Shown here: one piece after another, positions 1-64,000 of the stretch | Layout of the letters: each line of letters opens with the position of its first letter | How positions within the stretch are numbered: position 1 is the first letter of the stretch | Assembly (NCBI RefSeq): GCF_021325795.1 | Contig: NZ_JAHPZX010000002.1 | Location: 1,240,001-1,304,000, forward strand | Length of the DNA: 64,000 bases | Reading direction: 5' to 3' | Source of the DNA: Bordetella sp. LUAb4 | Lineage (GTDB): Bacteria; Pseudomonadota; Gammaproteobacteria; Burkholderiales; Burkholderiaceae_B | The notes under the pieces: generated by a model | What the model was told of the DNA's origin: nothing | The model's input: the letters and a program-made list of their open reading frames with translations, nothing else | Databases searched by the model: none | Program-made: the position numbers and the translations under genes

Positions 1-1262
1 GAACCGCCGGACGTCGACAGCGTGACAGGAATGCCGGCCACGGTCAGCACCAGCGAACCCAGCAGACCACCGATGACGATGCCAAAGCCTACGAAAACCA
101 TGTCGGTCTGCGCGGTCTGGCGATCCGCGTAACCCAGCTTGTCGACGACTCGTTCGACGTCGCGCTTGGCGCCGACGATGAAGAGGTGATCACCACGGTC
201 CAGCTTCAAGCCCCAGTTGACGGGCATGTCATGGCCACCACGTACCACCTTGCGCAGGAATACACCGCGCCCCAACGAAGCTTCAGGCATCGCCGAGATC
301 TCGCGCAGCGTCTTGCCGGCAAGTTTCTTATTGGTCAGCACCACTTCGATCAACTCGGCGGGCAGGTTGATCAGTTCGTGATCCTCGACTTCCGCACCGA
401 TCTTGCCGGCGGCCTGCAACACCAGCACGTCATGGCGGCCCGCCACGCCCAGCACGTCACCCGCCTGCAGCACGGTAGTGGGCATGGCATCGACGACACC
501 GCCATCGCGGCGGATACGCTCGACGAACACGCGGTCATCGGCGAAGCGCGCCTCCAGGTCGGCCACGGTCTTGCCGACCAGATCGGCCTGATCCAGGCGG
601 TAGACGCGAGCGATGAATTTGCGGTATCCCGACAGCTCCAGGGAGTCCTGGCCACCGGACATCTGCGCTTCGTATTCCTGGCACGCCTTGACCAGGTCCA
701 CGCGCATCAGCTTGGGACCCACGCTGGCCAGCAGCCAGGCGCTGCCAATGGTGCCGAAGATGTAGCAGACGGCATAGGCGACCGGAATGCTGTCTATCCA
801 CTGCTTGCGCGTGGCTTCATCGACCTTGGTCAAGCCATTGATGGTGTCCGTGGCCACACCCATCACCGCCGATATGGTCTGCGCGCCCGCGAGCAAGCCG
901 GCTCCCGTGCCGGCATCGAAGCCGAAAGCGACCGCCGTGCCCCAGCTCGCCAACAGGCAGATCACGCATAGCACCACCGCGAACAGGACCTGCGGCAGAC
1001 CGTCGCTTTTCATGCCACGGAAGAATTGCGGGCCTACGCCATAGCCCAGGCCGAAAAGGAAAAGCAGAAAGAAGACTTGTTTGACGACAGGCGCGATCTG
1101 GATATTGAGTTGGCCAACCAGCACACCGACCAGCAAGGTGCCGGTCACGGCTCCCAGGCTGAATCCCCCGAGTTTCTTGGCGCCTATCCAGTAGCCCACC
1201 CCCAAGGTAAGAAAGATTGCGAGTTCCGGATACTTACGCAGCGTGTCAAACAGCCATTCCAT
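1..1262 (-). CDS. AspT/YidE-YbjL family antiporter (3' end outside window)
   Basis: Inner-membrane exchanger of the aspartate:alanine antiporter family; the true substrate cannot be told from sequence. About 420 codons are visible. They begin with several hydrophobic helices (first ~200 residues, one AspT/YidE/YbjL membrane half). Two TrkA-C (RCK_C) regulatory domains follow at about residues 210-285 and 300-370. A new hydrophobic stretch (VFVGFGIVIGGLLGSLVL) then opens the second membrane half and runs off the window. This membrane/RCK_C-RCK_C/membrane layout is diagnostic of the family. The start ATG at 1262 is chosen because GGAG lies 8-11 bases upstream. The gene is divergent from the small secreted protein at 1625, with about 360 bases between them. 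Confidence 0.85.
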   Translation of the reverse strand, partial: MEWLFDTLRKYPELAIFLTLGVGYWIGAKKLGGFSLGAVTGTLLVGVLVGQLNIQIAPVVKQVFFLLFLFGLGYGVGPQFFRGMKSDGLPQVLFAVVLCVICLLASWGTAVAFGFDAGTGAGLLAGAQTISAVMGVATDTINGLTKVDEATRKQWIDSIPVAYAVCYIFGTIGSAWLLASVGPKLMRVDLVKACQEYEAQMSGGQDSLELSGYRKFIARVYRLDQADLVGKTVADLEARFADDRVFVERIRRDGGVVDAMPTTVLQAGDVLGVAGRHDVLVLQAAGKIGAEVEDHELINLPAELIEVVLTNKKLAGKTLREISAMPEASLGRGVFLRKVVRGGHDMPVNWGLKLDRGDHLFIVGAKRDVERVVDKLGYADRQTAQTDMVFVGFGIVIGGLLGSLVLTVAGIPVTLSTSGG

Positions 1263-1624
1263 TCCATATCTCCTAGAAGAAACCGGGGAAAGCGGTCGGA
1301 TGTCTGCGCGCAGCCGTGCGGCGCGCGTACACCCGTGGCTCTTGGCGATATGCGTCGTCGCTATAAGCCGCCTGCGTGAATCAAGTGCAAACTTAAATCG
1401 CAAACACTAAACATTGGATGACACAAAATTGCGTCAATCTTGACATAATCAGCTGATTGCAAGCCTAGATGCGTCTCCCTTTATTTCGTAACTTTTTATG
1501 ACTCATCAAGCCAGGCTTGCGAGTATTCCGATATAGAACAATGCAAAGCGCCGCACGCGCAGACGTCATCGCCGTGCGGCCGTCAGGCAGCGTTTATCCG
1601 CCGTTCCCAAACCAGGAGAACTCA
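1263..1624. other. Intergenic region between divergent genes
   Basis: About 360 bases between the AspT-type gene (minus) and the small secreted protein (plus). It is noticeably more AT-rich than its surroundings around 1380-1510 and must hold the promoters of both genes. A TTGACA hexamer occurs near 1440, but no -10 element at 16-18 bases spacing is convincing. No gene, repeat or RNA is recognised here. Confidence 0.5.
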
Positions 1625-1996
1625 ATGCGCATTTCCCGTGTCCTTCCTTCGCTCGTGCTCGCGTTCGCCTGCGGGCAAGCTGCCCACGCTGCGGGCGTGG
1701 GGTTTATGAACAACACCATCGTCGCCCACATTCCCAAGCAGGAGTGGCCGCAGTTCGAGAAAACCGTAGGGCAAGTGTTGAACGATTCACCCGATGGGAC
1801 AACCACGACGTGGACGACTCAGACCAAACGCATGAAGGGCGGTCCGGTCACCGTGGCATTGACGCCCAAGAACACGAGCAATGAAGGCAAATGCCGCCTG
1901 ATGTCGGCCGAGGTTGCGCAACAATCCAAAAAGGAACATTGGCAGTTTCTGTTCTGCAAGAACGAGCAAGGCGCCTGGCGCGCCAGCAGCGATTGA
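1625..1996 (+). CDS. Small secreted protein, surface-antigen-like C-terminus
   Basis: A 123-residue exported protein of unknown function. Residues 1-22 form a classical signal peptide (MRISRVLPSLVLAFACGQ, cleavage after AHA). The mature C-terminal half contains TTTTWTTQTKR, a spaced GKCR, and a final FCKNEQGAWRASS. This spacing of a Trp-rich strand, a conserved Cys and a terminal G-x-W is reminiscent of the 17-kDa/RT0821-type surface antigens, and the two cysteines could form a disulphide. The start at 1625 is preferred because AGGAG lies just upstream and a signal peptide follows. An upstream in-frame start at 1517 would bury the signal peptide. The gene is monocistronic, followed by a hairpin at 2012-2051. 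Confidence 0.7.
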   Translation: MRISRVLPSLVLAFACGQAAHAAGVGFMNNTIVAHIPKQEWPQFEKTVGQVLNDSPDGTTTTWTTQTKRMKGGPVTVALTPKNTSNEGKCRLMSAEVAQQSKKEHWQFLFCKNEQGAWRASSD

Positions 1997-2011
1997 CATA
2001 CTGATAGCCGC

Positions 2012-2051
2012 CCGCGGCTTGCCGGGTGCCTTGGTGCCGGGCAAGCCGCGG
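2012..2051 (+). terminator. Hairpin downstream of small secreted protein
   Basis: Perfect 12-bp inverted repeat CCGCGGCTTGCC / GGCAAGCCGCGG with a 16-base loop, starting 15 bases after the stop codon. There is no T-run, so termination strength is uncertain. It may instead protect the mRNA end or act in Rho-dependent termination. Confidence 0.45.
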
Positions 2052-2114
2052 ACCCTATCGTGAGAAGATAGGCCGAGAAAAAAATCTCTTGAGCCAGTAG
2101 AAGGAAGGCGAGTC

Positions 2115-3758
2115 ATGGAAGCAATCGGGATCACCCTGGCGATGTTTGCCGCCGTGTTGGTCAGCGGCATGGTGGTCCGGGTCCTACCCGTCGCGGTGCC
2201 GCTGCCGCTGGTGCAGATCGCCCTGGGTGCGCTGATCTCCAGCTTTTCCAATCACGGCGTGCAGCTCGATCCGGAAGTCTTCTTCCTGCTGTTCTTGCCA
2301 CCCTTGCTGTTTCTCGACGGCTGGCGCATTCCCAAGGAAGGCGTGCTGCGGGATAAATACTCCATCCTTGAGCTGGCTTTCGGCTTGGTGTTCATCACCG
2401 TGCTGGGGGTTGGCTACTTCATACATTGGATGATTCCGGCCATGCCCTTGCCGGTGGCGTTCGCCTTGGCGGCCATCGTCTCGCCCACGGATCCGGTGGC
2501 GGTGTCGGCCATTACGCAGCGGGTCGCCATTCCCAAGCGCATCATGCACATTCTCGAAGGCGAGTCGCTGCTGAACGATGCCAGCGGCCTGGTCGCCTTC
2601 CGCTTCGCCGTGGTGGCAGCGGTGTCCGGCAGCTTCTCGCTGGGTTCGGCGGCTTTGTCTTTTTTGTGGGTGGCGATAGGCGGCCTGGCCGCGGGCGCCG
2701 TCTTCACGCTGCTGGTGACCGCCGCCAAAAACCTGTTCACCCGCAATTTCGGTGAGGAGCCAGGCTCCGAGATCCTGTTAAGCCTGATCATTCCCTTTGG
2801 CGCCTATGAGTTGGCCGAACATATCGGCGCCTCCGGCATTCTTGCCGCCGTCTCCGCGGGTGTGGCCATGAGCTACGTGGAGTTGTCCGGCAAGTCCATG
2901 GCCATCACGCGTATACAACGTAATGCCGTATGGAACATGCTGCAGTTCACCTTGAACGGCATCATGTTCGTGCTGCTGGGTGAACAGTTGCCCGCCATCT
3001 TCAATGGCGCGGTCAGCGTGGTGATGGACACGGGGCATTTGAACCCTTGGTGGTTGCTGGTCTACGCGGTGGCCATCAACGTGGCGCTGGCCTTGTTGCG
3101 TTTCAGTTGGGTGTGGTTGTCACTGGCCATCGGCCGTCGCATCGCCGCGCGCCGCGGCACGCTGGTGCCGGAACCCAGCATACGACTGATGCTGGCGGTG
3201 TCCCTGGCGGGTGTGCGGGGCGCCATTACGCTGGCGGGTGTGCTGACGCTGCCTTTCGTGGTGGACAGCGGCGAACCATTTCCGGCGCGCGATCTCGCCA
3301 TCTTCCTGGCCGCCACGGTGATCATCGTTTCCCTGATCACTGCCAGCATCGGCTTGCCGCGCCTGTTACGCGGCTTGGACGTGCCGGAGGAAGGCGAGCA
3401 CCATCGCCAGGAAGACCAGGCCAATGCGGCCGCGCGGGAAGCGGCGCTGAAAAGCATCGAAGCCACGGCGCACGACATGACGGTCAAGAACCCCCAGGCT
3501 GATCCCACCGTTTATACGGAAATCGCCAACCGTCTCATGACCAGCCTGCAGCAGCGCGCCACGGGTGGCCTGGACCAGGACGTGGAGCCGGAGATCATCA
3601 AGCAACATCAGGAAATCGAGCGGCAGATGCGGCTCGCCGCGTTGGCGGCATCACGCAGCGAGCTTTATCGCATGGCACGCCAGGGCAGGCTATCGGACGA
3701 GATGGCGCGCCATATGGTCAAGGGGATAGATTTGCAGGAAGCGCGTCTGCGGGTTTGA
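2115..3758 (+). CDS. CPA1-family Na+/H+ antiporter (NhaP type)
   Basis: Inner-membrane monovalent cation/proton antiporter of 547 residues. About twelve hydrophobic segments fill residues 1-420, followed by a hydrophilic cytoplasmic tail of about 125 residues. Family motifs are clear: FLPPLLFLDGWRIP in the early helices, SPTDPVAV, LEGESLLNDASGLV with the ion-binding acidic residue region, and GVRGAITLAG near the end of the membrane domain. It probably exports Na+ (or K+) in exchange for protons and so supports pH and salt homeostasis; ion selectivity is not predictable. AAGGAAGG lies upstream of the ATG. It is a single transcription unit converging on the UPF0178 gene. Confidence 0.9.
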   Translation: MEAIGITLAMFAAVLVSGMVVRVLPVAVPLPLVQIALGALISSFSNHGVQLDPEVFFLLFLPPLLFLDGWRIPKEGVLRDKYSILELAFGLVFITVLGVGYFIHWMIPAMPLPVAFALAAIVSPTDPVAVSAITQRVAIPKRIMHILEGESLLNDASGLVAFRFAVVAAVSGSFSLGSAALSFLWVAIGGLAAGAVFTLLVTAAKNLFTRNFGEEPGSEILLSLIIPFGAYELAEHIGASGILAAVSAGVAMSYVELSGKSMAITRIQRNAVWNMLQFTLNGIMFVLLGEQLPAIFNGAVSVVMDTGHLNPWWLLVYAVAINVALALLRFSWVWLSLAIGRRIAARRGTLVPEPSIRLMLAVSLAGVRGAITLAGVLTLPFVVDSGEPFPARDLAIFLAATVIIVSLITASIGLPRLLRGLDVPEEGEHHRQEDQANAAAREAALKSIEATAHDMTVKNPQADPTVYTEIANRLMTSLQQRATGGLDQDVEPEIIKQHQEIERQMRLAALAASRSELYRMARQGRLSDEMARHMVKGIDLQEARLRV

Positions 3759-3913
3759 TGGGGAGCGCCGTAGCTGCCGCCGCTGCCACGGCAGGCGTCA
3801 CGGCGGTGGGCGGCGGGCTGCGGGAAATGCGCTTCAAGCCGCGTCAGTAGCGCGAGGAAAATCCCTGGGGAGGCTCGGGACGCATCGACGCTCCATCAAT
3901 GGCGCGCCCTTTT

Positions 3914-4381
3914 TCAGGCGGTGTCCGGCCGCCTGGCGTGCCGGGCCAGGAAGCGATCCAACTGCCCGGCAAAAGCCCTGCTGTCCTGCTGAGAATAGGA
4001 AGAAGGCCCACCCGTCTCGACGCCCGCGCTACGCAACTGGTCCATCACGTCACGCATGGTCAGGCGTTCCTGGATGTTCTCGCGCGTGAACCAGTTGCCG
4101 CGCGGATCGAGCACATGAGCGCCTTTGTCCAGGGCACCGGCGGCCAACGGGATATCCGCGGTGATGATGAGGTCACCCGCTTCAGCCATCTCGACGATGC
4201 GTGCGTCGGCCACGTCGAAACCCGCCGGCACTTGTATCGACTTGATGAAGGGCGAAGGGGGCGTGCGCAGATACTGATTGGCCACCAGCGTTACGCATAC
4301 CTCGACACGCCTTGCGGCCCGAAACAACATTTCCTTGACCACGCCCGGACATGCGTCCGCGTCAACCAGCACTTGCATCAC
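3914..4381 (-). CDS. UPF0178 (YaiI/YqxD, DUF188) family protein
   Basis: A 155-residue cytosolic protein of the conserved, functionally undefined YaiI family, which resembles PIN-type nuclease folds. It has the family N-terminus [14 protein letters not shown], then [30 protein letters not shown] and [13 protein letters not shown], ending with the [12 protein letters not shown] region. The acidic residues in VDADA and in DIPLAA are those expected to bind metal if it is a nuclease. Length matches the family (about 150 residues). It is convergent with the antiporter gene and lies just downstream, on the same strand, of the esterase gene. Confidence 0.9.
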
Positions 4382-4466
4382 GCCATTCCGTTGATAGAAA
4401 GAGCGGCCATAGTACCGCCCCGGCGCGCGCCACCGCTTTGCGCCACGCCAAGCCCCACCCCCACGT

Positions 4467-5672
4467 CTATCCCTCGCGCCTGTGCGCCTTGAAGAATTGC
4501 CACATCAGCAAGGACGCGTTGGGTCCCTGCCCGGCGTGGAAACGCACCCGGCCGTCGCCGCCGCTCCACGCATGGCCCAAGCCAGGCACCTGGCACAGGC
4601 TGACGATAGCGCCACGGCGCGACGGGGTGTCCAGACGATGGTAATGGCGGGTGCCGCCAACGGCCAGGTCCTGTGCCGCGATCGGACCATCCTCGCCGAT
4701 GTCGATGCCATTGATCCAGGCGAATTGTTCGAACAACTGACCGCCGTTGCGCTTGTCCACGATGTGATCATCGTCGCCTTGCATGATGATGGCGGGCATG
4801 CCGGCGAATGCCGTACGATCCCGCAGCAGCGCTTTCAGGGCCTCGCCCGGCACCGTCGACACGCCATGCCGCATCACGCGCAGACCTTGACCTGCGTTAT
4901 GCGCCGCGCTCAGTGCCGCGCCGGAATGCATACCCAAGGCCGCGAACTGGCCGGGGTGCAGCAAGGCAGTCAACGCCGCCATATCGGCGCCGGCGGACAG
5001 CCCGGCGATGTAGATGCGCGCAGGATCCGCGTGATAATCCGCCGCCGCGGCCGCCGCGATACCCGCAATCGCATCGGCTTCGGCGTAGCCATGCGCGGAA
5101 TCCGGCTGATACCAGTGCCAGCAGCGGTTCTGCTGCGCGCGCCGTGATTGCTGCGGATAGACCAACAGCAATCCTTCACGATCCGCCAGCCTGTGCATGC
5201 GCGACCCCACCGCGAAGTCCCTGGCATTCTGCTCGCACCCGTGCAGCATCACGAGCATTGGGCAGCCGGTGCGCAAACGCGTCGGCACATACACGAAGTA
5301 GGACAGGCGTACGGGCCACACACCGGGCGTGGCCGGCGTGCTGTACACCCGTGCTTTCCACGTTCCCGAAAATTTGGCAGGATCGAAGTCCGATCCTTGC
5401 TCCACCGGCATCTTGCTGATCGCCGGGTGTTTTCTGGCGACCTTGTCGGCCGACTTGCGGGCGACCTTTGCGGCAGGCTTCCGAGCGGCGGGCTTGCTCA
5501 TCATCTCGGAGAACAAGGCGTGGGGGGCCAGTCCCCATGCCGTGCGCTGCAGACGCGCCATCTTGCGTACAGCGGAAAAAAACAATGCAGTCGATTTATT
5601 TCGCGTCACGTGGAGCCCGGTGATGGCGTGCTTGATGCAATCCATTAAACCGGGTTTGCTGCAACGCAGCAA
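4467..5672 (-). CDS. PHB depolymerase-family esterase (LpqC-like)
   Basis: Alpha/beta-hydrolase of the poly(3-hydroxybutyrate) depolymerase/feruloyl-esterase-like family, about 400 residues. The nucleophile elbow is GLSAG, the acid is probably in GDDDHIVD, and the histidine in LGHAWSGG close to the C-terminus. The oxyanion region [13 protein letters not shown] is typical of the family. The N-terminal ~80 residues are Ala/Lys-rich ([17 protein letters not shown]), with no convincing signal peptide, so location is uncertain. The start is not settled: 5672, 5645 (ATG, Met-Asp-Cys) and a later Met are all possible and none has a good ribosome-binding site. Whether the substrate is PHB oligomers or other esters is unknown. 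Confidence 0.8.
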
Positions 5673-5711
5673 CCGTAACTCGTAACGGTTACCTTTCGGC
5701 GGCGCCGTCGT

Positions 5712-7391
5712 TCAAGTCGGCGCCCGACGGCCTAAGGCGGTGTGCAAAACGGCACTCAGGTCATCCGCGCGATAAGGCTTGGCCAACACCGGAATACCTT
5801 CGGTTTCGGCCGACCTGGCCTCCTGGCCCATATAGCCCGTGGTCAACACGATGGGCAATTCGCGGCGGCGCATGCGCACTTCGCGCGCCAGCGCCAGGCC
5901 ACTCATGCCACCGGGCATCATGATGTCCGAAAAAACCACGTCGATACGCCGGCCATCGGCCAGTGCGCCCAAGGCGGCGGCGGGACTGGCGACGCGGGTG
6001 GCTTCGAAACCCAATTGCGCCATCATTTCACCTACCAGCGCGGCGACCTCGTCGTCGTCTTCCACCAGCAACACATGCGCGGCCGCGCCGGCCGTAGCAA
6101 CCGGAGCATGGTCCATCAGCACGGATGCCTGCAGTGGCTTCAGGCAGCGCGGCAGCATAAGCCGCACTTCGGTGCCCCGCCCCAGTTCACTGAAGATCTG
6201 CACATTGCCGCCGGACTGGCGCGCAAAGCCATAGGCCTGCGCCAGTCCCAGGCCCGACCCCTTACCCACGTCCTTGGTAGTGAAGAAGGGTTCGAATACA
6301 CGCGCCTTGACCTCGTCGGTCATGCCGGTGCCCGAGTCCACCACCGACAGGCTGACGAAGTCGCCATTCAAACCGCCTTCATCGAGGTCCGGCACATTCT
6401 CGCCACGAATCTCGATCGTGCCGCCACCGGGCATCGCGTCACGCGCATTGACAGCCAGATTGAGCAGCACCAGTTCAAGTTCTCCAGGATCCACCTCGAC
6501 CAGCCACAGCCACTCGGGAAAGCGCAGGCTGACCTTGATGTCGCCACTAAGGCTGCGATCCAGCATATCCCGCATGCCATCGACCTGCCGGACCAGATCG
6601 ACAGGTTGGGCCTGCAGGGCCTGGTGCCGGGAAAAAGTCAGCAGTTGGCGGGTCAGTCCCGCGCCACGTTCCACGGCCTGGCGCATGGCGCGCAGCAAGC
6701 GGGCGCGGCGCTCTTGGTCGGCCAGGCGATCGAACATCTGCAAGCCGCCCGAAATCACCATCAGGAGATTATTGAAATCGTGCGCCACGCCGCCGGTTAG
6801 TTGGCCCAAGGCTTCCATTTTTTGGGCATGGCGCAGGGACTCCTCCACCAGCGCCCTTTCCTTCATCTGTTCGCGCAAAGCCTCATTGGCCGCTTGCAAT
6901 TCCTTCGTGCGGGCGCGCACCGTCTCTTCCAGCACCGCGGCGGCGCTTTCCCGCGCGTGCAGCAAAGCGCGCATTTCATACTGACGCCCCCGGGCACGGA
7001 CGGCGGCCAGGACGGTACTGGACAGCGTGATGCTGTGGACCGGCCTTTCCAACAGAGACACGTTGCGCAAGGACGCCAACATCTTCTTGCGCCAGACTTC
7101 CACCGCCGGTTGCCGCAGGTGACTGGTCAACACGACGAAAGGCACGTCGGACCAGGCCGGCTGACGATCGACCCAGGTGGCCATTGCCACCAGGTTCTTG
7201 CCGAACAGCGCTTCTTCAGTCACACATAGCGTGGACACGCCCTCGTTCGCCTGGGCCAGCAACGCTTCGATACTGCCGCAGACATCGACCTCCAGGCCAG
7301 CGCGGCGCAGTACGTTGGCTGACGCCGTGCCATCCCGGCCAATGGGAGCGTAGACCAATACGCGCGCCTCCAGGGCGTCAGGCGACTTCAT
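5712..7391 (-). CDS. Hybrid sensor histidine kinase / response regulator
   Basis: A 559-residue soluble signalling protein with no membrane segment. Residues 1-125 look like a degenerate receiver domain. A coiled-coil linker follows (~135-190), then HisKA with phospho-acceptor His204 in GGVAHDFNNLL, then HATPase_c with N, G1 and G2 boxes (NLAVNARDAM, VVDSGTGM, GKGSGLGLAQAYG). The C-terminal receiver (about 430-555) has phospho-acceptor Asp489 in FSDIMMPGG. Its ATG lies inside the last codons of the KaiC-like gene (14-base overlap), so the two are almost certainly translationally coupled and act together. KaiC-like protein as the input is inference from this linkage. No output DNA-binding domain is present, so the signal must pass to another protein. 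Confidence 0.9.
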   Translation of the reverse strand: MKSPDALEARVLVYAPIGRDGTASANVLRRAGLEVDVCGSIEALLAQANEGVSTLCVTEEALFGKNLVAMATWVDRQPAWSDVPFVVLTSHLRQPAVEVWRKKMLASLRNVSLLERPVHSITLSSTVLAAVRARGRQYEMRALLHARESAAAVLEETVRARTKELQAANEALREQMKERALVEESLRHAQKMEALGQLTGGVAHDFNNLLMVISGGLQMFDRLADQERRARLLRAMRQAVERGAGLTRQLLTFSRHQALQAQPVDLVRQVDGMRDMLDRSLSGDIKVSLRFPEWLWLVEVDPGELELVLLNLAVNARDAMPGGGTIEIRGENVPDLDEGGLNGDFVSLSVVDSGTGMTDEVKARVFEPFFTTKDVGKGSGLGLAQAYGFARQSGGNVQIFSELGRGTEVRLMLPRCLKPLQASVLMDHAPVATAGAAAHVLLVEDDDEVAALVGEMMAQLGFEATRVASPAAALGALADGRRIDVVFSDIMMPGGMSGLALAREVRMRRRELPIVLTTGYMGQEARSAETEGIPVLAKPYRADDLSAVLHTALGRRAPT

Positions 7392-8904
7392 TATCCTCGC
7401 CCGATACTGAAGGTAATGTCTTGCCGATGTACTGGGGCGTACCAGACAATACCCCGCTGAATTCCGTCAGCGGTGGCCCCACGACGACCCCTCGGCGCGA
7501 CAGCTTGAATTCGCGGATGGCTTGTTCGTGGCGTCCGCTGCGTTTCTTAAGCACGGAAAGCGCGCGGCGAACCGTGCCGGCGTACTCGAAATAACGCAAC
7601 ATGATCACGGAATCGCTCAGGTAGCTGATGTCCAGCGGCGTATCCATCGGTCCGGACGACCCATGTTGGGCGAGAACCAGGATGGTGTTGACCCCCTGCT
7701 GCCCCAGATACGTCAGCAATTCATGCATCTGCAGGACAAGGAACCGGCCGTCAGGCATGGCGTTCAAATACCCGTTCAGACTGTCGATGACGATGATACG
7801 GGCGCCGTCGACATCGACGCTATTGCGCACAATGGAGGCAAACTCACCCGGCGACAGCTCCGCTGGATCGATCTGCTGTATGCGCAAGCGCCCGCTATCC
7901 AGTGCGGCCTTGATCGGCATCCCGAGGCTGGTGGCGCGAGTCTCGAGTGTCTGCAAGCCTTCATCGAAAGCAAAGACAACCGCATGTTCTCCACGAATCG
8001 CTGCCGCGATGGCGAAGGACAGCGCAATCGAAGATTTGCCCACGCCAGCCGAGCCTATCAACAGGGCATTCGTACCGCGTTCCAAACCACCACCCAGCAG
8101 TTCGTCGATGCCGCCGTTGCCGCTGGAAATAATTTCTTGCGGAAAGGAGGCGTGATGCTCCGCCGCCACCAGGCGCGGATAAATGGCAAGACCGCCCCTC
8201 TTGATCGTGAAATCATGATAGCCACCCCGGAAATCGATCCCGCGCATCTTGACCACGCGCAGGCGCCGGCGCTGGGCACCGTAGTCAATGGCCAATTGTT
8301 CCAGCGCCACCACGCCGTGCGAAATCGAATGCAGTTGCAGATCAACGGAGTCCGATGACAAGTCATCGAGAAGAATGACCGTGCAATTACGGCTGGCGAA
8401 AAAGTGCTTCAGCGCCAGCACCTGCCGGCGATAGCGCAACGGCGTTTGCGCCAGCATGCGCAGTTCGGAAAGACTGTCCAGGACGACCCGGCTGGGATTG
8501 ACGGACTCGACCCTGTCCAGAATGAGCTTGGTGGTTTCATTGAGCTCGACCTCCGCGGGATAGAGCACCGTCAGCTCGCGTTCAGGATCCAGGGTGGTTT
8601 CCGGCGGTACCAGCTCGAAAATATCAATGCCATCCAGAGACCAACCATGGCGTTGGGCAACCAAGCCAAGTTCCTGGCGGGTTTCGGACAGCGCGATGTA
8701 AAGAACCGACTCGTTCTGGCGCACGCCTTCCAGCAGGAATTGCATGGCGATGGTCGTCTTGCCGGTGCCCGGGTTGCCCTCATAAAGATACATGCGGTCC
8801 CGATCGAGGCCCCCAGCGAGAATATCGTCCAGGCCTTCGCTTCCGGTGGAAATACGGGGGGGATCAACGTCCTTTGACGTGTGTTCTTCAATTTTTTCGG
8901 TCAT
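7378..8904 (-). CDS. KaiC-like two-domain RecA-type ATPase
   Basis: A 508-residue protein with the duplicated RecA-like organisation of the circadian protein KaiC. Walker A motifs are at 43-51 (GNPGTGKTT) and 284-292 (GSAGVGKSS). Paired Walker-B-like segments are VVLDSLSEL and IIVIDSLNG. The CI catalytic Glu pair of cyanobacterial KaiC is reduced to Ser-Glu (LSET, 72-75), and CII has Asp-Glu (FDEG). By alignment, the KaiC phosphosites Ser431/Thr432 correspond to Ser427/Tyr428 (DISYLSD), so only one is retained. No kaiA or kaiB lies nearby, so a true clock is unlikely. A role as ATP-driven switch for the coupled histidine kinase is plausible. GGAGGG precedes the ATG. Confidence 0.88.
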   Translation of the reverse strand: MTEKIEEHTSKDVDPPRISTGSEGLDDILAGGLDRDRMYLYEGNPGTGKTTIAMQFLLEGVRQNESVLYIALSETRQELGLVAQRHGWSLDGIDIFELVPPETTLDPERELTVLYPAEVELNETTKLILDRVESVNPSRVVLDSLSELRMLAQTPLRYRRQVLALKHFFASRNCTVILLDDLSSDSVDLQLHSISHGVVALEQLAIDYGAQRRRLRVVKMRGIDFRGGYHDFTIKRGGLAIYPRLVAAEHHASFPQEIISSGNGGIDELLGGGLERGTNALLIGSAGVGKSSIALSFAIAAAIRGEHAVVFAFDEGLQTLETRATSLGMPIKAALDSGRLRIQQIDPAELSPGEFASIVRNSVDVDGARIIVIDSLNGYLNAMPDGRFLVLQMHELLTYLGQQGVNTILVLAQHGSSGPMDTPLDISYLSDSVIMLRYFEYAGTVRRALSVLKKRSGRHEQAIREFKLSRRGVVVGPPLTEFSGVLSGTPQYIGKTLPSVSGEDNEVA

Positions 8905-9102
8905 GACTTTCCCTCCGCTTCAAACAATTAATCCGGGGTATCTTAAGCCGCCGATGTTGATCGGCAAGCGCTGCATCCTCCTGCGTCTCTCCATTGATAC
9001 CATTGCTGAGCAAACCCTATGCCCAGCGCTGAGCTTCACCTTCGACGCAGGCCCGCTGCTGCGAATTTGTCGGAAAATATCGGATTATTTCCAAAAAAAG
9101 CA

Positions 9103-9414
9103 ATGCCCAAGTCTCCTCCCGCCCTGACCGCGCGCCTGCTGCCGTGGGCCGCCTTGCTTCTTCCGCCTTTGTTCTGGGCCGGCAATTTCATTGCTGGCCG
9201 AGCCATGCGGGACGCCATGACGCCTATGACGCTGGCCTTGGGCCGCTGGCTGCTCTATGTGGGCCTGTTCCCATCGGTAGGGGCGTATCTTCTATATACG
9301 CGGGCGGTCCAGCACTTCGGCCCCGAGCGCGCCGGGCTGGTCTGCTCGAACCTGGGCCCTGCCCCACGCGCGGCGCGCCGCCTGCCGGGAAGGCGGGAGT
9401 CTGGGAATACCTAG
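9103..9414 (+). pseudogene. Decayed EamA/DMT-family transporter
   Basis: Remnant of a drug/metabolite transporter gene. The first ~50 codons match the start of an EamA protein (PPLFWAGNFIAGRAM, then MTPMTLALGRW). The reading then jumps directly to a segment typical of the second EamA repeat (LFPSVGAYLLYTRAVQHFGP, then ERAGLVCSN). That implies an in-frame deletion of most of the middle of a ~300-residue protein. After CSNLGPA the sequence becomes Arg-rich and meaningless (PAPRAARRLPGRRES), suggesting a further frameshift, and stops. Only about 104 codons remain, too few to make a transporter. It lies between the KaiC-like gene and nadE. Confidence 0.7.
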
Positions 9415-9490
9415 TGCTACCCGATGACCGCCGATCCGACAGTCAACCCCGTCGAACCCTGACCAAGCAATCCGGCTCAAAGGAAATTCC

Positions 9491-10339
9491 ATGACATCTT
9501 CTTCCGCTTCCACGGAGCGCCAGGCCGCCATCGCCCGCCTCTTGGGCGTCACGCCGTCCTTCGACGCCGCCGCCGAAATCGAGCGCCGGGTCACGTTCCT
9601 GGCCGACTACCTGCGCGCCACGGGCAAGGCCAGCTATGTGCTCGGCATCAGCGGCGGCGTCGACTCCCTGGTCGCCGGTCGCCTGGCGCAGTTGGCGGTG
9701 GAGCGCCTGCGCGCTGCCGGGTATTCCTGCACCTTCATCGCCGTGCGCTTGCCCTACGGCGTCCAGAAGGACGAGCACGATGCCAGCCGCGCCATGGATT
9801 TCGTGGCCGCCGACCGCCGCATGACCGTGGACATCAAACCCGCGGTGGACGCACAGCGCGGCTCACTGATCGCCGCCGGGCTGGCCCATGTGGACGAAGC
9901 GGCCGAGGATTTCATCAGCGGCAACATCAAGGCACGCCAGCGCATGATCGCGCAGTACGCCATTGCCGGCGCCACGAACGGCCTGGTCATCGGCACCGAT
10001 CACGCGGCCGAAGCCCTGATGGGCTTCTTCACCAAGCATGGCGACGGCGCCGCCGATGTCGTGCCGTTGACCGGGTTGAGCAAGCGCCGGGTCCGCGCGG
10101 TAGGCACCGCGCTGGGCGCGCCCGCCGAGCTCGTCATGAAAGTCCCCACGGCGGATCTGGAAGTGCTGCGCCCCCTGCGCCCCGACGAAGATGCCTTCGG
10201 CGTCACGTACGCGCAGATCGACGACTTCCTGGAAGGCAAGCCCGTCCCGGCCGAAATCGCCAGCATCGTCTTACGCCAATACGATGCCACCGAACACAAA
10301 CGCAATGCCGCCGTGGCGCCTGCGGCAGCCCACAACTAA
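9491..10339 (+). CDS. nadE: NH3-dependent NAD+ synthetase
   Basis: Converts deamido-NAD+ to NAD+ using ATP and ammonia, the last step of NAD synthesis. The 282 residues match the short ammonia-dependent NadE of E. coli (275). The PP-loop is SGGVDS at 54-59 (usually SGGQDS). Other family landmarks are GNIKARQRMIAQYA, GTDHAAEALMGFFTKHGDG, KVPTADLE, the DEDAFGVTY segment and the C-terminal EHKR. There is no glutaminase domain, so free ammonia must be supplied. AAAGGA lies upstream of the ATG. Its stop codon overlaps by a few bases the stop of the MmgE/PrpD gene on the other strand. Confidence 0.95.
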   Translation: MTSSSASTERQAAIARLLGVTPSFDAAAEIERRVTFLADYLRATGKASYVLGISGGVDSLVAGRLAQLAVERLRAAGYSCTFIAVRLPYGVQKDEHDASRAMDFVAADRRMTVDIKPAVDAQRGSLIAAGLAHVDEAAEDFISGNIKARQRMIAQYAIAGATNGLVIGTDHAAEALMGFFTKHGDGAADVVPLTGLSKRRVRAVGTALGAPAELVMKVPTADLEVLRPLRPDEDAFGVTYAQIDDFLEGKPVPAEIASIVLRQYDATEHKRNAAVAPAAAHN

Positions 10340-11718
10340 GCAGCCATCAACCGGGCTATCGCCGCCGCATCGGGCAGGGTTTGCAATTCGTGGATCACTT
10401 CGAACAGGGGCGTGACATTCGCACGGGGTAGCGCGGCGCCCGCGCAGTCCTGGAATTTCTCCCACAGCTCGTCATCGGTCATGGGATAGTTTCCATCACG
10501 GCAAGGCAGATCTTCCAGCCTGCGCGACAGCACTTCCCCGCTGGTCAGATGAACGATCACTTCCGCACCCCAGAGATACGCCCCATTCAAAGGCATGTCC
10601 GGGTGCGGACTGGCGTCGATCCTGGGAAGCAGGCGTCGAATCTCCGGCGCCTGGATGGCTTGCTCCGAAAAATGCTCCAGTCGGACAGCGCCGCTCAACA
10701 GCGCGCGCGCCACCACATACTGCACGCTGAATTTCCCTTCCAGGGCTGTGCGCGGCTGTGGTTTGTTCGTATGCGCCAGCCGATTGCCGTTGGGCAGGAT
10801 CTCGATACGCGCGATCTGTTCTTCGCGCAGCCGGCGCTCTCCCCGTAGTTCCAGCGCCGCCGTGACCGCCGCATGCGTACTCCCGCAACAGGGGAATTGC
10901 TTGATACCGACGGAACTGCCTTCGATCTCCAGGACGCCACCGCGTTCTTCGAAGGCCCGGTCCGCCACGTATTTACCCAAGCCGTTGTAGACCTCGAAAA
11001 ATCCCTGCTTGTCCTCGAAAGCATCCTCGCCTGCGTCGTAGCCGGCCTGCGCCAGCCGCGCGGCCAACAGGCCGGAGCGCGCGCATGCACCGACGTGCAA
11101 AGGCTTGACCATGCTGCCGAAATTGGCCTTGATGCCCGATGCCATCGAAGCGGCGATGGCCAGCGCCGTCGCGAGCTTGCTCTCATCCAGTCCAAGCAGG
11201 CACCCCAGCGCGGCCGCCACGCCAAAGACCCCTATCGTGGAAGTAGGATGCCATCCCTTTGCATAATGCTCGGGATTGAGCGCGCGGGACAGTCGTACCG
11301 TTGTCTCCACGCCAGTGATATAGGCTCTCAGCAGCGCATCGCCAGTGCACTTGCGCTCCTGCACCACGGCCAGGAGCGGCGCGACCAGCGGCGCGGAATG
11401 GTGCCCGCCGAAGACCGCGCAGATATCGTCGTAATCGAGCGCGTGCGACGCCGTCGCATTCAACAGCGCGGCGTCCAGGGCACTCGTCTTGCTCGATGTG
11501 CCCCACACCAGACTATCGCCCGAAGACGTGCTGACGCCAGCCGCGCCGGCCAACAGCGCCACACATGGCTCCTTCCCGCCCGCCAACGCGACGGCAATCG
11601 TGTCGGCGATGCAGTTGATGGCATTACGCGCGGCCTGGTCCGAATAGGGGCCGCGGTAGGTGCTTAGCGCGAGCCGCGCCAACCTGGCGGCAAAACCCGG
11701 AGATTCGACAGAAATCAC
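10336..11718 (-). CDS. MmgE/PrpD family protein
   Basis: A 460-residue member of the MmgE/PrpD family, which includes 2-methylcitrate dehydratase, cis-aconitate decarboxylase and many uncharacterised hydratases. Characteristic segments are DTIAVALAGG, ATASHALDYDDI, the AAALGCLLGLDE region, ANFGSMVKPLHVG and FPCCGSTHAA. The substrate is unknown. It is the last gene of a six-gene minus-strand run that starts with the dioxygenase at 17355. There is no prpB or prpC here, so methylcitrate metabolism is not indicated. A GTG start at 11718 is chosen because GGAGG sits at ideal spacing. Confidence 0.85.
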   Translation of the reverse strand: MISVESPGFAARLARLALSTYRGPYSDQAARNAINCIADTIAVALAGGKEPCVALLAGAAGVSTSSGDSLVWGTSSKTSALDAALLNATASHALDYDDICAVFGGHHSAPLVAPLLAVVQERKCTGDALLRAYITGVETTVRLSRALNPEHYAKGWHPTSTIGVFGVAAALGCLLGLDESKLATALAIAASMASGIKANFGSMVKPLHVGACARSGLLAARLAQAGYDAGEDAFEDKQGFFEVYNGLGKYVADRAFEERGGVLEIEGSSVGIKQFPCCGSTHAAVTAALELRGERRLREEQIARIEILPNGNRLAHTNKPQPRTALEGKFSVQYVVARALLSGAVRLEHFSEQAIQAPEIRRLLPRIDASPHPDMPLNGAYLWGAEVIVHLTSGEVLSRRLEDLPCRDGNYPMTDDELWEKFQDCAGAALPRANVTPLFEVIHELQTLPDAAAIARLMAA

Positions 11719-11780
11719 AATGCGTCCTCCAATAACGGCAGCATGGTTACCACCAGCGGATGCGCTATTTCCTGGATGCG

Positions 11781-12710
11781 CTATTTCTTATCCGTGTCTG
11801 GCTTGCTCGAAGGCTTCCCCAAGGATTTGCCCGACGGCTGGCTCATGGTCTGGTAGTAGTCCAGCATCGCAACGATGTCCTGGCCCTTGCGTCCGCCCGC
11901 CATCCCCACCGCGATCATCTCCCTGACCACGGATGCCGCGGGCGTCGGCTGCGCGAGTCTGCGCCCGAGCTCGATACCCAGCGCGACGTCCTTCTCTCCG
12001 AGTTCAATCTTGAACCCCGGCGCATAATCGCCTTCGATGGCCTTGGGAAATCGCTTGAGGAAATGATGCGAGCGGCCGCCGCTTTGCGAGAGGACATCGA
12101 ACAGCGTCCGAGGCTCTACGCCCGCGGCCGTGCCCAAGGCGAAGGCCTCGGCGGCCACAACGATATTGCCCATCGACATCATGTTATTGACCAGCTTGAC
12201 GGTCTTCCCCGTGCCCACATCGCCTGTCAGATGCCGTGAACTGGACAGGCAATCCAGTATGTCGCCGACCGCCTCGATATCCTCCGGCTTGCCGCCGGTC
12301 ATGAGCACCAACTGACCGGCGGCCGCTTCCAATGGACCGCCGCTGACAGGCGCATCCACCATGCGCACGCCCCGCTTGGCCGCCTCCGCCGCAATGGCGC
12401 ACATGGTCTCGGGGTCGATCGAGCTCAGCTCTATGCCGATGGCGCCCTGCGCCATATGGGCAAGAATGCCGTCCTCGCTCAACCAGGCGTCCAGCGCAAT
12501 GGCCGGATTGGGCAGGCTCGTGAGCACGACCTCAGCGCCCTGCAACGCGTCTTTCAGGCTGGCGACGACCTTGACACCCTCCTTCGCCGCAAGTTCGCGG
12601 CTGTGGGCGCTGGGGTCGTACCCAGTGAGCGCATAGCCAGCCCGCGTGAGATGCGCGGCCATGCCGCCTCCCATTTGACCAATTCCAACAAACGCCAGCG
12701 TCTTCTTCAT
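11781..12710 (-). CDS. 3-Hydroxyisobutyrate dehydrogenase-family oxidoreductase
   Basis: NAD(P)-dependent beta-hydroxyacid dehydrogenase of 309 residues, soluble. The Rossmann motif is FVGIGQMGGGMA at the N-terminus. The substrate-binding loop is DAPVSGGPLEAAAG, and the catalytic Lys lies in GTGKTVKLVNNMM, as in 3-hydroxyisobutyrate dehydrogenase and tartronate semialdehyde reductase. The exact substrate is unknown. It lies within the catabolic run, between the Bug binding protein and MmgE/PrpD genes, so it probably reduces or oxidises an intermediate of the same pathway. GGAGGA lies upstream of the ATG. Confidence 0.88.
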   Translation of the reverse strand: MKKTLAFVGIGQMGGGMAAHLTRAGYALTGYDPSAHSRELAAKEGVKVVASLKDALQGAEVVLTSLPNPAIALDAWLSEDGILAHMAQGAIGIELSSIDPETMCAIAAEAAKRGVRMVDAPVSGGPLEAAAGQLVLMTGGKPEDIEAVGDILDCLSSSRHLTGDVGTGKTVKLVNNMMSMGNIVVAAEAFALGTAAGVEPRTLFDVLSQSGGRSHHFLKRFPKAIEGDYAPGFKIELGEKDVALGIELGRRLAQPTPAASVVREMIAVGMAGGRKGQDIVAMLDYYQTMSQPSGKSLGKPSSKPDTDKK

Positions 12711-12787
12711 GATGCATTCCTCCGTGTGGTCTTCATACAGGCCAGTCCGCGGGACGACTGAGCGAGCGCTCAGGCCGGCGCGTCAGC

Positions 12788-13804
12788 TCATTCCTCTACC
12801 TTGATCTTCACCTTGTCGACCAGCGCCTGATAGCCCTTGGCCTGCTCTATTTCGAAAGCGGTCGCCTGCTCCGGACTCGACCCTTCGGGTTGATATGCCG
12901 AAGCCTCCAGCCTGTCCCTGAACATCTGGCTATGCACGGCGGCATTCACCGCATCGGCCACCTTCTTGCGTATCGCCATGGGCGTATCCTTGGGCGCCCA
13001 GACCGCATACCAGCTGTTCATCTCAAAGCCCGGCAGGCCACTTTCCGCCACGGTCGGCACGTCCGGCAACTGCGGTACGCGCTGCGCCGACGTCACCGCG
13101 ATGACCCGGATCTTGCCGCTGGGCACATGGGGCAGAACGGACGTCAGGGGCTCCACCATGGCCGTCACCTGACCGCCCATGACCGCCGTGAGTGCCGGCG
13201 CGCCGCCGTTATAGTTGATGAGCGTCGTATCCGCCCCGCTGCGGCTGCGCAACAACTCGGTGCCCAGATGTCCCGCCGTGCCGGTCGAACTATTGGCCCA
13301 GGCGATGTCGCCCGGATGGGCCTTGGCAGCGGCGAACAGCTCGCCAATGGATGTATAGGGCGCCTTGCTGGAAACCACGACGCCAAGGGGGACGCGGCCG
13401 ACGATGCTGATCGCCTCGAAGTCCTTGATGGCGTCGTAGCCGGCCGAGGGCCTTATCATCGGATTGACGATCTGATGGTTGGCATTCAACAACAAGGTGT
13501 AGCCATCGGGTTTTGCCTGTTTGACATAGCGTGCCCCGACCACGCCTCCCGCGCCGGTCTTGTTCTCGATGATCACGGACACATTCAGCTGCAAGGACAG
13601 CTGCTGTGCCAGCACCCTGCCGACCGTGTCCACCCCGCCGCCGGGCGGTGCCGGCACCACCAGGGTGATCGGCCTGTCCGGATAAGCCGTTTGCGCGGAC
13701 GCCATGGGCGCCGCGACCACGCCCGCGGCCGTGGCGACGGCGAGCAAGGCGGAAAGTAATTGCTGGCAACCGCCGTCCTGACGACTAGTCTTGTTGTTCA
13801 TCAT
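12788..13804 (-). CDS. Bug-family tripartite tricarboxylate transporter binding protein
   Basis: Periplasmic solute-binding protein of the Bug/TctC family, about 338 residues, with a signal peptide ending near ASAQ. The mature start YPDRPITLVVPAPPGGGVDT and the later ENKTGAGGVVGARYV and INYNGGAPALTAVMGGQV are family hallmarks. These proteins typically bind carboxylated small molecules. No TctA/TctB membrane partners are encoded here, so it either feeds a distant permease or acts as an orphan sensor. The start at 13804 is chosen because AAGGAG precedes a double ATG. An upstream in-frame start at 13846 overlaps the aldehyde dehydrogenase stop and lacks a signal peptide at its own N-terminus. 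Confidence 0.9.
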   Translation of the reverse strand: MMNNKTSRQDGGCQQLLSALLAVATAAGVVAAPMASAQTAYPDRPITLVVPAPPGGGVDTVGRVLAQQLSLQLNVSVIIENKTGAGGVVGARYVKQAKPDGYTLLLNANHQIVNPMIRPSAGYDAIKDFEAISIVGRVPLGVVVSSKAPYTSIGELFAAAKAHPGDIAWANSSTGTAGHLGTELLRSRSGADTTLINYNGGAPALTAVMGGQVTAMVEPLTSVLPHVPSGKIRVIAVTSAQRVPQLPDVPTVAESGLPGFEMNSWYAVWAPKDTPMAIRKKVADAVNAAVHSQMFRDRLEASAYQPEGSSPEQATAFEIEQAKGYQALVDKVKIKVEE

Positions 13805-13842
13805 CTGGTCTCCTTCCTCGTGCCTTTGGTGGGGTGGAAGCT

Positions 13843-15318
13843 TCAAGTCTTTGCCGCGAACGGATCCCGGTCCTCCCCCGAGAAATCGACCATCACATTC
13901 TTCAGAACGCTGAATTCGAGCAGGCCTTCATCGCCGCGCTCCTTGCCGTAGCCGCTCTCCTTGCGGCCGCCAAACGGCGCTTGCGCCGATACCATCCGGT
14001 AAGTGTTCACCCACACCACCCCCGCATCCATGGCGCGGATCATCCGCATGGCCCTGGAAATATTCTGGGTCCAGACGCCTGACGCCAAACCCAGCCGGGT
14101 GCCATTGGCGATGGCGATCGCCTCGTCCTCGGATTCGAAAGGAATGATCGACAGCACGGGACCAAAAATCTCGTGGTGGGCCACGCTCATATCCTGATGG
14201 ACATCGCGAAAGATCGTCGGCTTGATGAACAAGCCGTCCTTGAGCGCCGGCTCCGTGGCGCCGCCCCCACCCGCCGCCACTTTCGCGCCCTGTGACTTGG
14301 CGGATTCGATGGCGGCGAGAATGCGCTCGAATTGCGGGCGATTCGCCGCTGTCCCCATCTCCGTGGCGGGGTCCAACGGATTACCCATGACGATCTTGTT
14401 GGCCCGCTCCACCAGTTTCTCGATCACGGTTTCATAAACGGGGCTCTGGACCAGCAAGCGCGAACCCGCGATACATGTCTGCCCCGTGGCCGCGAAAATC
14501 CCCGCCAGCGCGCCGACGATCGCTTTCGGCAGATCGGCATCGTCAAAGATGATGTTGGGAGACTTGCCCCCCAGCTCCAGCGTCACGGGCACCAGCCGCT
14601 GCGCAGCGGCCGCCGCCACCCGCCGTCCCACCCCGGGGCTCCCCGTGAAGCTGATCTTGTCGACGCCATCCAATTCGGTCAGCGCGCTCCCCACCGCGGC
14701 GTCGCCGGTCACCACATTGATGACGCCAGGCGGAAAGCCCGCCTCCTCCACGAATTTGCAGAATTCGAGCGTGCTGGCCGAAGCATGTTCCGAAGGCTTG
14801 ATCACCGCGCAATTGCCGGCGGCCAGGGCGGCGGGCAATTTGTTGGCGAGCAAGGCGATAGGCGAATTCCAGGCGGTGATCAGCGCCACCACGCCATACG
14901 GTTCGCGCACGGTGAAGTCGAAGATGTCGGGATGATCAAGAGGAATCGTGCTGCCGCGCAATTTGTCGGTCAGGCCCGCGAAGTACCTGAAGACCCGTGC
15001 CGCATAAATCATCTGTGCGCTGGTCTCACGAATGACCTTGCCGTTGTCGGTCGACTCGATGACAGCCATGGGCTTGGCTTCGCGTTCGAGGATTTCGGCC
15101 AGGCGCACCATCAGCGCGGCGCGCTTCAGGCCCGGCATGCGGCGCCATCCATTGTCGAACGCCGTGCGTGCAGCCGCGATCGCGGCGCGGACATCTTCCT
15201 TGGAAGCCTGGGGAATGGTGGCCCACGGTTGCTGGGTATAAGGATTCAGCGTTTCGAATCGCTGCCGGTCGGAACCGGGCGTCCACGCGCCATCAATGAA
15301 CATCTCATAGGATTTCAT
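13843..15318 (-). CDS. NAD(P)-dependent aldehyde dehydrogenase
   Basis: ALDH superfamily enzyme of 491 residues, oxidising an aldehyde to a carboxylate. Key features are VALITAWNSPIALLANKLPA (nucleotide-binding fold), the active-site Glu in VTLELGGKSPN, the SFTGSPGVGR nucleotide loop and the catalytic Cys in ATGQTCIAGSR. The C-terminal PFGGRKESGYGKERG is typical of betaine/phenylacetaldehyde-type ALDHs. The start at 15318 (Met-Lys-Ser-Tyr) has GGGAGA upstream. An in-frame start 42 bases further up adds a tail not seen in the family. It lies third in the catabolic run. Confidence 0.92.
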   Translation of the reverse strand: MKSYEMFIDGAWTPGSDRQRFETLNPYTQQPWATIPQASKEDVRAAIAAARTAFDNGWRRMPGLKRAALMVRLAEILEREAKPMAVIESTDNGKVIRETSAQMIYAARVFRYFAGLTDKLRGSTIPLDHPDIFDFTVREPYGVVALITAWNSPIALLANKLPAALAAGNCAVIKPSEHASASTLEFCKFVEEAGFPPGVINVVTGDAAVGSALTELDGVDKISFTGSPGVGRRVAAAAAQRLVPVTLELGGKSPNIIFDDADLPKAIVGALAGIFAATGQTCIAGSRLLVQSPVYETVIEKLVERANKIVMGNPLDPATEMGTAANRPQFERILAAIESAKSQGAKVAAGGGGATEPALKDGLFIKPTIFRDVHQDMSVAHHEIFGPVLSIIPFESEDEAIAIANGTRLGLASGVWTQNISRAMRMIRAMDAGVVWVNTYRMVSAQAPFGGRKESGYGKERGDEGLLEFSVLKNVMVDFSGEDRDPFAAKT

Positions 15319-15405
15319 GCTGAAGAGTCTCCCGTTTTCTATCGCACGCTCGACGGGCATGCGTCGCTTGGAAAATTGCGGTGGCCGTAGCCACCGACTC
15401 GGCCA

Positions 15406-16452
15406 TCACGCGATCGACACGAGGGGCGGCAACTTGTAGGTCGCCGCCGCCGTGCCATGGAACAGCGCCGCGCGTTCGTCCGGCGTGGCCGACGCCGCGA
15501 TGCGCTTGAATGCGTTCCACAGCACGACATACTCGGCCACCCGCCGATCCACGGGGAAGTTGCTTTCGAACATGCAGCGGTGGGCACCGAACAGTTCCAG
15601 GCACGGCTCGAAATAAGGACGCCAGGCCGCGGCGAGTTCTTCCGAATTGGGCGGCCGGTTCAATTCAGGGAAATCGAAACCAAAGGTCGCGGTGCCGAGT
15701 CCACCCAGCTTGATCCGTACGTTCGGGCACTTGGCTAGCCGTTGCAGACCCGGCAGCCACTCCTTGAGCGCGCCAGCACGATCGTTCTCGTAAGGCCCCA
15801 CGCCCAGCACACCGCCGACGTGGTCCAGGATCAGCGGAATTTCCGGAAAGGCCTGTGCCAGGGCAACGACCTCATCGATCCGCGGGTGATAGATCCACGC
15901 ATCAAAGGAAAGACCGTGCGCCGCCAACGCCGCATATCCCCGCCGAAACGCCGGGTCGCCATACAAACCTTGGGGCGGGCGCGGCAGCACGCCGTGCTTG
16001 AATGCTTCATGCCGTGCACCGGACTGCCGGATTCCTCTGAAGCGGCCTTGCCCCGCTTGAATATGAGCGGCAAGCACCTCCCCGACCTGCTCTCCCAGAC
16101 GCAGATCCGCGTACCCGACGATGCCGGCCGCGATGCCCGCGCCGGCCTTGCCCGCCGCCGCGCTCTGTGCGATGACGTACTCCGTTTCCCCAACCGGCTT
16201 CAAATGCTCGGGCCCGGTCGTCCTGTACGCATGGCCACATTGGATGTAGACCGTTGCCGCCACCGCATGGCCAGCCGTCATGTCCTTCTTCAGATCGTTG
16301 ACGAGATATCCCCCCCAGTGCTCTGAAAAATGGTGGTGCGGGTCGATGATGGGCAGATCCGGGTCCAGCGCGGTTTCCGTGACAGCGTCGGCATGAGGCG
16401 CGGCGGGCCGGTGCGCGATGACGGGCAGGTCATCTTCCTGAGATTCGGACAT
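15406..16452 (-). CDS. Amidohydrolase family protein (TIM-barrel, amidohydro_2)
   Basis: Predicted metal-dependent hydrolase or lactonase/decarboxylase of 348 residues. The N-terminal metal-binding motif is DPHHHF (residues about 36-41). Further active-site segments are AATVYIQCGHAY, LDHVGG and the C-terminal FESNFPVD, whose Asp is the expected metal or base ligand. This pattern matches the amidohydro_2 group (for example sugar-lactone or 2-pyrone-4,6-dicarboxylate hydrolases), but the substrate is unknown. It sits 9 bases downstream of the dioxygenase gene in the same run. GGGAG lies upstream of the ATG. Confidence 0.87.
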   Translation of the reverse strand: MSESQEDDLPVIAHRPAAPHADAVTETALDPDLPIIDPHHHFSEHWGGYLVNDLKKDMTAGHAVAATVYIQCGHAYRTTGPEHLKPVGETEYVIAQSAAAGKAGAGIAAGIVGYADLRLGEQVGEVLAAHIQAGQGRFRGIRQSGARHEAFKHGVLPRPPQGLYGDPAFRRGYAALAAHGLSFDAWIYHPRIDEVVALAQAFPEIPLILDHVGGVLGVGPYENDRAGALKEWLPGLQRLAKCPNVRIKLGGLGTATFGFDFPELNRPPNSEELAAAWRPYFEPCLELFGAHRCMFESNFPVDRRVAEYVVLWNAFKRIAASATPDERAALFHGTAAATYKLPPLVSIA

Positions 16453-16461
16453 GGCCGCTCC

Positions 16462-17355
16462 CTAGACCGGTTTGGTGCCGCGTACTTGCACGCGGTGCAT
16501 CAGACGCCGATGCCCCTGGTAGTCATCCAGCGCCAGGTGCTGCAGACAACGGTTGTCCCAGAAAGCAACGGAACCGGGTGCCCAGCGGAAACGGCAGGTG
16601 AACTCCGGCCGGGTGGCGTGCTCATACAGATAGCGCAGCAAGGGCGCGCTTTCGGCCACGGTCATGCCGTCGAAGCGCTCGGTATGCATCTCGTTGACGA
16701 AAAGCGCCTTGCGGCCTGTCTCCGGGTGCGTGCGCACGACCGGGTGTACCGCGGAGATCGTCGTCTTGCTGCTGCCTACACCCTGGCCTGGCGCAAGCAC
16801 ATCATCCACTTCGAGAGACGAAAGGATGCGCCCATTGGAATGCACCGCCTTGAGCCCGGCGAGCATGTGCTTCATCCCGTCCGAAAGCGTTTCATAGGCC
16901 AGATATTGATTAGCGAACAGCGTATCGCCGCCCACCGGGGGCAATAGCTTCGCCGCCAGTACCGATCCCAGCGGCGGTATCTCCAGGTGAGTCGTGTCCG
17001 AATGCCATTCCCATCCGAACACCAGCTTGGTCTCGGGCTTCTTGTCGATCACCAGCAGCTCCGGCAGTGAACCCGGGTGTTGGCGGTGCGGGGGAAGGAC
17101 AGCCAGATCGCCGAAGTACCTGGCAAAGCGCGCCAGATCCGCATCCGACACCTCCTGGTCGCGGAAGAAGATCACGCCGAACTGGTGATACGCGCGCTTG
17201 ACCTCATCAAGCACATCCCGCGTGATTTCCTCGGACAGATTGACGCCAAATACTTCGGCGCCCAGCGCTCCCGCCATCGGCAAAACCTGGATGGTCTCGA
17301 AACCCGATGCATTGCCGACGGTGCCAAGCAGCGTTTGTCTCTTTATATCGTTCAT
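16462..17355 (-). CDS. TauD/TfdA-family 2-oxoglutarate-dependent dioxygenase
   Basis: Fe(II)/2-oxoglutarate dioxygenase of about 297 residues. The facial triad is visible: His118-x-Asp120 in WEWHSDTTH and the distal His near 273 in NRCLQHLALDDY. A downstream Arg in GHRRLMHR is available to bind 2-oxoglutarate. It would hydroxylate the pathway substrate, possibly initiating its breakdown (inference). The start at 17355 (Met-Asn-Asp) has GGAG upstream; a longer in-frame extension adds an unrelated tail. It is the first gene of the minus-strand catabolic run and is divergent from the IclR regulator at 17470. Confidence 0.9.
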   Translation of the reverse strand: MNDIKRQTLLGTVGNASGFETIQVLPMAGALGAEVFGVNLSEEITRDVLDEVKRAYHQFGVIFFRDQEVSDADLARFARYFGDLAVLPPHRQHPGSLPELLVIDKKPETKLVFGWEWHSDTTHLEIPPLGSVLAAKLLPPVGGDTLFANQYLAYETLSDGMKHMLAGLKAVHSNGRILSSLEVDDVLAPGQGVGSSKTTISAVHPVVRTHPETGRKALFVNEMHTERFDGMTVAESAPLLRYLYEHATRPEFTCRFRWAPGSVAFWDNRCLQHLALDDYQGHRRLMHRVQVRGTKPV

Positions 17356-17469
17356 ATATGTGTACGCTCCGTTCAACCTGTAGAACGACTCTACGCCGCT
17401 TCCCTTGCTGGCGCAACCCTCCTTTCGCATAGAATGCGGAGGTCATCGATAGCCTGCCTTGAGGAAAAT

Positions 17470-18207
17470 GTGAGTTCAGACGTGAAGAGCGCGGTGCGTG
17501 TGCTACAGATTTTCCAGCTGTTCGCGGAACTCAAGATGCCGGCTTCACTGGCAACCGTCAGCCAACGGTTGGACATGCCCAAGTCGAGCTGCCAGGCCTT
17601 GCTGCGTACACTGGAAGCGCACGGCTATCTGGCCAATCGTGACGAAACCAAGGACTACTATCCGACCCGCAAGCTATTCGAGGAGATGCGGGTGATCGTC
17701 GAGCAGGATCCTTTGCTGAAGGACCTGATGCCTTTGCTGCAGGCGCTTAGCGACGAAACGGGAGAGACCGTCTTCCTGGCTCGCCGCCAAGGGGTGTTGG
17801 TGCATTACATGGAGGTCGTGCAAGGCCGCCAGGCCTTGCGCTTCGCCGGTTTGGCGGGAGACCGCCGTCCGCTGTACATCGGTGCCGCCGGGCAAAGCTT
17901 GCTGGGCGGCATGCCCAAGGCTGAACGCGTGGCCCTGGTGAATCAACTCGAATTCGAACGCTATTCACCCAACACCATCGTCAGCGCCGCCGCCCTGCTC
18001 AAGCAGATCGACGAAGGCCTGAAGAAAGGCTGGTTCATGTCGGTCGGTGGCTTCCAGCTGGAAGTCTCATCCATCGGCAACTTCGTCTGGCTCAACGACA
18101 GCCTGTACGCCATCGTCATTGCCGCACCCACGCAAAGGGTGGAACGCAATCAAAAGAGCATCAGCCGGCACATCGTCGACCTGTGCGCGCGCGTGACGCA
18201 GCGCTGA
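17470..18207 (+). CDS. IclR-family transcriptional regulator
   Basis: A 245-residue regulator with the N-terminal winged helix (SAVRVLQIFQLFAE, then MPASLATVSQRLDMPKSS) and a C-terminal effector-binding IclR domain (ETVFLARRQGVLVHYMEVV to the end). A GTG start at 17470 is preferred because GAGGAAAAT precedes it closely. An ATG at 17434 in the same frame lacks a ribosome-binding site. The gene is divergent from the dioxygenase-led catabolic run with about 115 bases between. The simplest reading is that it controls that run in response to the substrate or an intermediate. Confidence 0.88.
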   Translation: MSSDVKSAVRVLQIFQLFAELKMPASLATVSQRLDMPKSSCQALLRTLEAHGYLANRDETKDYYPTRKLFEEMRVIVEQDPLLKDLMPLLQALSDETGETVFLARRQGVLVHYMEVVQGRQALRFAGLAGDRRPLYIGAAGQSLLGGMPKAERVALVNQLEFERYSPNTIVSAAALLKQIDEGLKKGWFMSVGGFQLEVSSIGNFVWLNDSLYAIVIAAPTQRVERNQKSISRHIVDLCARVTQR

Positions 18208-18343
18208 ATCACAGCCGCGGGACGCAGGGCTGAACCAAAGCAGCAGGACTGCTACTGCACCCAGGCCGTCGGGCGCCGTACCGATACCCAGCCCTGGGCG
18301 GCGGATCCATACATCTCGCTCGATGAGCCTGTCTCGAACGCGG

Positions 18344-18413
18344 GACGACCCTGCACGACCCTGCACGACCCTGCACGCCCGTGTACGCCCGTGTACGCCC
18401 GTGTACGCCCGCC
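18344..18413. repeat. 10-bp tandem repeat (minisatellite), about 7 units
   Basis: Seven consecutive 10-base units. They fall into two blocks: ctgcacgacc-type units (first partly degenerate) followed by gtgtacgccc-type units repeated three times exactly. Period and blocks are exact enough to indicate recent slippage or unequal exchange. It lies about 100 bases upstream of the enoyl-CoA hydratase start, outside any gene. Confidence 0.85.
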
Positions 18414-18482
18414 AAGGGTAATCACCAATGCAACGACGCGGCAGCGTGGTTAGTATTTGCACATATTGTTTTGCGATATAGC

Positions 18483-18499
18483 TTATTACATAGCAATAA
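18483..18499. promoter_or_regulatory. Candidate IclR-type operator before hydratase operon
   Basis: TTATTACATAGCAATAA is an imperfect palindrome with TTATT/AATAA arms. It sits immediately before the ribosome-binding site of the enoyl-CoA hydratase gene. A 14-of-17 match (TTATTCTATAGCAATAG) lies at 25819-25835, upstream of the IclR gene that closes this cluster. Placement at both ends of the cluster suggests a shared repressor site; binding is inference. Confidence 0.5.
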
Positions 18500-18512
18500 A
18501 GGTGATCTCATC

Positions 18513-19274
18513 ATGACTCAGTTCATTCTCACCGGCATCCAGGACAAGGTTGCTGTCATCACACTCAATCGTCCTGAAAAGCTCAATGCCTGGAATACGG
18601 CAATGCGCAATGAAATCATGGCGGCGCTGCGCACTTATGATCAGGACTCGTCCGTCGCGGCGATCATCATGACGGGCGCCGGCGACCGCGCGTTCTGCGC
18701 CGGCCAGGACCTGGAAGAGGCTAAGCACTTCGACGTCGCCCGTTCGGAGGAGTGGATGCGGGAATGGGAGACCTACTACGATTTGCTGCGTAGTTTGTCC
18801 AAGCCCCTGATCATGGCCCTCAATGGCGTAGCGGCAGGCTCGGCCTTCCAGGTATCACTGCTGGGCGACATCCGTGTCGGCCACCCGGGCGTGCGCATGG
18901 GACAGCCTGAGATCAATTCCGGGGTCGCCAGCGTCACCGGACCATGGATCATGCGCGACATGCTCGGTATGTCACGCACCATCGAACTGACGCTGACGGG
19001 GCGCCTGATGGACGCGGAAGAATGCCGCCACATCGGTCTGCTGCACCACGTCGTGCCGGCCGACCAGGTACTGGCCAAGGCGATGGAGATCGGACGCGAT
19101 CTGGCCACCAAGCCGCCAGTGGCCTTGCGCCTGGACAAGCAACGCTTCAAGGAGATGACCGAAGCAGGCTTTCGCGACGCCATCGAGGCCGGCATACGGA
19201 TACAAGCGGAGTCATACGCGTCGGGCGAGCCCGCGCGCGTGATGGAAGCGTTCTTCCGCAAGCGCGCCAAGTAG
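18513..19274 (+). CDS. Enoyl-CoA hydratase/isomerase family protein
   Basis: Crotonase-superfamily enzyme of 253 residues acting on an acyl-CoA thioester. The oxyanion-hole segment is AFCAGQDLEEA, and LNGVAAGSAFQVSLLGDI is the second conserved region. Of the two catalytic glutamates of hydratases, the one in GQPEINSG (Glu164 of rat crotonase) is kept. The position of Glu144 reads Gln (FQVSLLGD). Single-Glu members are often isomerases or other crotonase variants, so 'hydratase' is only a family name here. The start at 18513 has AAAGGTGAT upstream; longer frames run into the minisatellite. First gene of the ABC/acyl-CoA ligase cluster. Confidence 0.87.
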   Translation: MTQFILTGIQDKVAVITLNRPEKLNAWNTAMRNEIMAALRTYDQDSSVAAIIMTGAGDRAFCAGQDLEEAKHFDVARSEEWMREWETYYDLLRSLSKPLIMALNGVAAGSAFQVSLLGDIRVGHPGVRMGQPEINSGVASVTGPWIMRDMLGMSRTIELTLTGRLMDAEECRHIGLLHHVVPADQVLAKAMEIGRDLATKPPVALRLDKQRFKEMTEAGFRDAIEAGIRIQAESYASGEPARVMEAFFRKRAK

Positions 19275-19349
19275 TCGGCGCACCCGCCACGCCGTGGCGG
19301 CGCGGCAAGCACATCAACTCGTCGGCAACACGATCTCGGGGAGTACATC

Positions 19350-20411
19350 ATGATGGACCGCATTCAATCCAAACGCCGCAGCCTGGTCAAAGCCATGGGC
19401 GGCGGCCTGGCCGCCGTGGCCCTGCCCTTGCCCAGCCTGGCTGCTTCCAAACAGATCGTGGTGTCGGACCCGGGTGGTCCCTACACCGTCGCGTACCGCA
19501 AGGCCTTCTACGATCCTTTCGAAAAACAGACCGGCATCAAGGTCGTCAGCGTGGCGCGCGAATCGCAACCGGTGGCGCAGTTCGCCGCCATGGTGCAGAC
19601 GCGCAACTACATCTGGGACGTGACCACGCTGACACTGTCCGCGGATATCCCATTCCTTGAGGAACGCGGCCTGCTGGAGCCGTTGAATCTGAAAGCCGCC
19701 GACTTCCCCGGACTCATGCCGGAAGCGCTGACCGCCAATTGGCTGGGCGTGGACGTGTATTCCACCGTGCTGGCCTACCGTACCGACAAAATGCCCAAGG
19801 AACATCCGCGCAACTGGGCGGAATTCTGGGACGTGAAGCGCTTCCCGGGCCGCCGTTCCCTGCGCCGCAATCCGCTGGACACGTTGGAGCAGGCCTTGAT
19901 GGCCGATGGTGTTTCCATCGACCAGTTGTATCCGCTGGACGTCGACCGCGCATTCCGCAGCCTGGACAAGATCCGCAAGTCGATTTCGGTCTGGTGGACC
20001 GGTGGCGCGCAGTCCACGCAGTTGCTGCAATCCGGTGAAGTGGACATGCTGTCCCTGTGGAACGCCCGTGCCCAGGCGGCGATCGATGGCAAGGCCCCGG
20101 TGAGCATCGTATGGGACCAGGGGCTGTACTCCATCGAAGGATGGGGCGTCCCCAAAGGCACGCCGCGCGCCGCGGAAGCCAGGGAGTTCGTGGTTTTTTG
20201 CGGCGACGCCAAGCGCCAGGCCGCCTTCACCGACGATCTGGCCTATGGCCCCACCAATCTCAAGGCCTATGACTTCATCAAGCCGGAACGCGCCGCGCTG
20301 CTGCCCACGGCCAAGGACAACCTCAAGGGCATGCGCCTGCCCGACCCGGCCTGGTGGCAGAAGAATCGCCAGGCGGTCACGGAACGCTTCAACGCCTGGA
20401 TCATCGCTTGA
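19350..20411 (+). CDS. ABC transporter substrate-binding protein (PotD/spermidine-putrescine type)
   Basis: Periplasmic solute-binding protein of 353 residues. The N-terminus has a twin-arginine-like signal (KRRSLVKAMGGG followed by a hydrophobic stretch and a cleavage region near LAASK), suggesting Tat export. The body (IVVSDPGGPYTVAYRKAFYD, FEKQTGIKVV, VWWTGGAQSTQLLQSGEVDM) follows the SBP_bac_8/PotD pattern. The ligand is unknown; polyamine-type binding proteins also carry opines, amino acids and carboxylates. It belongs with the ATPase and fused permease immediately downstream. Confidence 0.9.
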   Translation: MMDRIQSKRRSLVKAMGGGLAAVALPLPSLAASKQIVVSDPGGPYTVAYRKAFYDPFEKQTGIKVVSVARESQPVAQFAAMVQTRNYIWDVTTLTLSADIPFLEERGLLEPLNLKAADFPGLMPEALTANWLGVDVYSTVLAYRTDKMPKEHPRNWAEFWDVKRFPGRRSLRRNPLDTLEQALMADGVSIDQLYPLDVDRAFRSLDKIRKSISVWWTGGAQSTQLLQSGEVDMLSLWNARAQAAIDGKAPVSIVWDQGLYSIEGWGVPKGTPRAAEAREFVVFCGDAKRQAAFTDDLAYGPTNLKAYDFIKPERAALLPTAKDNLKGMRLPDPAWWQKNRQAVTERFNAWIIA

Positions 20412-20438
20412 GGAAAGACGGCCATCACGAACTCCATC

Positions 20439-21503
20439 ATGTCCCCCAAGCTGCAGACTCAAGGCTTGTGCAAGCGCTATGGTGACACCCTGGCGCTGGC
20501 CCCCACTGACTTGCGCGTCGAGAGTGGCGAATTCCTGACCTTGCTGGGGCCCTCCGGCTCCGGCAAGACGACGCTGCTGCAGATGATCGCCGGCCTGGTC
20601 GCGCCGACGGAAGGCAGTCTGCACATCGATGGCAAGGACGCCACGCGCATGCCGGCCAGCGAGCGCGGCATCGGCCTCGTCTTCCAGAGCTATGCCTTGT
20701 TTCCCCACCTGACCGTGCAGGAGAACATCGCGTATCCCCTGCGCATGCGCAAGGTCGCCGCCGCCCGCTTGGCCGCCGACGTGGCCGAGGTGCTGGAGAT
20801 GGTGCGGATGGGGGAGTACGCCAACCGCTATCCGCACGAGCTGTCCGGCGGGCAGCAGCAGCGCGTCGCCTTGGCGCGTTGCTTCGTCTACCGGCCGTCC
20901 GTGGTACTGCTGGACGAGCCGCTGGGTGCCTTGGATAAAAAGCTGCGCGAACACATGCAGCTGGAGATCCGCCGTCTGCACAAGGTGCTGAAAGCCACTT
21001 TCATCTATGTCACGCACGATCAGGAAGAAGCCCTGACCATGTCGGACCGCATCTGCCTGATGAACCGTGCCAGGATCGAACAACTGGGCACGCCGCTGGA
21101 ACTCTATGACCGTCCGGTCTCGCGCTTCGCGGCCAACTTCCTGGGCAATTCGAATATCCTCGAAGGCCGCCTGGGTGACGGTGGCCTGGCATGGAAGGAC
21201 CGCACCCTGCCTTTGCCGCCCGCCAACGGCACGGCGAGTGGAGACAACTGGGCAGACAGCGGCGACGGCACGGCCGCATTGCTCGTGCGTCCGGAAACCG
21301 CGCGGCTTTGCACGCCTGAACAAGCGCTGGTGCAAGGAACGGTATCGCAGGTCGTGTTCACGGGCGCGGATGTCCGCGTCCACATCGATCCTGGTTGCGA
21401 TTTCGAATTCCTGGTCCGCAGCACCCGTGATCGGGCACCCACGCCCGGAGATCCGGTAGGCGTCACCTGGAACCCAGGCGAAGCCGTGCTGCTGCAGCGC
21501 TAG
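20439..21503 (+). CDS. ABC transporter ATPase (PotA type)
   Basis: Cytoplasmic ATPase of 354 residues that powers the importer with the neighbouring binding protein and permease. Walker A is GPSGSGKTT, the signature is LSGGQQQR, Walker B is VVLLDEPLGALD, and the switch His is in THDQEEAL. A C-terminal TOBE domain (after about residue 270) is typical of PotA/FbpC-type subunits and may help regulate the transporter. Start at 20439; the ribosome-binding site is weak, so coupling to the upstream gene (28-base gap) is likely. Confidence 0.93.
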   Translation: MSPKLQTQGLCKRYGDTLALAPTDLRVESGEFLTLLGPSGSGKTTLLQMIAGLVAPTEGSLHIDGKDATRMPASERGIGLVFQSYALFPHLTVQENIAYPLRMRKVAAARLAADVAEVLEMVRMGEYANRYPHELSGGQQQRVALARCFVYRPSVVLLDEPLGALDKKLREHMQLEIRRLHKVLKATFIYVTHDQEEALTMSDRICLMNRARIEQLGTPLELYDRPVSRFAANFLGNSNILEGRLGDGGLAWKDRTLPLPPANGTASGDNWADSGDGTAALLVRPETARLCTPEQALVQGTVSQVVFTGADVRVHIDPGCDFEFLVRSTRDRAPTPGDPVGVTWNPGEAVLLQR

Positions 21504-21518
21504 CGGGCGGATACAGCC

Positions 21519-23339
21519 ATGGCCGCGATCCCGTCTTCCACCGCAGTCCGCACACCCTTGCGCACACGCCTGGCTGGCCTGGGCGGCGCCCTGCCCGCGC
21601 TGTTGTTCCTGGCGCTGTTCTTCTGCATTCCCGTCGGCGAAATATTGATCAACGCCGCTGTCGGCCAGGATGGCCAGGTGGGCACGGCCCAGTTCGAGCG
21701 GCTGGCAGGCAATGCCGTCTATCTGCGCGTGCTGGGCAACACTTTCCTGATCTCCTTGCTCACCGCGCTGGGCTGCATTCTGATCGGCTATCCCATCGCG
21801 TATTTTCTCAGCCGCCTGCCGGACCGCGGCCGCGCGCGTTGGCTGGTCTGGCTGCTGATCCCCTTCTGGACCAGTTGGCTGGTCAAGACCTTCGCCTGGA
21901 TACTGCTGCTGTCCCGCACGGGTGTGTTCGGCACATTCCTGGCATGGACGGGCATCAGCGCAAGCCCGCCCGCCTTGGCCCCGTCCATGGGCGGCGTGCT
22001 GGCCGGCATGATCCACGGCATGCTGCCCCTGGCCATCATGACCATGTTGCCCATCATGCAGGGCATAGGGGACAGGCTGACACTGGCGGCGCAGACCTTG
22101 GGCGCGTCCCGTATCGAGGCCTTCTTCACCGTTTACCTGCCCTTGTCGATGCCGGGCGTGGCGGCCGCGGCGCTGCTGGTCTTCATCACCAGCCTGGGGT
22201 TTTTCATCGTGCCGGCTTTGTTGGGAACGCCAGCGCAAACCATGGTCGCGCAACTGGTGATATCGAGCATCCTGGAGCTGTTCGACATGCACTTCGCGGG
22301 GGCCTTGTCGGTGGTCCTGCTGATCTGCGCACTGGTCGTCTTCCTGCTCTATGACAAGCTGGTGGGCCTGTCCACGCTGGGCGGCGGCGACACGGCGCGC
22401 CCGCCTGGCAGCGCGCGCATCATCCGGCTGCTGGTCATCGTCGGCCGGGGCGTCAATCGTGCCGCCCAAGGGCTGGGACGCGTGGCCGGACCCTGGCGCG
22501 GCGCGGATGGGGGAACCAAGGTGGGAACCGCAGCGCGAACGCGAGCGGCCGCGGACGCCGACCAGCCAAGCCTGTTCGGCCTGCGCGTGTACGCGTGGAT
22601 CGTCATGCTGGTGCTGCTGCTGCCGGTCGCCATCATCCTGCCCATCGCCTTCACCGATGCATCCTTCCTGTCCTTTCCGCCGCGCGGGTTCAGCCTGCGC
22701 TGGCTGGAAGGCTTCTTCACCTCGCCCATCTGGCAGGCCGCCATGTTCCGCTCGCTGGGCGTGGCACTGGCCACCGCCATCGGCTCGCTGGTGCTAGGTT
22801 TCGGCGGCGCGTTGGCACTGGTCCGGCTGTCGCCCACCGCGGCCAAGGCGACCTTCGCCTTTCTGATCGCCCCCTTGATCGTGCCGCGCATCGTCACCGC
22901 GGTGGGACTGTTCTACCTGTTCTCGCGGCTCGGCCTGGCGGGCACGAATGCCGGCCTGGTCATCGGCCACATGGTGCTGGCCATTCCCTATGTCGTCATC
23001 ACCATGGCGGCCGCGCTGAAGAACTTCGACTGGCGCCTGGTGGATGCCGCCTACACGCTGGGTGCGTCGCCCGCCAAGCGGCTGACCACCGTCATGCTGC
23101 CGCTGCTCAAGCCGGCGCTGATCGCCTCCTTCCTGTTCGCCTTCCTGGTTTCCTTCGATGAGCTGACCATCGCCATCTTCGTCAGCGGCGGCCTGAAGAC
23201 CACGCTGCCCAAGCAGATGTGGGACGACATGCTGTTGTCCGCCAATCCCACGCTGGCTGCTGTCTCCTTCGTGCTGGTGGTGGCCATCGCCGTCGCCGTG
23301 CTGCTGCTTTCCCTGACCCGGCGCAATCGCGCCACCTAA
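21519..23339 (+). CDS. Fused two-domain ABC permease (PotB-PotC-like in one chain)
   Basis: A 606-residue inner-membrane protein carrying both permease domains that are normally two proteins. Domain 1 (about 1-285) contains the EAA-type loop AAQTLGASRIEAFFTVYLPL. An Arg/Gly-rich linker (about 290-345) leads to domain 2 (about 350-606) with its own loop AAYTLGASPAKRLTTVMLPL. Each domain has about six hydrophobic helices. Fused permeases are usual in Fe3+-type (SfuB/FbpB) systems but less so in polyamine-type ones. The reading frame is continuous through the linker with no frameshift. It lies directly downstream of the ATPase gene. Confidence 0.92.
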   Translation: MAAIPSSTAVRTPLRTRLAGLGGALPALLFLALFFCIPVGEILINAAVGQDGQVGTAQFERLAGNAVYLRVLGNTFLISLLTALGCILIGYPIAYFLSRLPDRGRARWLVWLLIPFWTSWLVKTFAWILLLSRTGVFGTFLAWTGISASPPALAPSMGGVLAGMIHGMLPLAIMTMLPIMQGIGDRLTLAAQTLGASRIEAFFTVYLPLSMPGVAAAALLVFITSLGFFIVPALLGTPAQTMVAQLVISSILELFDMHFAGALSVVLLICALVVFLLYDKLVGLSTLGGGDTARPPGSARIIRLLVIVGRGVNRAAQGLGRVAGPWRGADGGTKVGTAARTRAAADADQPSLFGLRVYAWIVMLVLLLPVAIILPIAFTDASFLSFPPRGFSLRWLEGFFTSPIWQAAMFRSLGVALATAIGSLVLGFGGALALVRLSPTAAKATFAFLIAPLIVPRIVTAVGLFYLFSRLGLAGTNAGLVIGHMVLAIPYVVITMAAALKNFDWRLVDAAYTLGASPAKRLTTVMLPLLKPALIASFLFAFLVSFDELTIAIFVSGGLKTTLPKQMWDDMLLSANPTLAAVSFVLVVAIAVAVLLLSLTRRNRAT

Positions 23340-23343
23340 TCGC

Positions 23344-24909
23344 ATGCATTCCTATACCCGGTACTTCCCCGCCCGACACGACGATGATGCATTGGATGTC
23401 GTTGCCATCCTGCGCCATGGCCTGAGCGCGAACCCCGCGCGTCCTTTGTTTTCCTTCGATGGCGACGGGTGGCATGCCGGACGCGTGCGCGCGCAGGTCG
23501 CGCGCACGCAGGCGGCGTTGCGCGGGCTGGGCATCGGGGCGGGCGACCGCGTTGCGGTCATGCTGGACAACAGCCCGGAGCATATGGCGCTGATTTATGC
23601 CTTGATGCTGATGGGCGCGGTATGGGTGCCGGTCAATACGAAGCTGAAGACGGCGGGCATCGAATATCTCTTGCAGCATTGCGCGCCCGCACTGTTGATC
23701 GTGGGACAGGATTATCAGGAGCACGCGCGTTGCGCGCATCAGGGGGCAACGGCGACACGATTGGTGCCCGAAGACCAACTGTGGGCGGACATGGGAGTCG
23801 CCAACGGTCATACCGGCGAATTGCTGATCGCCCCGGTCAAGCCGGAGGATTTGCTCTGCATCATCTACACCTCCGGCACCACCGGCGCGCCCAAGGGCGT
23901 GCTGTTCACGCATCGCATGATGCGCATCGCCAGCGAATCGGCGCTGATCGTTGCCGATGTGCGTGACGGCGATCGTTTGTTCCTGTGGGAACCGCTATGC
24001 CACATCGGCGGCGCGCAGATGCTGTTGGCGCCCTTCCTCGCGCAGACGGTATTGTCCGCGGTCCCGCGCTTCTCGGCGACGCGATTCTGGACCCAGATCG
24101 CCCAGGAACGCTGTACGCAGCTCCATTACCTGGGCGGCATCCTGGACATTCTCATGCGCCAGCTGGGCGATGCGCGGCCGCCCGCGCACACCTTGCGGGT
24201 AGGTTGGGGAGCGGGTGTATCGCGGCAGAATTGGAAGGCCGTGCGGGAGCGCCTGGGCATCGCTTTGCGTGAATGCTATGGCATGACTGAAGGCTCCAGC
24301 TTCGCGACGGTCAACACGGATGATCTGCCCGGCTCCATCGGCAAGGCGCTGCCCTGGCTTTCCATCGAACTGCTGGACGACAACGATCGTCCCGTGCCGA
24401 CCGGCGAACTGGGACAGATCGTCGTGTCCTCGGCGATCCCAGGCACCTTCTTCTCCGGCTATCTGGACAATCCGACGGCAACGGCGCAGACCTTGCGCGA
24501 CGGCAAGTTGTACACAGGCGATATCGCGCGCGCCGATGATGAAGGCCATCTGTACTTCGTGGGCCGGCGCACCGACAGCATGCGCATCCGTGGCGAGAAT
24601 GTGTCCGCGTGGGAGGTCGAGCGGGTCGTCCTGAGCCACCCGGACGTCGCCGCCGCGGCGGCGATAGGCGTGGCGTCGGACATCGGCGAGCAGGAGATCC
24701 TGTTGTACGTGCAGTGGCGCGCGGAGCACGGCGGCTCGTTCGAGCATCTATCGTGCTGGCTGGGCGAGCGCCTGGCGTCTTATCAATGGCCGCGCTACTA
24801 CGCGGCGGTGACGCGGTTCGAGCTGACGCCCAGCGAGCGCATACGCAAGCATCAGCTGCCGCGTGCGGTGGACCAGGCCTGGGACCGGCAGCATCCTGAT
24901 TCACGGTAA
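23344..24909 (+). CDS. AMP-dependent acyl-CoA synthetase/ligase
   Basis: Adenylate-forming ligase of 521 residues, expected to activate a carboxylic acid to its CoA thioester with ATP. Core motifs: IIYTSGTTGAPKG (P-loop), YGMTEGSS (A5), YTGDIARADDEGHLYF (A7) and RRTDSMRIRGENV (A8 hinge). At the C-terminal A10 motif the usual catalytic Lys of GKxxK appears replaced by Arg (TPSERIRKHQLPR), so adenylation chemistry may differ or a neighbouring residue may serve. It starts 4 bases after the permease stop, so is co-transcribed. With the hydratase it suggests import, CoA activation and beta-oxidation-like breakdown of an unknown acid (inference). Confidence 0.88.
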   Translation: MHSYTRYFPARHDDDALDVVAILRHGLSANPARPLFSFDGDGWHAGRVRAQVARTQAALRGLGIGAGDRVAVMLDNSPEHMALIYALMLMGAVWVPVNTKLKTAGIEYLLQHCAPALLIVGQDYQEHARCAHQGATATRLVPEDQLWADMGVANGHTGELLIAPVKPEDLLCIIYTSGTTGAPKGVLFTHRMMRIASESALIVADVRDGDRLFLWEPLCHIGGAQMLLAPFLAQTVLSAVPRFSATRFWTQIAQERCTQLHYLGGILDILMRQLGDARPPAHTLRVGWGAGVSRQNWKAVRERLGIALRECYGMTEGSSFATVNTDDLPGSIGKALPWLSIELLDDNDRPVPTGELGQIVVSSAIPGTFFSGYLDNPTATAQTLRDGKLYTGDIARADDEGHLYFVGRRTDSMRIRGENVSAWEVERVVLSHPDVAAAAAIGVASDIGEQEILLYVQWRAEHGGSFEHLSCWLGERLASYQWPRYYAAVTRFELTPSERIRKHQLPRAVDQAWDRQHPDSR

Positions 24910-24967
24910 GCGCGAACGTCCCACATTCGTCGCGGTTGGATGTATGGCACGTATTGCGCCCTGCTTT

Positions 24968-25774
24968 TCAGAACTGGCCGGATATCGCGCCGGCGGCGGC
25001 AATCACCAGATTGGAGATGCGCTGCTCGTCCTTCACGCCGCGCCAGCGTGCGCGCGACACCGCCACGTTGACGGCGGCGATGGGGTGGCCGCGCGCGTCC
25101 AGGATGGGCGCGGCCGTGGAGATGTCGCCGATGTAGAACTCGCCCTTGGTATGGGAGTAGCCCTGCCGGCGGAAGGTTTCCAGGCGCTTCATGATGGCGG
25201 GTCGGCCGGCCACGGTATGGGGCGTGTGCGCGATCAAGTCCGAGCGATCCAGGACATCGCTCACCTGTTCATCCGGCAGCCGCGATAGAATCGCCAGCCC
25301 GGGCGCCGTGCAATAGGCCGGCAGGCGGCTGCCGGTGATGACGTGAGGATTCAACACGTGCTGGCTGACGATACGCAGGGTGAAGACGATATCCGTGCCT
25401 TCCAGCACCGTGATGTTCGCGGTCTCTTCCGTTTCGCGGCTCAACTGGTTCAAATACGGCGCGGCGCGGCGCACCAGTTCGTTGGAGGCCAGGTAATGGA
25501 AGGCGAAGTCCAACAGCCTGGGCGACAAGCTGTAGGTCTTGGTGAAAGGATCCTTGACCAGGTAACGCAGCGTGGTCAGCGTGTACGTGAAGCGCTGCGC
25601 CGCGCTCATGTCCAGGTCCGCCAGGCTGGCGATCTGCGACAGTGACAAGCGCGAATGCTTGTCATCGAATACGGTCAGCACCCGCATGGCCTTTTCCACG
25701 GAGTTCACGAACAGTGTGGAAGAAGCGCCGGGCAGATCGCTATCGTCTTGCTTGGTACGCGTGCGGGGTTCCAC
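24968..25774 (-). CDS. IclR-family transcriptional regulator
   Basis: A 268-residue regulator. The N-terminal winged helix is at about 22-85 (VEKAMRVLTVFDDK, then SQIASLADLDMSAAQRFTYTL). The C-terminal effector domain runs from about 105 to the end (ETEETANITVLEGTDIVF, PAYCTAPGLAILSRLP, and FYIGDISTAAPILDARG). It faces the end of the hydratase-ABC-ligase operon. The palindromic motif at 25819-25835 is 45 bases upstream of its start and is nearly identical to one before the operon, so autoregulation plus control of the operon is likely (inference). Confidence 0.88.
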   Translation of the reverse strand: MEPRTRTKQDDSDLPGASSTLFVNSVEKAMRVLTVFDDKHSRLSLSQIASLADLDMSAAQRFTYTLTTLRYLVKDPFTKTYSLSPRLLDFAFHYLASNELVRRAAPYLNQLSRETEETANITVLEGTDIVFTLRIVSQHVLNPHVITGSRLPAYCTAPGLAILSRLPDEQVSDVLDRSDLIAHTPHTVAGRPAIMKRLETFRRQGYSHTKGEFYIGDISTAAPILDARGHPIAAVNVAVSRARWRGVKDEQRISNLVIAAAGAISGQF

Positions 25775-25818
25775 TTCGGGCAGGCCTGTGCTGGGGGTTT
25801 ATTGCATGTAGACAGAAA

Positions 25819-25835
25819 TTATTCTATAGCAATAG
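25819..25835. promoter_or_regulatory. Candidate IclR operator upstream of IclR gene
   Basis: TTATTCTATAGCAATAG, 14/17 identical to the motif at 18483-18499 and with the same TTATT-N7-AATA arrangement. It lies in the AT-rich promoter region of the IclR gene that starts at 25774. No other copy of this motif was noticed by eye in the window. Confidence 0.5.
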
Positions 25836-25984
25836 CCCGCCCTCTTTCTCTGAATCCACCCCCTTCAGTCCATGGCCCGCAGGTATCCGCTAGATATCTT
25901 CTGCACCCTGCCGACCATGGACACACAGAGCGGTTGAACGCGGGTCTCTTCGCGGCCGCCGGCGCGTACGCAGCCGCGCTTGCC

Positions 25985-27208
25985 TCAAGGGCTGCCATTG
26001 GGCATGGTGAAGGTGAAAACGGTTTGGGATTCGGTGGATGTCACATCCAGTCGTCCGCCGTGTCCGAGCGCGATTTCGCTGGCGATGTAGAGTCCCAGCC
26101 CAAGTCCTTGGCGGGTCGGACGATCCGCGCCGCGGACAAAAGGCTCGAATAGGCTTGCCTGGACCACGCGGGGAATGGGAGGGCCTTCGTTCGCGACGGA
26201 GATCGTGAACAACCGGTCTCCGTTCTCGACCACGACATGTATGGCACGATCGGGCGCACCGTGAACCAAGGCATTCGCGGTCAAGTTGGAGAGCAACTGC
26301 CCGAGTCGCCCCACATCGCAACGTACCAGTCCATCGACCTCGACGCGGCTGATGACTTCGCGCGTGGGATGGCTGGTCGCCAATTCGTCGATGACGTGCT
26401 GCAGGTAAACGCCGACCTGATCGTCAGGCCGGACCGCCAGCGATATGCCGCCACCCAGGCGGCCGCGCGCGAAATCGAGCACGTCGTCGATTAGCGAAGT
26501 CATGCGCGCGACGCTTTTCTCCATGCGATTGACCACCGCCAGTGCGGCGCTGTCGACCAAGCGCTTGCGCAGGATGGCAACGCCCGCGAGAACCGCACCG
26601 AGAGGATTGCGCAGGTCGTGACCCAACACCGCGATGAACTGCTCGCGCAGCAACGAGGTGTTTTTTTCCAGCGCCAGCGCCGCTTCGCTTTCAATCAGGC
26701 CTTCCTGAGCGTCGATATGACGCCCAATGAGTTCGGCGAACAGCGTGAACATTTTCAAGATATGAGGTTCACTCAACTTTCTTGGCTGGGGATCGATCGC
26801 GCACAAGGTGCCAAAAAACGTTCCATCGCCTTTGCGGATCGGGACGGAAATATAGCTCTGGAAACCGTATCGAGCAGGCGTGTGATGATGAGCATAGACG
26901 CAGTCCTCATCCACATGGTCGATGACGACGGCACGCTCGTGCTGCCGTATCTCGTGGCAGATGGTCGACCGCAATTCCAGCTCGCCGCCCGGCAGCAAGC
27001 CAAAGGCAATATCGTCCCGCACCTGGCAGGCAATCCATTGATCCGAAGTCACGCGGGCCACCGCGGAGAACCCCATCCCGGTGGTCGCACAGACCACATC
27101 CAGAATGGCAGGAATGGCGGAGATACGCTTGATCAGCTCAACATCGTACTGGGCCGATGTTGTGTCCACCAACGCCTGCGGGGCGCCCGTAAGCCTGTCG
27201 ATTGCCAT
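25985..27208 (-). CDS. GAF-domain sensor histidine kinase
   Basis: Soluble sensor kinase of about 407 residues. A GAF domain fills roughly 20-170 (FSAVARVTSDQWIACQVRDD, then VDEDCVYAHHHTPARYGF, then ISVPIRKGDGTFFGTLCAID). HisKA follows with phospho-acceptor His in VLGHDLRNPLGAVLAG, then HATPase_c with SNLTANALVHGAPD (N box) and GQGLGLGLYIASEIA-like G boxes (RQGLGLGLYIA). There is no membrane segment and no receiver domain. The GAF type seen before HisKA often resembles phytochrome-related or redox sensors, but no ligand can be assigned. No response-regulator gene is adjacent. The start at 27208 is preferred; the longer frame begins inside the terminator region of the tRNA. Confidence 0.85.
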   Translation of the reverse strand: MAIDRLTGAPQALVDTTSAQYDVELIKRISAIPAILDVVCATTGMGFSAVARVTSDQWIACQVRDDIAFGLLPGGELELRSTICHEIRQHERAVVIDHVDEDCVYAHHHTPARYGFQSYISVPIRKGDGTFFGTLCAIDPQPRKLSEPHILKMFTLFAELIGRHIDAQEGLIESEAALALEKNTSLLREQFIAVLGHDLRNPLGAVLAGVAILRKRLVDSAALAVVNRMEKSVARMTSLIDDVLDFARGRLGGGISLAVRPDDQVGVYLQHVIDELATSHPTREVISRVEVDGLVRCDVGRLGQLLSNLTANALVHGAPDRAIHVVVENGDRLFTISVANEGPPIPRVVQASLFEPFVRGADRPTRQGLGLGLYIASEIALGHGGRLDVTSTESQTVFTFTMPNGSP

Positions 27209-27315
27209 TGCCTTTCCATGTTCCGGGGGGCGGGATCGCTGCACAACCCGACGGTACCAGCAAAATGCCAACAAACGCTTGGCGTTGGATAGGAGAAGCC
27301 TGATTAAAGATAGGC

Positions 27316-27350
27316 AAAAAAAAACCCGCAAGGCATATACCTTGCGGGTT
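27316..27350 (-). terminator. Intrinsic terminator downstream of tRNA-Ser
   Basis: 11-bp perfect stem AACCCGCAAGG / CCTTGCGGGTT with a six-base loop. Read on the minus strand it is followed by nine T residues; read on the plus strand it is followed by five. It should terminate the tRNA-Ser transcript and shield the histidine kinase gene. Confidence 0.9.
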
Positions 27351-27365
27351 TTTCACTTATCCGGG

Positions 27366-27395
27366 CCGGGTTGATATCTTTCGATATCAACCCGG
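27366..27395 (-). repeat. Perfect 13-bp hairpin abutting tRNA-Ser 3' end
   Basis: CCGGGTTGATATC / GATATCAACCCGG with a four-base loop. The loop reads GAAA (a GNRA tetraloop) in the minus-strand RNA. It begins at the base right after the encoded CCA of tRNA-Ser and precedes the terminator. It could be a trailer structure guiding 3' processing or, less likely, a recombination remnant. Confidence 0.8.
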
Positions 27396-27488
27396 TGGCG
27401 GAGACGCAGGGATTCGAACCCTGGATGCAGTTTTTAGCCACATACTCCCTTAGCAGGGGAGCCCCTTCAGCCGCTCGGGCACGTCTCC
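27396..27488 (-). tRNA. tRNA-Ser (anticodon GCU)
   Basis: A 93-nt class II tRNA, including the encoded 3' CCA. The acceptor stem is GGAGACG/CGTCTCC with discriminator G. The anticodon stem-loop is CTCCCCTGCTAAGGGAG with anticodon GCU, reading AGC/AGU serine codons. A long variable arm (around TGTGGCTAAAAACTGCA) is diagnostic of tRNA-Ser. The T-arm carries GGTTCGAATCC. Confidence 0.97.
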
Positions 27489-27501
27489 AGAAGAGTTTGC
27501 G

Positions 27502-27507
27502 ATTCTA
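27502..27507 (-). promoter_or_regulatory. Extended -10 element of tRNA-Ser promoter
   Basis: On the minus strand TGCTAGAAT reads as an extended -10 (TGn-TAGAAT), ending 13 bases before the mature tRNA 5' end. No good -35 match is visible, consistent with an extended -10 promoter. Confidence 0.5.
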
Positions 27508-27587
27508 GCACGGATTTTTGGGCTTTTGCTTCACTTGCAGAAAAGCTTTGCTCCAACCGTCCGGACCAGAATTTCACGCTAGACCAA

Positions 27588-28853
27588 TCAAGCCTTGGCG
27601 GCAGGTGCCTGGTCCAGGCCGAAGGCCTTGTGCAAGGCGCGGACAGCCAATTCCATGTACTTGTCTTCAATGATCACCGACGTCTTGATTTCGCTGGTGC
27701 TGATCATCTGGATGTTGATGTTTTCCTGCGAAAGCGTCTGGAACATCAAGCTGGCAACGCCAACGTGCGAACGCATGCCGATGCCGACGATGGATACCTT
27801 GGCAACCTTCTCGTCAGTGACCAGTTCCTTGGCCTTCACCGCGGGAATCACGTCGCTCTTGAGCGTGTCCACGGCGCGCGCGAATTCATTGCGGTTGACC
27901 GTGAACGAGAAATCAGTGGTGCCAGCCACGGACTGGTTCTGCACGATCATGTCGACGTCGATGTTGGCGGCGGCAACCGGGCCCAGGATGGAGAAGGCGA
28001 CGCCCGGGGTATCCGGCACGCCCAACAAGGTGATCTTGGCTTCGTCGCGGCTGAAGGCGATGCCGGAGACAACGGCGGCTTCCATTTTTTCGTCTTCCTC
28101 AAAAGTAATCAGCGTGCCCGAACGCATTTCCTCGTCGAGCGGAATCAGGGGGTCGGTCAGCGAGGACAACACGCGCGTCGGCACACGGTACTTGCCCGCG
28201 AACTCGACCGATCGGATCTGCAACACCTTTGAGCCCAGCGATGCCATTTCCAGCATTTCCTCGAAGGAAACCACCGGCATGCGGCGCGCTTCAGGCACCA
28301 CGCGCGGATCGGTCGTATACACGCCGTCCACATCGGTATAGATCAGGCACTCGTCGGCCTTGATGGCGGCCGCCACGGCCACGGCCGAGGTGTCTGAACC
28401 GCCACGCCCCAGCGTGGTGATGTGGCCTTCGTCATCGATGCCCTGGAAGCCCGTCACGATGACCACGCGGCCCGCATCCAGATCGCCACGGATACGCACG
28501 TCGTCGATCGAGGAAATGCGCGCCTTGGTATAGGCGCTATCAGTGCGCACGGGCACTTGCCAACCGGCATAGCTGCGCGCTTGCACACCTTCCGCTTGCA
28601 AGGCAATCGCCAGCAAGCCGCTGGACGCCTGTTCGCCGGTGGCGGCGATCATGTCCAATTCGCGGCCGTCAGGCTGCGGCGTAATCTCGCGCGCCAGGCC
28701 CAACAGGCGATTGGTTTCGCCGGCCATGGCCGAAGGCACCACGACAACTTTGTGGCCGGCGGCGTGCCACTTCGCGACGCGGCGCGCCACGTTCTTGATG
28801 CGCTCGACAGAGCCCATCGAGGTACCGCCATATTTGTGAACGATCAGGGACAT
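27588..28853 (-). CDS. lysC: Aspartate kinase
   Basis: Phosphorylates L-aspartate, the first step toward lysine/DAP, threonine and methionine. The 421 residues match the monofunctional, ACT-regulated class. The N-terminus VHKYGGTSMGS, the kinase segment TTLGRGGSDTSAVA and TDVDGVYTTDPR are hallmarks. Two ACT domains occupy about 265-415 (VSGIAFSRDEAKITLLGVPD, then VSIVGIGMRSHVGVA), so feedback inhibition is expected. It lies upstream of the tRNA-Ser gene on the same strand. A TAGAAT -10-like hexamer is seen about 50 bases upstream at 28905-28910. Confidence 0.96.
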   Translation of the reverse strand: MSLIVHKYGGTSMGSVERIKNVARRVAKWHAAGHKVVVVPSAMAGETNRLLGLAREITPQPDGRELDMIAATGEQASSGLLAIALQAEGVQARSYAGWQVPVRTDSAYTKARISSIDDVRIRGDLDAGRVVIVTGFQGIDDEGHITTLGRGGSDTSAVAVAAAIKADECLIYTDVDGVYTTDPRVVPEARRMPVVSFEEMLEMASLGSKVLQIRSVEFAGKYRVPTRVLSSLTDPLIPLDEEMRSGTLITFEEDEKMEAAVVSGIAFSRDEAKITLLGVPDTPGVAFSILGPVAAANIDVDMIVQNQSVAGTTDFSFTVNRNEFARAVDTLKSDVIPAVKAKELVTDEKVAKVSIVGIGMRSHVGVASLMFQTLSQENINIQMISTSEIKTSVIIEDKYMELAVRALHKAFGLDQAPAAKA

Positions 28854-29144
28854 CTCGTACTCTGGCTGGAAAGTGCCGGAACTAGCTGGCAGGCAAAGCC
28901 TAGTATTCTAACGCGTTCGTGAAAAAGCGCTGGAAATCGGCCGAAAAAGGGCGATTCAGGCGTCAAAAACTGACGAAATGTGGCGGATGAGTCCGCAGAG
29001 GCACGCCGCATCCGGCCTGATGTGGTCCCGCCCAAGGCTCGAATAGACCCCATGGATCGCCATTCTGTTCACCCCCCCCTTGGGCCTGCGGCGGCGTCCC
29101 TGACACCATGGCCTGGACGATATCAATGTGAGCGGCACAGGCTC

Positions 29145-30176
29145 TCAGCCTGGAGCAACTCCCGCTGCCCGCGCCTCTATCCCCACGCGCCCGCGCACGC
29201 AGCGCACACGATGCACGCCATGCTCCCACAGCAACTGCCGGTCATGTCCCATGGCGTGCAATTGACGCAACTGCCGCAGCAACTCCGCCAGCCGCGCGTC
29301 GCTGGGCATGCGCGCGCCATGCAGGCGCAGCCAATGGCGCAGCACATGCGCCTGCCGCGCCGGCGACAGCAAACGCCACGCAGCAAGGGAAAAGTCCCGC
29401 ATGCCGGGCGATGGATCCAGGCTCGCGAGGTCGGTGGCAGCCACCTCGGCCAGAATTTCGGCACTGTCGGCGGCCTGGCGGGCGTGACGCGCGACGATGG
29501 CCTGCCATCCCGGCCAGCGGCGCTCCAGCACCGGTGTCAGCAAGGTACGCACTGCCGCGCGGGTATAACGCTCGTCCGCATTGGAAGGATCCTGCACCGC
29601 GGTCCAGCCACTACTGGCCGCAAACGCCGCGGCCGCCTGCAGAATGCGGGCGCGCGGCACGTTCAGCCAGGGACGCAAATAGGTGATGCCGTCCCGGTCG
29701 CTGGCCGACGCCATGGCCGCCAGCCCTTCTGGCCCGGCGCCGCGCAACAGGCGCAGCAGCACGGTTTCCGCTTGATCGTCCTGATGGTGGGCCAGCAGGA
29801 TATGACCGACGCCATCGGCATGCGCCGCATCCGCCAGCGCGGCATAACGCGCGTCCCGCGCCGCGCCTTCGATGCCGGCGCCGCTATCGCTCGCCACCCG
29901 GACACGCAGCACCCGGACCGCCGCGGACGTAGACAAACCCAGCGTCGCGCCAAGCGCCTGCACTTCTTGCGCCCAGGCATCCGCCTCGGCGAACAGGCCG
30001 TGATGGACGTGATAGATGAAAAGCGCCAGCCCCAGGGGCGCGGCCAAGGCCGCTGAGTGCACCGCCAGCATGGCGGAATCGGCGCCGCCGCTGACGGCGA
30101 CCCCGACACGGTCATGGCCCGCCGATCGCAGTGCGGTCAGGGCCGATCGCAGAGGAGAGAGTAAGACAGGATCCAT
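29145..30176 (-). CDS. tilS: tRNA(Ile)-lysidine synthase
   Basis: Modifies C34 of the CAU-anticodon tRNA-Ile to lysidine with ATP and lysine, changing its identity to read AUA; essential. The PP-loop is SGGADS near residue 30. Other TilS marks are YHVHHGLFAEADAW, GHILLAHHQDDQAETVLLRLLRGAG, and a central YLRPWLNVPRARI. At 343 residues the protein is at the short end of the family and its C-terminal domain is brief. It sits 23 bases downstream of accA on the same strand. Confidence 0.93.
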   Translation of the reverse strand: MDPVLLSPLRSALTALRSAGHDRVGVAVSGGADSAMLAVHSAALAAPLGLALFIYHVHHGLFAEADAWAQEVQALGATLGLSTSAAVRVLRVRVASDSGAGIEGAARDARYAALADAAHADGVGHILLAHHQDDQAETVLLRLLRGAGPEGLAAMASASDRDGITYLRPWLNVPRARILQAAAAFAASSGWTAVQDPSNADERYTRAAVRTLLTPVLERRWPGWQAIVARHARQAADSAEILAEVAATDLASLDPSPGMRDFSLAAWRLLSPARQAHVLRHWLRLHGARMPSDARLAELLRQLRQLHAMGHDRQLLWEHGVHRVRCVRGRVGIEARAAGVAPG

Positions 30177-30199
30177 CTCTGCGACCGGAGCGCGCCGGC

Positions 30200-31165
30200 T
30201 CAGGCGCGCACTTCCTGCACGCGGCCGTAAGCGGCCACGCGCTGCAAACGCTGCTCGACCAGCTCATCGGCCGACAACGTAGACAGTTGGCGCAAGGTAT
30301 CGCCCAAGGCACGGCGCAGCAAGCGCGCCATGACGCGCGGATCGCGATGCGCGCCGCCGACGGGTTCGTTGATGACGCGGTCGATCAGGCCCAGTTCCTT
30401 CAGGCGAGGCGCGGTGATACCCAAGGCCTCGGCCGCCTCCGGCGCCTTGTCGGCGCTGCGCCACAAGATGGACGCGCAGCCTTCGGGCGAGATCACCGAA
30501 TACGTGGCGAATTGCAGCATCAGCACCGCATTGCCCACGGCAATCGCCAGCGCGCCGCCCGAACCGCCCTCGCCGATGACGGTGGCGATGATGGGTACGC
30601 GCAGCTCGGCCATGGCGTAAAGATTGTGTCCGATGGCCTCCGACTGCCCCCGTTCCTCGGCGCCGATACCGGGATAGGCTCCCGGCGTATCGACGAAGGT
30701 GAACACCGGGATATCGAATTTTTCCGCCAGGCGCATCAGGCGCATGGCCTTGCGATAACCCTCGGGACGCGGCATGCCGAAGTTGCGCATGGCGCGCTCC
30801 TTGGTGTCGCGTCCTTTCTGATGGCCGATGACCATGCAGGGCGTGCCGTTGAAGCGGGCCAGCCCACCGACGATGGACTGATCGTCCGCGTACATGCGGT
30901 CACCGTGCAGTTCATGGAAATCGGTGAAGATTTCCCGCACGTAGTCCATCGTATAGGGGCGCTGCGGATGACGCGCGACGAGCGCGGTCTGCCAGGGCGT
31001 CAGCTTGCCGTAGATGTCCTTGGCCAGCGTCTGGCTCTTCTGTTGCAGCCGATTGATTTCGTCGGAGATATCCACCGCCGAATCGGCCTGCACGAAGCGC
31101 AGTTGCTCGATCTTGTTGTCAAGCTCAGCCAGCGGCTGTTCAAAGTCCAGGAAGGTATTGCGCAT
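30200..31165 (-). CDS. accA: Acetyl-CoA carboxylase carboxyltransferase, alpha subunit
   Basis: With AccD forms the carboxyltransferase that moves CO2 from biotin to acetyl-CoA, giving malonyl-CoA for fatty acid synthesis. The 321 residues match the family. Landmarks are [18 protein letters not shown] at the N-terminus, [51 protein letters not shown] and [11 protein letters not shown]. The order accA-tilS is common in proteobacteria. It is downstream of the DNA glycosylase gene on the same strand. Confidence 0.97.
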
Positions 31166-31206
31166 GAAAATGGGGATCCTGTTGGTGAGCCCGGAGATAT
31201 CCGCGG

Positions 31207-31851
31207 TCAGTATTGAACCGGAACCGGTTCAAGGCTGTGCCACAGATACCAGGTTGCCACGGTACGCCAGGGTTGCCAGGCCAGCGAAACCTCACGCGCT
31301 TCGAAACGCGAGACGGGTTCGCCGCTGAAATAGTGTAGCGAGATTGCCTTGAGCAATCCCGGATCGTCCAGCGGCAGGACATCCGGCCGCTGGAGATTGA
31401 AAATCAGGAACATCTCGGCCGTCCAGCGGCTGATCCCACGAATGGAGACCAGCTCGTCGACGACGGCCTCGTCTTCCATCTTGGACCAGCGGTCCGGATG
31501 CACCTTGCGTTCGCTGAAATGCGTGGCCAGATCGTGCAGGTAATCCGCCTTGCGCTGCGCGATGCCGGCGGCGCGCAGGCCATCCGCGCCCAGGCGCAGC
31601 ACCGACACCGGCGACGGCCGCGCGCCCGCGGCTTCCAGCAGCCGCTGCCAGGCCGTATCCGCCGCGCGCGCCGACACCTGCTGGCCAATGATGGCGCGGG
31701 CGAGCGTAACGAAGGGCGTGCTGCGCGAGGTCAGCCAGACTTCGGGATGCTGCGGGATCAGCTTCTTGAGAATACGGTCGCGCCGCAGCAGATGGCTGAC
31801 GGCGTCTTCCCAGTAATGGGGCTTGGCAATGAGAATATCGGCGCTGGACAT
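31207..31851 (-). CDS. DNA-3-methyladenine glycosylase II-like (AlkA/HhH-GPD)
   Basis: Base-excision repair enzyme removing alkylated bases, about 214 residues, single HhH-GPD domain. The N-terminal region [20 protein letters not shown] is typical. The helix-hairpin-helix is [19 protein letters not shown], and the catalytic Asp is in [10 protein letters not shown]. It lacks the extra N-terminal domain of E. coli AlkA, as in the short form common in Burkholderiales. The start at 31851 (Met-Ser-Ser) has AAGGAA upstream; an in-frame TTG at 31881 would overlap the cysS stop. It follows cysS closely, in the same direction. Confidence 0.88.
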
Positions 31852-31877
31852 GGCGTGCGGTTTTCCTTGGGCACGCC

Positions 31878-33350
<1,473 letters not shown>

Positions 33351-33602
33351 AGGTTCAGGAGTTAACGTCCGAGGATCATGACCGCGGCGGCTTTCGCCCC
33401 CGCCGGCATGGGACGAGAGGGAATCCGCGACAGCGCCGGACAGCCGGGCAGCAGACGGTCCAGAGCACTCGGAAACGTGGCCCAGGGGACTCGAAACGCA
33501 ACCGAGGCTAAAATGGCGGTCGTCAAGTATAGCAAGCGGCCCGGTCCGCGCGCCTATCCCGCGCCAACCGGGCGCTTTCTTTCCGGAATCAATGTGAACA
33601 AC

Positions 33603-34286
33603 ATGCCGCGCCTCATCCCCGTCGTCCTGGCCGCGCTGCTCCTGTCGGCGCCGCTGCAGGCCGTCCATGCCCAGGCCATGCCTGGCGGCTCCTCCCAGTC
33701 CCAGAACGCCAATATGACCACCCTGGACACGCTGCCGCCCGAAGGCGGTTGGCAGGCCCTGGCCAATCTGCTGGACCGCGCCAAGCCGTCGACCGACACC
33801 CGCCTGACGCCCACTCCGTCCCAGATCACCGACCGCATCGAATCGCTGCTGAACCAGGGCAAGAACGATCAGGCCCTGAAGATGATCGAGGACCGCATGG
33901 CCGCGACGGCCAACCGCGGCCCAAACGACGGTACCGACGTCCAGCTGAAATTCCAGTACGGCCGCGCCCTGGCCGCCCTGGGCCGCATCGACGAGGCAAT
34001 GGACGTTTACACTCAAATGACACAGACCTATCCGGAACTGCCGGAGCCCTGGAATAACATGGCGGTTCTGTACGTCGGGCGTGGCGATATCGACCGTGCC
34101 CAGGATGCGTTGAAGAACGCGCTGCGGGCGTGGTCCGACTACCCCGCCGCGAAGGCCAATATGGCTGACGTACAGTTGATGCTGGCTCGCCGTTCCTACT
34201 CCGAAGCGTCCAAGCTGGGCGTGACGGGGACGCAGAACAAGGCGCGTGCCGTCGACAACCTGCTGAATGAAAAGAAGGCCCAATGA
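33603..34286 (+). CDS. Exported tetratricopeptide repeat protein
   Basis: A 227-residue periplasmic or secreted protein. Signal peptide [20 protein letters not shown] with cleavage near VHAQ. The mature part contains about two TPR units ([20 protein letters not shown], then [20 protein letters not shown] and [20 protein letters not shown]), so it probably binds partner proteins. The position between cysS (divergent) and a cyclophilin gene is a common Burkholderiales arrangement. The start could instead be the GTG at 33594. Its stop overlaps the start of the cyclophilin gene (ATGA), so the two are translationally coupled. Confidence 0.85.
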
Positions 34287-34933
34287 TTCCGTACCACCCG
34301 TTTTTGCGCCTGCTGCGCCACGCGGCCTGCGGTCTGGCGCTTGCCGCGCTGATGCCGGCCGTGGCCGGTGCCGCGCCCTCCTCCAACCAAGCCAACTCAT
34401 CCACCTCTGAAGGCAAGACATCCATGAGCTCGAATCCCCGCGTCAAAGTACAAACCAATCTGGGCGACTTCGTCATCACCCTCGACGCCGACAAGGCGCC
34501 CAAGACGGTGGCGAACTTCCTTGCCTACACCAAGGAAGGTTTCTACAACGGCACGATCTTCCATCGCGTGATCGATGGTTTCATGATTCAAGGCGGCGGC
34601 TTCGAAGCCGGCATGAAGCAGAAGCCCACCAAGGCCCCCATCGAAAACGAGGCCAACAACGGCCTGAAGAACGACAAGTACACCCTGGCCATGGCCCGCA
34701 CCAATGATCCGCAGTCGGCCACGGCGCAGTTCTTCATCAACGTCGCCAACAACGACTTCCTGAACTTCAGCGCGCCCACGGCCAACGGCTGGGGCTACGC
34801 CGTGTTCGGCAAGGTCACCGAAGGCACCGACGTGGTCGACAAGATCAAGGCCGTGAAGACCGGCAACAGCGGCTTCCACCAGAACGTGCCGGCTGAAGAC
34901 GTCGTCATCGAGAAGGCCGAAGTCCTTGAATAA
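34283..34933 (+). CDS. ppiB: Peptidyl-prolyl cis-trans isomerase, cyclophilin type, with added signal peptide
   Basis: Cyclophilin catalysing proline isomerisation, 216 residues. The C-terminal ~165 residues are a PpiB-like domain: [34 protein letters not shown] and [10 protein letters not shown] are the active-site segments. In front lies a 47-residue leader with a hydrophobic signal ([18 protein letters not shown]-like). The usual cytosolic PpiB start is preserved as an internal ATG at 34424 (Met-Ser-Ser-Asn) with GAAGG upstream. Two products, periplasmic and cytosolic, are therefore possible. Relatives carry separate ppiA and ppiB genes here, so the gene may be a ppiA-ppiB fusion by deletion (inference). 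Confidence 0.9.
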
Positions 34934-35702
34934 GGTTGCTTTGCCGGGCAGCGTCTGGATCGCCTCGGACATCCATCTGGGGCCGGCCACGCCGGCCACG
35001 GCGGAAGCGTTCCTGGGCTTTCTGGACGCCGCTGCGGCGGAAGCGTCGGCCTTGCTGCTGCCGGGCGACATTTTTGACGCCTGGATCGGCGACGATGTGA
35101 TCCGCCAGGCACCGCCCTGGCTGGTCAGTGCCCTCAAGGGCCTGGAGCAGGCCGCCGCGGCCATCCCTCTGTGGCTGGGTCGCGGCAATCGCGACTTCCT
35201 CATGGGCCAGGAACTGGCCAGCGCCATCGGCGCGCGGTTGCTGCCGGAACCGGCGCTGCTGCGGACCGACTACGGCGACATCCTGCTGACGCACGGCGAC
35301 GAGCTGTGCACCGACGACGAGGCGTACCAGAAGTTCCGCAGCATGGTGCGCGATCCCGCCTGGCAGGCTGACTTCCTTGGCCGTACCATTCCGGAGCGGC
35401 TGACCCTGGCGCAACAGGCGCGCGGGGAAAGCATGGCCGCCAACCAGGTCAAGACCGCCGAGATCATGGACGTCAACAGCGATGCCGTGCAGGCGCTGTT
35501 CCGTCAGACGGGTGTGGCCACGCTGGTGCATGGCCACACGCATCGCCCGCAGCGCCATGTGCTGCAGATCGACGGCCGCAAACGCGAACGCTGGGTCCTG
35601 CCCGATTGGGATTGCGATCACGCCCAACCGCCCCGCGGTGGCTGGCTGATCATCGACGGCGACGGCCTGCAGTTCTTCGATCTGGCCGAAGCCGAGGATT
35701 GA
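34926..35702 (+). CDS. lpxH: UDP-2,3-diacylglucosamine diphosphatase
   Basis: Peripheral inner-membrane metallophosphoesterase of lipid A synthesis, cleaving UDP-2,3-diacylglucosamine to lipid X and UMP. All metal-binding blocks are visible: [38 protein letters not shown] and VHGHTHRP. At 258 residues the length is normal. The start is taken as TTG at 34926 because GAAGG lies upstream and homologues begin a few residues before IASDIHLG. It overlaps the cyclophilin stop by 8 bases, so is coupled to it. Confidence 0.94.
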
Positions 35703-35763
35703 GCCTGAGCAGGGTGACCTGTTCGCCCCTGCGTTGGCAGCGCTGCTCTGGTAAACCTGTACG

Positions 35764-35800
35764 AAAAAAACCCGACTGATGATGAATCAGTCGGGTTTTT
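35764..35800. terminator. Bidirectional intrinsic terminator between lpxH and uppP
   Basis: 13-bp perfect stem AAACCCGACTGAT / ATCAGTCGGGTTT with a five-base loop. Poly-T tracts occur on both strands, fitting the convergent genes on each side. Confidence 0.93.
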
Positions 35801-35889
35801 GCTTTTTTGCTCCCGCACGTGAAGACCGATGTGGCTACCGCCTCCACCCTCACCGACGGCGACGCGACCGGGAAAGCGACAGCGACCGA

Positions 35890-36753
35890 TCAACGCAGAA
35901 ACAGCACCAATCCCACCACGATCCCCAGGGCGATCCGGTACCAGGCGAACACCCGGTACGTGTGGTTCGCGACGAACCGCAGCACCGCCCGCACCACCAG
36001 CATCGCGCTCAGGAAAGCGGCGATGAAACCCACGATGATGCCCGTGACATCGTGCTGGGTAAGGATGGCCATGTTCTTGTACGAGTCATAGACCGTCGCG
36101 CCCAACATGGTCGGCATGGCCAGGAAGAAGGAAAACTCCGTGGCCGTCTTGCGCTGGATACCGGCAATCATGCCGCCGATGATGGTCGAGCCTGAACGCG
36201 ACACGCCAGGCACCATCGCCAGGCACTGCGCGACACCGACGCCCAGGGCCTGCTTCCAGGTGATCTCCTCCAACCGATGCGCGCTGGCGCGCACCTCCGA
36301 AGCACTGTCGTCCGCGGCCGAATGCGGCCCGGGCGTGGCGGCCTGCGTGCGGCGCTCCACATACAGCATCACCAGCCCGCCCAACACCAGCGTCGTGGCG
36401 ACCACCCCGGGGTGGTAGAACAAGGCCTTGATGGCCTTGATGAAGATCGCGCCGATCACCGCCGCCGGCAGGAAGGCCACCAGCAGATTGCGCGTGAACA
36501 TCATCTCGCTGCGCACGCCGGTGAACGTGCCATGGATCAACTGCCACAAGCGCGCGCGGAAGATCCACATGACGGCCAGGATGGATCCGAACTGGATCAC
36601 GACTTCGAACACTTTGCCGGAGCTGGACTGGAAATTGATCCAGTCCCCCACCAGGATCAGGTGCCCCGTGCTGGAGACGGGAATGAACTCGGTGAGTCCT
36701 TCGATAATGCCCAGGAACATTGCCTTGAGCAGATACAGTGTGTTTTCAGTCAC
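35890..36753 (-). CDS. uppP: Undecaprenyl-diphosphatase (UppP/BacA)
   Basis: Inner-membrane phosphatase of 287 residues recycling undecaprenyl pyrophosphate for cell-wall and glycan synthesis; overproduction is known to give bacitracin resistance. The two family signatures are EGLTEFIPVSSTGHLILVGD near the N-terminus and MVPGVSRSGSTIIGGM in the middle. About eight membrane helices are predicted. It follows the TerC-CBS gene by 22 bases on the same strand. Confidence 0.96.
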   Translation of the reverse strand: MTENTLYLLKAMFLGIIEGLTEFIPVSSTGHLILVGDWINFQSSSGKVFEVVIQFGSILAVMWIFRARLWQLIHGTFTGVRSEMMFTRNLLVAFLPAAVIGAIFIKAIKALFYHPGVVATTLVLGGLVMLYVERRTQAATPGPHSAADDSASEVRASAHRLEEITWKQALGVGVAQCLAMVPGVSRSGSTIIGGMIAGIQRKTATEFSFFLAMPTMLGATVYDSYKNMAILTQHDVTGIIVGFIAAFLSAMLVVRAVLRFVANHTYRVFAWYRIALGIVVGLVLFLR

Positions 36754-36775
36754 GATGACAGGTCAGAGTAAGGTC

Positions 36776-38365
36776 TCAGGAATTGGAACCGTCATCGGCC
36801 TGGGCCACATCCAGCGACAGGCGTTGGACACGGACCGAGGCAATGCGACGGCCGTCGAGTTGTAGCACCTCGAACGTGAAACGGACGTGAGGCGATACGA
36901 ATTCGCAGGTATCGCCCGGCTGCGGCAAATGACCGAAGCGCGACAGCAGATAACCCGCCAGGGTCGAGTATTCCTGAGCTTCGTCCACCAGGCCATCGGT
37001 CTCCAGGACCTGCTCCACATGGTGGAGGTCGGCCGCGCCGTCGATTTTCCAGCGGCCCTCTTCTTCCGGGACGATGTCCGGCATTTCGTCTTCGTCGGGG
37101 AATTCGCCGGCAATGGCCTCGAACACGTCGATGGGCGTCACCAGGCCTTCGATGGCGCCGAACTCGTCGGCCACCAGCACCAGTTGACCGCGCGCGCGCT
37201 TCAGGATGTCCATCAGGCGCAGGATGCCGATCGATTCATGCACGATGATGGGTTCGCGCAGGCGATCGCGCTGCACCCGGCCTTCCGTGATGAGATCGCC
37301 CACCAGGTCCTTGGCGCGCGCGATGCCCAACACCTCGTCCAGCGTGCCGCGGCAAACCGGGAAGAAGCTGTGCGGCGCGGCCGTGATCTGGGCACGGATG
37401 GTGTCGGCATCGTCGTCGATGTCGATCCAGGTCAGGTTGGTACGCGGCGTCATGATGGAACGGATGGAGCGTTCCGCCAGCGTCAGCACACCGCTGACCA
37501 TGTTGCGTTCCTCGACACCGAAGGCCGGCGGCTGCTGGGCTTCGTGGTCACCGGCCGTTTCGGCCTCATCGTCGGCCGGCATGGCCGGGCGCTTGCCCAG
37601 CATGCGCAGCACGCCTTCAGCCGTGCGCTCACGCATGGGCCGGCGCGCATCCAGCCGCAGCAGGTTGCGGCGTGCCAGCTGGTTCAAGGCCTCGATCAGC
37701 ACCGAGAAGCCGATGGCCGCGTACAGATAACCCTTGGGCACCTTGAAGCCGAAGCTTTCGGCGACCAGCGAAAAACCGATCATCAGCAGGAAACCCAGGC
37801 ACAGCACCACCACGGTGGGGTGCGCATTGACGAAGCGGGTCAGCGGCTTGGAGGCCAGCAGCATGATGCCGATGGCGATAATCACGGCAATCATCATGAT
37901 GGCCAGATGGTCCACCATGCCGACCGCGGTGATCACGGAGTCCAGCGAGAACACCGCGTCCAGCACCACGATCTGCGTCACGATGACCCAGAAGCTGGCG
38001 TACACGCGCGGCCCATTGCTGACGTGCTGCGCGCCTTCCAGGCGTTCGTGCAGCTCCATGGTCCCCTTGAACAGCAGGAAGAAACCACCCGCCATGAGGA
38101 TCAGGTCGCGGCCGGAGGGATTGAGCGGTCCGATGGAAAACAAGGGCGTGGTCAGCGTGACCAGCCAGGACATGACCGACAGCAGCACCAGACGCATGAT
38201 CAGGGCCAGCGACAGGCCGAGTATGCGCGCGCGATCGCGCTGCTTGGGCGGCAGCTTGTCGGCGAGGATAGCGATGAAGATGAGGTTGTCTATCCCGAGA
38301 ACTATTTCAAGGATGACGAGGGTAAGCAGGCCGACCCACGCAGCGGGGTCTAGCAGCCACTCCAT
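36776..38365 (-). CDS. TerC-domain membrane protein with CBS pair and CorC/HlyC domain
   Basis: A 529-residue inner-membrane protein of the YegH/YoaE type. An N-terminal TerC domain (about 1-235) has acidic helices [20 protein letters not shown] and [18 protein letters not shown] that resemble metal-ion transport sites. Then come a CBS pair (about 285-420, [18 protein letters not shown] and [18 protein letters not shown]) and a CorC_HlyC domain (about 435-520). TerC proteins are linked to manganese efflux and metalation of exported proteins; here a role in divalent-cation balance is likely but unproven. The start at 38365 has GGAG at good spacing; a TTG 12 bases upstream is less likely. Confidence 0.9.
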
Positions 38366-38864
38366 GTGGAACTCCAACAGTTGAGGAACCGGTAATCGTA
38401 CATGAAAACCCGCGCGGCTCCGGTCACATGGCCGCCATGCAGGCGGACCTTGACGCCCCGCGGACGCCCATGACAGTCCTGGCCAGGCAGGGGCGTTGAT
38501 ATTTGCCTGGCAGGTGGCGCGAAAGATGAGGGATGCTTAGGCTTTGTGGACGATGGCGCGCTGGGCATCGGCGAGGTGAAATACGCCTACAGATCCGATC
38601 GGACCCCTGCCCCAATCGCCCGCGTTCCCCCTCTCCCCCCGGCCTACCCACAGCAGGCCCCGCGCGCGAGCAAGGCAGGCCCGACGGATCTGACCAGATC
38701 GCACACAAAGGTCGCCCGCGGGCGACCTTTTTCATTGAACTGGCCGCCCGCGGGCGACCTTTTTCATTGAACTGGCCGCCCGCGGGCGACCTTTTCTTCA
38801 TTGAACGGGCCGCCACGGGCAGCCGTTCTTCATCGAGCCGGCCGCATCGAGCGGCCTTTCCTCA
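38366..38864. other. Intergenic region before TerC-CBS gene, with hairpin array
   Basis: About 500 bases between suhB and the TerC-CBS gene, both on the minus strand. The right part (38707-38870) is a tandem hairpin array described separately. The left part (38366-38706) holds no convincing gene; it must contain the TerC-CBS promoter, but no clear -35/-10 pair is seen. Confidence 0.6.
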
Positions 38865-38870
38865 TCAAGC
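38707..38870. repeat. Five tandem 32-34-bp hairpin units (terminator-like array)
   Basis: Units start at 38707, 38741, 38773, 38807 and 38839. Each consists of a GC-rich inverted repeat followed by a pyrimidine tract and a spacer CATTGAAC or CATCGAGC. Unit 1 is a perfect 24-base palindrome (AAAGGTCGCCCG / CGGGCGACCTTT). Units 2-3 have one mismatch and T4-T5 tails; units 4-5 have diverged but still fold. The last codons of suhB lie inside unit 5. Unit 1 could terminate suhB mRNA; on the plus strand every unit resembles a terminator. Confidence 0.88.
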
Positions 38871-39653
38871 CGGCGTCGCGCCGCCCTGCAGCGTGGTCAG
38901 CACCTGGGTGAAGATCTTGGGCGTGGCGGCCAGCACATTGCCCGAATCCAGCCAACCCTGCTCACCGGTGAAATCCGCCACCAGGCCACCGGCTTCCATC
39001 ACCATCAGACTGCCGGCCGCCAGATCCCAGGGTTTCAGGCCCACGCCGCAAAATCCGTCCAGGCGGCCGCAAGCCACGTAGGCCAAATCCAGCACGGTCG
39101 AACCCATGCGGCGCACGCCGACCACGCTTTCCGCCACCTGGCGGAACTTGCCGCTGCCCTGCTCCGGGCCGGCCGAACCCGCCCAGTGCGCGCCCAGCAG
39201 CGCCTCGTGGTAGCGCGTGCGCCCCGACACCCGCACGCGGCGGTCGTTCAGGAACGCGCCGCTGCCGCGGCTGGCGGTGAACAGTTCATTGCGCGAAGGA
39301 TCGAAAATCACGGCCTGGGTCGGCACGCCCTTTTGCAGCAGGGCGATGGAGACGGCGAAATTGGGCAGGCCATGGATGAAATTGGTGGTGCCGTCCAGCG
39401 GATCGATGATCCACTGGTATTCGGCTTGCGCGGCGCCCTGCAGCCCGAATTCCTCACCCAGCATGGCATGGTCGGGATAGGCCGCCTGCAGGGTCTCCAC
39501 AATGGCGGTTTCCGAAGCCTGGTCGACTTCCGTGACATAATCCCGCGGCCCTTTCTTGGCTACGTTGAGTCTTTCCAGGTCGAGGCTGGCACGGTTGATA
39601 ATAGTGCCGGCACGCCGGGCCGCCTTGATGGCGATGTTGAGCATCGGGTGCAT
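38865..39653 (-). CDS. suhB: Inositol-1-monophosphatase family protein
   Basis: Mg2+-dependent inositol monophosphatase and, in E. coli, a cofactor of ribosomal RNA antitermination. The 262 residues start MHPMLNIAIKAARRAG, exactly as in E. coli SuhB, which fixes the start at 39653. Metal-binding motifs are GEEFG, DPLDGTTNFIHGLPNF and WDLAAGSLMVMEAGG. Its 3' end runs into the hairpin array. The gene is divergent from trmJ, as in many proteobacteria. Confidence 0.94.
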   Translation of the reverse strand: MHPMLNIAIKAARRAGTIINRASLDLERLNVAKKGPRDYVTEVDQASETAIVETLQAAYPDHAMLGEEFGLQGAAQAEYQWIIDPLDGTTNFIHGLPNFAVSIALLQKGVPTQAVIFDPSRNELFTASRGSGAFLNDRRVRVSGRTRYHEALLGAHWAGSAGPEQGSGKFRQVAESVVGVRRMGSTVLDLAYVACGRLDGFCGVGLKPWDLAAGSLMVMEAGGLVADFTGEQGWLDSGNVLAATPKIFTQVLTTLQGGATPA

Positions 39654-39829
39654 AGATTTCCGTAGATTCGCACAAACGCGCAAGCTACCGCCAACGGCTG
39701 GCAATGGTCATTCCATCGCCGCCGTGGACCTCGGACGGGAACCCTTTCCCGAGCCGCGCCGCCCTCTGAAACCAGGGGCTGGCGGCCCGAAACCAGGCCG
39801 GCCTGCTTGCGCCAAACGTGGCATTTTAA

Positions 39830-40615
39830 ATGACTCAGGCATTTTCACGCGTTCGTTTCATCATGGTGCAGCCCAGCCACCCCGGCAATGTCGGTTCGGC
39901 GGCCCGTGCCATCAAGACAATGGGCTTCTCCGGGCTGTCCCTGGTCGAGCCAAAATTCAGCGATATGACAGCTCAGCCGGAGGCCATCGCCCTGGCCAGC
40001 GGCGCCGGTGACGTGCTCGCCAGCGCCAGCATCCATGCCACGCTGGAAGAAGCCCTGGCCCCCGTCACGCTGGCCTTTGCCCTGACGGCACGGGTGCGCG
40101 ACCTGGGCCCCCCGCCCTGCGACATCCGCCAGGCCGCCGATCTGGCGCGCGCGCATCTGGACGAACACGCCCAGGGCGAGGTCGCCATCGTCCTGGGAAC
40201 CGAGCGGGCCGGGCTGACCAATGCCCACATCGCGGCCTGCCACCGGATCTGCCATATTCCCGCCAATCCCGAATACAGTTCGCTGAACGTGGCCCAAGCC
40301 TTGCAATTGGCCGCGTGGGAGCTGCGCTACGCCCTGCTGGCCCACGCCGGGGTGCCGATGTTGCCTCCCACGCCTGCCGCCGCGCCCGATCCCGGCGCGG
40401 CACCGGCGTCCAGCGCGGCGGTCCAGGCCTTCCTGACCCATTGGGAAGAAGCGCTGGTGGCGGTCCAGTTCCTGGATCCGCAGCATCCCAAAAAGCTGCT
40501 GCCGCGCATGCGCCACCTGTTCAGCCGCAGCGCCCTGACACGTGATGAGGTCGACATGCTGCGCGGCGTCTGTACCGCGATGCTGGCGGTCGTGCGCAAA
40601 TCCAGCGGTAAGTAA
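39830..40615 (+). CDS. trmJ: tRNA (cytidine/uridine-2'-O-)-methyltransferase
   Basis: SPOUT-class methyltransferase acting at position 32 of tRNA with S-adenosylmethionine, about 261 residues. Class motifs are GNVGSAARAIKTMGF, VLGTERAGLTNAHI and SSLNVAQALQLAAWELRY (the deep-trefoil-knot cofactor site). The C-terminal extension (about 195-261) is the usual TrmJ dimer/tRNA-binding tail. Divergent from suhB with about 180 bases between. Followed by a terminator at 40658-40689. Confidence 0.94.
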   Translation: MTQAFSRVRFIMVQPSHPGNVGSAARAIKTMGFSGLSLVEPKFSDMTAQPEAIALASGAGDVLASASIHATLEEALAPVTLAFALTARVRDLGPPPCDIRQAADLARAHLDEHAQGEVAIVLGTERAGLTNAHIAACHRICHIPANPEYSSLNVAQALQLAAWELRYALLAHAGVPMLPPTPAAAPDPGAAPASSAAVQAFLTHWEEALVAVQFLDPQHPKKLLPRMRHLFSRSALTRDEVDMLRGVCTAMLAVVRKSSGK

Positions 40616-40657
40616 GGCCAAACCGCCACAGCAAGCCACGACGGCGTCCCCATCATG

Positions 40658-40689
40658 AAAAAACCCTCTGTTTTACGAGAGGATTTTTT
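40658..40689. terminator. Intrinsic terminator between trmJ and Bug gene
   Basis: Stem AAAAAACCCTCT / AGAGGATTTTTT (one mismatch on the plus strand, a G-U pair on the minus) with an 8-base loop and T6 on both strands. It serves both converging genes. Confidence 0.85.
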
Positions 40690-40738
40690 CATGGACGGGC
40701 GGCCGGCACGGCCACCCTTGTTCCCGCCTGGTCCGCGA

Positions 40739-41725
40739 TCAGTCGACCGTGGCGCCGGAGGCCTTGACCACCACCGCCCATTGCGCCACTTCAGACTTGA
40801 TGAACTGGCCGAATTCGGCCGGCGTCGTCTTGACCGCCACCGCGCCCAGTTGCTCGTAGCTGCGCTTGACCTCGGGCTTGTCGAGCGCCTTCACCATGAT
40901 GGCGTTCAGCTTCTCGATCACTTCCGGCGGCGTCTTGGCCGGCGCGATCAGGCCGAACCACGACGACACGTCGAACTTCGGAAAGCCCGACTCGGCCATG
41001 GTCGGCAGGTCCGGCGCGCTGGCCGAACGTTCCTTGGTGGTCACCGCCAGCGCGCGCAGCTTGCCGCTCTGCACGTGCGGCCAGGACGACGGCATGTTGT
41101 CGAACATGAACTGCACCTGGCCGCCGATCAGGTCGGTCAAGGCCGGACCGCTACCCTTGTAGGGCACGTGCATCACGTCGACACCCGCTTCCTGCTTGAA
41201 CAGCTCGCCGGCCAGATGGATGGACGTGCCGCTGCCCGACGAGGCGAAATTCAGCTTGCCGGGATGGGCCTTGGCGTAATCGACCAATTCCTTGACCGAC
41301 TTGACCGGCACACTGGGATTGACCACCAGCACATTGGGCACCTTGGCCGCCAGGGCGATCGGCGCGAAATCCTTGTTCAGGTCGAAATTGACCTTCGGAT
41401 ACAGCGTCTGGTTGATCGCGCTGGTGACCGCGACGAAATACAGGGTATAGCCGTCGGCCGGGGCACGAGCGACATATTCGGTGCCGATATTGCTGCCAGC
41501 GCCCGGTTTGTTTTCGACCACGAAGGACTGGCCGGTGGCCTCGGTCAACTCCTTGGCCATGATGCGTGCGATCACGTCAGTGGTACCGCCCGCGGAAAAG
41601 CCGACGACGATGCGCACCGGCTTATCCGGGTAAGCAGCCTGGGCCGTCGCCCCGAAAGTCATTACAGCGCATGCGCCAGCCAGGGTCGCGACCGTCCTGC
41701 GCAAAAGGGCAAGCTTTTGGCTCAT
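40739..41725 (-). CDS. Bug-family tripartite tricarboxylate transporter binding protein
   Basis: Periplasmic binding protein of 328 residues with a signal peptide ending near ATAQA. The mature N-terminus YPDKPVRIVVGFSAGGTTDV, followed by ENKPGAGSNIGTEYVA and MHVPYKGSGPALTDLIGGQV, is typical of Bug/TctC proteins. There are no TctA/TctB genes nearby, so it is an orphan. The start at 41725 has GAGG upstream. It is divergent from an IclR gene at 42018; two short inverted repeats in between (41744-41758, 41774-41797) could be operators for that regulator. Confidence 0.9.
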   Translation of the reverse strand: MSQKLALLRRTVATLAGACAVMTFGATAQAAYPDKPVRIVVGFSAGGTTDVIARIMAKELTEATGQSFVVENKPGAGSNIGTEYVARAPADGYTLYFVAVTSAINQTLYPKVNFDLNKDFAPIALAAKVPNVLVVNPSVPVKSVKELVDYAKAHPGKLNFASSGSGTSIHLAGELFKQEAGVDVMHVPYKGSGPALTDLIGGQVQFMFDNMPSSWPHVQSGKLRALAVTTKERSASAPDLPTMAESGFPKFDVSSWFGLIAPAKTPPEVIEKLNAIMVKALDKPEVKRSYEQLGAVAVKTTPAEFGQFIKSEVAQWAVVVKASGATVD

Positions 41726-41743
41726 TGCCTCACTCCAGATATT

Positions 41744-41797
41744 GTCCAGTCGATGGACGTTTAAAATAATTGCTGCCTGATTTTCGGAGATCAGGCA
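41744..41797. promoter_or_regulatory. Two inverted repeats upstream of Bug gene
   Basis: GTCCA-GTCGA-TGGAC at 41744-41758, and TGCCTGAT with a perfect complement ATCAGGCA eight bases later (41774-41797). Both lie 19-72 bases upstream of the Bug start and in front of the divergent IclR gene. They are plausible operators, but no regulator can be assigned from sequence alone. Confidence 0.4.
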
Positions 41798-42017
41798 ACA
41801 TACGGCAACAAGATGTCCATGGCTTGGACGCCAATTCTGCTCGCGGCCGCTCGCCCGCGCCAGGTGGCCCCCAAGATGGACACCCGATTCAACGAGACAC
41901 CCGCGCCAGGCAGAGGCCGCGCGCGTTCGTCGCGGCCTGACGCCGGCGGAAAATTTTTCCGTCCCGGCCCCATGGCGGTGGCAGCGCGAACGCACCCACC
42001 CGGCGCCCCTGGATTTC

Positions 42018-42776
42018 ATGGAAGAAAGCCGCTCTACCTCCACTGGCCCCCGTACGCTGCGGCGCGGGCTTCAAGTGCTGGCTGCCCTGCGCGACCACGG
42101 CAGCGATGGACTCAGCGTGACCGACCTGGCACGCCATACGCAGATTCAACGCCCGACCATCTACCGCCTGCTGGCGGCGCTTTTGGAAGCGGGGCTGGCC
42201 TTGCCGGTGCCCGGCACCAAGAAGTATCGCGCGATGCTGGCACCGAACGCTGCCGTCAGCGAGCCCGACCCGCGCCTGCGCCAGACCCTGCCCATTCTGC
42301 GGCGCCTGGCCGAACGCACGGGCGATGCCGTATTCCTGGTGGTGCGCGAAGGCGACGAGTCGGTCTCGCTGCATAGGGAGATCGGTGGCTACCCGGTACA
42401 GATCCTTGCAACCTATGCCGGCAAGCGCCAGCCTCTGGGTGTGGGATCGGGTGGCATGGCCCTGCTGGCCGCCCTGCCCGACGAAGTGGCGCAAGGCATC
42501 GTCGCGCGCAATGCCGGGCAGTTGGATGAGTATGGCGGCATGACCACCCACGAAATGCTGCGCTTGATCGACACCACGCGTGCACGCGGCTACTCGGTGG
42601 TCGGCAATCACGCGGTGCGCGGTGCGTTGGGGGTGGGATGCGCGCTGCTGGACGCCAATGGGACGCCCCTGCTGGCGATCAGCGTGACGGCCATCATCGA
42701 CCGCATGCCCGCGCAGCGGCAACGCGAAATCGCGGGCTGGATCAAGGCGGAATTGGCGCGCTTGAAGACGGTCTAG
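42018..42776 (+). CDS. IclR-family transcriptional regulator
   Basis: A 252-residue regulator with an N-terminal winged helix (TLRRGLQVLAALRDH, then VTDLARHTQIQRPTIYRLLA) and a C-terminal effector domain (DAVFLVVREGDESVSLHREI, and the GYSVVGNHAVRGALGVGCAL region). Divergent from the orphan Bug gene, which it probably controls (inference). Its end is 3 bases from the end of the convergent MscS gene. Confidence 0.9.
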   Translation: MEESRSTSTGPRTLRRGLQVLAALRDHGSDGLSVTDLARHTQIQRPTIYRLLAALLEAGLALPVPGTKKYRAMLAPNAAVSEPDPRLRQTLPILRRLAERTGDAVFLVVREGDESVSLHREIGGYPVQILATYAGKRQPLGVGSGGMALLAALPDEVAQGIVARNAGQLDEYGGMTTHEMLRLIDTTRARGYSVVGNHAVRGALGVGCALLDANGTPLLAISVTAIIDRMPAQRQREIAGWIKAELARLKTV

Positions 42777-42779
42777 CGG

Positions 42780-43634
42780 TCAGGGAAGACGCGGCGCGCC
42801 TTCTTTGGCCGCGGCTTCTCCCGGCGCGGTGACCACGCGTACCGGCACCGGTGGCTGGTAGCCGTTCTGGTCCAGCAGCAGACGCGCCTGGCGCAGCAGG
42901 TCCCAGCGGTATTCCCAATAGCGCGGCGACTCCACCCAGGAACGGATGTTCACGGTGACGACGTTGTCGAGATATTCGAACACGCGGACCTCGGGCGCCG
43001 GATCCTTCAGGGCCAGCGGATGCTCATTGACCAGCTTGGTCAACAAGGCGATGGCCTGCTCCAGATCGTCGCCATAGCGGATGCCCACCGGCAGATCGAA
43101 ACGGCGAGTGGGATTGCGGCTGAAATTGGTGATGGTGGCATTCCATACCGTGCTGTTCGGCAAGGAGATGTGGATGCCGTCGGGCTGCACCAGGCGGGTC
43201 AGGAACATGCCCACTTCCTCCACCGTGCCGTTGCTGCCGGAACTCAGCGACACGAACTCGCCGGCGCGCACCGGCCGCAGCAGCAGCAACATGATGCCCG
43301 CGGCGATATTCTGCAGCGTGCCCTGCAAGGCCAGGCCGACCGCCAGGCCAGCCGCGCCCAGCACCGCGATGATGCTGGCCGTCTGCACGCCAAAGCGCGC
43401 CAGCACGGCCACCACGGTGAAGATACGGATCGACCATACGACGGTCGAATGGAAAATCGGAATGATGGTGGGATCGACACGCGTCGAACGCCGCGCGATG
43501 CGCCGTACCCATTTGCCCAGCAGCGCCGAAATCCACCAGCCGAGGACCAGGATCAGCAATGCGGTCAGCAGATTCAAACCCAGGTCGAATAGACGCGGAA
43601 CGAGGTTGGTGATGTCCGACATCGCTAGAGTCAT
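42780..43634 (-). CDS. Small-conductance mechanosensitive channel (MscS family)
   Basis: Inner-membrane channel of 284 residues that opens on membrane tension to release solutes on hypo-osmotic shock. It has three N-terminal helices, the last with Gly/Ala-rich packing (IAVLGAAGLAVGLALQGTLQ), a beta domain beginning RPVRAGEFVSLS, then GTVEEVGMFLTRL and PNSTVWNATITNFS, and the cytoplasmic alpha/beta part. Length and motifs match E. coli MscS (286). The start at 43634 has GGAG upstream; an in-frame ATG 12 bases later is the alternative. It is monocistronic and convergent with the IclR gene. Confidence 0.93.
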   Translation of the reverse strand: MTLAMSDITNLVPRLFDLGLNLLTALLILVLGWWISALLGKWVRRIARRSTRVDPTIIPIFHSTVVWSIRIFTVVAVLARFGVQTASIIAVLGAAGLAVGLALQGTLQNIAAGIMLLLLRPVRAGEFVSLSSGSNGTVEEVGMFLTRLVQPDGIHISLPNSTVWNATITNFSRNPTRRFDLPVGIRYGDDLEQAIALLTKLVNEHPLALKDPAPEVRVFEYLDNVVTVNIRSWVESPRYWEYRWDLLRQARLLLDQNGYQPPVPVRVVTAPGEAAAKEGAPRLP

Positions 43635-43712
43635 GCGCTGCGCTCCCGTAAAGCAGGGGCGCGTGGGCGCCCCGGAAAGGAGCGCACTTTAGCAGATGAA
43701 TCCGCCCCTACC

Positions 43713-44327
43713 TCACAGGCGCACGGCGCCACCGCGCGGCCGCAGCAGATTACCCAAAGCCCGCAGCGGCGCGGGTGCCGGCGGCCGCGGCACGCCCGGA
43801 TGCAGCCAGTGGTGCAGCACTCGCGTCACCAGGGGAATCAGCACGTAGGACAGCACGGGCGTCATCAGGGAACACGTCACCAGCACGCGCCAGAAGGTGG
43901 GCATGGCCGACAGCGTGTCCTTGAAGATCAGGCTGAAGGTCAACAAGGCCGGGAAGTACACCACCCAGATGCTGAATGCCTGCTTCCAGCGCGGCGGCGC
44001 GCTTTTGTGCGGACCGAACCAGCTATCCATGCCCGTGGCGCGGTGGACCTTGCTGGCGCGCACCAGTTGCGCGCCGCGCTCCAGCCACATGCGGCGCGGC
44101 AGCGACTGTTCATAGCGGTCCAGGCTGGCCGCGTCATGGAAGCGGAGCACGATCTGATACTGGTCCCCGCCTTCCGGTGGCTGCAGCACACCCGAACCCA
44201 GGAAGCCGGGGAAGCCAGCGGCCAGGATCTCGCCCTGCCGCAGCCAGGCGAGAAAGTCGCTATAGCGTTCGGGGGTGATCTGGCGGGTGACCAGCATGGT
44301 CACGGGGGGACTCAGGGGGGTGGACAT
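43713..44327 (-). CDS. ABM-domain protein with C-terminal membrane segments
   Basis: A 204-residue protein. Residues about 10-100 form an antibiotic-biosynthesis-monooxygenase-type ferredoxin-like domain (VTRQITPERYSDFLAWLRQ, QYQIVLRFHDAASLDRYEQS). The second half contains two hydrophobic helices (SIWVVYFPALLTFSLIF and VLVTCSLMTPVLSYVLIPLV) followed by a Pro/Arg-rich tail. Such membrane-anchored ABM proteins are widespread but uncharacterised; no substrate can be given. The start at 44327 has GGAG at 6 bases. Divergent from the FMN reductase gene across the hexanucleotide repeat. Confidence 0.75.
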   Translation of the reverse strand: MSTPLSPPVTMLVTRQITPERYSDFLAWLRQGEILAAGFPGFLGSGVLQPPEGGDQYQIVLRFHDAASLDRYEQSLPRRMWLERGAQLVRASKVHRATGMDSWFGPHKSAPPRWKQAFSIWVVYFPALLTFSLIFKDTLSAMPTFWRVLVTCSLMTPVLSYVLIPLVTRVLHHWLHPGVPRPPAPAPLRALGNLLRPRGGAVRL

Positions 44328-44762
44328 GTCGAACTCCTGCTGCGGCTGCTTCTGGGTGATTACCCTGAGTTCATCTAAGCAAAGTCCGTGCCAGATGCGG
44401 CGGCGCAGCAATGCCGGCCTGCTGATGTGATCTGCTCTACAAAGCTGACGAATATTGCACCGCAGCATGCTTCATATCAGTGATATCCCTGAGCAAAGCA
44501 CCAAAGTGGTGCGCACGGTAAGTGGCGCGATGGAGTATCGCCACTCCGCTCCTGCTCACAGGCCGCGCCTGGGCCGGGGCCCGCACAAGGGGCATCCGCC
44601 CGATGCCGATGCCGATGCCGATGCCGATGCCGATGCCGATGCCGATGCCGATGCCGATGCTGGTGGCGGTGGCGGTGCCAACCCAGTACCCAGCGCCATT
44701 GCCCCGTCACGTTCAGCTCTCTACACTGGGCGCTCGTGATTTCCAACGACGAGGAGCGCTTC
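44328..44762. other. Divergent intergenic region with (GATGCC)n repeat
   Basis: About 435 bases between the ABM gene and the FMN reductase gene. It contains the hexanucleotide repeat at 44602-44661 followed by three imperfect GGTGGC units. Otherwise no gene or RNA is recognised. A short open frame through the repeat would encode an Asp-Ala tract and is judged non-coding. Confidence 0.6.
44602..44661. repeat. Hexanucleotide microsatellite (GATGCC), 9 exact units plus 1 variant
   Basis: Nine exact GATGCC units (44602-44655) and one GATGCT, then GGTGGC-type units. It lies about 100 bases upstream of the FMN reductase start. Such long perfect hexamer runs are slippage-prone, so copy number may vary between strains and alter promoter geometry. 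Confidence 0.95.
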
Positions 44763-45314
44763 ATGAACTACGACATCGCCGTATTGGTAGGCAGCCTGCG
44801 CAAGGATTCCATCAACCTTCAACTGGCCCGCGCATTGGAAAAGCTGGTGCCGGAGAACGTCACCTTCAAATACGCCAGCCTGGCCGACATCCCGCTCTTC
44901 AACCAGGACGATGAAAACGACATGCCCGCCCCGGCCGCGGCCCTGAAAGCGTTGATCGCGGGGGCGCATGGCGCGCTGTTCGTCACGCCGGAACATAACC
45001 GGTCGGTGCCGGCGGCGCTGAAGAACGCCATCGACTGGGGCACCCGCCCCTGGGGTCAGAACAATTGGAACAACAAGCCGGTAGGCATCGTGGGCGCATC
45101 GCCTAGCGCCGCGGGCACGGCGCTGGCCCAGCAGCATTTGCGTAACATACTGGCCGCCGAAGGCGCACCCGCGCTGACCACGCCCGAAATTTTCCTGCAA
45201 ATGAAGGAAGGCTTGATCGATAAAGACTTCAACATCACCAACGCCGATACCAAAGCATTCCTGCAAGGCTGGGTCGACCGCTACGTCGCGTGGGTGGCGA
45301 AGTTCGCGTCTTGA
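44763..45314 (+). CDS. NADPH-dependent FMN reductase (ChrR/SsuE-type flavoprotein)
   Basis: A 183-residue flavodoxin-like reductase using NAD(P)H to reduce FMN, quinones or chromate-type oxidants. Family landmarks are VLVGSLRKDSINLQLARALE, YASLADIPLFNQDDE and FVTPEHNRSVPAALKNAIDW, where the flavin phosphate and isoalloxazine bind, and GIVGASPSAAGTALAQQHLR. The start at 44763 has GAGGAG upstream. It may detoxify quinones or metals. Preceded by the hexanucleotide repeat. Confidence 0.92.
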   Translation: MNYDIAVLVGSLRKDSINLQLARALEKLVPENVTFKYASLADIPLFNQDDENDMPAPAAALKALIAGAHGALFVTPEHNRSVPAALKNAIDWGTRPWGQNNWNNKPVGIVGASPSAAGTALAQQHLRNILAAEGAPALTTPEIFLQMKEGLIDKDFNITNADTKAFLQGWVDRYVAWVAKFAS

Positions 45315-45372
45315 GCGATACGCCCAGCAAGGTCGCGACGAGCGCGCCCTGATAGACACCCTCGGCACCCTC

Positions 45373-45405
45373 GCCTGCGTCGCGAGGTTTCTTTGTGACG
45401 CAGGC
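45373..45405 (+). terminator. Possible terminator after FMN reductase
   Basis: 9-bp inverted repeat GCCTGCGTC / GACGCAGGC with a 15-base loop, about 60 bases after the stop. There is no T-run after the stem, so assignment is tentative. Confidence 0.35.
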
Positions 45406-45496
45406 ATGTGTAGGCAGGACGCCGGCCAAGATCAGTCAGCCGGAAAGGTCCGCCCGCAGCGGGCTCCGCCATGGAGCCCGCGTTCCTGCCGCGGAA

Positions 45497-45715
45497 TCAG
45501 CTGCCGGGTTCCTCGATCCGCATGCCGAGCTTGAGGCCAACCTGCCAGTGCGCCACCTTGCCGTTCTCGATGTGGCCACGCACGGAGGTCACCTCGAACC
45601 ATTCCACATTGCGCAGTGTTTTCGATGCGCGCTCGATCGCCCGTTGCACGGCGTCATCACTGGATGTGGTGGACGAACCGACCAATTCGACTTGTTTGTA
45701 AACGTGGTTGGTCAT
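45497..45715 (-). CDS. Dodecin family flavin-binding protein
   Basis: A 72-residue protein that in the family forms hollow dodecamers storing flavin (or CoA in some). Typical features are MTNHVYKQVELVGSS, the helix SSDDAVQRAIERASKTLRN, and the flavin-stacking Trp in VEWFEVTSVRGHI, then VAHWQVGLKLGMRIE. The start at 45715 has GGAG upstream. Close to the FMN reductase gene but on the opposite strand, so shared flavin biology is only suggestive. Confidence 0.92.
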   Translation of the reverse strand: MTNHVYKQVELVGSSTTSSDDAVQRAIERASKTLRNVEWFEVTSVRGHIENGKVAHWQVGLKLGMRIEEPGS

Positions 45716-46037
45716 GAGTCTTCTCCTGTTCCGCTGGACGGCGGTCGCGCTGCCGACGCATTCGCCGGCGCGCCTGCGCCGCAAGTGGCGTGCTCAACGG
45801 GTGTTTTCTTCGCGGATTACTGCACTTGCACAGCGCCTCGGTGCCAAGGCTTTTGAAACGAAGACATAGAGCGGGCTTGTCGCCCAGAGCGAATACGCGT
45901 TCCGAGGCACAGGGTTTGCTGAAGTTCTCGGCGTCGTCAAATATCCACGCTGAAGCAGGATTCTTGAAGGCGTGGCGACATGCGAACACGCCGCGACACG
46001 CCCCTTCAGGCTGGCGGCCATATTCCAGGAGAAACTC
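45716..46037. other. Intergenic region between dodecin and basic-protein genes
   Basis: About 320 bases between divergent genes. No gene, repeat or clear promoter is recognised beyond the AGGAG upstream of the plus-strand start. Confidence 0.5.
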
Positions 46038-46568
46038 ATGCCGGAGAACAAAACCGTAGCTCGAGCAGCCCGTGACAAGAAGCAGGGCAAGTCGGCGTCC
46101 ACCCAGGTCGGCGAATTCGTCAAGGAGCAGGTGGATCGTGTCCGCGAAGGCAAGCATGGCGTGCGTTCGGCCAAGCAGGCCATCGCCATCGGCCTGTCGG
46201 AAGCGCGCCGGGCGGGCGTGAAGGTTCCGACCAAGTCAACCGCATCCGCTGCGACGAAGAAGCAGGCGCATCAGGACGAAGCTCACGCCAAGAAAACCAA
46301 GTCCGACGGGACCGAGGCCCCCAAGTCCGCGCGCCGCTCCGCGGCCAGCACGCGCGCATTGAAGCGTGAAGGCAGCGCCGGGGCCTCCAAACGGGCCCTG
46401 TCGTCCCAGACCCGTTCAGCCGCTGCCAAACGCACAGCCGCCGACCGCTCCGCTTCGGCCCGCAAGGCGGCCGCAACCAAGGGCGCCGCCGGCCGTTCCG
46501 CCGCCGCCAAGAAGGCCGCACGCACGCGCGCCGCCAACAAGAGTTCGCACGCCGCGAGCCATCGCTAA
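46038..46568 (+). CDS. DUF6496-type protein with histone-H1-like basic tail
   Basis: A 176-residue very basic protein. The first ~65 residues hold a conserved DUF6496-like segment (GEFVKEQVDRVREGKHGVRS, then KQAIAIGLSEARRAG). The remainder is a low-complexity Lys/Arg/Ala/Ser tail (RSAAAKRTAADRSASARKAA) resembling bacterial H1-like proteins such as those known in Bordetella. It probably binds nucleic acid. The start at 46038 has AGGAG upstream. A strong terminator follows at once. Confidence 0.8.
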   Translation: MPENKTVARAARDKKQGKSASTQVGEFVKEQVDRVREGKHGVRSAKQAIAIGLSEARRAGVKVPTKSTASAATKKQAHQDEAHAKKTKSDGTEAPKSARRSAASTRALKREGSAGASKRALSSQTRSAAAKRTAADRSASARKAAATKGAAGRSAAAKKAARTRAANKSSHAASHR

Positions 46569-46576
46569 GTTGGAAT

Positions 46577-46613
46577 AAGTAGAGGGGGGCTTGAACGCCT
46601 CCCTCTACTTTTC
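46577..46613 (+). terminator. Intrinsic terminator after basic protein gene
   Basis: Stem AAGTAGAGGG(GGG) / CCTCCCTCTACTT with a loop of about eight bases and T4 following, 9 bases after the stop. Confidence 0.85.
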
Positions 46614-46707
46614 CCTGTACCCAAGGTCGTGACACGGGCAGGCCCACGTCCTTCTGTCGCCAAAGCCTGCATCAACGTAAGACTGTGCCTCGCCGTGAGG
46701 TCCGCAC

Positions 46708-48219
46708 TCAAGCGGTCTGCGTTTTGTTGTGCCCGCTGATCGCCGCACCTGCATCGGCCCGCAGACGCAAGCTGTCGAAAATCGCCAGGAAGGCCAGCGC
46801 CGCCACGCCCAGCAAGGCGAGACGAAACTCCGTCGGTCCCGCTGACGCTCCCTCCAGGCCGGTCGCCCATTCCGCGGTTCGCAGGGCAATCGCGCCAAAC
46901 GCAATCCCGATCCCGGCGTTCAACTGCTGGCAAGCACTGAACAAAGTCGTCGCGCCCGTCATCGCATCGCGGGGCACGTCGGCGAAGCCCAAGGTATTCA
47001 ACGCAGTGAATTGCATGGACCGGCACATGCCGCAGAAGAACAGCACGACGCACGTCAACCAGTAAGGCGTGCTGGCGCCCAACATCGCGCAGCCGACGAA
47101 TCCCACCGCCACCAGCAAACCATTCACCACCAGCACCCGTCGGAAGCCAAACCTGCGCATCACCCACGCGGTACCAGGCTTCATCACCAGGTTGCCGGCG
47201 AACAATGCAAGCATCAGACTGCCCGCCTGCACGGGCGTCAATCCGAAGCCCACCTGGAACATCAACGGCAGCAGGAAAGGCGCGCTGCCGATCGCGATAC
47301 GGAACAAGGACCCGCCATACATCGTCACCGCGAAGGTCTGATAACGCAGGGGCGACAGGTCGACCAGGGGATACTCCACCCGCCGCAGATGCCACACGGA
47401 CAGCACCAAGGCCACCAGCGCCAACGCCAGTAGTCCCGCTACCAGAGGCAAGCTGACTGTCAGCTCGCCGCACAAATCCATCGCGTACATGAACACACTG
47501 CATCCCACCCCGGTCAGGATGAATCCCCATACGTCAAACGGCCGCCGCCCCCCCGCTTCGCCGTGCACCAGGCGCAGCGTCATCAGGATGGCGATCACAC
47601 CCAGGGGCACATTGAGGAAGAAGATCCAATGCCAGCCCAGATACGTGGTGATCACACCGCCTACCAGCGGTCCGATGACCGGTGCCGCCAGCCCCGGCCA
47701 GGTAATGATGGCGATGGCTTTGATCAATTCGGTCTTGGGCGTGGCGCGCAAGACGGCCAGGCGGCCGACGGGCACCATCATGGCACCGCCCAGCCCCTGC
47801 AACACCCGCGCGGCGGTGAATTGCGGCAGCGTCTGGGCCAGGCCGCACAGTATCGACGCCAGGGTGAACAGGACCAGCGCGCCACCAAACACCTTGCGTG
47901 AACCGTAGCGGTCGGCCACCCAGCCGCTGATGGGGATGAAGACGGCCAGCGCCAGCAAATATGCGCTCATGCCGATGGACATGTCCGCCGGCCGCACGCC
48001 GAAGGAACGGGCCATCTCGGGCAAGGCGGTGGTGATGATGGTGGAGTCCAGCATCTCCATGAAGAACGCGCCGGCCACCAGCCAGGCGACGCCTTTGCTA
48101 TTGGACGATGCACCGGGGCCGGAGCCGGTGCCAGAGCCAGAGCCGGATCCACGGCCGGGACCGTCTTGGGGAGAACTGGAACCAGGTTTCTGTTGCGGAT
48201 TCGTCGCCTGCACTGCCAT
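46708..48219 (-). CDS. MFS transporter, DHA2 (EmrB/QacA) drug-efflux family
   Basis: Inner-membrane exporter of 503 residues with about 14 helices. Family signatures are FFMEMLDSTIITTALPEMA (motif D1 region), SGWVADRYGSRKVF (motif A), ARVLQGLGGAMMVPVGRLAV (motif B) and the motif C region WPGLAAPVIGPLVGG. It probably expels hydrophobic toxic compounds by proton antiport; no partner HlyD-type protein is encoded next to it. The N-terminal 45 residues include a Gly/Ser tract (GRGSGSGSGTGSGPG) made of short in-frame repeats. The start at 48219 has AGAGG upstream. Divergent from the PLP decarboxylase gene. Confidence 0.9.
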   Translation of the reverse strand: MAVQATNPQQKPGSSSPQDGPGRGSGSGSGTGSGPGASSNSKGVAWLVAGAFFMEMLDSTIITTALPEMARSFGVRPADMSIGMSAYLLALAVFIPISGWVADRYGSRKVFGGALVLFTLASILCGLAQTLPQFTAARVLQGLGGAMMVPVGRLAVLRATPKTELIKAIAIITWPGLAAPVIGPLVGGVITTYLGWHWIFFLNVPLGVIAILMTLRLVHGEAGGRRPFDVWGFILTGVGCSVFMYAMDLCGELTVSLPLVAGLLALALVALVLSVWHLRRVEYPLVDLSPLRYQTFAVTMYGGSLFRIAIGSAPFLLPLMFQVGFGLTPVQAGSLMLALFAGNLVMKPGTAWVMRRFGFRRVLVVNGLLVAVGFVGCAMLGASTPYWLTCVVLFFCGMCRSMQFTALNTLGFADVPRDAMTGATTLFSACQQLNAGIGIAFGAIALRTAEWATGLEGASAGPTEFRLALLGVAALAFLAIFDSLRLRADAGAAISGHNKTQTA

Positions 48220-48581
48220 TGCTGCTGCCTCTCGGTATGTCGGGTCCGGCCGCTGCCGCGACGATGTCCAAGCATGCATTCCCACGAAAATAGGGAAGTA
48301 GCCCCCAATGAATTTTCGGGGTGTCAGCGGCTGGACCAACGCGGAGCAATCCCGGGCAATTGTAGGTAAATCGGGTCGACCCTGGGTGTATTCGACCCAA
48401 AAGCCCAAAATGGCCGGCATCTGGGCCGCTGATCCGCTGTGCCCGGCACCGCGTGCGGTGGCAACATGCCCCTGACACATCGAACCCCTGACGCATGAAC
48501 CTCATGATTCAGCAACTGGCCCCTCAGCCCCGTCCGCCATGCCTTCCGTGCGGACGGTGACGCCTCAGGCCCGCACACATC
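48220..48581. other. Divergent intergenic region before PLP decarboxylase
   Basis: About 360 bases between the MFS gene and the decarboxylase gene. It should hold both promoters. A short direct repeat (CCCCTGAC followed by ACATCG or GCATG) occurs near 48470-48495. Nothing else is recognised. Confidence 0.5.
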
Positions 48582-50195
48582 TTGCCCTTGCCCCAGCCCC
48601 CCCTTTCCGCCCCCGTCGAGCCCCAGACCTCCCTGGATCCTGGTGACTGGTCCGCCCTGCGCGCCCAGGGACACCGCATGTTGGACGACATGTTCGACTA
48701 CCTGAGCACGCTGCGCGAACGGCCCGTCTGGCAGCCGGCGCCGCCCGCCGTGCGGGCCGGTTTCAGCACGCCGATGCCGCGCCAGCCGACCGAGCTGGCC
48801 GATGCTCATGCCCGGTTCATGGAAGAAATCCTGCCGTACGCGGTGGGTAACGCGCATCCCGGCTTCATGGGGTGGGTGCATGGCGGTGGCAGTGCGGTCG
48901 GCATGCTGGCCGAGACCCTGGCCGCCGGTTTGAACGCCAATTTGGGCGGACGCAACCAGATCCCCATCGAAGTGGAACGCCAGATCGCGCGCTGGATGGC
49001 TGAGCTGTTCGGTATGCCCGCGGGCGCCGGCGGCCTGTTCGTCACCGGCACGTCCATGGCCAATTTGATCGGCGTGCTCGTCGCCCGTACCGCGGCGCTG
49101 GGCCGCGCGGTGCGCCAGGCCGGCGTGGCGGCGCAAGCGGATCGGCTGGTGGCATACACGTCCGTCTGCGCGCACGGCTGCATTGCGCAGGCCATGGACA
49201 TCGCCGGACTGGGCATCGAGAATCTGCGCAAGATCCCGGTGGATGATCAGTTCCGCATGGATCCGGCCGCCTTGCAGGCCGCCATCGATGCCGACCGCCG
49301 GGCTGGTTTGCGTCCTTTTCTCATCGCGGGCACGGCCGGCACGGTGGATGTCGGCGCGGTCGATCCGTTGACAACGCTGGCGGACATCGCCGCCCGCGAA
49401 CAGCTCTGGTTCCACGTCGACGGTGCCTTCGGTGCGCTGGCCATGCTCGCGCCTTCGCTGGCGCCCTTGCTCAAGGGCATCGAACGGGCCGACTCCATCG
49501 CCTTCGATTTCCACAAGTGGGGCCAGGTGCCCTATGACGCCGGCTTCATCCTGGTGCGCGACAGCGCGGCCCAGCAGGCGGCTTTCGCGGCCAGCGCCGC
49601 TTACTTGAGCCGCGACGATCGCGGGCTGGCGGCGAATTCGCCCTGGCCTTGCGACCTGGGACCGGACCTGTCGCGCGGCTTCCGCGCCTTGAAGACCTGG
49701 TTCACGCTGACCGTGTACGGCGCCGATCAACTCGGGACGGTCATCGCGCATACCTGCGCCGTGGCGCAAGGTCTGGCGCGGCGTGTGCAGGCCGAGCCGC
49801 GCCTGGAATTGCTGGCGCCGGTAGCCTTGAACATCGTCTGCTTCCGCTATCGCGCCGAAGACGCCGCGGCGGCGGACCGCCTGACCGCGGCCATCGTGCT
49901 GGAACTGCAAGAGTCCGGCGTGGCGGCGCCATCCACTACCCGCATCGGTGGCGCCTTGGCGATCCGGGCGGCTATCGTCAACCATCGCAGCACGCATGCG
50001 GATGCGCAGCGCCTGTTCGACGCCGTGCTGTCGATCGGTGCGCAATTGACGGGGGCCGCGCCTTCGCCTGATATGGCCGATGACGCGGCGGCGGATGCGG
50101 GACTATCTTCAACCAGTGCGGGGCAGCGATGCCCACTCGCCAACGACGCCGTACGCGATGATGCCCCTGTCGCCGAACCCCAGGCAATACCATGA
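48582..50195 (+). CDS. Group II PLP-dependent decarboxylase (aromatic-amino-acid type)
   Basis: A 537-residue pyridoxal-phosphate enzyme of the glutamate/aromatic-amino-acid decarboxylase superfamily. The N-terminal segment HRMLDDMFDYLSTLRERPVW, NAHPGFMGWVHG, TGTSMANLIGVLVARTAAL and FHVDGAFGALAML are typical. The PLP-binding Lys312 is in FDFHKWGQVPYDAGF. The substrate amino acid is unknown. The start is uncertain (TTG at 48582 or nearby). The stop overlaps the start of the TPR/ATP-grasp gene (ATGA), so the two are translationally coupled. The C-terminal ~40 residues are low complexity. Confidence 0.88.
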   Translation: MPLPQPPLSAPVEPQTSLDPGDWSALRAQGHRMLDDMFDYLSTLRERPVWQPAPPAVRAGFSTPMPRQPTELADAHARFMEEILPYAVGNAHPGFMGWVHGGGSAVGMLAETLAAGLNANLGGRNQIPIEVERQIARWMAELFGMPAGAGGLFVTGTSMANLIGVLVARTAALGRAVRQAGVAAQADRLVAYTSVCAHGCIAQAMDIAGLGIENLRKIPVDDQFRMDPAALQAAIDADRRAGLRPFLIAGTAGTVDVGAVDPLTTLADIAAREQLWFHVDGAFGALAMLAPSLAPLLKGIERADSIAFDFHKWGQVPYDAGFILVRDSAAQQAAFAASAAYLSRDDRGLAANSPWPCDLGPDLSRGFRALKTWFTLTVYGADQLGTVIAHTCAVAQGLARRVQAEPRLELLAPVALNIVCFRYRAEDAAAADRLTAAIVLELQESGVAAPSTTRIGGALAIRAAIVNHRSTHADAQRLFDAVLSIGAQLTGAAPSPDMADDAAADAGLSSTSAGQRCPLANDAVRDDAPVAEPQAIP

Positions 50196-51523
50196 CCGAC
50201 GCAGTTAGCACGGCGATACCCGATGCCGCGACCGACGCGGCTGCCCTCGCACGACGCCCCGATCTCATTGGCAAGGCACGTTTGATTACCTATGCCTTCC
50301 AGCAAGGCGACCTCGACAGCCTGCGCCAGCAACTGCTCGCGCGCGCCCAGCAGGACGAGGGCGACACCAATGCCGCGCTGGACCTGTCCATGGTCCTGTT
50401 ACTGCTGGGCCAGCCCGACACCGCGATGGCCTTGCAGCGCCACGCGGTACAGACGCAGCCGCTGTATCACATGCCGGCCGACCGCCAACCCGCAACGCTG
50501 CGGCTGCTGGTCCTGGTCGCTTGCGGCGACTTTCTCGCGAATACGCCGTTCGAATTCCTGGTCGCCGATTCTAATATCGCAGTGGACATCCTCTACGTGG
50601 GCGAAGGCATCCCGACGCCCGCGCAATTGCCCGAACATGATGCGCTACTCGTCGCCGTCGGCGAATCGGCTGCCAATCGACCGCTCCTGGATACGCTGCG
50701 AGCGCCGCTGGCGCAGTGGCATCGACCGGTATTGAACCGGCCCGAGCATGTGCTCAAGACCTCACGCGACGGCCTGAGCACGGCGCTGCAGGGCGCCGAG
50801 GGCATCATCGTGCCGGCGATCCGGCGTGTCACGCGGACAGACCTCGACGCCCTGGCCAGCGGTCGGGCGCAGCCGTCGGACTTGTTGCCTGGCGTGGACT
50901 ACCCCGTCCTGGTGCGCCCGCTGGATTCGCACGCGGGCCACGGCCTGGAAAAAATCGACGAGGCCGCCGGGCTCGCCGCGTATCTCGCGGCCCACGATGC
51001 AGCGTTGCCCGCGACGGCCAGCACTGGTACAGGCCTCGCTGACGGCGCGCCCGTCGACTTTGCGTTGCCCGCCACCTTCTACCTGTCGCAATTCATCGAC
51101 TACCGCAGCTCGGATGAACGCTATCGTAAGTACCGCGTCGTGATGGTGCAGGGCCGTCCTTTCCTCGGCCATCTGGGCATCTCTCCGCGTTGGATGGTGC
51201 ATTACCTGAATGCGGACATGCTGGAGAACGCTGTAAATCGCGCCGAGGAAGGCGCACAGATGCAGAGCTTCGACAGCGGCTTCGCCGCGCGCCACGCCGC
51301 CGCTTTCGCGCGGATCCACCAACGCGTCGGACTCGACTATTTCGTCATGGATTGCGCGGAAACGCCCGACGGCCAGTTGCTCATCTTCGAAGGCGACACC
51401 TGCGGCATCGTGCACGCCATGGATCCCGAGGACCTCTTTCCCTACAAAGCGCCCAATATGCGCCGCATCTTCACGGCGTTCCGGGAAATGCTGGCAAAGA
51501 ACGCGGGCGTGGCAATTAACTGA
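50192..51523 (+). CDS. TPR/ATP-grasp protein of unknown product
   Basis: A 443-residue protein. The N-terminal ~100 residues look like TPR-type helices (NAALDLSMVLLLLGQPDTAM). The rest follows an ATP-grasp layout: an adenine/nucleotide segment YPVLVRPLDSHAGHGLEKI, a KYRVVMVQGRPFLGHLGIS strand and the metal-binding end YFVMDCAETPDGQLLIFEGD. The usual ATP-contacting Lys is Arg here (VRPLDS) and the EVN triad reads EGD, so activity is probable but not assured. ATP-grasp enzymes join a carboxylate to an amine; coupling to a PLP decarboxylase suggests the amine it makes is ligated to another acid (inference). Confidence 0.75.
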   Translation: MTDAVSTAIPDAATDAAALARRPDLIGKARLITYAFQQGDLDSLRQQLLARAQQDEGDTNAALDLSMVLLLLGQPDTAMALQRHAVQTQPLYHMPADRQPATLRLLVLVACGDFLANTPFEFLVADSNIAVDILYVGEGIPTPAQLPEHDALLVAVGESAANRPLLDTLRAPLAQWHRPVLNRPEHVLKTSRDGLSTALQGAEGIIVPAIRRVTRTDLDALASGRAQPSDLLPGVDYPVLVRPLDSHAGHGLEKIDEAAGLAAYLAAHDAALPATASTGTGLADGAPVDFALPATFYLSQFIDYRSSDERYRKYRVVMVQGRPFLGHLGISPRWMVHYLNADMLENAVNRAEEGAQMQSFDSGFAARHAAAFARIHQRVGLDYFVMDCAETPDGQLLIFEGDTCGIVHAMDPEDLFPYKAPNMRRIFTAFREMLAKNAGVAIN

Positions 51524-51598
51524 AAGCCAGCTCGATCGTAGCCGCCCGGACCCGGCCTACGTGCCGCATACGTCGTCGCCTGGCAACTGGCTGAAGCG

Positions 51599-51760
51599 AT
51601 GGAGGAACAATCACTTAGCAAGGCGCGTCTGGCCGCTCTACTCAAGACCAGCCGATCGCAGGTCGACAGACTCCTTGACCCTACGCGCGATGTGACACTC
51701 TCGACGTTTCAGCGCGCTGCGGCCTTGGTCGGCCGTAAAGTTCAGATTGAATTGGTGTGA
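51599..51760 (+). pseudogene. HTH antitoxin-like protein, 5'-truncated remnant
   Basis: A 53-codon frame (ATG at 51599) encodes MEEQSLSKARLAALLKTSRS, then QVDRLLDPTRDVTLSTFQRA and AALVGRKVQIELV. It matches the C-terminal helix-turn-helix half of XRE-type antitoxin/regulator proteins, which usually have about 100 residues. The frame continues upstream through related-looking codons (AYVVAWQLAEA) to a stop at 51539-51541, so the 5' third of the gene is missing. No toxin gene is next to it. A short functional protein cannot be excluded. Confidence 0.6.
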
Positions 51761-51832
51761 CTGAACCGTTTGACCTTTTTTGAGCGACGGTGCAAGTTCT
51801 GTCCACTGCCTCGTGCCAGGCACCGCCGGCGA

Positions 51833-53014
51833 TTACACGTCCTGATACCGCAGCCAGCCGTCATCCAGCCATTGCGCCAGGACGTTCTGTTCTGCCTCGC
51901 TGGGCCGGGCAACCGCGCAGTCCAGCGTGCGATCGTCCGCCAGACGGCGCATCAAGGCTGAAGGCGGCACTGGCGCCACTTCGCCGTTGATGAACAACTG
52001 GCGCTGGCGATAAAGCATGCGGCTACGTCGATCCAGCACCAGGCAACCTTGCGCGGGCCACTCGACGGCAAGATCGACGTCTTCCGGCGGCAGGCCATCA
52101 AAGACCGCGCTGGCGGCGGGTTCGGTCAGCCAGCAACCCAGGAAGCGCGTCGCCAAGGCTTCATCGAAACGCAGCTTGCCGACAGCGGCGAGTGCCGCCT
52201 CGACCAGGGCGTCCGGCAATGCGGCGGCTTGAGCCACGGCTGGCTGGCCCGGGTCGCGATAGACACCTTTCAGGTCGGGGCCGGGCAGCGGCGGCTCGGC
52301 ATAAGGACCCGCCGGTTGGCCCGCGCGCGCCATCACCTGCTCGGCGGCGGCTTCCAACATGCCGCGCGCCAGCACGGCCTGGCTGGGCGAACGGAAACCG
52401 ATGGAGATCGTCATGCAGTCGCCCACCGCGATACCGTCGTGCGCCACCTGCGGCGGCAGATAGAGCATGTCGCCCGGCTCCAGCACATGGCTTTCCTCGG
52501 GCTGGAAGTCGCGCAGGATTTTCAGCGGCAGGCCGGGCTGCAGGCTGAGATCGCGTTGGCGGCCTATGCGCCAATCTCGCTGGCCGACCGCTTGCAGCAG
52601 GAAAACGTCGTAGCTGTCGAAATGCGGCCCCACGCCACCGCCGTCGGTGGCGATGCTGATCATCAGATCGTCCAGGCGCGCATCGGGAATGAAGCGGAAC
52701 TGCTGCATCAATGCGGCGGCGGCGTCGTCATGCAGATCGACGCCTTGGACCAGTAGTGTCCAGCCTGGCTCGCTGGCCTTGGGCAGTCGCGCGAAGGGTC
52801 CCTGTTCCATCTGCCAGGCGCCGTTCTCGCGCCAGATCAGGCGCGCTTCGACGTCGTCGTTGCGCGCCAGGCGCTTGATCCCGGCCAGGGTCAGCGGCGG
52901 ACGGAAGGCGGGGATGGCCTGGCGGATCAACAGCGGCTTGCGCTGCCAGTAGCGGCGCATGAATTCCGCCGGGGTACGGCCGCCGAGGAGTTGCAGGGGA
53001 GTATCCGGATTCAT
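51833..53014 (-). CDS. roxA: Ribosomal oxygenase (JmjC/cupin, RoxA/YcfD type)
   Basis: Fe(II)/2-oxoglutarate oxygenase that in E. coli hydroxylates an arginine of ribosomal protein L16. It has 393 residues against 373. It starts MNPDTPLQLLGGRTPAEFM. The metal triad begins with HFDSYD (His-x-Asp) and the distal His is in YLPPQVAHDGIAVGD. The winged-helix-like C-terminal domain has FLGCWLTEP and FDGLPPEDVDLAVEW-type segments. The substrate is inferred from the family. Start at 53014, where ATGA overlaps the stop of the small upstream open frame. Confidence 0.9.
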   Translation of the reverse strand: MNPDTPLQLLGGRTPAEFMRRYWQRKPLLIRQAIPAFRPPLTLAGIKRLARNDDVEARLIWRENGAWQMEQGPFARLPKASEPGWTLLVQGVDLHDDAAAALMQQFRFIPDARLDDLMISIATDGGGVGPHFDSYDVFLLQAVGQRDWRIGRQRDLSLQPGLPLKILRDFQPEESHVLEPGDMLYLPPQVAHDGIAVGDCMTISIGFRSPSQAVLARGMLEAAAEQVMARAGQPAGPYAEPPLPGPDLKGVYRDPGQPAVAQAAALPDALVEAALAAVGKLRFDEALATRFLGCWLTEPAASAVFDGLPPEDVDLAVEWPAQGCLVLDRRSRMLYRQRQLFINGEVAPVPPSALMRRLADDRTLDCAVARPSEAEQNVLAQWLDDGWLRYQDV

Positions 53015-53160
53015 GAGCGTCCTAGTTTGGTCTTCGGCTTCGGCATCGTATCGGCCTTGGCGGTGGTATCGGTATCGGTATCGGTATCGACATTAGCAGC
53101 GGCATCAACATCGGCGGCCACTAGTAAGCCTGGCCAGGCCTGCGCGTCCGGCGTAGCCAT
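53011..53160 (-). CDS. Possible 49-residue leader peptide between mutS and roxA
   Basis: An open frame from ATG 53160, 11 bases after the mutS stop, to a TGA that overlaps the roxA ATG (ATGA). A weak AAGGCGG lies upstream. It encodes MATPDAQAWPGLL, an acidic (DT) repeat formed by four GATACC hexamers (53065-53088), and a Lys-rich tail PKPKTKLGR. It has no recognised homologue and may be only a chance frame. Confidence 0.3.
   Translation of the reverse strand: MATPDAQAWPGLLVAADVDAAANVDTDTDTDTTAKADTMPKPKTKLGRS
53065..53088. repeat. Hexanucleotide repeat (GGTATC)4
   Basis: Four exact GGTATC units (GATACC on the minus strand), in the short region between mutS and roxA. It is shorter than the GATGCC tract at 44602-44661 but of the same hexamer style. 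Confidence 0.85.
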
Positions 53161-53171
53161 GGCAGGCCGCC

Positions 53172-55862
53172 TTAGCGCACCGTGGCCTTCAAGCGATAAA
53201 GGGCATCCAACGCTTCGCGCGGCGTCAGACTGTCGGGATCGATGGCGGCCAGTTCGTCGCGCAGCGCGGCCAGCGCTTCCTGGTCCGCATCCGCGTCGGC
53301 TTGCGCGGACGCCACGGCATCTGCCTGCGCGGCGGCGGCGAACAGGCCCAACTGGGGTGTCGGCGCGCCTTGCGCCTCCAAGCGTTCGAGTTCCCGCGTG
53401 GCCTGGCGGATGACCGCCGGCGGCACCCCCGCCCGCTGCGCCACCTGGATGCCATAGCTGCGGCTGGCGGGGCCTTCGCGCACTTCGTGCAGGAACACGA
53501 TGCCATTGGCGGATTCAGCTGCCGCCAGATGAATGTTGGCCGCAGTCGGCTGTTCCGCCGGCAAGCGCGTGATCTCGAAGTAATGCGTGGCGAACAGCGT
53601 CAGGGCGCGATTGTGTGTGAGTAACCGCAGGGCGATGGCCCAGGCCAATGCCAGGCCATCGTAGGTCGACGTGCCGCGGCCGATCTCGTCCATCAAGACC
53701 AGGCTGGCGGGCGTGCTGGCAGCGAGGATGGCGGCGGCTTCCGTCATCTCCATCATGAAGGTGGAGCGGCCACCTGCCAGATCGTCGGCGGCGCCGATGC
53801 GGGTGAAGATGCGATCGATGCGGCCGATGCGTGCACGCGCGGCGGGCACGTAGCTGCCCGTGCGCGCCAGCAGGACGATCAGCGCGATCTGGCGCATATA
53901 CGTCGACTTGCCGCCCATATTGGGACCGGTGACCAGCAGCATGCGGCGCGTCGCATCGAGCCGGCAGCTGTTGGGCGTGAAGCGTTCGATGCTGCGTTCG
54001 ACCACGGGATGGCGGCCGGCGTCGATATCGATGTCGGCTTCCTCGGCCAGCTCCGGCGCGCACCAATCGTGGCGCCGTGCGTGGTCGGCCAGCGCGGCCA
54101 GGCAGTCGAGTTCGGCCAGGGCCCCGGCGCATTCGGACAAGGCGCGCACATGCGTGGCCAGCGCGTCCATGACCTGTTCATAGAGCCATTTTTCGCGCGC
54201 CAGCGAGCGGTCCTGGGCCGACAGGACGCGATCTTCCCAAGTCTTCAGTTCAGGCGTGATGTAGCGTTCGACATTCTTCAACGTCTGGCGGCGGCGGTAG
54301 TCTTCCGGCACCTTGTCGGCCTGGCCGCGGCTGACTTCGATGTAGAAGCCATGCACGCGATTGAACTCCACGCGCAGATTGGCGATGCCGCTGCGTTCGC
54401 GTTCACGGGCTTCCAGTTGGACCAGGAACTCGCCGCTGTCGGTGGCCAGGGTGCGCAGTTCGTCCAGATCGCCGTCATAGCCGGTAGCGATGACGCCGCC
54501 GTCACGCACCGCTGCCGCGGGTTCCGCGGCGATGGCCTCCTGCAGCAGGTGGGCGATGGCGGGATCGAGGTCCAGCTTGGTGCCCAATTCAGCCAGGCGC
54601 GGCGAGCGTGCCAACGGTTGCACGGCGCCGCGCAGCGCCGGCAGGGCCAGCAAGGCGTCGCGCAGGCTGGCCAGTTCGCGCGGGCGCACCGAACGCAAGG
54701 CCACGCGGGTGGCCACGCGTTCCAGATCTGGATAGCGTTCCAGGGCGGCACGCAGCGTTTCCAGCGGCGTCGCGGCACCGAATGCCGTGCTTGAGCTCGG
54801 ATTCGAATTCGCACTGAAACCGCCGCGGTCGTCCGAGTTGTCGTGCATGCCGTCGTCCATGCGATCGGCCAGCATTTCGGCGATGGCCGTCTGGCGTGCC
54901 AGCACGGGCGCGTTCTCGCGCAGCGGATGGTGCAGCCAGCGGCGCAGCAGACGGCTGCCCATGGGCGTGCGGCAGCCATCGAGGACGGAGAACAACGTAG
55001 GCGCGTCCTCGCCGGACAGCGTCAACGTCAGCTCCAGATTGCGCCGCGTGACGGGGTCGAGCAGCACGAATTCGCCCGGGCGCTGTGCGCTCAGGCTCTG
55101 GATATGGGACAAGCCCTGGGATTGCGTGCGAGCGGCGTAGCGCAGCAGCGCGCCGGCGGCGCAGATGGCGGCCGGCATGTCCTCGACGTCGAAGCCGGCC
55201 AGGTTGTCGGTGCGGAAGTGGTCCAGCAGATGCTGGCGCGCGCCATCGCTTTCGAAATGCCAGTCGGGCACGCGGCTGCGGGCGCCGTCGAAACTGAAGT
55301 CGAACTCGGCGCAGTCGGCGTAGATGACTTCCGCCGGCGCGATGCGATGCAGCTCGGATTCGAGCTGCGCCGGCGCGCACTCGGTCACATGAAATTCGCC
55401 GCTGGCCAGATTCAACCAGGCGATCCCGGCGCGCGGCGTCCGCCCGCCGCTGACGTGTACGGCCGCCAGCGACCGGTCCGCCTTGGCGGGTAGCAGGGCT
55501 TCATCGGTCAAGGTGCCGGGCGTGACGATGCGGACGATGCGGCGTTCCACCGGTCCCTTGCTGGCCGCCGGGTCGCCGATCTGTTCGCAGATGGCGATCG
55601 ACTCGCCCAAAGCGACCAGACGCGCCAGGTATTGCTCCATGGCATGTACCGGCACGCCCGCCATGGGGATGGGTTGGCCGGCGGAGCTGCCGCGCTTGGT
55701 CAGCGTCAGGTTCAGCAGCCGCGCGCCGCGTTCGGCGTCGTCATAGAACATTTCATAGAAATCGCCCATCCGGTAGAACAGCAACAAGGGCCCCGCCTCG
55801 GCTTTGAGACGAAGATATTGCTGCATCATGGGGGTATGGGAGGGATCGATGGCTTGCGACAC
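53172..55862 (-). CDS. mutS: DNA mismatch repair protein MutS
   Basis: Mismatch-recognition ATPase of 896 residues. The N-terminal mismatch-binding Phe-x-Glu region is [25 protein letters not shown] begins a further conserved block, and Walker A is [15 protein letters not shown] (about 640-655). Then come [18 protein letters not shown] (Walker B and signature) and THYFEITRL. Two low-complexity additions are visible: a Ser/Asn/Gly insert near 337-370 ([17 protein letters not shown]) and an Ala/Asp tract near the C-terminus ([13 protein letters not shown]). The GTG start at 55862 has AAGAGAA upstream. Confidence 0.95.
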
Positions 55863-56144
55863 GGTTCTCTTTTAAGTCTGAAACTCAGGCAGTTTTTTGC
55901 TTGCGAGACGCATTGTAGGCCCTCGGCCAGAGGCGTTCGCCGCCCCTGGCATGCCGGCAAGTGACAAGCGTATCCCTGGCCGCCAGTGCCGAGGCAATGC
56001 GGCCAGGCCATGTCTATCTTCGGAACACGGAGGTGGCGCCCCCGCAATCTGGTCCATTCCTTCCACGCCAAGCCGCTCTGACCTGGATAATGTGGCTTTG
56101 CAGCGACCGGCTGGGGCCGGGTTGCGCATCATCGGCAGGCGTAA

Positions 56145-57398
56145 ATGAATCAAAAAAACGAAGTGCTCGTGATTGGCGGCGGCGTGGTCGGTGTGACTTG
56201 CGCGTTGGAGCTCCAGCGCCGAGGCGCCCGTGTCACGTTGGTGGATCGCAAGGAGCCCGGCAGCGAAACGTCTTATGGCAACGCAGGAGTGCTGGCGACC
56301 AGCTCGCTGATCCCGTTCAATAATCCCAACCTGTTGCGAAACCTCCCGACGCTACTCAAAAACAAGAGCGTCAGTTTCCGCTACAACCCGGCTTATCTCA
56401 TGTCGATGGCGGTCTGGGGTGCGAAGTTCCTGCTCAATGCCAGGCGCTCCCGCTTCGACGATACCGCCGCCGCGCTGCATGGCTTGATATCGCTGTCGGC
56501 CATCGAGCACGCCCGTCTGCTGCGAGCCGCAAACGTCACGCACCGGCTACGTTCCAATGGCTGGGTGTTTCTGTACCGAACCGCCGAGAGTTTCGCTGGC
56601 AGTGCGTTGGCGCGGCAGACCTATGATCGCTTCGGCGTGTCGTACAAACTGGTAAACGAGCACGAGATCGCCGATATGGAGCCTGGCCTCACAGCCAGAT
56701 TCCAGCACGGCATCTGGATGGACGGCACGTCTTCGGTGGACAGCCCGGGTGCCGTGACGAAAGCCTATGCGCGGCTTTTTGCGGAACAGGGCGGAACCCT
56801 GGCCAGGGCGTCGGTGACGCGCGTGCGGCAGCTAGCAACCGGAAGGTGGCAGGCCGCGACGACCGAAGGCGGTCAGCTGGAAGCGGACAGGGTGGTGATC
56901 GCCACGGGGCCATGGGCCAACGACGTGCTGGCCGGCGTGGGTATTCGCGTTCCCATGGCATTCGAGCGCGGATACCACATGCATTTCGGCGCACGTGACG
57001 GCGCCACGCTGAATCGGCCGGTCTACGACGTGGCGGGGGGCTATGTGCTTGCGCCCATGGAACAAGGCATACGCCTGGGATCGGGTGTCGAACTGAATGA
57101 TCGCGACGCGGCGGCGGACGTGACGCAACTGGATTTGTGCGAGCGTACGGCACGCGAGGTCTTTCCCCTTGCTGGCAGGTTGGAAAGCAGCCCGTGGCTA
57201 GGCCGGCGGCCGACACTGCCCGACAGCAAGCCGATCATCGGCGAGGCGCCCAGGCATCCTGGCCTGTGGTTGGCGTTCGGGCATCAGCACATAGGCTTCA
57301 ACACCAGCGCGGGTACCGCGGCGCTGTTGGGCGCGCTCATGTACGGCGACAAGCCTCCGGTAGATCCATACCCGTTCCGCGCCGCGCGGTTTATTTGA
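56145..57398 (+). CDS. FAD-dependent D-amino acid dehydrogenase-like oxidoreductase
   Basis: A 417-residue DadA-type flavoprotein, expected to be membrane-associated and to pass electrons from an amino or imino acid to the respiratory chain. The FAD-binding motif is VIGGGVVGVTCALELQRRG at the N-terminus. GSETSYGNAGVLA is the DadA hallmark after the dinucleotide fold, and GRRPTLPDSKPIIGEAPRHP and FGHQHIGFN close the C-terminus. The substrate is unassigned; no racemase is nearby. GGCAGG precedes the ATG. Convergent with the diguanylate cyclase gene. Confidence 0.88.
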   Translation: MNQKNEVLVIGGGVVGVTCALELQRRGARVTLVDRKEPGSETSYGNAGVLATSSLIPFNNPNLLRNLPTLLKNKSVSFRYNPAYLMSMAVWGAKFLLNARRSRFDDTAAALHGLISLSAIEHARLLRAANVTHRLRSNGWVFLYRTAESFAGSALARQTYDRFGVSYKLVNEHEIADMEPGLTARFQHGIWMDGTSSVDSPGAVTKAYARLFAEQGGTLARASVTRVRQLATGRWQAATTEGGQLEADRVVIATGPWANDVLAGVGIRVPMAFERGYHMHFGARDGATLNRPVYDVAGGYVLAPMEQGIRLGSGVELNDRDAAADVTQLDLCERTAREVFPLAGRLESSPWLGRRPTLPDSKPIIGEAPRHPGLWLAFGHQHIGFNTSAGTAALLGALMYGDKPPVDPYPFRAARFI

Positions 57399-57413
57399 GA
57401 CCGGGTTGCCGTC

Positions 57414-58640
57414 TCAGGCCGCGGACGGCATGGGCGTGCGGGCAACCTCGACCCGGTTGCGGCCGGCATGCTTGGCGGCATAGAGCGCCGCATCGGCGGC
57501 GCCGATCAATGCCTCGGCCGTGTCCAGGCCCGTGCGCGGCGTAATGCCGATGCTGATCGTGACATTCGTCATTTGGCCAGGCACGGCGAGTCGTAGCCCC
57601 TGCACAGCGGCGCGCAGCCGCTCCGCGGTCTGGATCGCTTCGCCCAGCATGGATTGCGGCAGCAGCACTGCGAACTCCTCGCCGCCGAAGCGCGTCAGCA
57701 GATCCGCGTGCCGCAGATGTGATTGCAGGCATTGCGCGACCTGTCGCAGGCAGGCGTCGCCGGCGAGGTGCCCATGGCGGTCATTGAAAGCCTTGAACAG
57801 GTCGATATCGGCCAGCAGCAGTGCGCCGGCTGCCGCGGGTTGCGCCAGGAACTCGCCCAGCGTCTTGTCCAGTTGCCGCCGATTGGGAATGTTGGTCAAG
57901 GGATCGGTGTAGGACAGGTCGGCAAGCGCGGCGTTGGTGGCCGTCAGATTCTCGTTGCGCAGGCGATCGAGCAACCCGTGCAGATAAATCCGACGCGATG
58001 CGCGTTCAAAAGAATGCGCACCGAGCAGCGCGGGCAACAGCAGGGTGCTCATGAAGCCGATCAGGAACATGGCATCGTCGTGGCTGATTTCCGGGCGGCT
58101 GGACAGGGTCAGCGCGTAGACGCCGACATTGGCCAGGAAAAAGGCAAGCGCCTGCAGGAAACGCAATCGCACGAAGATCAGGACGAAGCTGGCGGGCGGG
58201 ATGGCCAGCAGGAAATCGCGCAGGGTGGCGGGCGCCGGCTTGACCGCGACGATGAGGATGGCGGCCAGCGTGCAGCCCAGGCAGCCGGCCAGCAGCGCGG
58301 TCTCGCGCGCGAAAGACGAGGCCGTGGTGCGCAGGAACAGGGCTCTGAGAACGAGTCCGATGAGGCTGGGAGCGCCCAGTTGAATCCAGACCTGAAGCCA
58401 ATCGGGGTTGGGAATGATGGTCAGGTTCAGCAATACGCCCAGGATGAAATAGAGCGTCGCGCCCCAGAGCACGATGAAACGCAGCTCCTTGACCCGTTCT
58501 GCCGCGATGTCGCGCTCGTAGCGAGCTTCCAGCACCGAGGGAAACACCAGCCGAAGACCGGAACGTTCCAACTCGGCCTTGGCCAATCGGTCCAGATCGG
58601 GTTGCGCGTGCTCCAGGGCGGCTTCTGCGGTTTGCGACAT
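57414..58640 (-). CDS. Membrane diguanylate cyclase (GGDEF)
   Basis: Makes the second messenger c-di-GMP. About 408 residues. Six hydrophobic helices in roughly 50-215 form a membrane sensor part of unknown input. The GGDEF domain follows (LSYTDPLTNIPNRRQLDKTL start), with the catalytic GGEEF at 319-323. An inhibitory site RxxD (RHAD, 310-313) sits five residues before it, so product inhibition is expected. The start at 58640 (Met-Ser-Gln) fits the family better than an upstream in-frame codon. Confidence 0.93.
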   Translation of the reverse strand: MSQTAEAALEHAQPDLDRLAKAELERSGLRLVFPSVLEARYERDIAAERVKELRFIVLWGATLYFILGVLLNLTIIPNPDWLQVWIQLGAPSLIGLVLRALFLRTTASSFARETALLAGCLGCTLAAILIVAVKPAPATLRDFLLAIPPASFVLIFVRLRFLQALAFFLANVGVYALTLSSRPEISHDDAMFLIGFMSTLLLPALLGAHSFERASRRIYLHGLLDRLRNENLTATNAALADLSYTDPLTNIPNRRQLDKTLGEFLAQPAAAGALLLADIDLFKAFNDRHGHLAGDACLRQVAQCLQSHLRHADLLTRFGGEEFAVLLPQSMLGEAIQTAERLRAAVQGLRLAVPGQMTNVTISIGITPRTGLDTAEALIGAADAALYAAKHAGRNRVEVARTPMPSAA

Positions 58641-59016
58641 CGATATCCGGTTCAGTCTCGCTGCGCGGGGCAAGCTGCCCCGAGCCTTCCATTCGAACCC
58701 GATTGTAGCGAGTCACGTCTAAAGGTTTCGTTTCAGAGACGCCGAGGACGTATGCGGCATGTTTCCCAAACCCAACGGTCGAGCAAGCGCTGGACGTTTC
58801 CAGAACGCACAAAAGGCCGGCTTACCGCCTTTCTCGTCACATCGAGCAAAACACGACACACCGCAGCAAGGCCTGTTTCGTTTGGGACCAGGAAGCTTTA
58901 ATTTTCATACTCAATCACGTGCAACTTTCCTTTAGCCTGGATTAGTGATTTCCCTAGTTCACCGGCTCGCGGTCCGGGAAAACTACGCATTTGACCCACT
59001 AAAAGGAGAACTGCTC
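58641..59016. other. Intergenic region before small lipoprotein gene
   Basis: About 375 bases between divergent genes, AT-richer toward the right (58895-58960), where the lipoprotein promoter should lie. No clear hexamer pair, repeat or gene is recognised. Confidence 0.5.
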
Positions 59017-59247
59017 ATGATGACCAAAACCCTGATCCTGGCTTCCGTTCTTGCCGTCTCGCTGTCGGCGTGCAACAAGAAGGAAGATGCGGCACCGGCG
59101 GCCAGCTCGACGCCTTCCACCTCGGCTCCCGCCACGACAGCCCCCTCCACCACGGCACCTTCGACCACGGCCCCCTCCACCACGACGCCGGGCGGCGCCA
59201 TGTCGCCAGCACCGTCCACGGGCGGCAGCACAACCGCGCCGAAGTAA
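59017..59247 (+). CDS. Small Thr/Ser/Pro-repeat lipoprotein
   Basis: A 76-residue predicted outer- or inner-membrane lipoprotein. The signal MMTKTLILASVLAVSLSAC ends in the lipobox LSAC. The mature chain starts NKKEDAAPAA and then consists of repeated (S/P)TTAP units (APSTTAPSTTAPSTT) and GG, with no folded domain. It resembles small envelope lipoproteins of unknown role; the repeats may be a spacer. AGGAG lies upstream of the double ATG. Followed by a large hairpin at 59267-59328. Confidence 0.75.
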   Translation: MMTKTLILASVLAVSLSACNKKEDAAPAASSTPSTSAPATTAPSTTAPSTTAPSTTTPGGAMSPAPSTGGSTTAPK

Positions 59248-59266
59248 GCAGACCGTCGCATTACCG

Positions 59267-59331
59267 GCCCCGCCGGACCCGTTGGCAGGTTGGATGATTC
59301 CAATCTAGCTGGCGCGGTCCGGCGGGGCTTT
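59267..59331 (+). terminator. Large hairpin after lipoprotein gene
   Basis: 13-bp perfect stem GCCCCGCCGGACC / GGTCCGGCGGGGC enclosing 36 bases that can form an inner hairpin (TTGGATGATTCCAA), then CTTTG. A likely but T-poor terminator. Confidence 0.6.
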
Positions 59332-59546
59332 GCCATTTGGGCGCCGTTCATGCCCGCTCGTGAAGCCACCTCATTCATGCCCTCTGCTCCCCCCTATTCC
59401 CATGCCGTAGCAAGGCAAGACCATCCCGATCATGGCCTAGCCATATAGCCAATTCTTGCACCTTTTCTGTAGGGCATGATCCTCCTAAAGTTACGTCATC
59501 GGCACCGAACAAACAACGATCACCGGCGCCGCGACCAGGAAAAATC

Positions 59547-59978
59547 ATGCCCACGCTAGACCTTCGCCACCTCGAAACCGACCAGGATTACGCCGCCAGC
59601 TTCGCCGTCATGCAAGCCCTGCGTCCCCACCTTACCGACGTCCAGGCTTACACCGCACAAGTCCGCCGCCAGGCCCAGCAAAGCTATCGCGTACTGGCGG
59701 CATGGCAGGACGGCCAGGTCACTGGCCTGGCAGGTTACCGCCTGCAGGAAAACCTGATCTATGGCCGCTTTCTTTACCTCGACGACCTGGTCACCGCCGA
59801 CCACGTCCGCAGCCAGGGCGTCGGCGCGAAGCTCATCGACGCCGTGCGCGAAGAAGCACGCAAGCAGGGCTGCGCGAAGTTCATTCTAGACACGGGGCTG
59901 AACAATGCACTGGCCCAGCGTTTCTATTTCCGCCAAGGCCTGCTGTCGCAAGGCATGCATTTCGGCCAGTCTCTTTAA
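59547..59978 (+). CDS. GNAT-family N-acetyltransferase
   Basis: A 143-residue acetyltransferase using acetyl-CoA; substrate unknown. The core shows the strand YRVLAAWQDGQVTGLAGYRL, the acetyl-CoA loop VRSQGVGAKLIDAVREEA (a relaxed Q/R-x-x-G-x-G/A) and the C-terminal FYFRQGLLSQGMHF. The start has AGGAAAAATC upstream. It is 30 bases before the AhpD-like gene on the same strand, so the two probably form an operon. Confidence 0.88.
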   Translation: MPTLDLRHLETDQDYAASFAVMQALRPHLTDVQAYTAQVRRQAQQSYRVLAAWQDGQVTGLAGYRLQENLIYGRFLYLDDLVTADHVRSQGVGAKLIDAVREEARKQGCAKFILDTGLNNALAQRFYFRQGLLSQGMHFGQSL

Positions 59979-60008
59979 AACCGCCCAACTTCCCCACGGA
60001 GTCATTCC

Positions 60009-60440
60009 ATGAGCACCCTGCGCCTGCCCTACAACACCCTGTCCCCCGAAGCCTACGCCGGCCTCATCGCCACCAAGAAAGCCTTGTCCAAAAGCAGTCT
60101 GGGCAAGCAGCTCATCGAACTGGTGAACCTGCGCATCTCGCAAATCAACGGCTGCGCCTTCTGCCTGGAGATGCATACCGCGTCCCTGCGTGAAGGCGGC
60201 ATCCAGGCGGCCAAGCTCGACGGCCTGGCCGGCTGGCGTGTCAGCGCGCATTACGACGAGCGCGAACGCGCCGCCCTGGCCTGGACCGAATCGCTGGTGG
60301 ATATCGCCCACACGCACGCCGCCGACGAGGACTTCGAACCCCTCAAGGCACATTTCAGCGATGTGGAAATCTCCGACCTGACGTTCGCCATCGCCTTGAT
60401 GAGCGCCTTCAACCGCCTCGCCATCGGCATGCGCCAGTAA
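60009..60440 (+). CDS. AhpD-like (carboxymuconolactone decarboxylase family) protein
   Basis: A 143-residue member of the CMD/AhpD family, peroxidase-type reductants with a CxxC-like site. The active region is INGCAFCLEMHTASLREGG (Cys-x-x-Cys-x-x-x-His). Fold-conserved parts are LVNLRISQ, ALAWTESLVDI and the ISDLTFAIALMSAFNRLAIG end. It may reduce peroxides with help of a thiol partner; no alkyl hydroperoxide reductase gene is adjacent. GGAG lies upstream of the ATG. Co-directional with the GNAT gene. Confidence 0.9.
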   Translation: MSTLRLPYNTLSPEAYAGLIATKKALSKSSLGKQLIELVNLRISQINGCAFCLEMHTASLREGGIQAAKLDGLAGWRVSAHYDERERAALAWTESLVDIAHTHAADEDFEPLKAHFSDVEISDLTFAIALMSAFNRLAIGMRQ

Positions 60441-60511
60441 GCAAGACGGCGGCCTCGGCCTGTCCGGCGGGCCGCCAACCGCGCCACCTGGCCGCGCGCG
60501 CAGCGCGCGAC

Positions 60512-61162
60512 TCAGGCATAGGGAAGAACGGGATGCCGCGCGAAACGCCTGGCGCCCGTATTCTTCCCCAGCGTCAAGGGAATCATGAACACCTTGGGTG
60601 GCGACCACTTGATGGTGATCTCCACCGCGGAGCGCCGGGCGTACCACAGGGCGTCCAAATGTTCGTCGCCCGGATAGGCGGTCCGAGTACTGATGCGCGC
60701 CTCGTCGATATCGCGCAGGATCAGATAAGTCCGGATCGCCCGGGTCTTGTGGCTCGTCAGCGTTTCCGTCCGCGCGAAGGCCCCGGCGGCGATTTCCACG
60801 TGGTCATAGGCGTTCTTGCGCAAGCGCGCGATGATGTCGTCCAGCTTGGCGCGCACGCTGGCATCGAATACCGCCATCGTGTGAGGAACGTAGAAGATCT
60901 GTTCCGCCGTGATGGTGCCCGCCTCGCGCCGGGCCCGCGCCGGGACGCTGACTTGTCCCGCGGCTGGCGGGATCCCCCGCATGGCGACCAGCGCTGCGCC
61001 CGCCTCGCTCGCCATATCCGCCATATCCGCCATATCCGCCGCTCGCCCCGCGGCCTGTTCAAGCGGATCCGCGGCATCCACGGCGGCTTCCCGCACAGTC
61101 GCAATATCCGGCGATGACGGTACGCGAACCGTCCACATCGCTGCGCCTGCTTCCACATGCAT
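60512..61162 (-). CDS. OmpA-like C-terminal domain protein
   Basis: A 216-residue protein. The C-terminal part (about 80-200) resembles an OmpA peptidoglycan-binding domain, with FDASVRAKLDDIIARLRKN, the HVEIAAGAFARTETLTSHK segment (the usual GHTD replaced) and the SAVEITIKW end. The N-terminus lacks a signal peptide or lipobox, which is unusual for this class. A short repeat gives MADMADMA from three GCCATATCC units (61011-61037). Function unproven; peptidoglycan binding may be lost. Confidence 0.6.
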   Translation of the reverse strand: MHVEAGAAMWTVRVPSSPDIATVREAAVDAADPLEQAAGRAADMADMADMASEAGAALVAMRGIPPAAGQVSVPARARREAGTITAEQIFYVPHTMAVFDASVRAKLDDIIARLRKNAYDHVEIAAGAFARTETLTSHKTRAIRTYLILRDIDEARISTRTAYPGDEHLDALWYARRSAVEITIKWSPPKVFMIPLTLGKNTGARRFARHPVLPYA

Positions 61163-61332
61163 CTCTGTTTCCCCGTTTTTTTATCGACATGCATCCCCTG
61201 CAGTGGATGCGCAGCTCCGTCTTATTGATATGGGTGAGTGCGCGAGGCCTTGGTAGCAGCGTCCATTAGAAAAGTGCCTACCGCGATCACGTCCACTTCG
61301 ATAGCCAGCATAGCCAAGGCGGCCACCGTAAA

Positions 61333-61374
61333 GCCAAGGGCCGCCCTCCTGTCTCCAAAAGGGCGGCCCTTGGC
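61333..61374. terminator. Terminator-like hairpin downstream of bamC
   Basis: 15-bp perfect stem GCCAAGGGCCGCCCT / AGGGCGGCCCTTGGC with a 12-base loop; on the minus strand TTTA follows. A second hairpin GCCGTCCGC/GCGGACGGC is at 61417-61439, right after the bamC stop. Together they probably end the dapA-bamC transcript. Confidence 0.7.
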
Positions 61375-61449
61375 CTTGTAGCTGGATCCGGCGGCTGCGG
61401 GCCGCCAGGCCAACCGGCCGTCCGCTTGAAGCGGACGGCGTCCTGCGAA

Positions 61450-62595
61450 TTACATCTTGTCCCGCAACACGCCGAGCAGACGCTGGGCGGTCGGGCTGTT
61501 GTCGCGCTTGCCATTGGCGTCCAGCACCGTGACCTGCGTGGTATCGCCCTGGCCCACCAGATGGACGCGGTATTGCGGCGCCTGTGCCTTCTTGTCGCTG
61601 CTGGAGAACAGGCGGCCGAAGAAGCCGGGCTGCTCATTCTGGACACCGGTGTCGGTATCGAAGTAGCGCACGAAGTAGTCACCGGCCGAACGGTCGCGGT
61701 CATCCACCGTGAAGCCGCCCGAATCCAGCGCCACGCCAACCCGGCGCCACGTACGATCGAACGATTCATTCACGTTGAGCAAGGCGCCATCGGCACGGAT
61801 GTCCTGCACCTGCGGACGTTGCGGCGCCTGTTCGGCGTTGGCCACCAGCGTCTTGGCCTTGTCCGTGTCGGTACCCAGGAAGACCATCATGCGCGCCAGC
61901 ATGGCGGCATTCAGGCCCGGATCTTCCTTGCCGAAAGTCCACTGCGTATTGGAGGCTTCGACGTTGGCGTTGCCCACCACTTTTTCCACCATGTGCTGGT
62001 GGCTGATGTAGACCTCGGTATGGCCGTTGACACGCTCGACGCGGGTACGGAATTTCTCGCGCTCGCCGCTATCGTAGGCTTGTTCGATCAACAGACCGAG
62101 CGCCTGGCGCAACCAGCTTTCCGGGATCTTGGCGCGGTTTTCCGCCCAGTTGGTCTCGATCAGCCCGGCAGCCGGGTTGTTGGTCTCGATGGTGAACCCG
62201 TTGCTGGTCCAGAAGTCGATGATCTTGGGGAAGACCTGGTCCGGGGGACCATCGATAACCAGCCAGCGCAAGTCGCCGTCACGTTCGACACGCATGTCGG
62301 TACGTGCCGGCAGCACATTGCTGGTGGGCGAGCTGGCCTTGGTCTCGGTGGCCTGCGCTTGTGATTGCGCCTGGTATTGCGAGAACGTGGTCGAACCGGT
62401 CGACGGCGCGCGGTAGCGCGGATCGTTGGCGGCTTGAGTGAGATCGGGCGGGATACTCAGGGGATCGACCCGCTGCGTGCTCGCGCTTTTGTAGTCGATG
62501 GATTCTTCTTTGCCCAGGAACTGATTCACTTCGCTGCAACCGGCCAGCAAGACCAGGGTAATCAATGCCGACAGGCCGGCATAGCGCTTGTTCAT
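61450..62595 (-). CDS. bamC: Outer membrane protein assembly factor BamC
   Basis: Lipoprotein subunit of the BAM complex that inserts beta-barrel proteins. About 381 residues. The signal ends in the lipobox LLAGC (residues about 15-19), followed by an extended N-terminal region and two helix-grip domains (LRWLVIDGPPDQVFPKIIDF, and the later FDRTWRRVGVALDSGGFTV). Its place directly after dapA is the classical gene order and supports the call. The start at 62595 gives the best lipoprotein signal; an in-frame ATG at 62607 has AAAGGA and is possible. Confidence 0.93.
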   Translation of the reverse strand: MNKRYAGLSALITLVLLAGCSEVNQFLGKEESIDYKSASTQRVDPLSIPPDLTQAANDPRYRAPSTGSTTFSQYQAQSQAQATETKASSPTSNVLPARTDMRVERDGDLRWLVIDGPPDQVFPKIIDFWTSNGFTIETNNPAAGLIETNWAENRAKIPESWLRQALGLLIEQAYDSGEREKFRTRVERVNGHTEVYISHQHMVEKVVGNANVEASNTQWTFGKEDPGLNAAMLARMMVFLGTDTDKAKTLVANAEQAPQRPQVQDIRADGALLNVNESFDRTWRRVGVALDSGGFTVDDRDRSAGDYFVRYFDTDTGVQNEQPGFFGRLFSSSDKKAQAPQYRVHLVGQGDTTQVTVLDANGKRDNSPTAQRLLGVLRDKM

Positions 62596-62614
62596 ACGTA
62601 TCCTCATAAATCCT

Positions 62615-63520
62615 TTAGAGCAGACCGGCGTCCTGAAGCGCGGCCTTTACCGTCGCGTGGTGCTGGTCGCCGAGTTCAACCAGCGGCAGGCGATAGCCCA
62701 GGGGCATACGCCCCATGTGTGCCAAGGCCCACTTCACGGGAATGGGGTTAGCTTCGATGAAGAGCGCCTTGTTCAGACGCGCAAGACGTGCATTGAGTTC
62801 ACGCACCTTGGCCACGTCCATGGCCAAGGCCGCCGCACAGAGATCGCGCATCAGACGTGGCGCGACGTTGGCGGTCACCGAGATGTTGCCGCGCGCGCCC
62901 AGCAGGATCAGTGCGGCCGCGGTAGGGTCGTCACCGCTGAACACTTGAAAGCTGGCCGGGGCTTCGCGCAAGAGCAGCGCGCCGCGGCCGATATCGCCAG
63001 TGGCATCCTTGATACCGATGATGCCGGGCACCTGGGCCAGACGCAGCACGGTGTCATTGCTCATGTCGGCCACGGTGCGGCCCGGCACGTTGTACAGCAC
63101 GGTGGGCAGATCGACCGCTTCGACGATCGCGCGGAAGTGGCGATACAGCCCTTCCTGGCTCGGCTTGTTGTAGTAAGGAACGACGGACAGGCCGGCTTGG
63201 GCGCCCACCGACTTCGCGTGGCGCGTCAGGTGGATGGCTTCATCCGTCGAGTTGGCGCCCACACCCGCGATGACGGGAATGCGGCCAGCCGCATGCTCCA
63301 CCGCGACGCGGATCAGCTCGGCATGCTCGTCCATCGACACGGTCGGCGATTCGCCGGTGGTGCCGACCACGACCAACGCATCGGTGCCTTCGGCCACGTG
63401 CCAGTCGATCAGGTTGCGGTAGCTGGCGTAGTCCAGCGTTCCGTCCGGATGCATGGGAGTGACCAGGGCCACCATACTGCCCTGAAAATTTACGCCAGCG
63501 GCGTTTGCCGAGGATGCCAT
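62615..63520 (-). CDS. dapA: 4-Hydroxy-tetrahydrodipicolinate synthase
   Basis: Condenses pyruvate with aspartate semialdehyde, committing flux to DAP and lysine. The 301 residues are near-standard. [29 protein letters not shown], the Tyr in VLYNVPGRT and the Schiff-base Lys171 in [11 protein letters not shown] mark the active site. The neighbouring bamC starts about 7 bases after its stop, so both share a transcript. The other window gene in this pathway, lysC, is 34 kb away. Confidence 0.97.
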
Positions 63521-63670
63521 CGTGGAGGGGCTCCAGGGCCGGGGGACGGGATTGCCCGCGGCCGTAATCCGTAAAACCCGGGAGTTTACCGGATACCGGC
63601 GAAATTCCTAGCGAGCAAGCCGCAATCGTGGAGAAAGCTGCCGAATTAGGACCAATCCCTAGGAAATTTC

Positions 63671-64000
63671 TTACAGGAACCAGCCGACGATGGCGCCGCC
63701 CAAGGCCAGGAAGGGCTGCATGAAAAAGCCCAGCGAGCCGGTGAACAGCAGCAGCAGGACGATCATCGTGCCGTAGGGCTCGATGCGCGAGTACTGCCAG
63801 GCCAGCTTGTGGGGCAGCAGGCTGAAGACGATGCGTCCACCGTCCAACGGCAGCAGGGGCAGCAGGTTCAAGGCCATCAGCACCAGGTTGACGGTCACGC
63901 CGGCATAGGCCATCTTCAGCCAGAACCCGTCCAGGCCGCCCGCCTGGGACAGCAGGCGCAGCAGCAGGGCCCACACGATGGCCATCAGCAGATTGGCGCC
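63671..64000 (-). CDS. Site-2 protease family (M50) protein, C-terminal part
   Basis: The last 109 codons of a membrane zinc metalloprotease-like protein that starts beyond the window. Visible are hydrophobic helices and the second metal-site motif NLLPLLPLDGGR (the LDG of S2P proteases), then a final pair of membrane helices (TMIVLLLLFTGSLGFFM, AIVGWFL). The HExxH motif would lie outside. Small S2P homologues of this kind are common beside dapA in Burkholderiales; their substrate is unknown. Confidence 0.85.
   Translation of the reverse strand, partial: GANLLMAIVWALLLRLLSQAGGLDGFWLKMAYAGVTVNLVLMALNLLPLLPLDGGRIVFSLLPHKLAWQYSRIEPYGTMIVLLLLFTGSLGFFMQPFLALGGAIVGWFL

Follow-up and report, generated by a model that had tools for sequence, protein, structure and literature searches.

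RimK, LysX and ArgX are ATP-grasp enzymes whose protein targets are S6 of the ribosome or LysW, a carrier. The ligase described here is predicted to have the ATP-grasp fold in common with them, and they are its best structural matches, aligned over 244–272 residues but at only 11–18% identity. Unlike these enzymes, it has an extra N-terminal helical region, a decarboxylase as operon partner, and Arg and Asp in the places of what we take to be the usual Lys and Asn.

In methanofuran synthesis the PLP tyrosine decarboxylase MfnA makes an amine, which the ligase MfnD couples to glutamate, and the bacterial relatives of MfnA-type tyrosine decarboxylases are PF00282 proteins, according to PMC8141765. 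This is a precedent for the coupling of an amine from a PF00282-type enzyme by an ATP-grasp ligase (PMC8141765), MfnD being likened to our ligase by description. Unlike MfnA/MfnD, the present system has a TPR-like region and, in many loci, a third PLP enzyme. In the vibrioferrin-type cluster the genes of an ATP-grasp protein (PvsA), a PLP decarboxylase (PvsE) and an MFS protein stand together, as they do in the window (PMC12838400). However, PvsE carries another decarboxylase domain name there, whereas the window decarboxylase belongs to PF00282. In the E-64 pathway the ATP-grasp enzyme Cp1B forms an amide bond, and basic amino acids are decarboxylated by PLP enzymes to supply the amine blocks (PMC12568646). 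This pathway, likened by description, differs in being fungal and in using three building blocks and a separate amide bond synthetase.

Organization of the locus

The locus lies in a 64,000-nucleotide stretch of Bordetella sp. LUAb4 DNA, which was analysed as a whole (the window; coordinates are positions in it). Its genes and their junction are as follows.

46708–48480, minus strand: divergent DHA2-type MFS exporter gene (PF07690; true start uncertain)
48582–50195, plus strand: group II PLP decarboxylase gene (537 aa, TTG start, ORF in the sequence)
50192–50195, plus strand: ATGA, the ligase start within the decarboxylase stop (read from the sequence)
50192–51523, plus strand: gene of the predicted ATP-grasp ligase with TPR-like helical region (443 aa, ORF in the sequence)

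Both reading frames and the ATGA overlap noticed in the earlier, sequence-only reading can be read directly, the genes sharing 4 bases at their junction. The TTG at 48582 is the decarboxylase start; of the four close relatives in the alignment, three share it, and another TTG lies 6 bases further on. Elsewhere, 28 of the 47 co-directional pairs that are not fused also have a 4-base start/stop overlap, and in 3 of 50 co-directional pairs, from two lineages, decarboxylase and ligase are fused in frame. Hence, the ATGA overlap is more than chance.

We found no description of this layout in the open-access literature, in line with the earlier statement that no known pathway has it; an earlier mention in an amidoligase survey is possible.

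Conservation of the gene pair

The sequence-only reading had proposed genome-neighbourhood analysis as a check and had named a pair not conserved together as evidence against it. We find the decarboxylase in 59 of 80 ligase loci, which are the best 80 of 169 relatives of the window ligase, so that the sampling favours paired members. In 50 of the same 80 it stands directly upstream on the same strand, with at most 400 bases between the profile matches. The paired loci span four phyla, and their ligases are about 40–50% identical to that of the window. Among the 21 loci (again of the best 80 of 169) without a decarboxylase, 18 are truly without it, at least 2.6 kb upstream being covered, while L047, L052 and L057 are less covered. 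This suggests that the ligase can act without the decarboxylase, or with an amine from elsewhere.

Among 370 genomes of the class, all 10 with a decarboxylase of at least 770 bits have an adjacent ligase of at least 500 bits, and conversely 10 of the 11 with such a ligase have such a decarboxylase adjacent; both counts include the genome of Bordetella sp. LUAb4 itself, and the two score splits were chosen after the scores were known. A family sample of 200 genomes gave a ligase match in 14, half of which (7/14) have a decarboxylase within the short flanks examined. Over 57 loci, distances between decarboxylases are correlated with those between ligases (rho 0.59, a value reached by none of 500 permutations), a figure that includes the shared species history of these loci. 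Since the genes lie side by side in four phyla, are fused now and then, and occur together in an evenly drawn genome sample, decarboxylase and ligase very probably belong to one process.

The decarboxylase

The decarboxylase matches PF00282 with 226.2 bits (Pfam gathering cut-off 27). Judging from its residues, the active site looks intact: His198, Asp280, Lys312 and Tyr341 are kept in at least 53 of 54 alignment rows and in 37 of 37 rows of a second alignment, A3, made of the window decarboxylase and 36 of 57 homologous decarboxylase stretches. We take Lys312 to be catalytic, Asp280 and His198 to bind PLP, and Tyr341 to be the loop tyrosine.

49515–49517, plus strand: codon of Lys312, presumably catalytic (conserved across homologues; role as in the family)

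The closest solved relatives by sequence are the aromatic decarboxylases 4obu (Ruminococcus tryptophan decarboxylase) and 7xin (DOPA decarboxylase), which have the same catalytic residues, with roles presumed as above. The nearest solved chain is 4obu, but the relationship is distant (230 bits by phmmer). Where 4obu has His120 and Leu126, which we take to line the substrate pocket, the window decarboxylase has Asn120 and Gln126, and beside them stands Arg124, conserved throughout the homologues in the alignments. Thus the earlier call of a PLP decarboxylase holds, whereas its “aromatic” type is not established: the nearest solved chain is a tryptophan decarboxylase, but the presumed pocket positions differ.

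No NCBIfam equivalog was matched at its cut-off, the MfnA model TIGR03812 giving 80.5 bits against 299.4. The methanofuran pathway gene FTR (PF01913) has no match in the LUAb4 genome, while 2 of 14 control genomes match, both methanogens. With FTR absent and the MfnA score below its cut-off, we rejected methanofuran or methylofuran synthesis in this genome.

The predicted ATP-grasp ligase

No ATP-grasp match to the ligase appears up to E = 1 in Pfam and NCBIfam, the curated RimK and LysX models of both included. The Pfam matches to TPR or helical-repeat models stay below their cut-offs (TPR_14, 13.9 bits against 23.5; ARC6, 15.1 against 24). The AlphaFold model (pLDDT 89.7) has helices at residues 12–88, with visible helical hairpins, and an ATP-grasp fold after them. 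It matches LysX/ArgX in Foldseek, and RimK with Z 18.8 over 269 residues in VIA-align. The nine top-ranked chains are all of RimK, LysX or ArgX (Z 17.7 to 18.8); a further two LysX entries come lower (Z 15.2 and 14.8), and kinases of the fold also match, with Z up to 15.0. The profile of the ligase alignment reaches the LysX structure 3vpd at E 0.0024. By its model, then, the ligase is an ATP-grasp protein of RimK/LysX-like fold. This bears out one half of the “TPR plus ATP-grasp” description in the sequence-only reading; the other half is reduced to TPR-like helices in the model.

50225–50455, plus strand: TPR-like helices at the ligase N-terminus, residues 12–88 (model helices; weak profile TPR matches)
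50915–50917, plus strand: codon of ligase Arg242 (R in 67/67 rows)
51350–51352 and 51389–51391, plus strand: codons of the predicted metal ligands Asp387 and Glu400 (each 67/67 rows)

The alignment of 67 rows (A1) comprises the window, 63 of the 80 loci, and L087, L089 and L092; 16 near-copy or fragment loci were left out, as was L021, which has one in-frame stop in its stretch. The active site looks intact in it. Asp387 and Glu400 are putative metal ligands by analogy with the ATP-grasp fold, and they are invariant; a catalytically dead protein in most homologues, which the sequence-only reading had named as evidence against it, is not what we see. Arg242 presumably sits where ATP-grasp enzymes usually carry an ATP-binding Lys, and Asp402, kept in 57 of 67 rows, presumably takes the place of the usual Asn. 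Also invariant are W334, M335, H337, Y338, N340, M343, R350, E353, H408 and D411.

A third partner in other loci

A third protein is encoded in 41 of the 80 loci (best 80 of 169 relatives). It gave no match to the models tried, and a PLP enzyme of class V is predicted. SufS ranks first in Foldseek; however, Cys is absent from the conserved positions, so a desulfurase mechanism is unlikely, and we rejected the assignment as a cysteine desulfurase. In the LUAb4 genome the third protein was found neither by single-sequence search at E up to 10 nor, at E up to 1e-10, by search with a 30-row alignment (A2, 30 of 36 called members, length-filtered). Some other loci have a second SerC beside the pair instead of this enzyme; the LUAb4 genome has one SerC copy found, 42% identical to the operon type. 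Structure or family places both the third protein and SerC in the class V group, while profile comparison detects no relation between them (hhalign probability 0.2%).

The plasmid records examined name the ligase a TPR protein, a RimK-family protein or a hypothetical one, and the third partner is entered as hypothetical in the records examined. Genome-mining tools may therefore overlook the cluster.

Proposed pathway and alternatives

Because the pair is kept together in very different bacteria and is sometimes fused, we suggest that it probably makes a small amide-like compound. The candidate biosynthetic pair of the sequence-only reading is thus upheld as one process by adjacency, fusions and co-occurrence, while the amide as product is what we infer, together with translational coupling, the order of the steps and export by the MFS protein. 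On balance we lean towards a translationally coupled pathway of two or three enzymes that makes an amine conjugate.

Step 1: An amine would arise when the decarboxylase strips CO2 from an amino acid or an amino-acid conjugate.

Step 2: With ATP, the ATP-grasp enzyme would convert a carboxylate to an acyl phosphate and join the activated carboxylate to the amine; the result would be a small amide or pseudo-dipeptide. The ligase may use its helical N-terminus to hold the partner enzyme or the substrate.

Step 3: In many bacteria the unrecognised class V PLP enzyme would be a third participant, and some bacteria may use a second phosphoserine transaminase dedicated to the pathway.

More broadly, the chances seem to us about even that this is an undescribed small-molecule pathway of at least four bacterial phyla, built of a distinct decarboxylase subfamily, an unnamed family of TPR-like ATP-grasp ligases and often the unrecognised PLP enzyme family, with a new amine conjugate (a signal, chelator or protectant) as its product. 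Such a pathway would have escaped notice since no domain is annotated in two of its three proteins. When two genes stay together, and at times fuse, in bacteria so far apart, they point strongly to a metabolite not yet known, and this pair is small enough to be expressed whole and tested directly by mass spectrometry.

The ligase could instead modify proteins, its TPR-like region docking a target protein and its ATP-grasp domain attaching an amine or amino acid. This fits its best structural matches, RimK, ArgX and LysX, all of which work on proteins, and a repeat-like helical N-terminus would suit a protein substrate. We consider it rather unlikely, since the active-site region is very strongly conserved, as fits one fixed substrate set, and no conserved short frame of 20–140 codons is found within 48300–52400 against nine relatives. 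The order of the steps could also be reversed, with the ATP-grasp enzyme first making an amino-acid conjugate from which the decarboxylase then removes CO2, much as has been proposed for PvsE in vibrioferrin synthesis. The two differing positions of the presumed tryptophan-decarboxylase pocket, with the invariant Arg beside them, agree with such a substrate. However, PvsE has another decarboxylase fold, and neither IucA/IucC-type nor TonB-receptor genes are found among 30 neighbour proteins selected from various loci (Pfam), so we hold the reversed order to be unlikely, a shade more so than protein modification. In PMC12838400, pvsA (ATP-grasp) and pvsE (PLP decarboxylase) do share one Piscirickettsia siderophore cluster, but the PvsE domain is named differently from ours.

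That the two enzymes are independent occupants of one operon, the decarboxylase being there for acid stress or as a source of amines and the ligase for another purpose, would agree with the 21 decarboxylase-less loci among the best 80 of 169, 18 of them well covered upstream. It is improbable in view of a gene order kept over four phyla, the recurrent 4-base overlaps (28/47), the fusions and the 10/10 co-occurrence. Inositol phosphate kinases share the ATP-grasp fold, and a small-molecule kinase, or a dead enzyme, could be read from Arg242 and Asp402 in the places of the presumed Lys and Asn, and from the kinase matches (Z up to 15.0). Yet Asp387, Glu400 and Arg242 are identical in every row, and RimK, LysX and ArgX hold the top nine structural places, even though two LysX entries reach only 15.2 and 14.8; this reading is the most improbable of all.

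Exporter and flanking sequence

The divergent drug exporter of the sequence-only reading is indeed a DHA2-type MFS gene next door, scoring below the NCBIfam MdtD/EmrB cut-offs. It adjoins the pair in four near relatives (L004, L005, L126 and L127) and is found beside it in near relatives only. The exporter is thus no general feature of the system; the MFS protein is a possible exporter of the product.

The search for promoters of the divergent gap gave only two weak promoter-like matches, both within coding sequence. None of 9 short frames outside genes (20–140 codons, 48300–52400) is conserved beside the pair in the 9 relatives, two short-frame matches lying elsewhere in L004. No conserved precursor peptide of a graspetide RiPP cluster was thus found in this stretch beside the pair. 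A common ABC transporter partner, suggested by clustering, was set aside: in L129 the neighbouring genes encode ThiG, an Mla-type ABC system and a methyltransferase, none of them an uptake system. In L114 an NMT1-type ABC system adjoins a split ligase frame, and in L090 and L093 permease/ATPase genes adjoin the ligase.

Organization of the locus

In the 6.66-Mb genome of this strain, a PF00282 decarboxylase gene and a ligase gene lie in tandem, and the stop of the former and the start of the latter share the sequence ATGA. The nearest named relative at this locus is Achromobacter, with 88% ligase identity (among the best 80 of 169 relatives). The main features of the region are:

46708-48480, minus strand: DHA2-type MFS gene, opposite in direction to the pair (Pfam, NCBIfam)
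48582-50195, plus strand: PF00282 decarboxylase gene (Pfam)
50192-51523, plus strand: ligase gene, 443 residues (ORF, predicted structure)
51833-53014, minus strand: ROXA-like JmjC gene, after the ligase (Pfam)

A short frame 3' of the ligase (51542-51757) resembles, by eye, a small helix-turn-helix regulator or its remnant; the homologous locus L004 has a 24-residue match to it, but at a different place. Two arrays are present elsewhere in the window. A perfect CCGATG hexamer array (44600-44660, 10.2 copies) lies just 5' of the FMN-reductase gene at 44736 and is possibly a variable-number repeat; at 38713-38874 a 32-base unit is repeated imperfectly in tandem.

Conservation of the pair

The two genes, which the sequence-only reading had taken for a candidate biosynthetic pair, are conserved together. 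Among the best 80 of 169 ligase relatives in genome_contigs, 59 loci encode a decarboxylase of the same subfamily within the examined stretch (genes of the relatives were called with a simple ORF script, and key counts come from a six-frame profile search). In 50 of the 80 it lies directly upstream, on the same strand and at most 400 bases from the ligase. The remaining nine are downstream on the same strand (five at more than 400 bases, one within 400) or on the opposite strand (three). The decarboxylase is absent from 21 loci; 18 of these have at least 2.6 kb of upstream sequence and truly lack it there, and in L047, L052 and L057 the upstream sequence is nearly nil.

The four-base overlap of the window recurs in 28 of 47 unfused co-directional pairs, and in three of the 50 co-directional pairs the genes are fused in frame (Herbaspirillum L030 and L035, alphaproteobacterium L061). 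On the ligase tree (67 rows) L030 is far from L061 and the unfused Herbaspirillum L039 groups with L030, hence we infer two fusion events. Pairing is clustered on this tree, with 11 changes versus a shuffled mean of 16.1 (0 of 500 shuffles as low), and the paired members come from Pseudomonadota, Planctomycetota, Thermodesulfobacteriota and Riflebacteria.

The even sample of 370 genomes of the class sidesteps part of the search bias. Here the decarboxylase profile, at 1e-100, picks out 17 genomes and the ligase profile, at 1e-30, picks out 15. With splits set post hoc, once the scores were known, ten decarboxylase genomes score at least 770 bits and seven 367-656 bits, while 11 ligase genomes score at least 500 bits and four lower. 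All ten higher-scoring decarboxylases adjoin a ligase of at least 500 bits on the same contig and strand (9/9 without the window's genome), and 10 of the 11 such ligases have the decarboxylase (9/10). The sole exception, G419, carries a second serC in its place. The seven genomes with lower decarboxylase scores and the 15 that match the ligase do not overlap. A ligase match is present in 14 of the 200 genomes in the family sample and spans just 30 residues in one of them (G027); the decarboxylase is found in the short flanks of seven of the 14. We found no description of the pair in the open-access literature searched.

Fold and active site of the ligase

The 443-residue protein has no ATP-grasp match in Pfam or NCBIfam up to E = 1. 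However, the model built from the 67-row alignment (mean pLDDT 89.7) has LysX/ArgX as its top Foldseek match (E 1.2e-10) and RimK as its best VIA-align match (Z 18.8, 269 residues). Judged by this predicted structure, the protein is an ATP-grasp enzyme, as had been proposed. The accompanying TPR label agrees in shape with the mainly helical residues 1-90 of the model, but none of the Pfam TPR models tried attains its cut-off. Arg242, Asp387 and Glu400 are invariant in all 67 rows, which at the sequence level argues against an enzyme catalytically dead in most homologues; Asp402 is present in 57 rows. In the ATP-grasp superfamily Lys and Asn are usual at the positions matching Arg242 and Asp402, whereas this family has Arg and mostly Asp.

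Substrate of the decarboxylase

Homologue alignments show that the decarboxylase retains His198, Asp280, Lys312 and Tyr341, which we take to be the catalytic residues of the family. The solved structure nearest to it in sequence is that of the Ruminococcus tryptophan decarboxylase. However, His120 and Leu126, which presumably line the indole pocket of that enzyme, are replaced by Asn120 and Gln126 beside the conserved Arg124. The earlier label "aromatic-type" is not established. These replacements weakly favour a polar or acidic substrate. At locus L120 (665-3353) a related, lower-scoring decarboxylase gene (541 bits) is followed by an overlapping Trp/Tyr permease gene, which suggests aromatic substrates for this neighbouring subfamily and counts against the polar or acidic reading.

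Additional PLP partners and the exporter

At 41 of the 80 loci the examined stretch also codes for a protein of roughly 515 residues. The decarboxylase is present at 38 of these 41, and at 36 of them the gene for the third protein is at most 400 bases from the ligase. The third protein has no match in Pfam (one member searched), NCBIfam (two members) or PDB sequences (one member). Its model (pLDDT 91.3) matches class V PLP enzymes, among them SufS, NifS and Egt2, with group II decarboxylases lower down, and Asp254 and Lys281 are invariant in 30 rows. This third gene occurs in three of the 370 class-sample genomes, always immediately 3' of the pair; sequence and profile searches of the window's genome did not find it. 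In L034 and L056 (about 4200-7200) it accompanies divergent back-to-back ligase copies, with no decarboxylase in the examined stretch.

A phosphoserine transaminase neighbours the ligase at eight loci, called by family model (L052, L055), annotation (L113) or clustering and profile (L069, L087, L091, L095, L116); neighbour annotation covers 30 selected proteins. The decarboxylase is seen at L087 only, with little upstream sequence in L052, L091 and L095. In the two genomes checked, G196 and G419, the serC of the locus is a second copy, with another elsewhere. Both kinds of partner are class V-group PLP enzymes, which hints at related roles.

The divergent neighbour noted earlier as a drug exporter is indeed a DHA2-type MFS gene, but it was found adjacent to the pair, and divergent from it, only in L004 and L005 (Achromobacter) and L126 and L127 (the window's genus), at 77-83% identity; L128, of the same genus, gave no match. 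At a Rhizobium locus where the ligase, the third gene and the decarboxylase occur together, a distant DHA2 gene (25% identical) lies in the vicinity without adjoining them, and L077, which lacks the decarboxylase, has a weak partial MFS match (31%). Export of the pair's product by the MFS protein is plausible in the window's genus only.

Proposed mechanism

Step 1: Most likely, the decarboxylase would form an amine.

Step 2: The ATP-grasp enzyme would then, most likely, activate a carboxylate and couple it to this amine.

We consider it less likely that the ATP-grasp enzyme instead modifies a protein, or that the order is reversed, with ligation preceding decarboxylation. For decarboxylation followed by coupling, the nearest published logic is that of MfnA/MfnD (PMC8141765). 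An ATP-grasp ligase and PLP decarboxylation also act toward one product in the fungal E-64 route (PMC12568646) and with the pvs siderophore genes (PMC12838400). Where a comparison of the pair with these systems was made, it differed from them, and we assign it to none of the three.

Related ligase loci

The window's genome also encodes a paralogous TPR-like ATP-grasp protein of 482 aa (about 29% identical) at L115 (G000:C13:846000-862000, 5235-9676), flanked by an Hsp70-like gene and a convergent spermine-synthase-domain gene; the latter stands beside paralogues of this type in four genomes of the genus, the window's included. In a Cupriavidus plasmid that was typed as conjugative (L114:7800-9061), the ligase is split between two frames that overlap, and an NMT1-type ABC uptake system comes after them.
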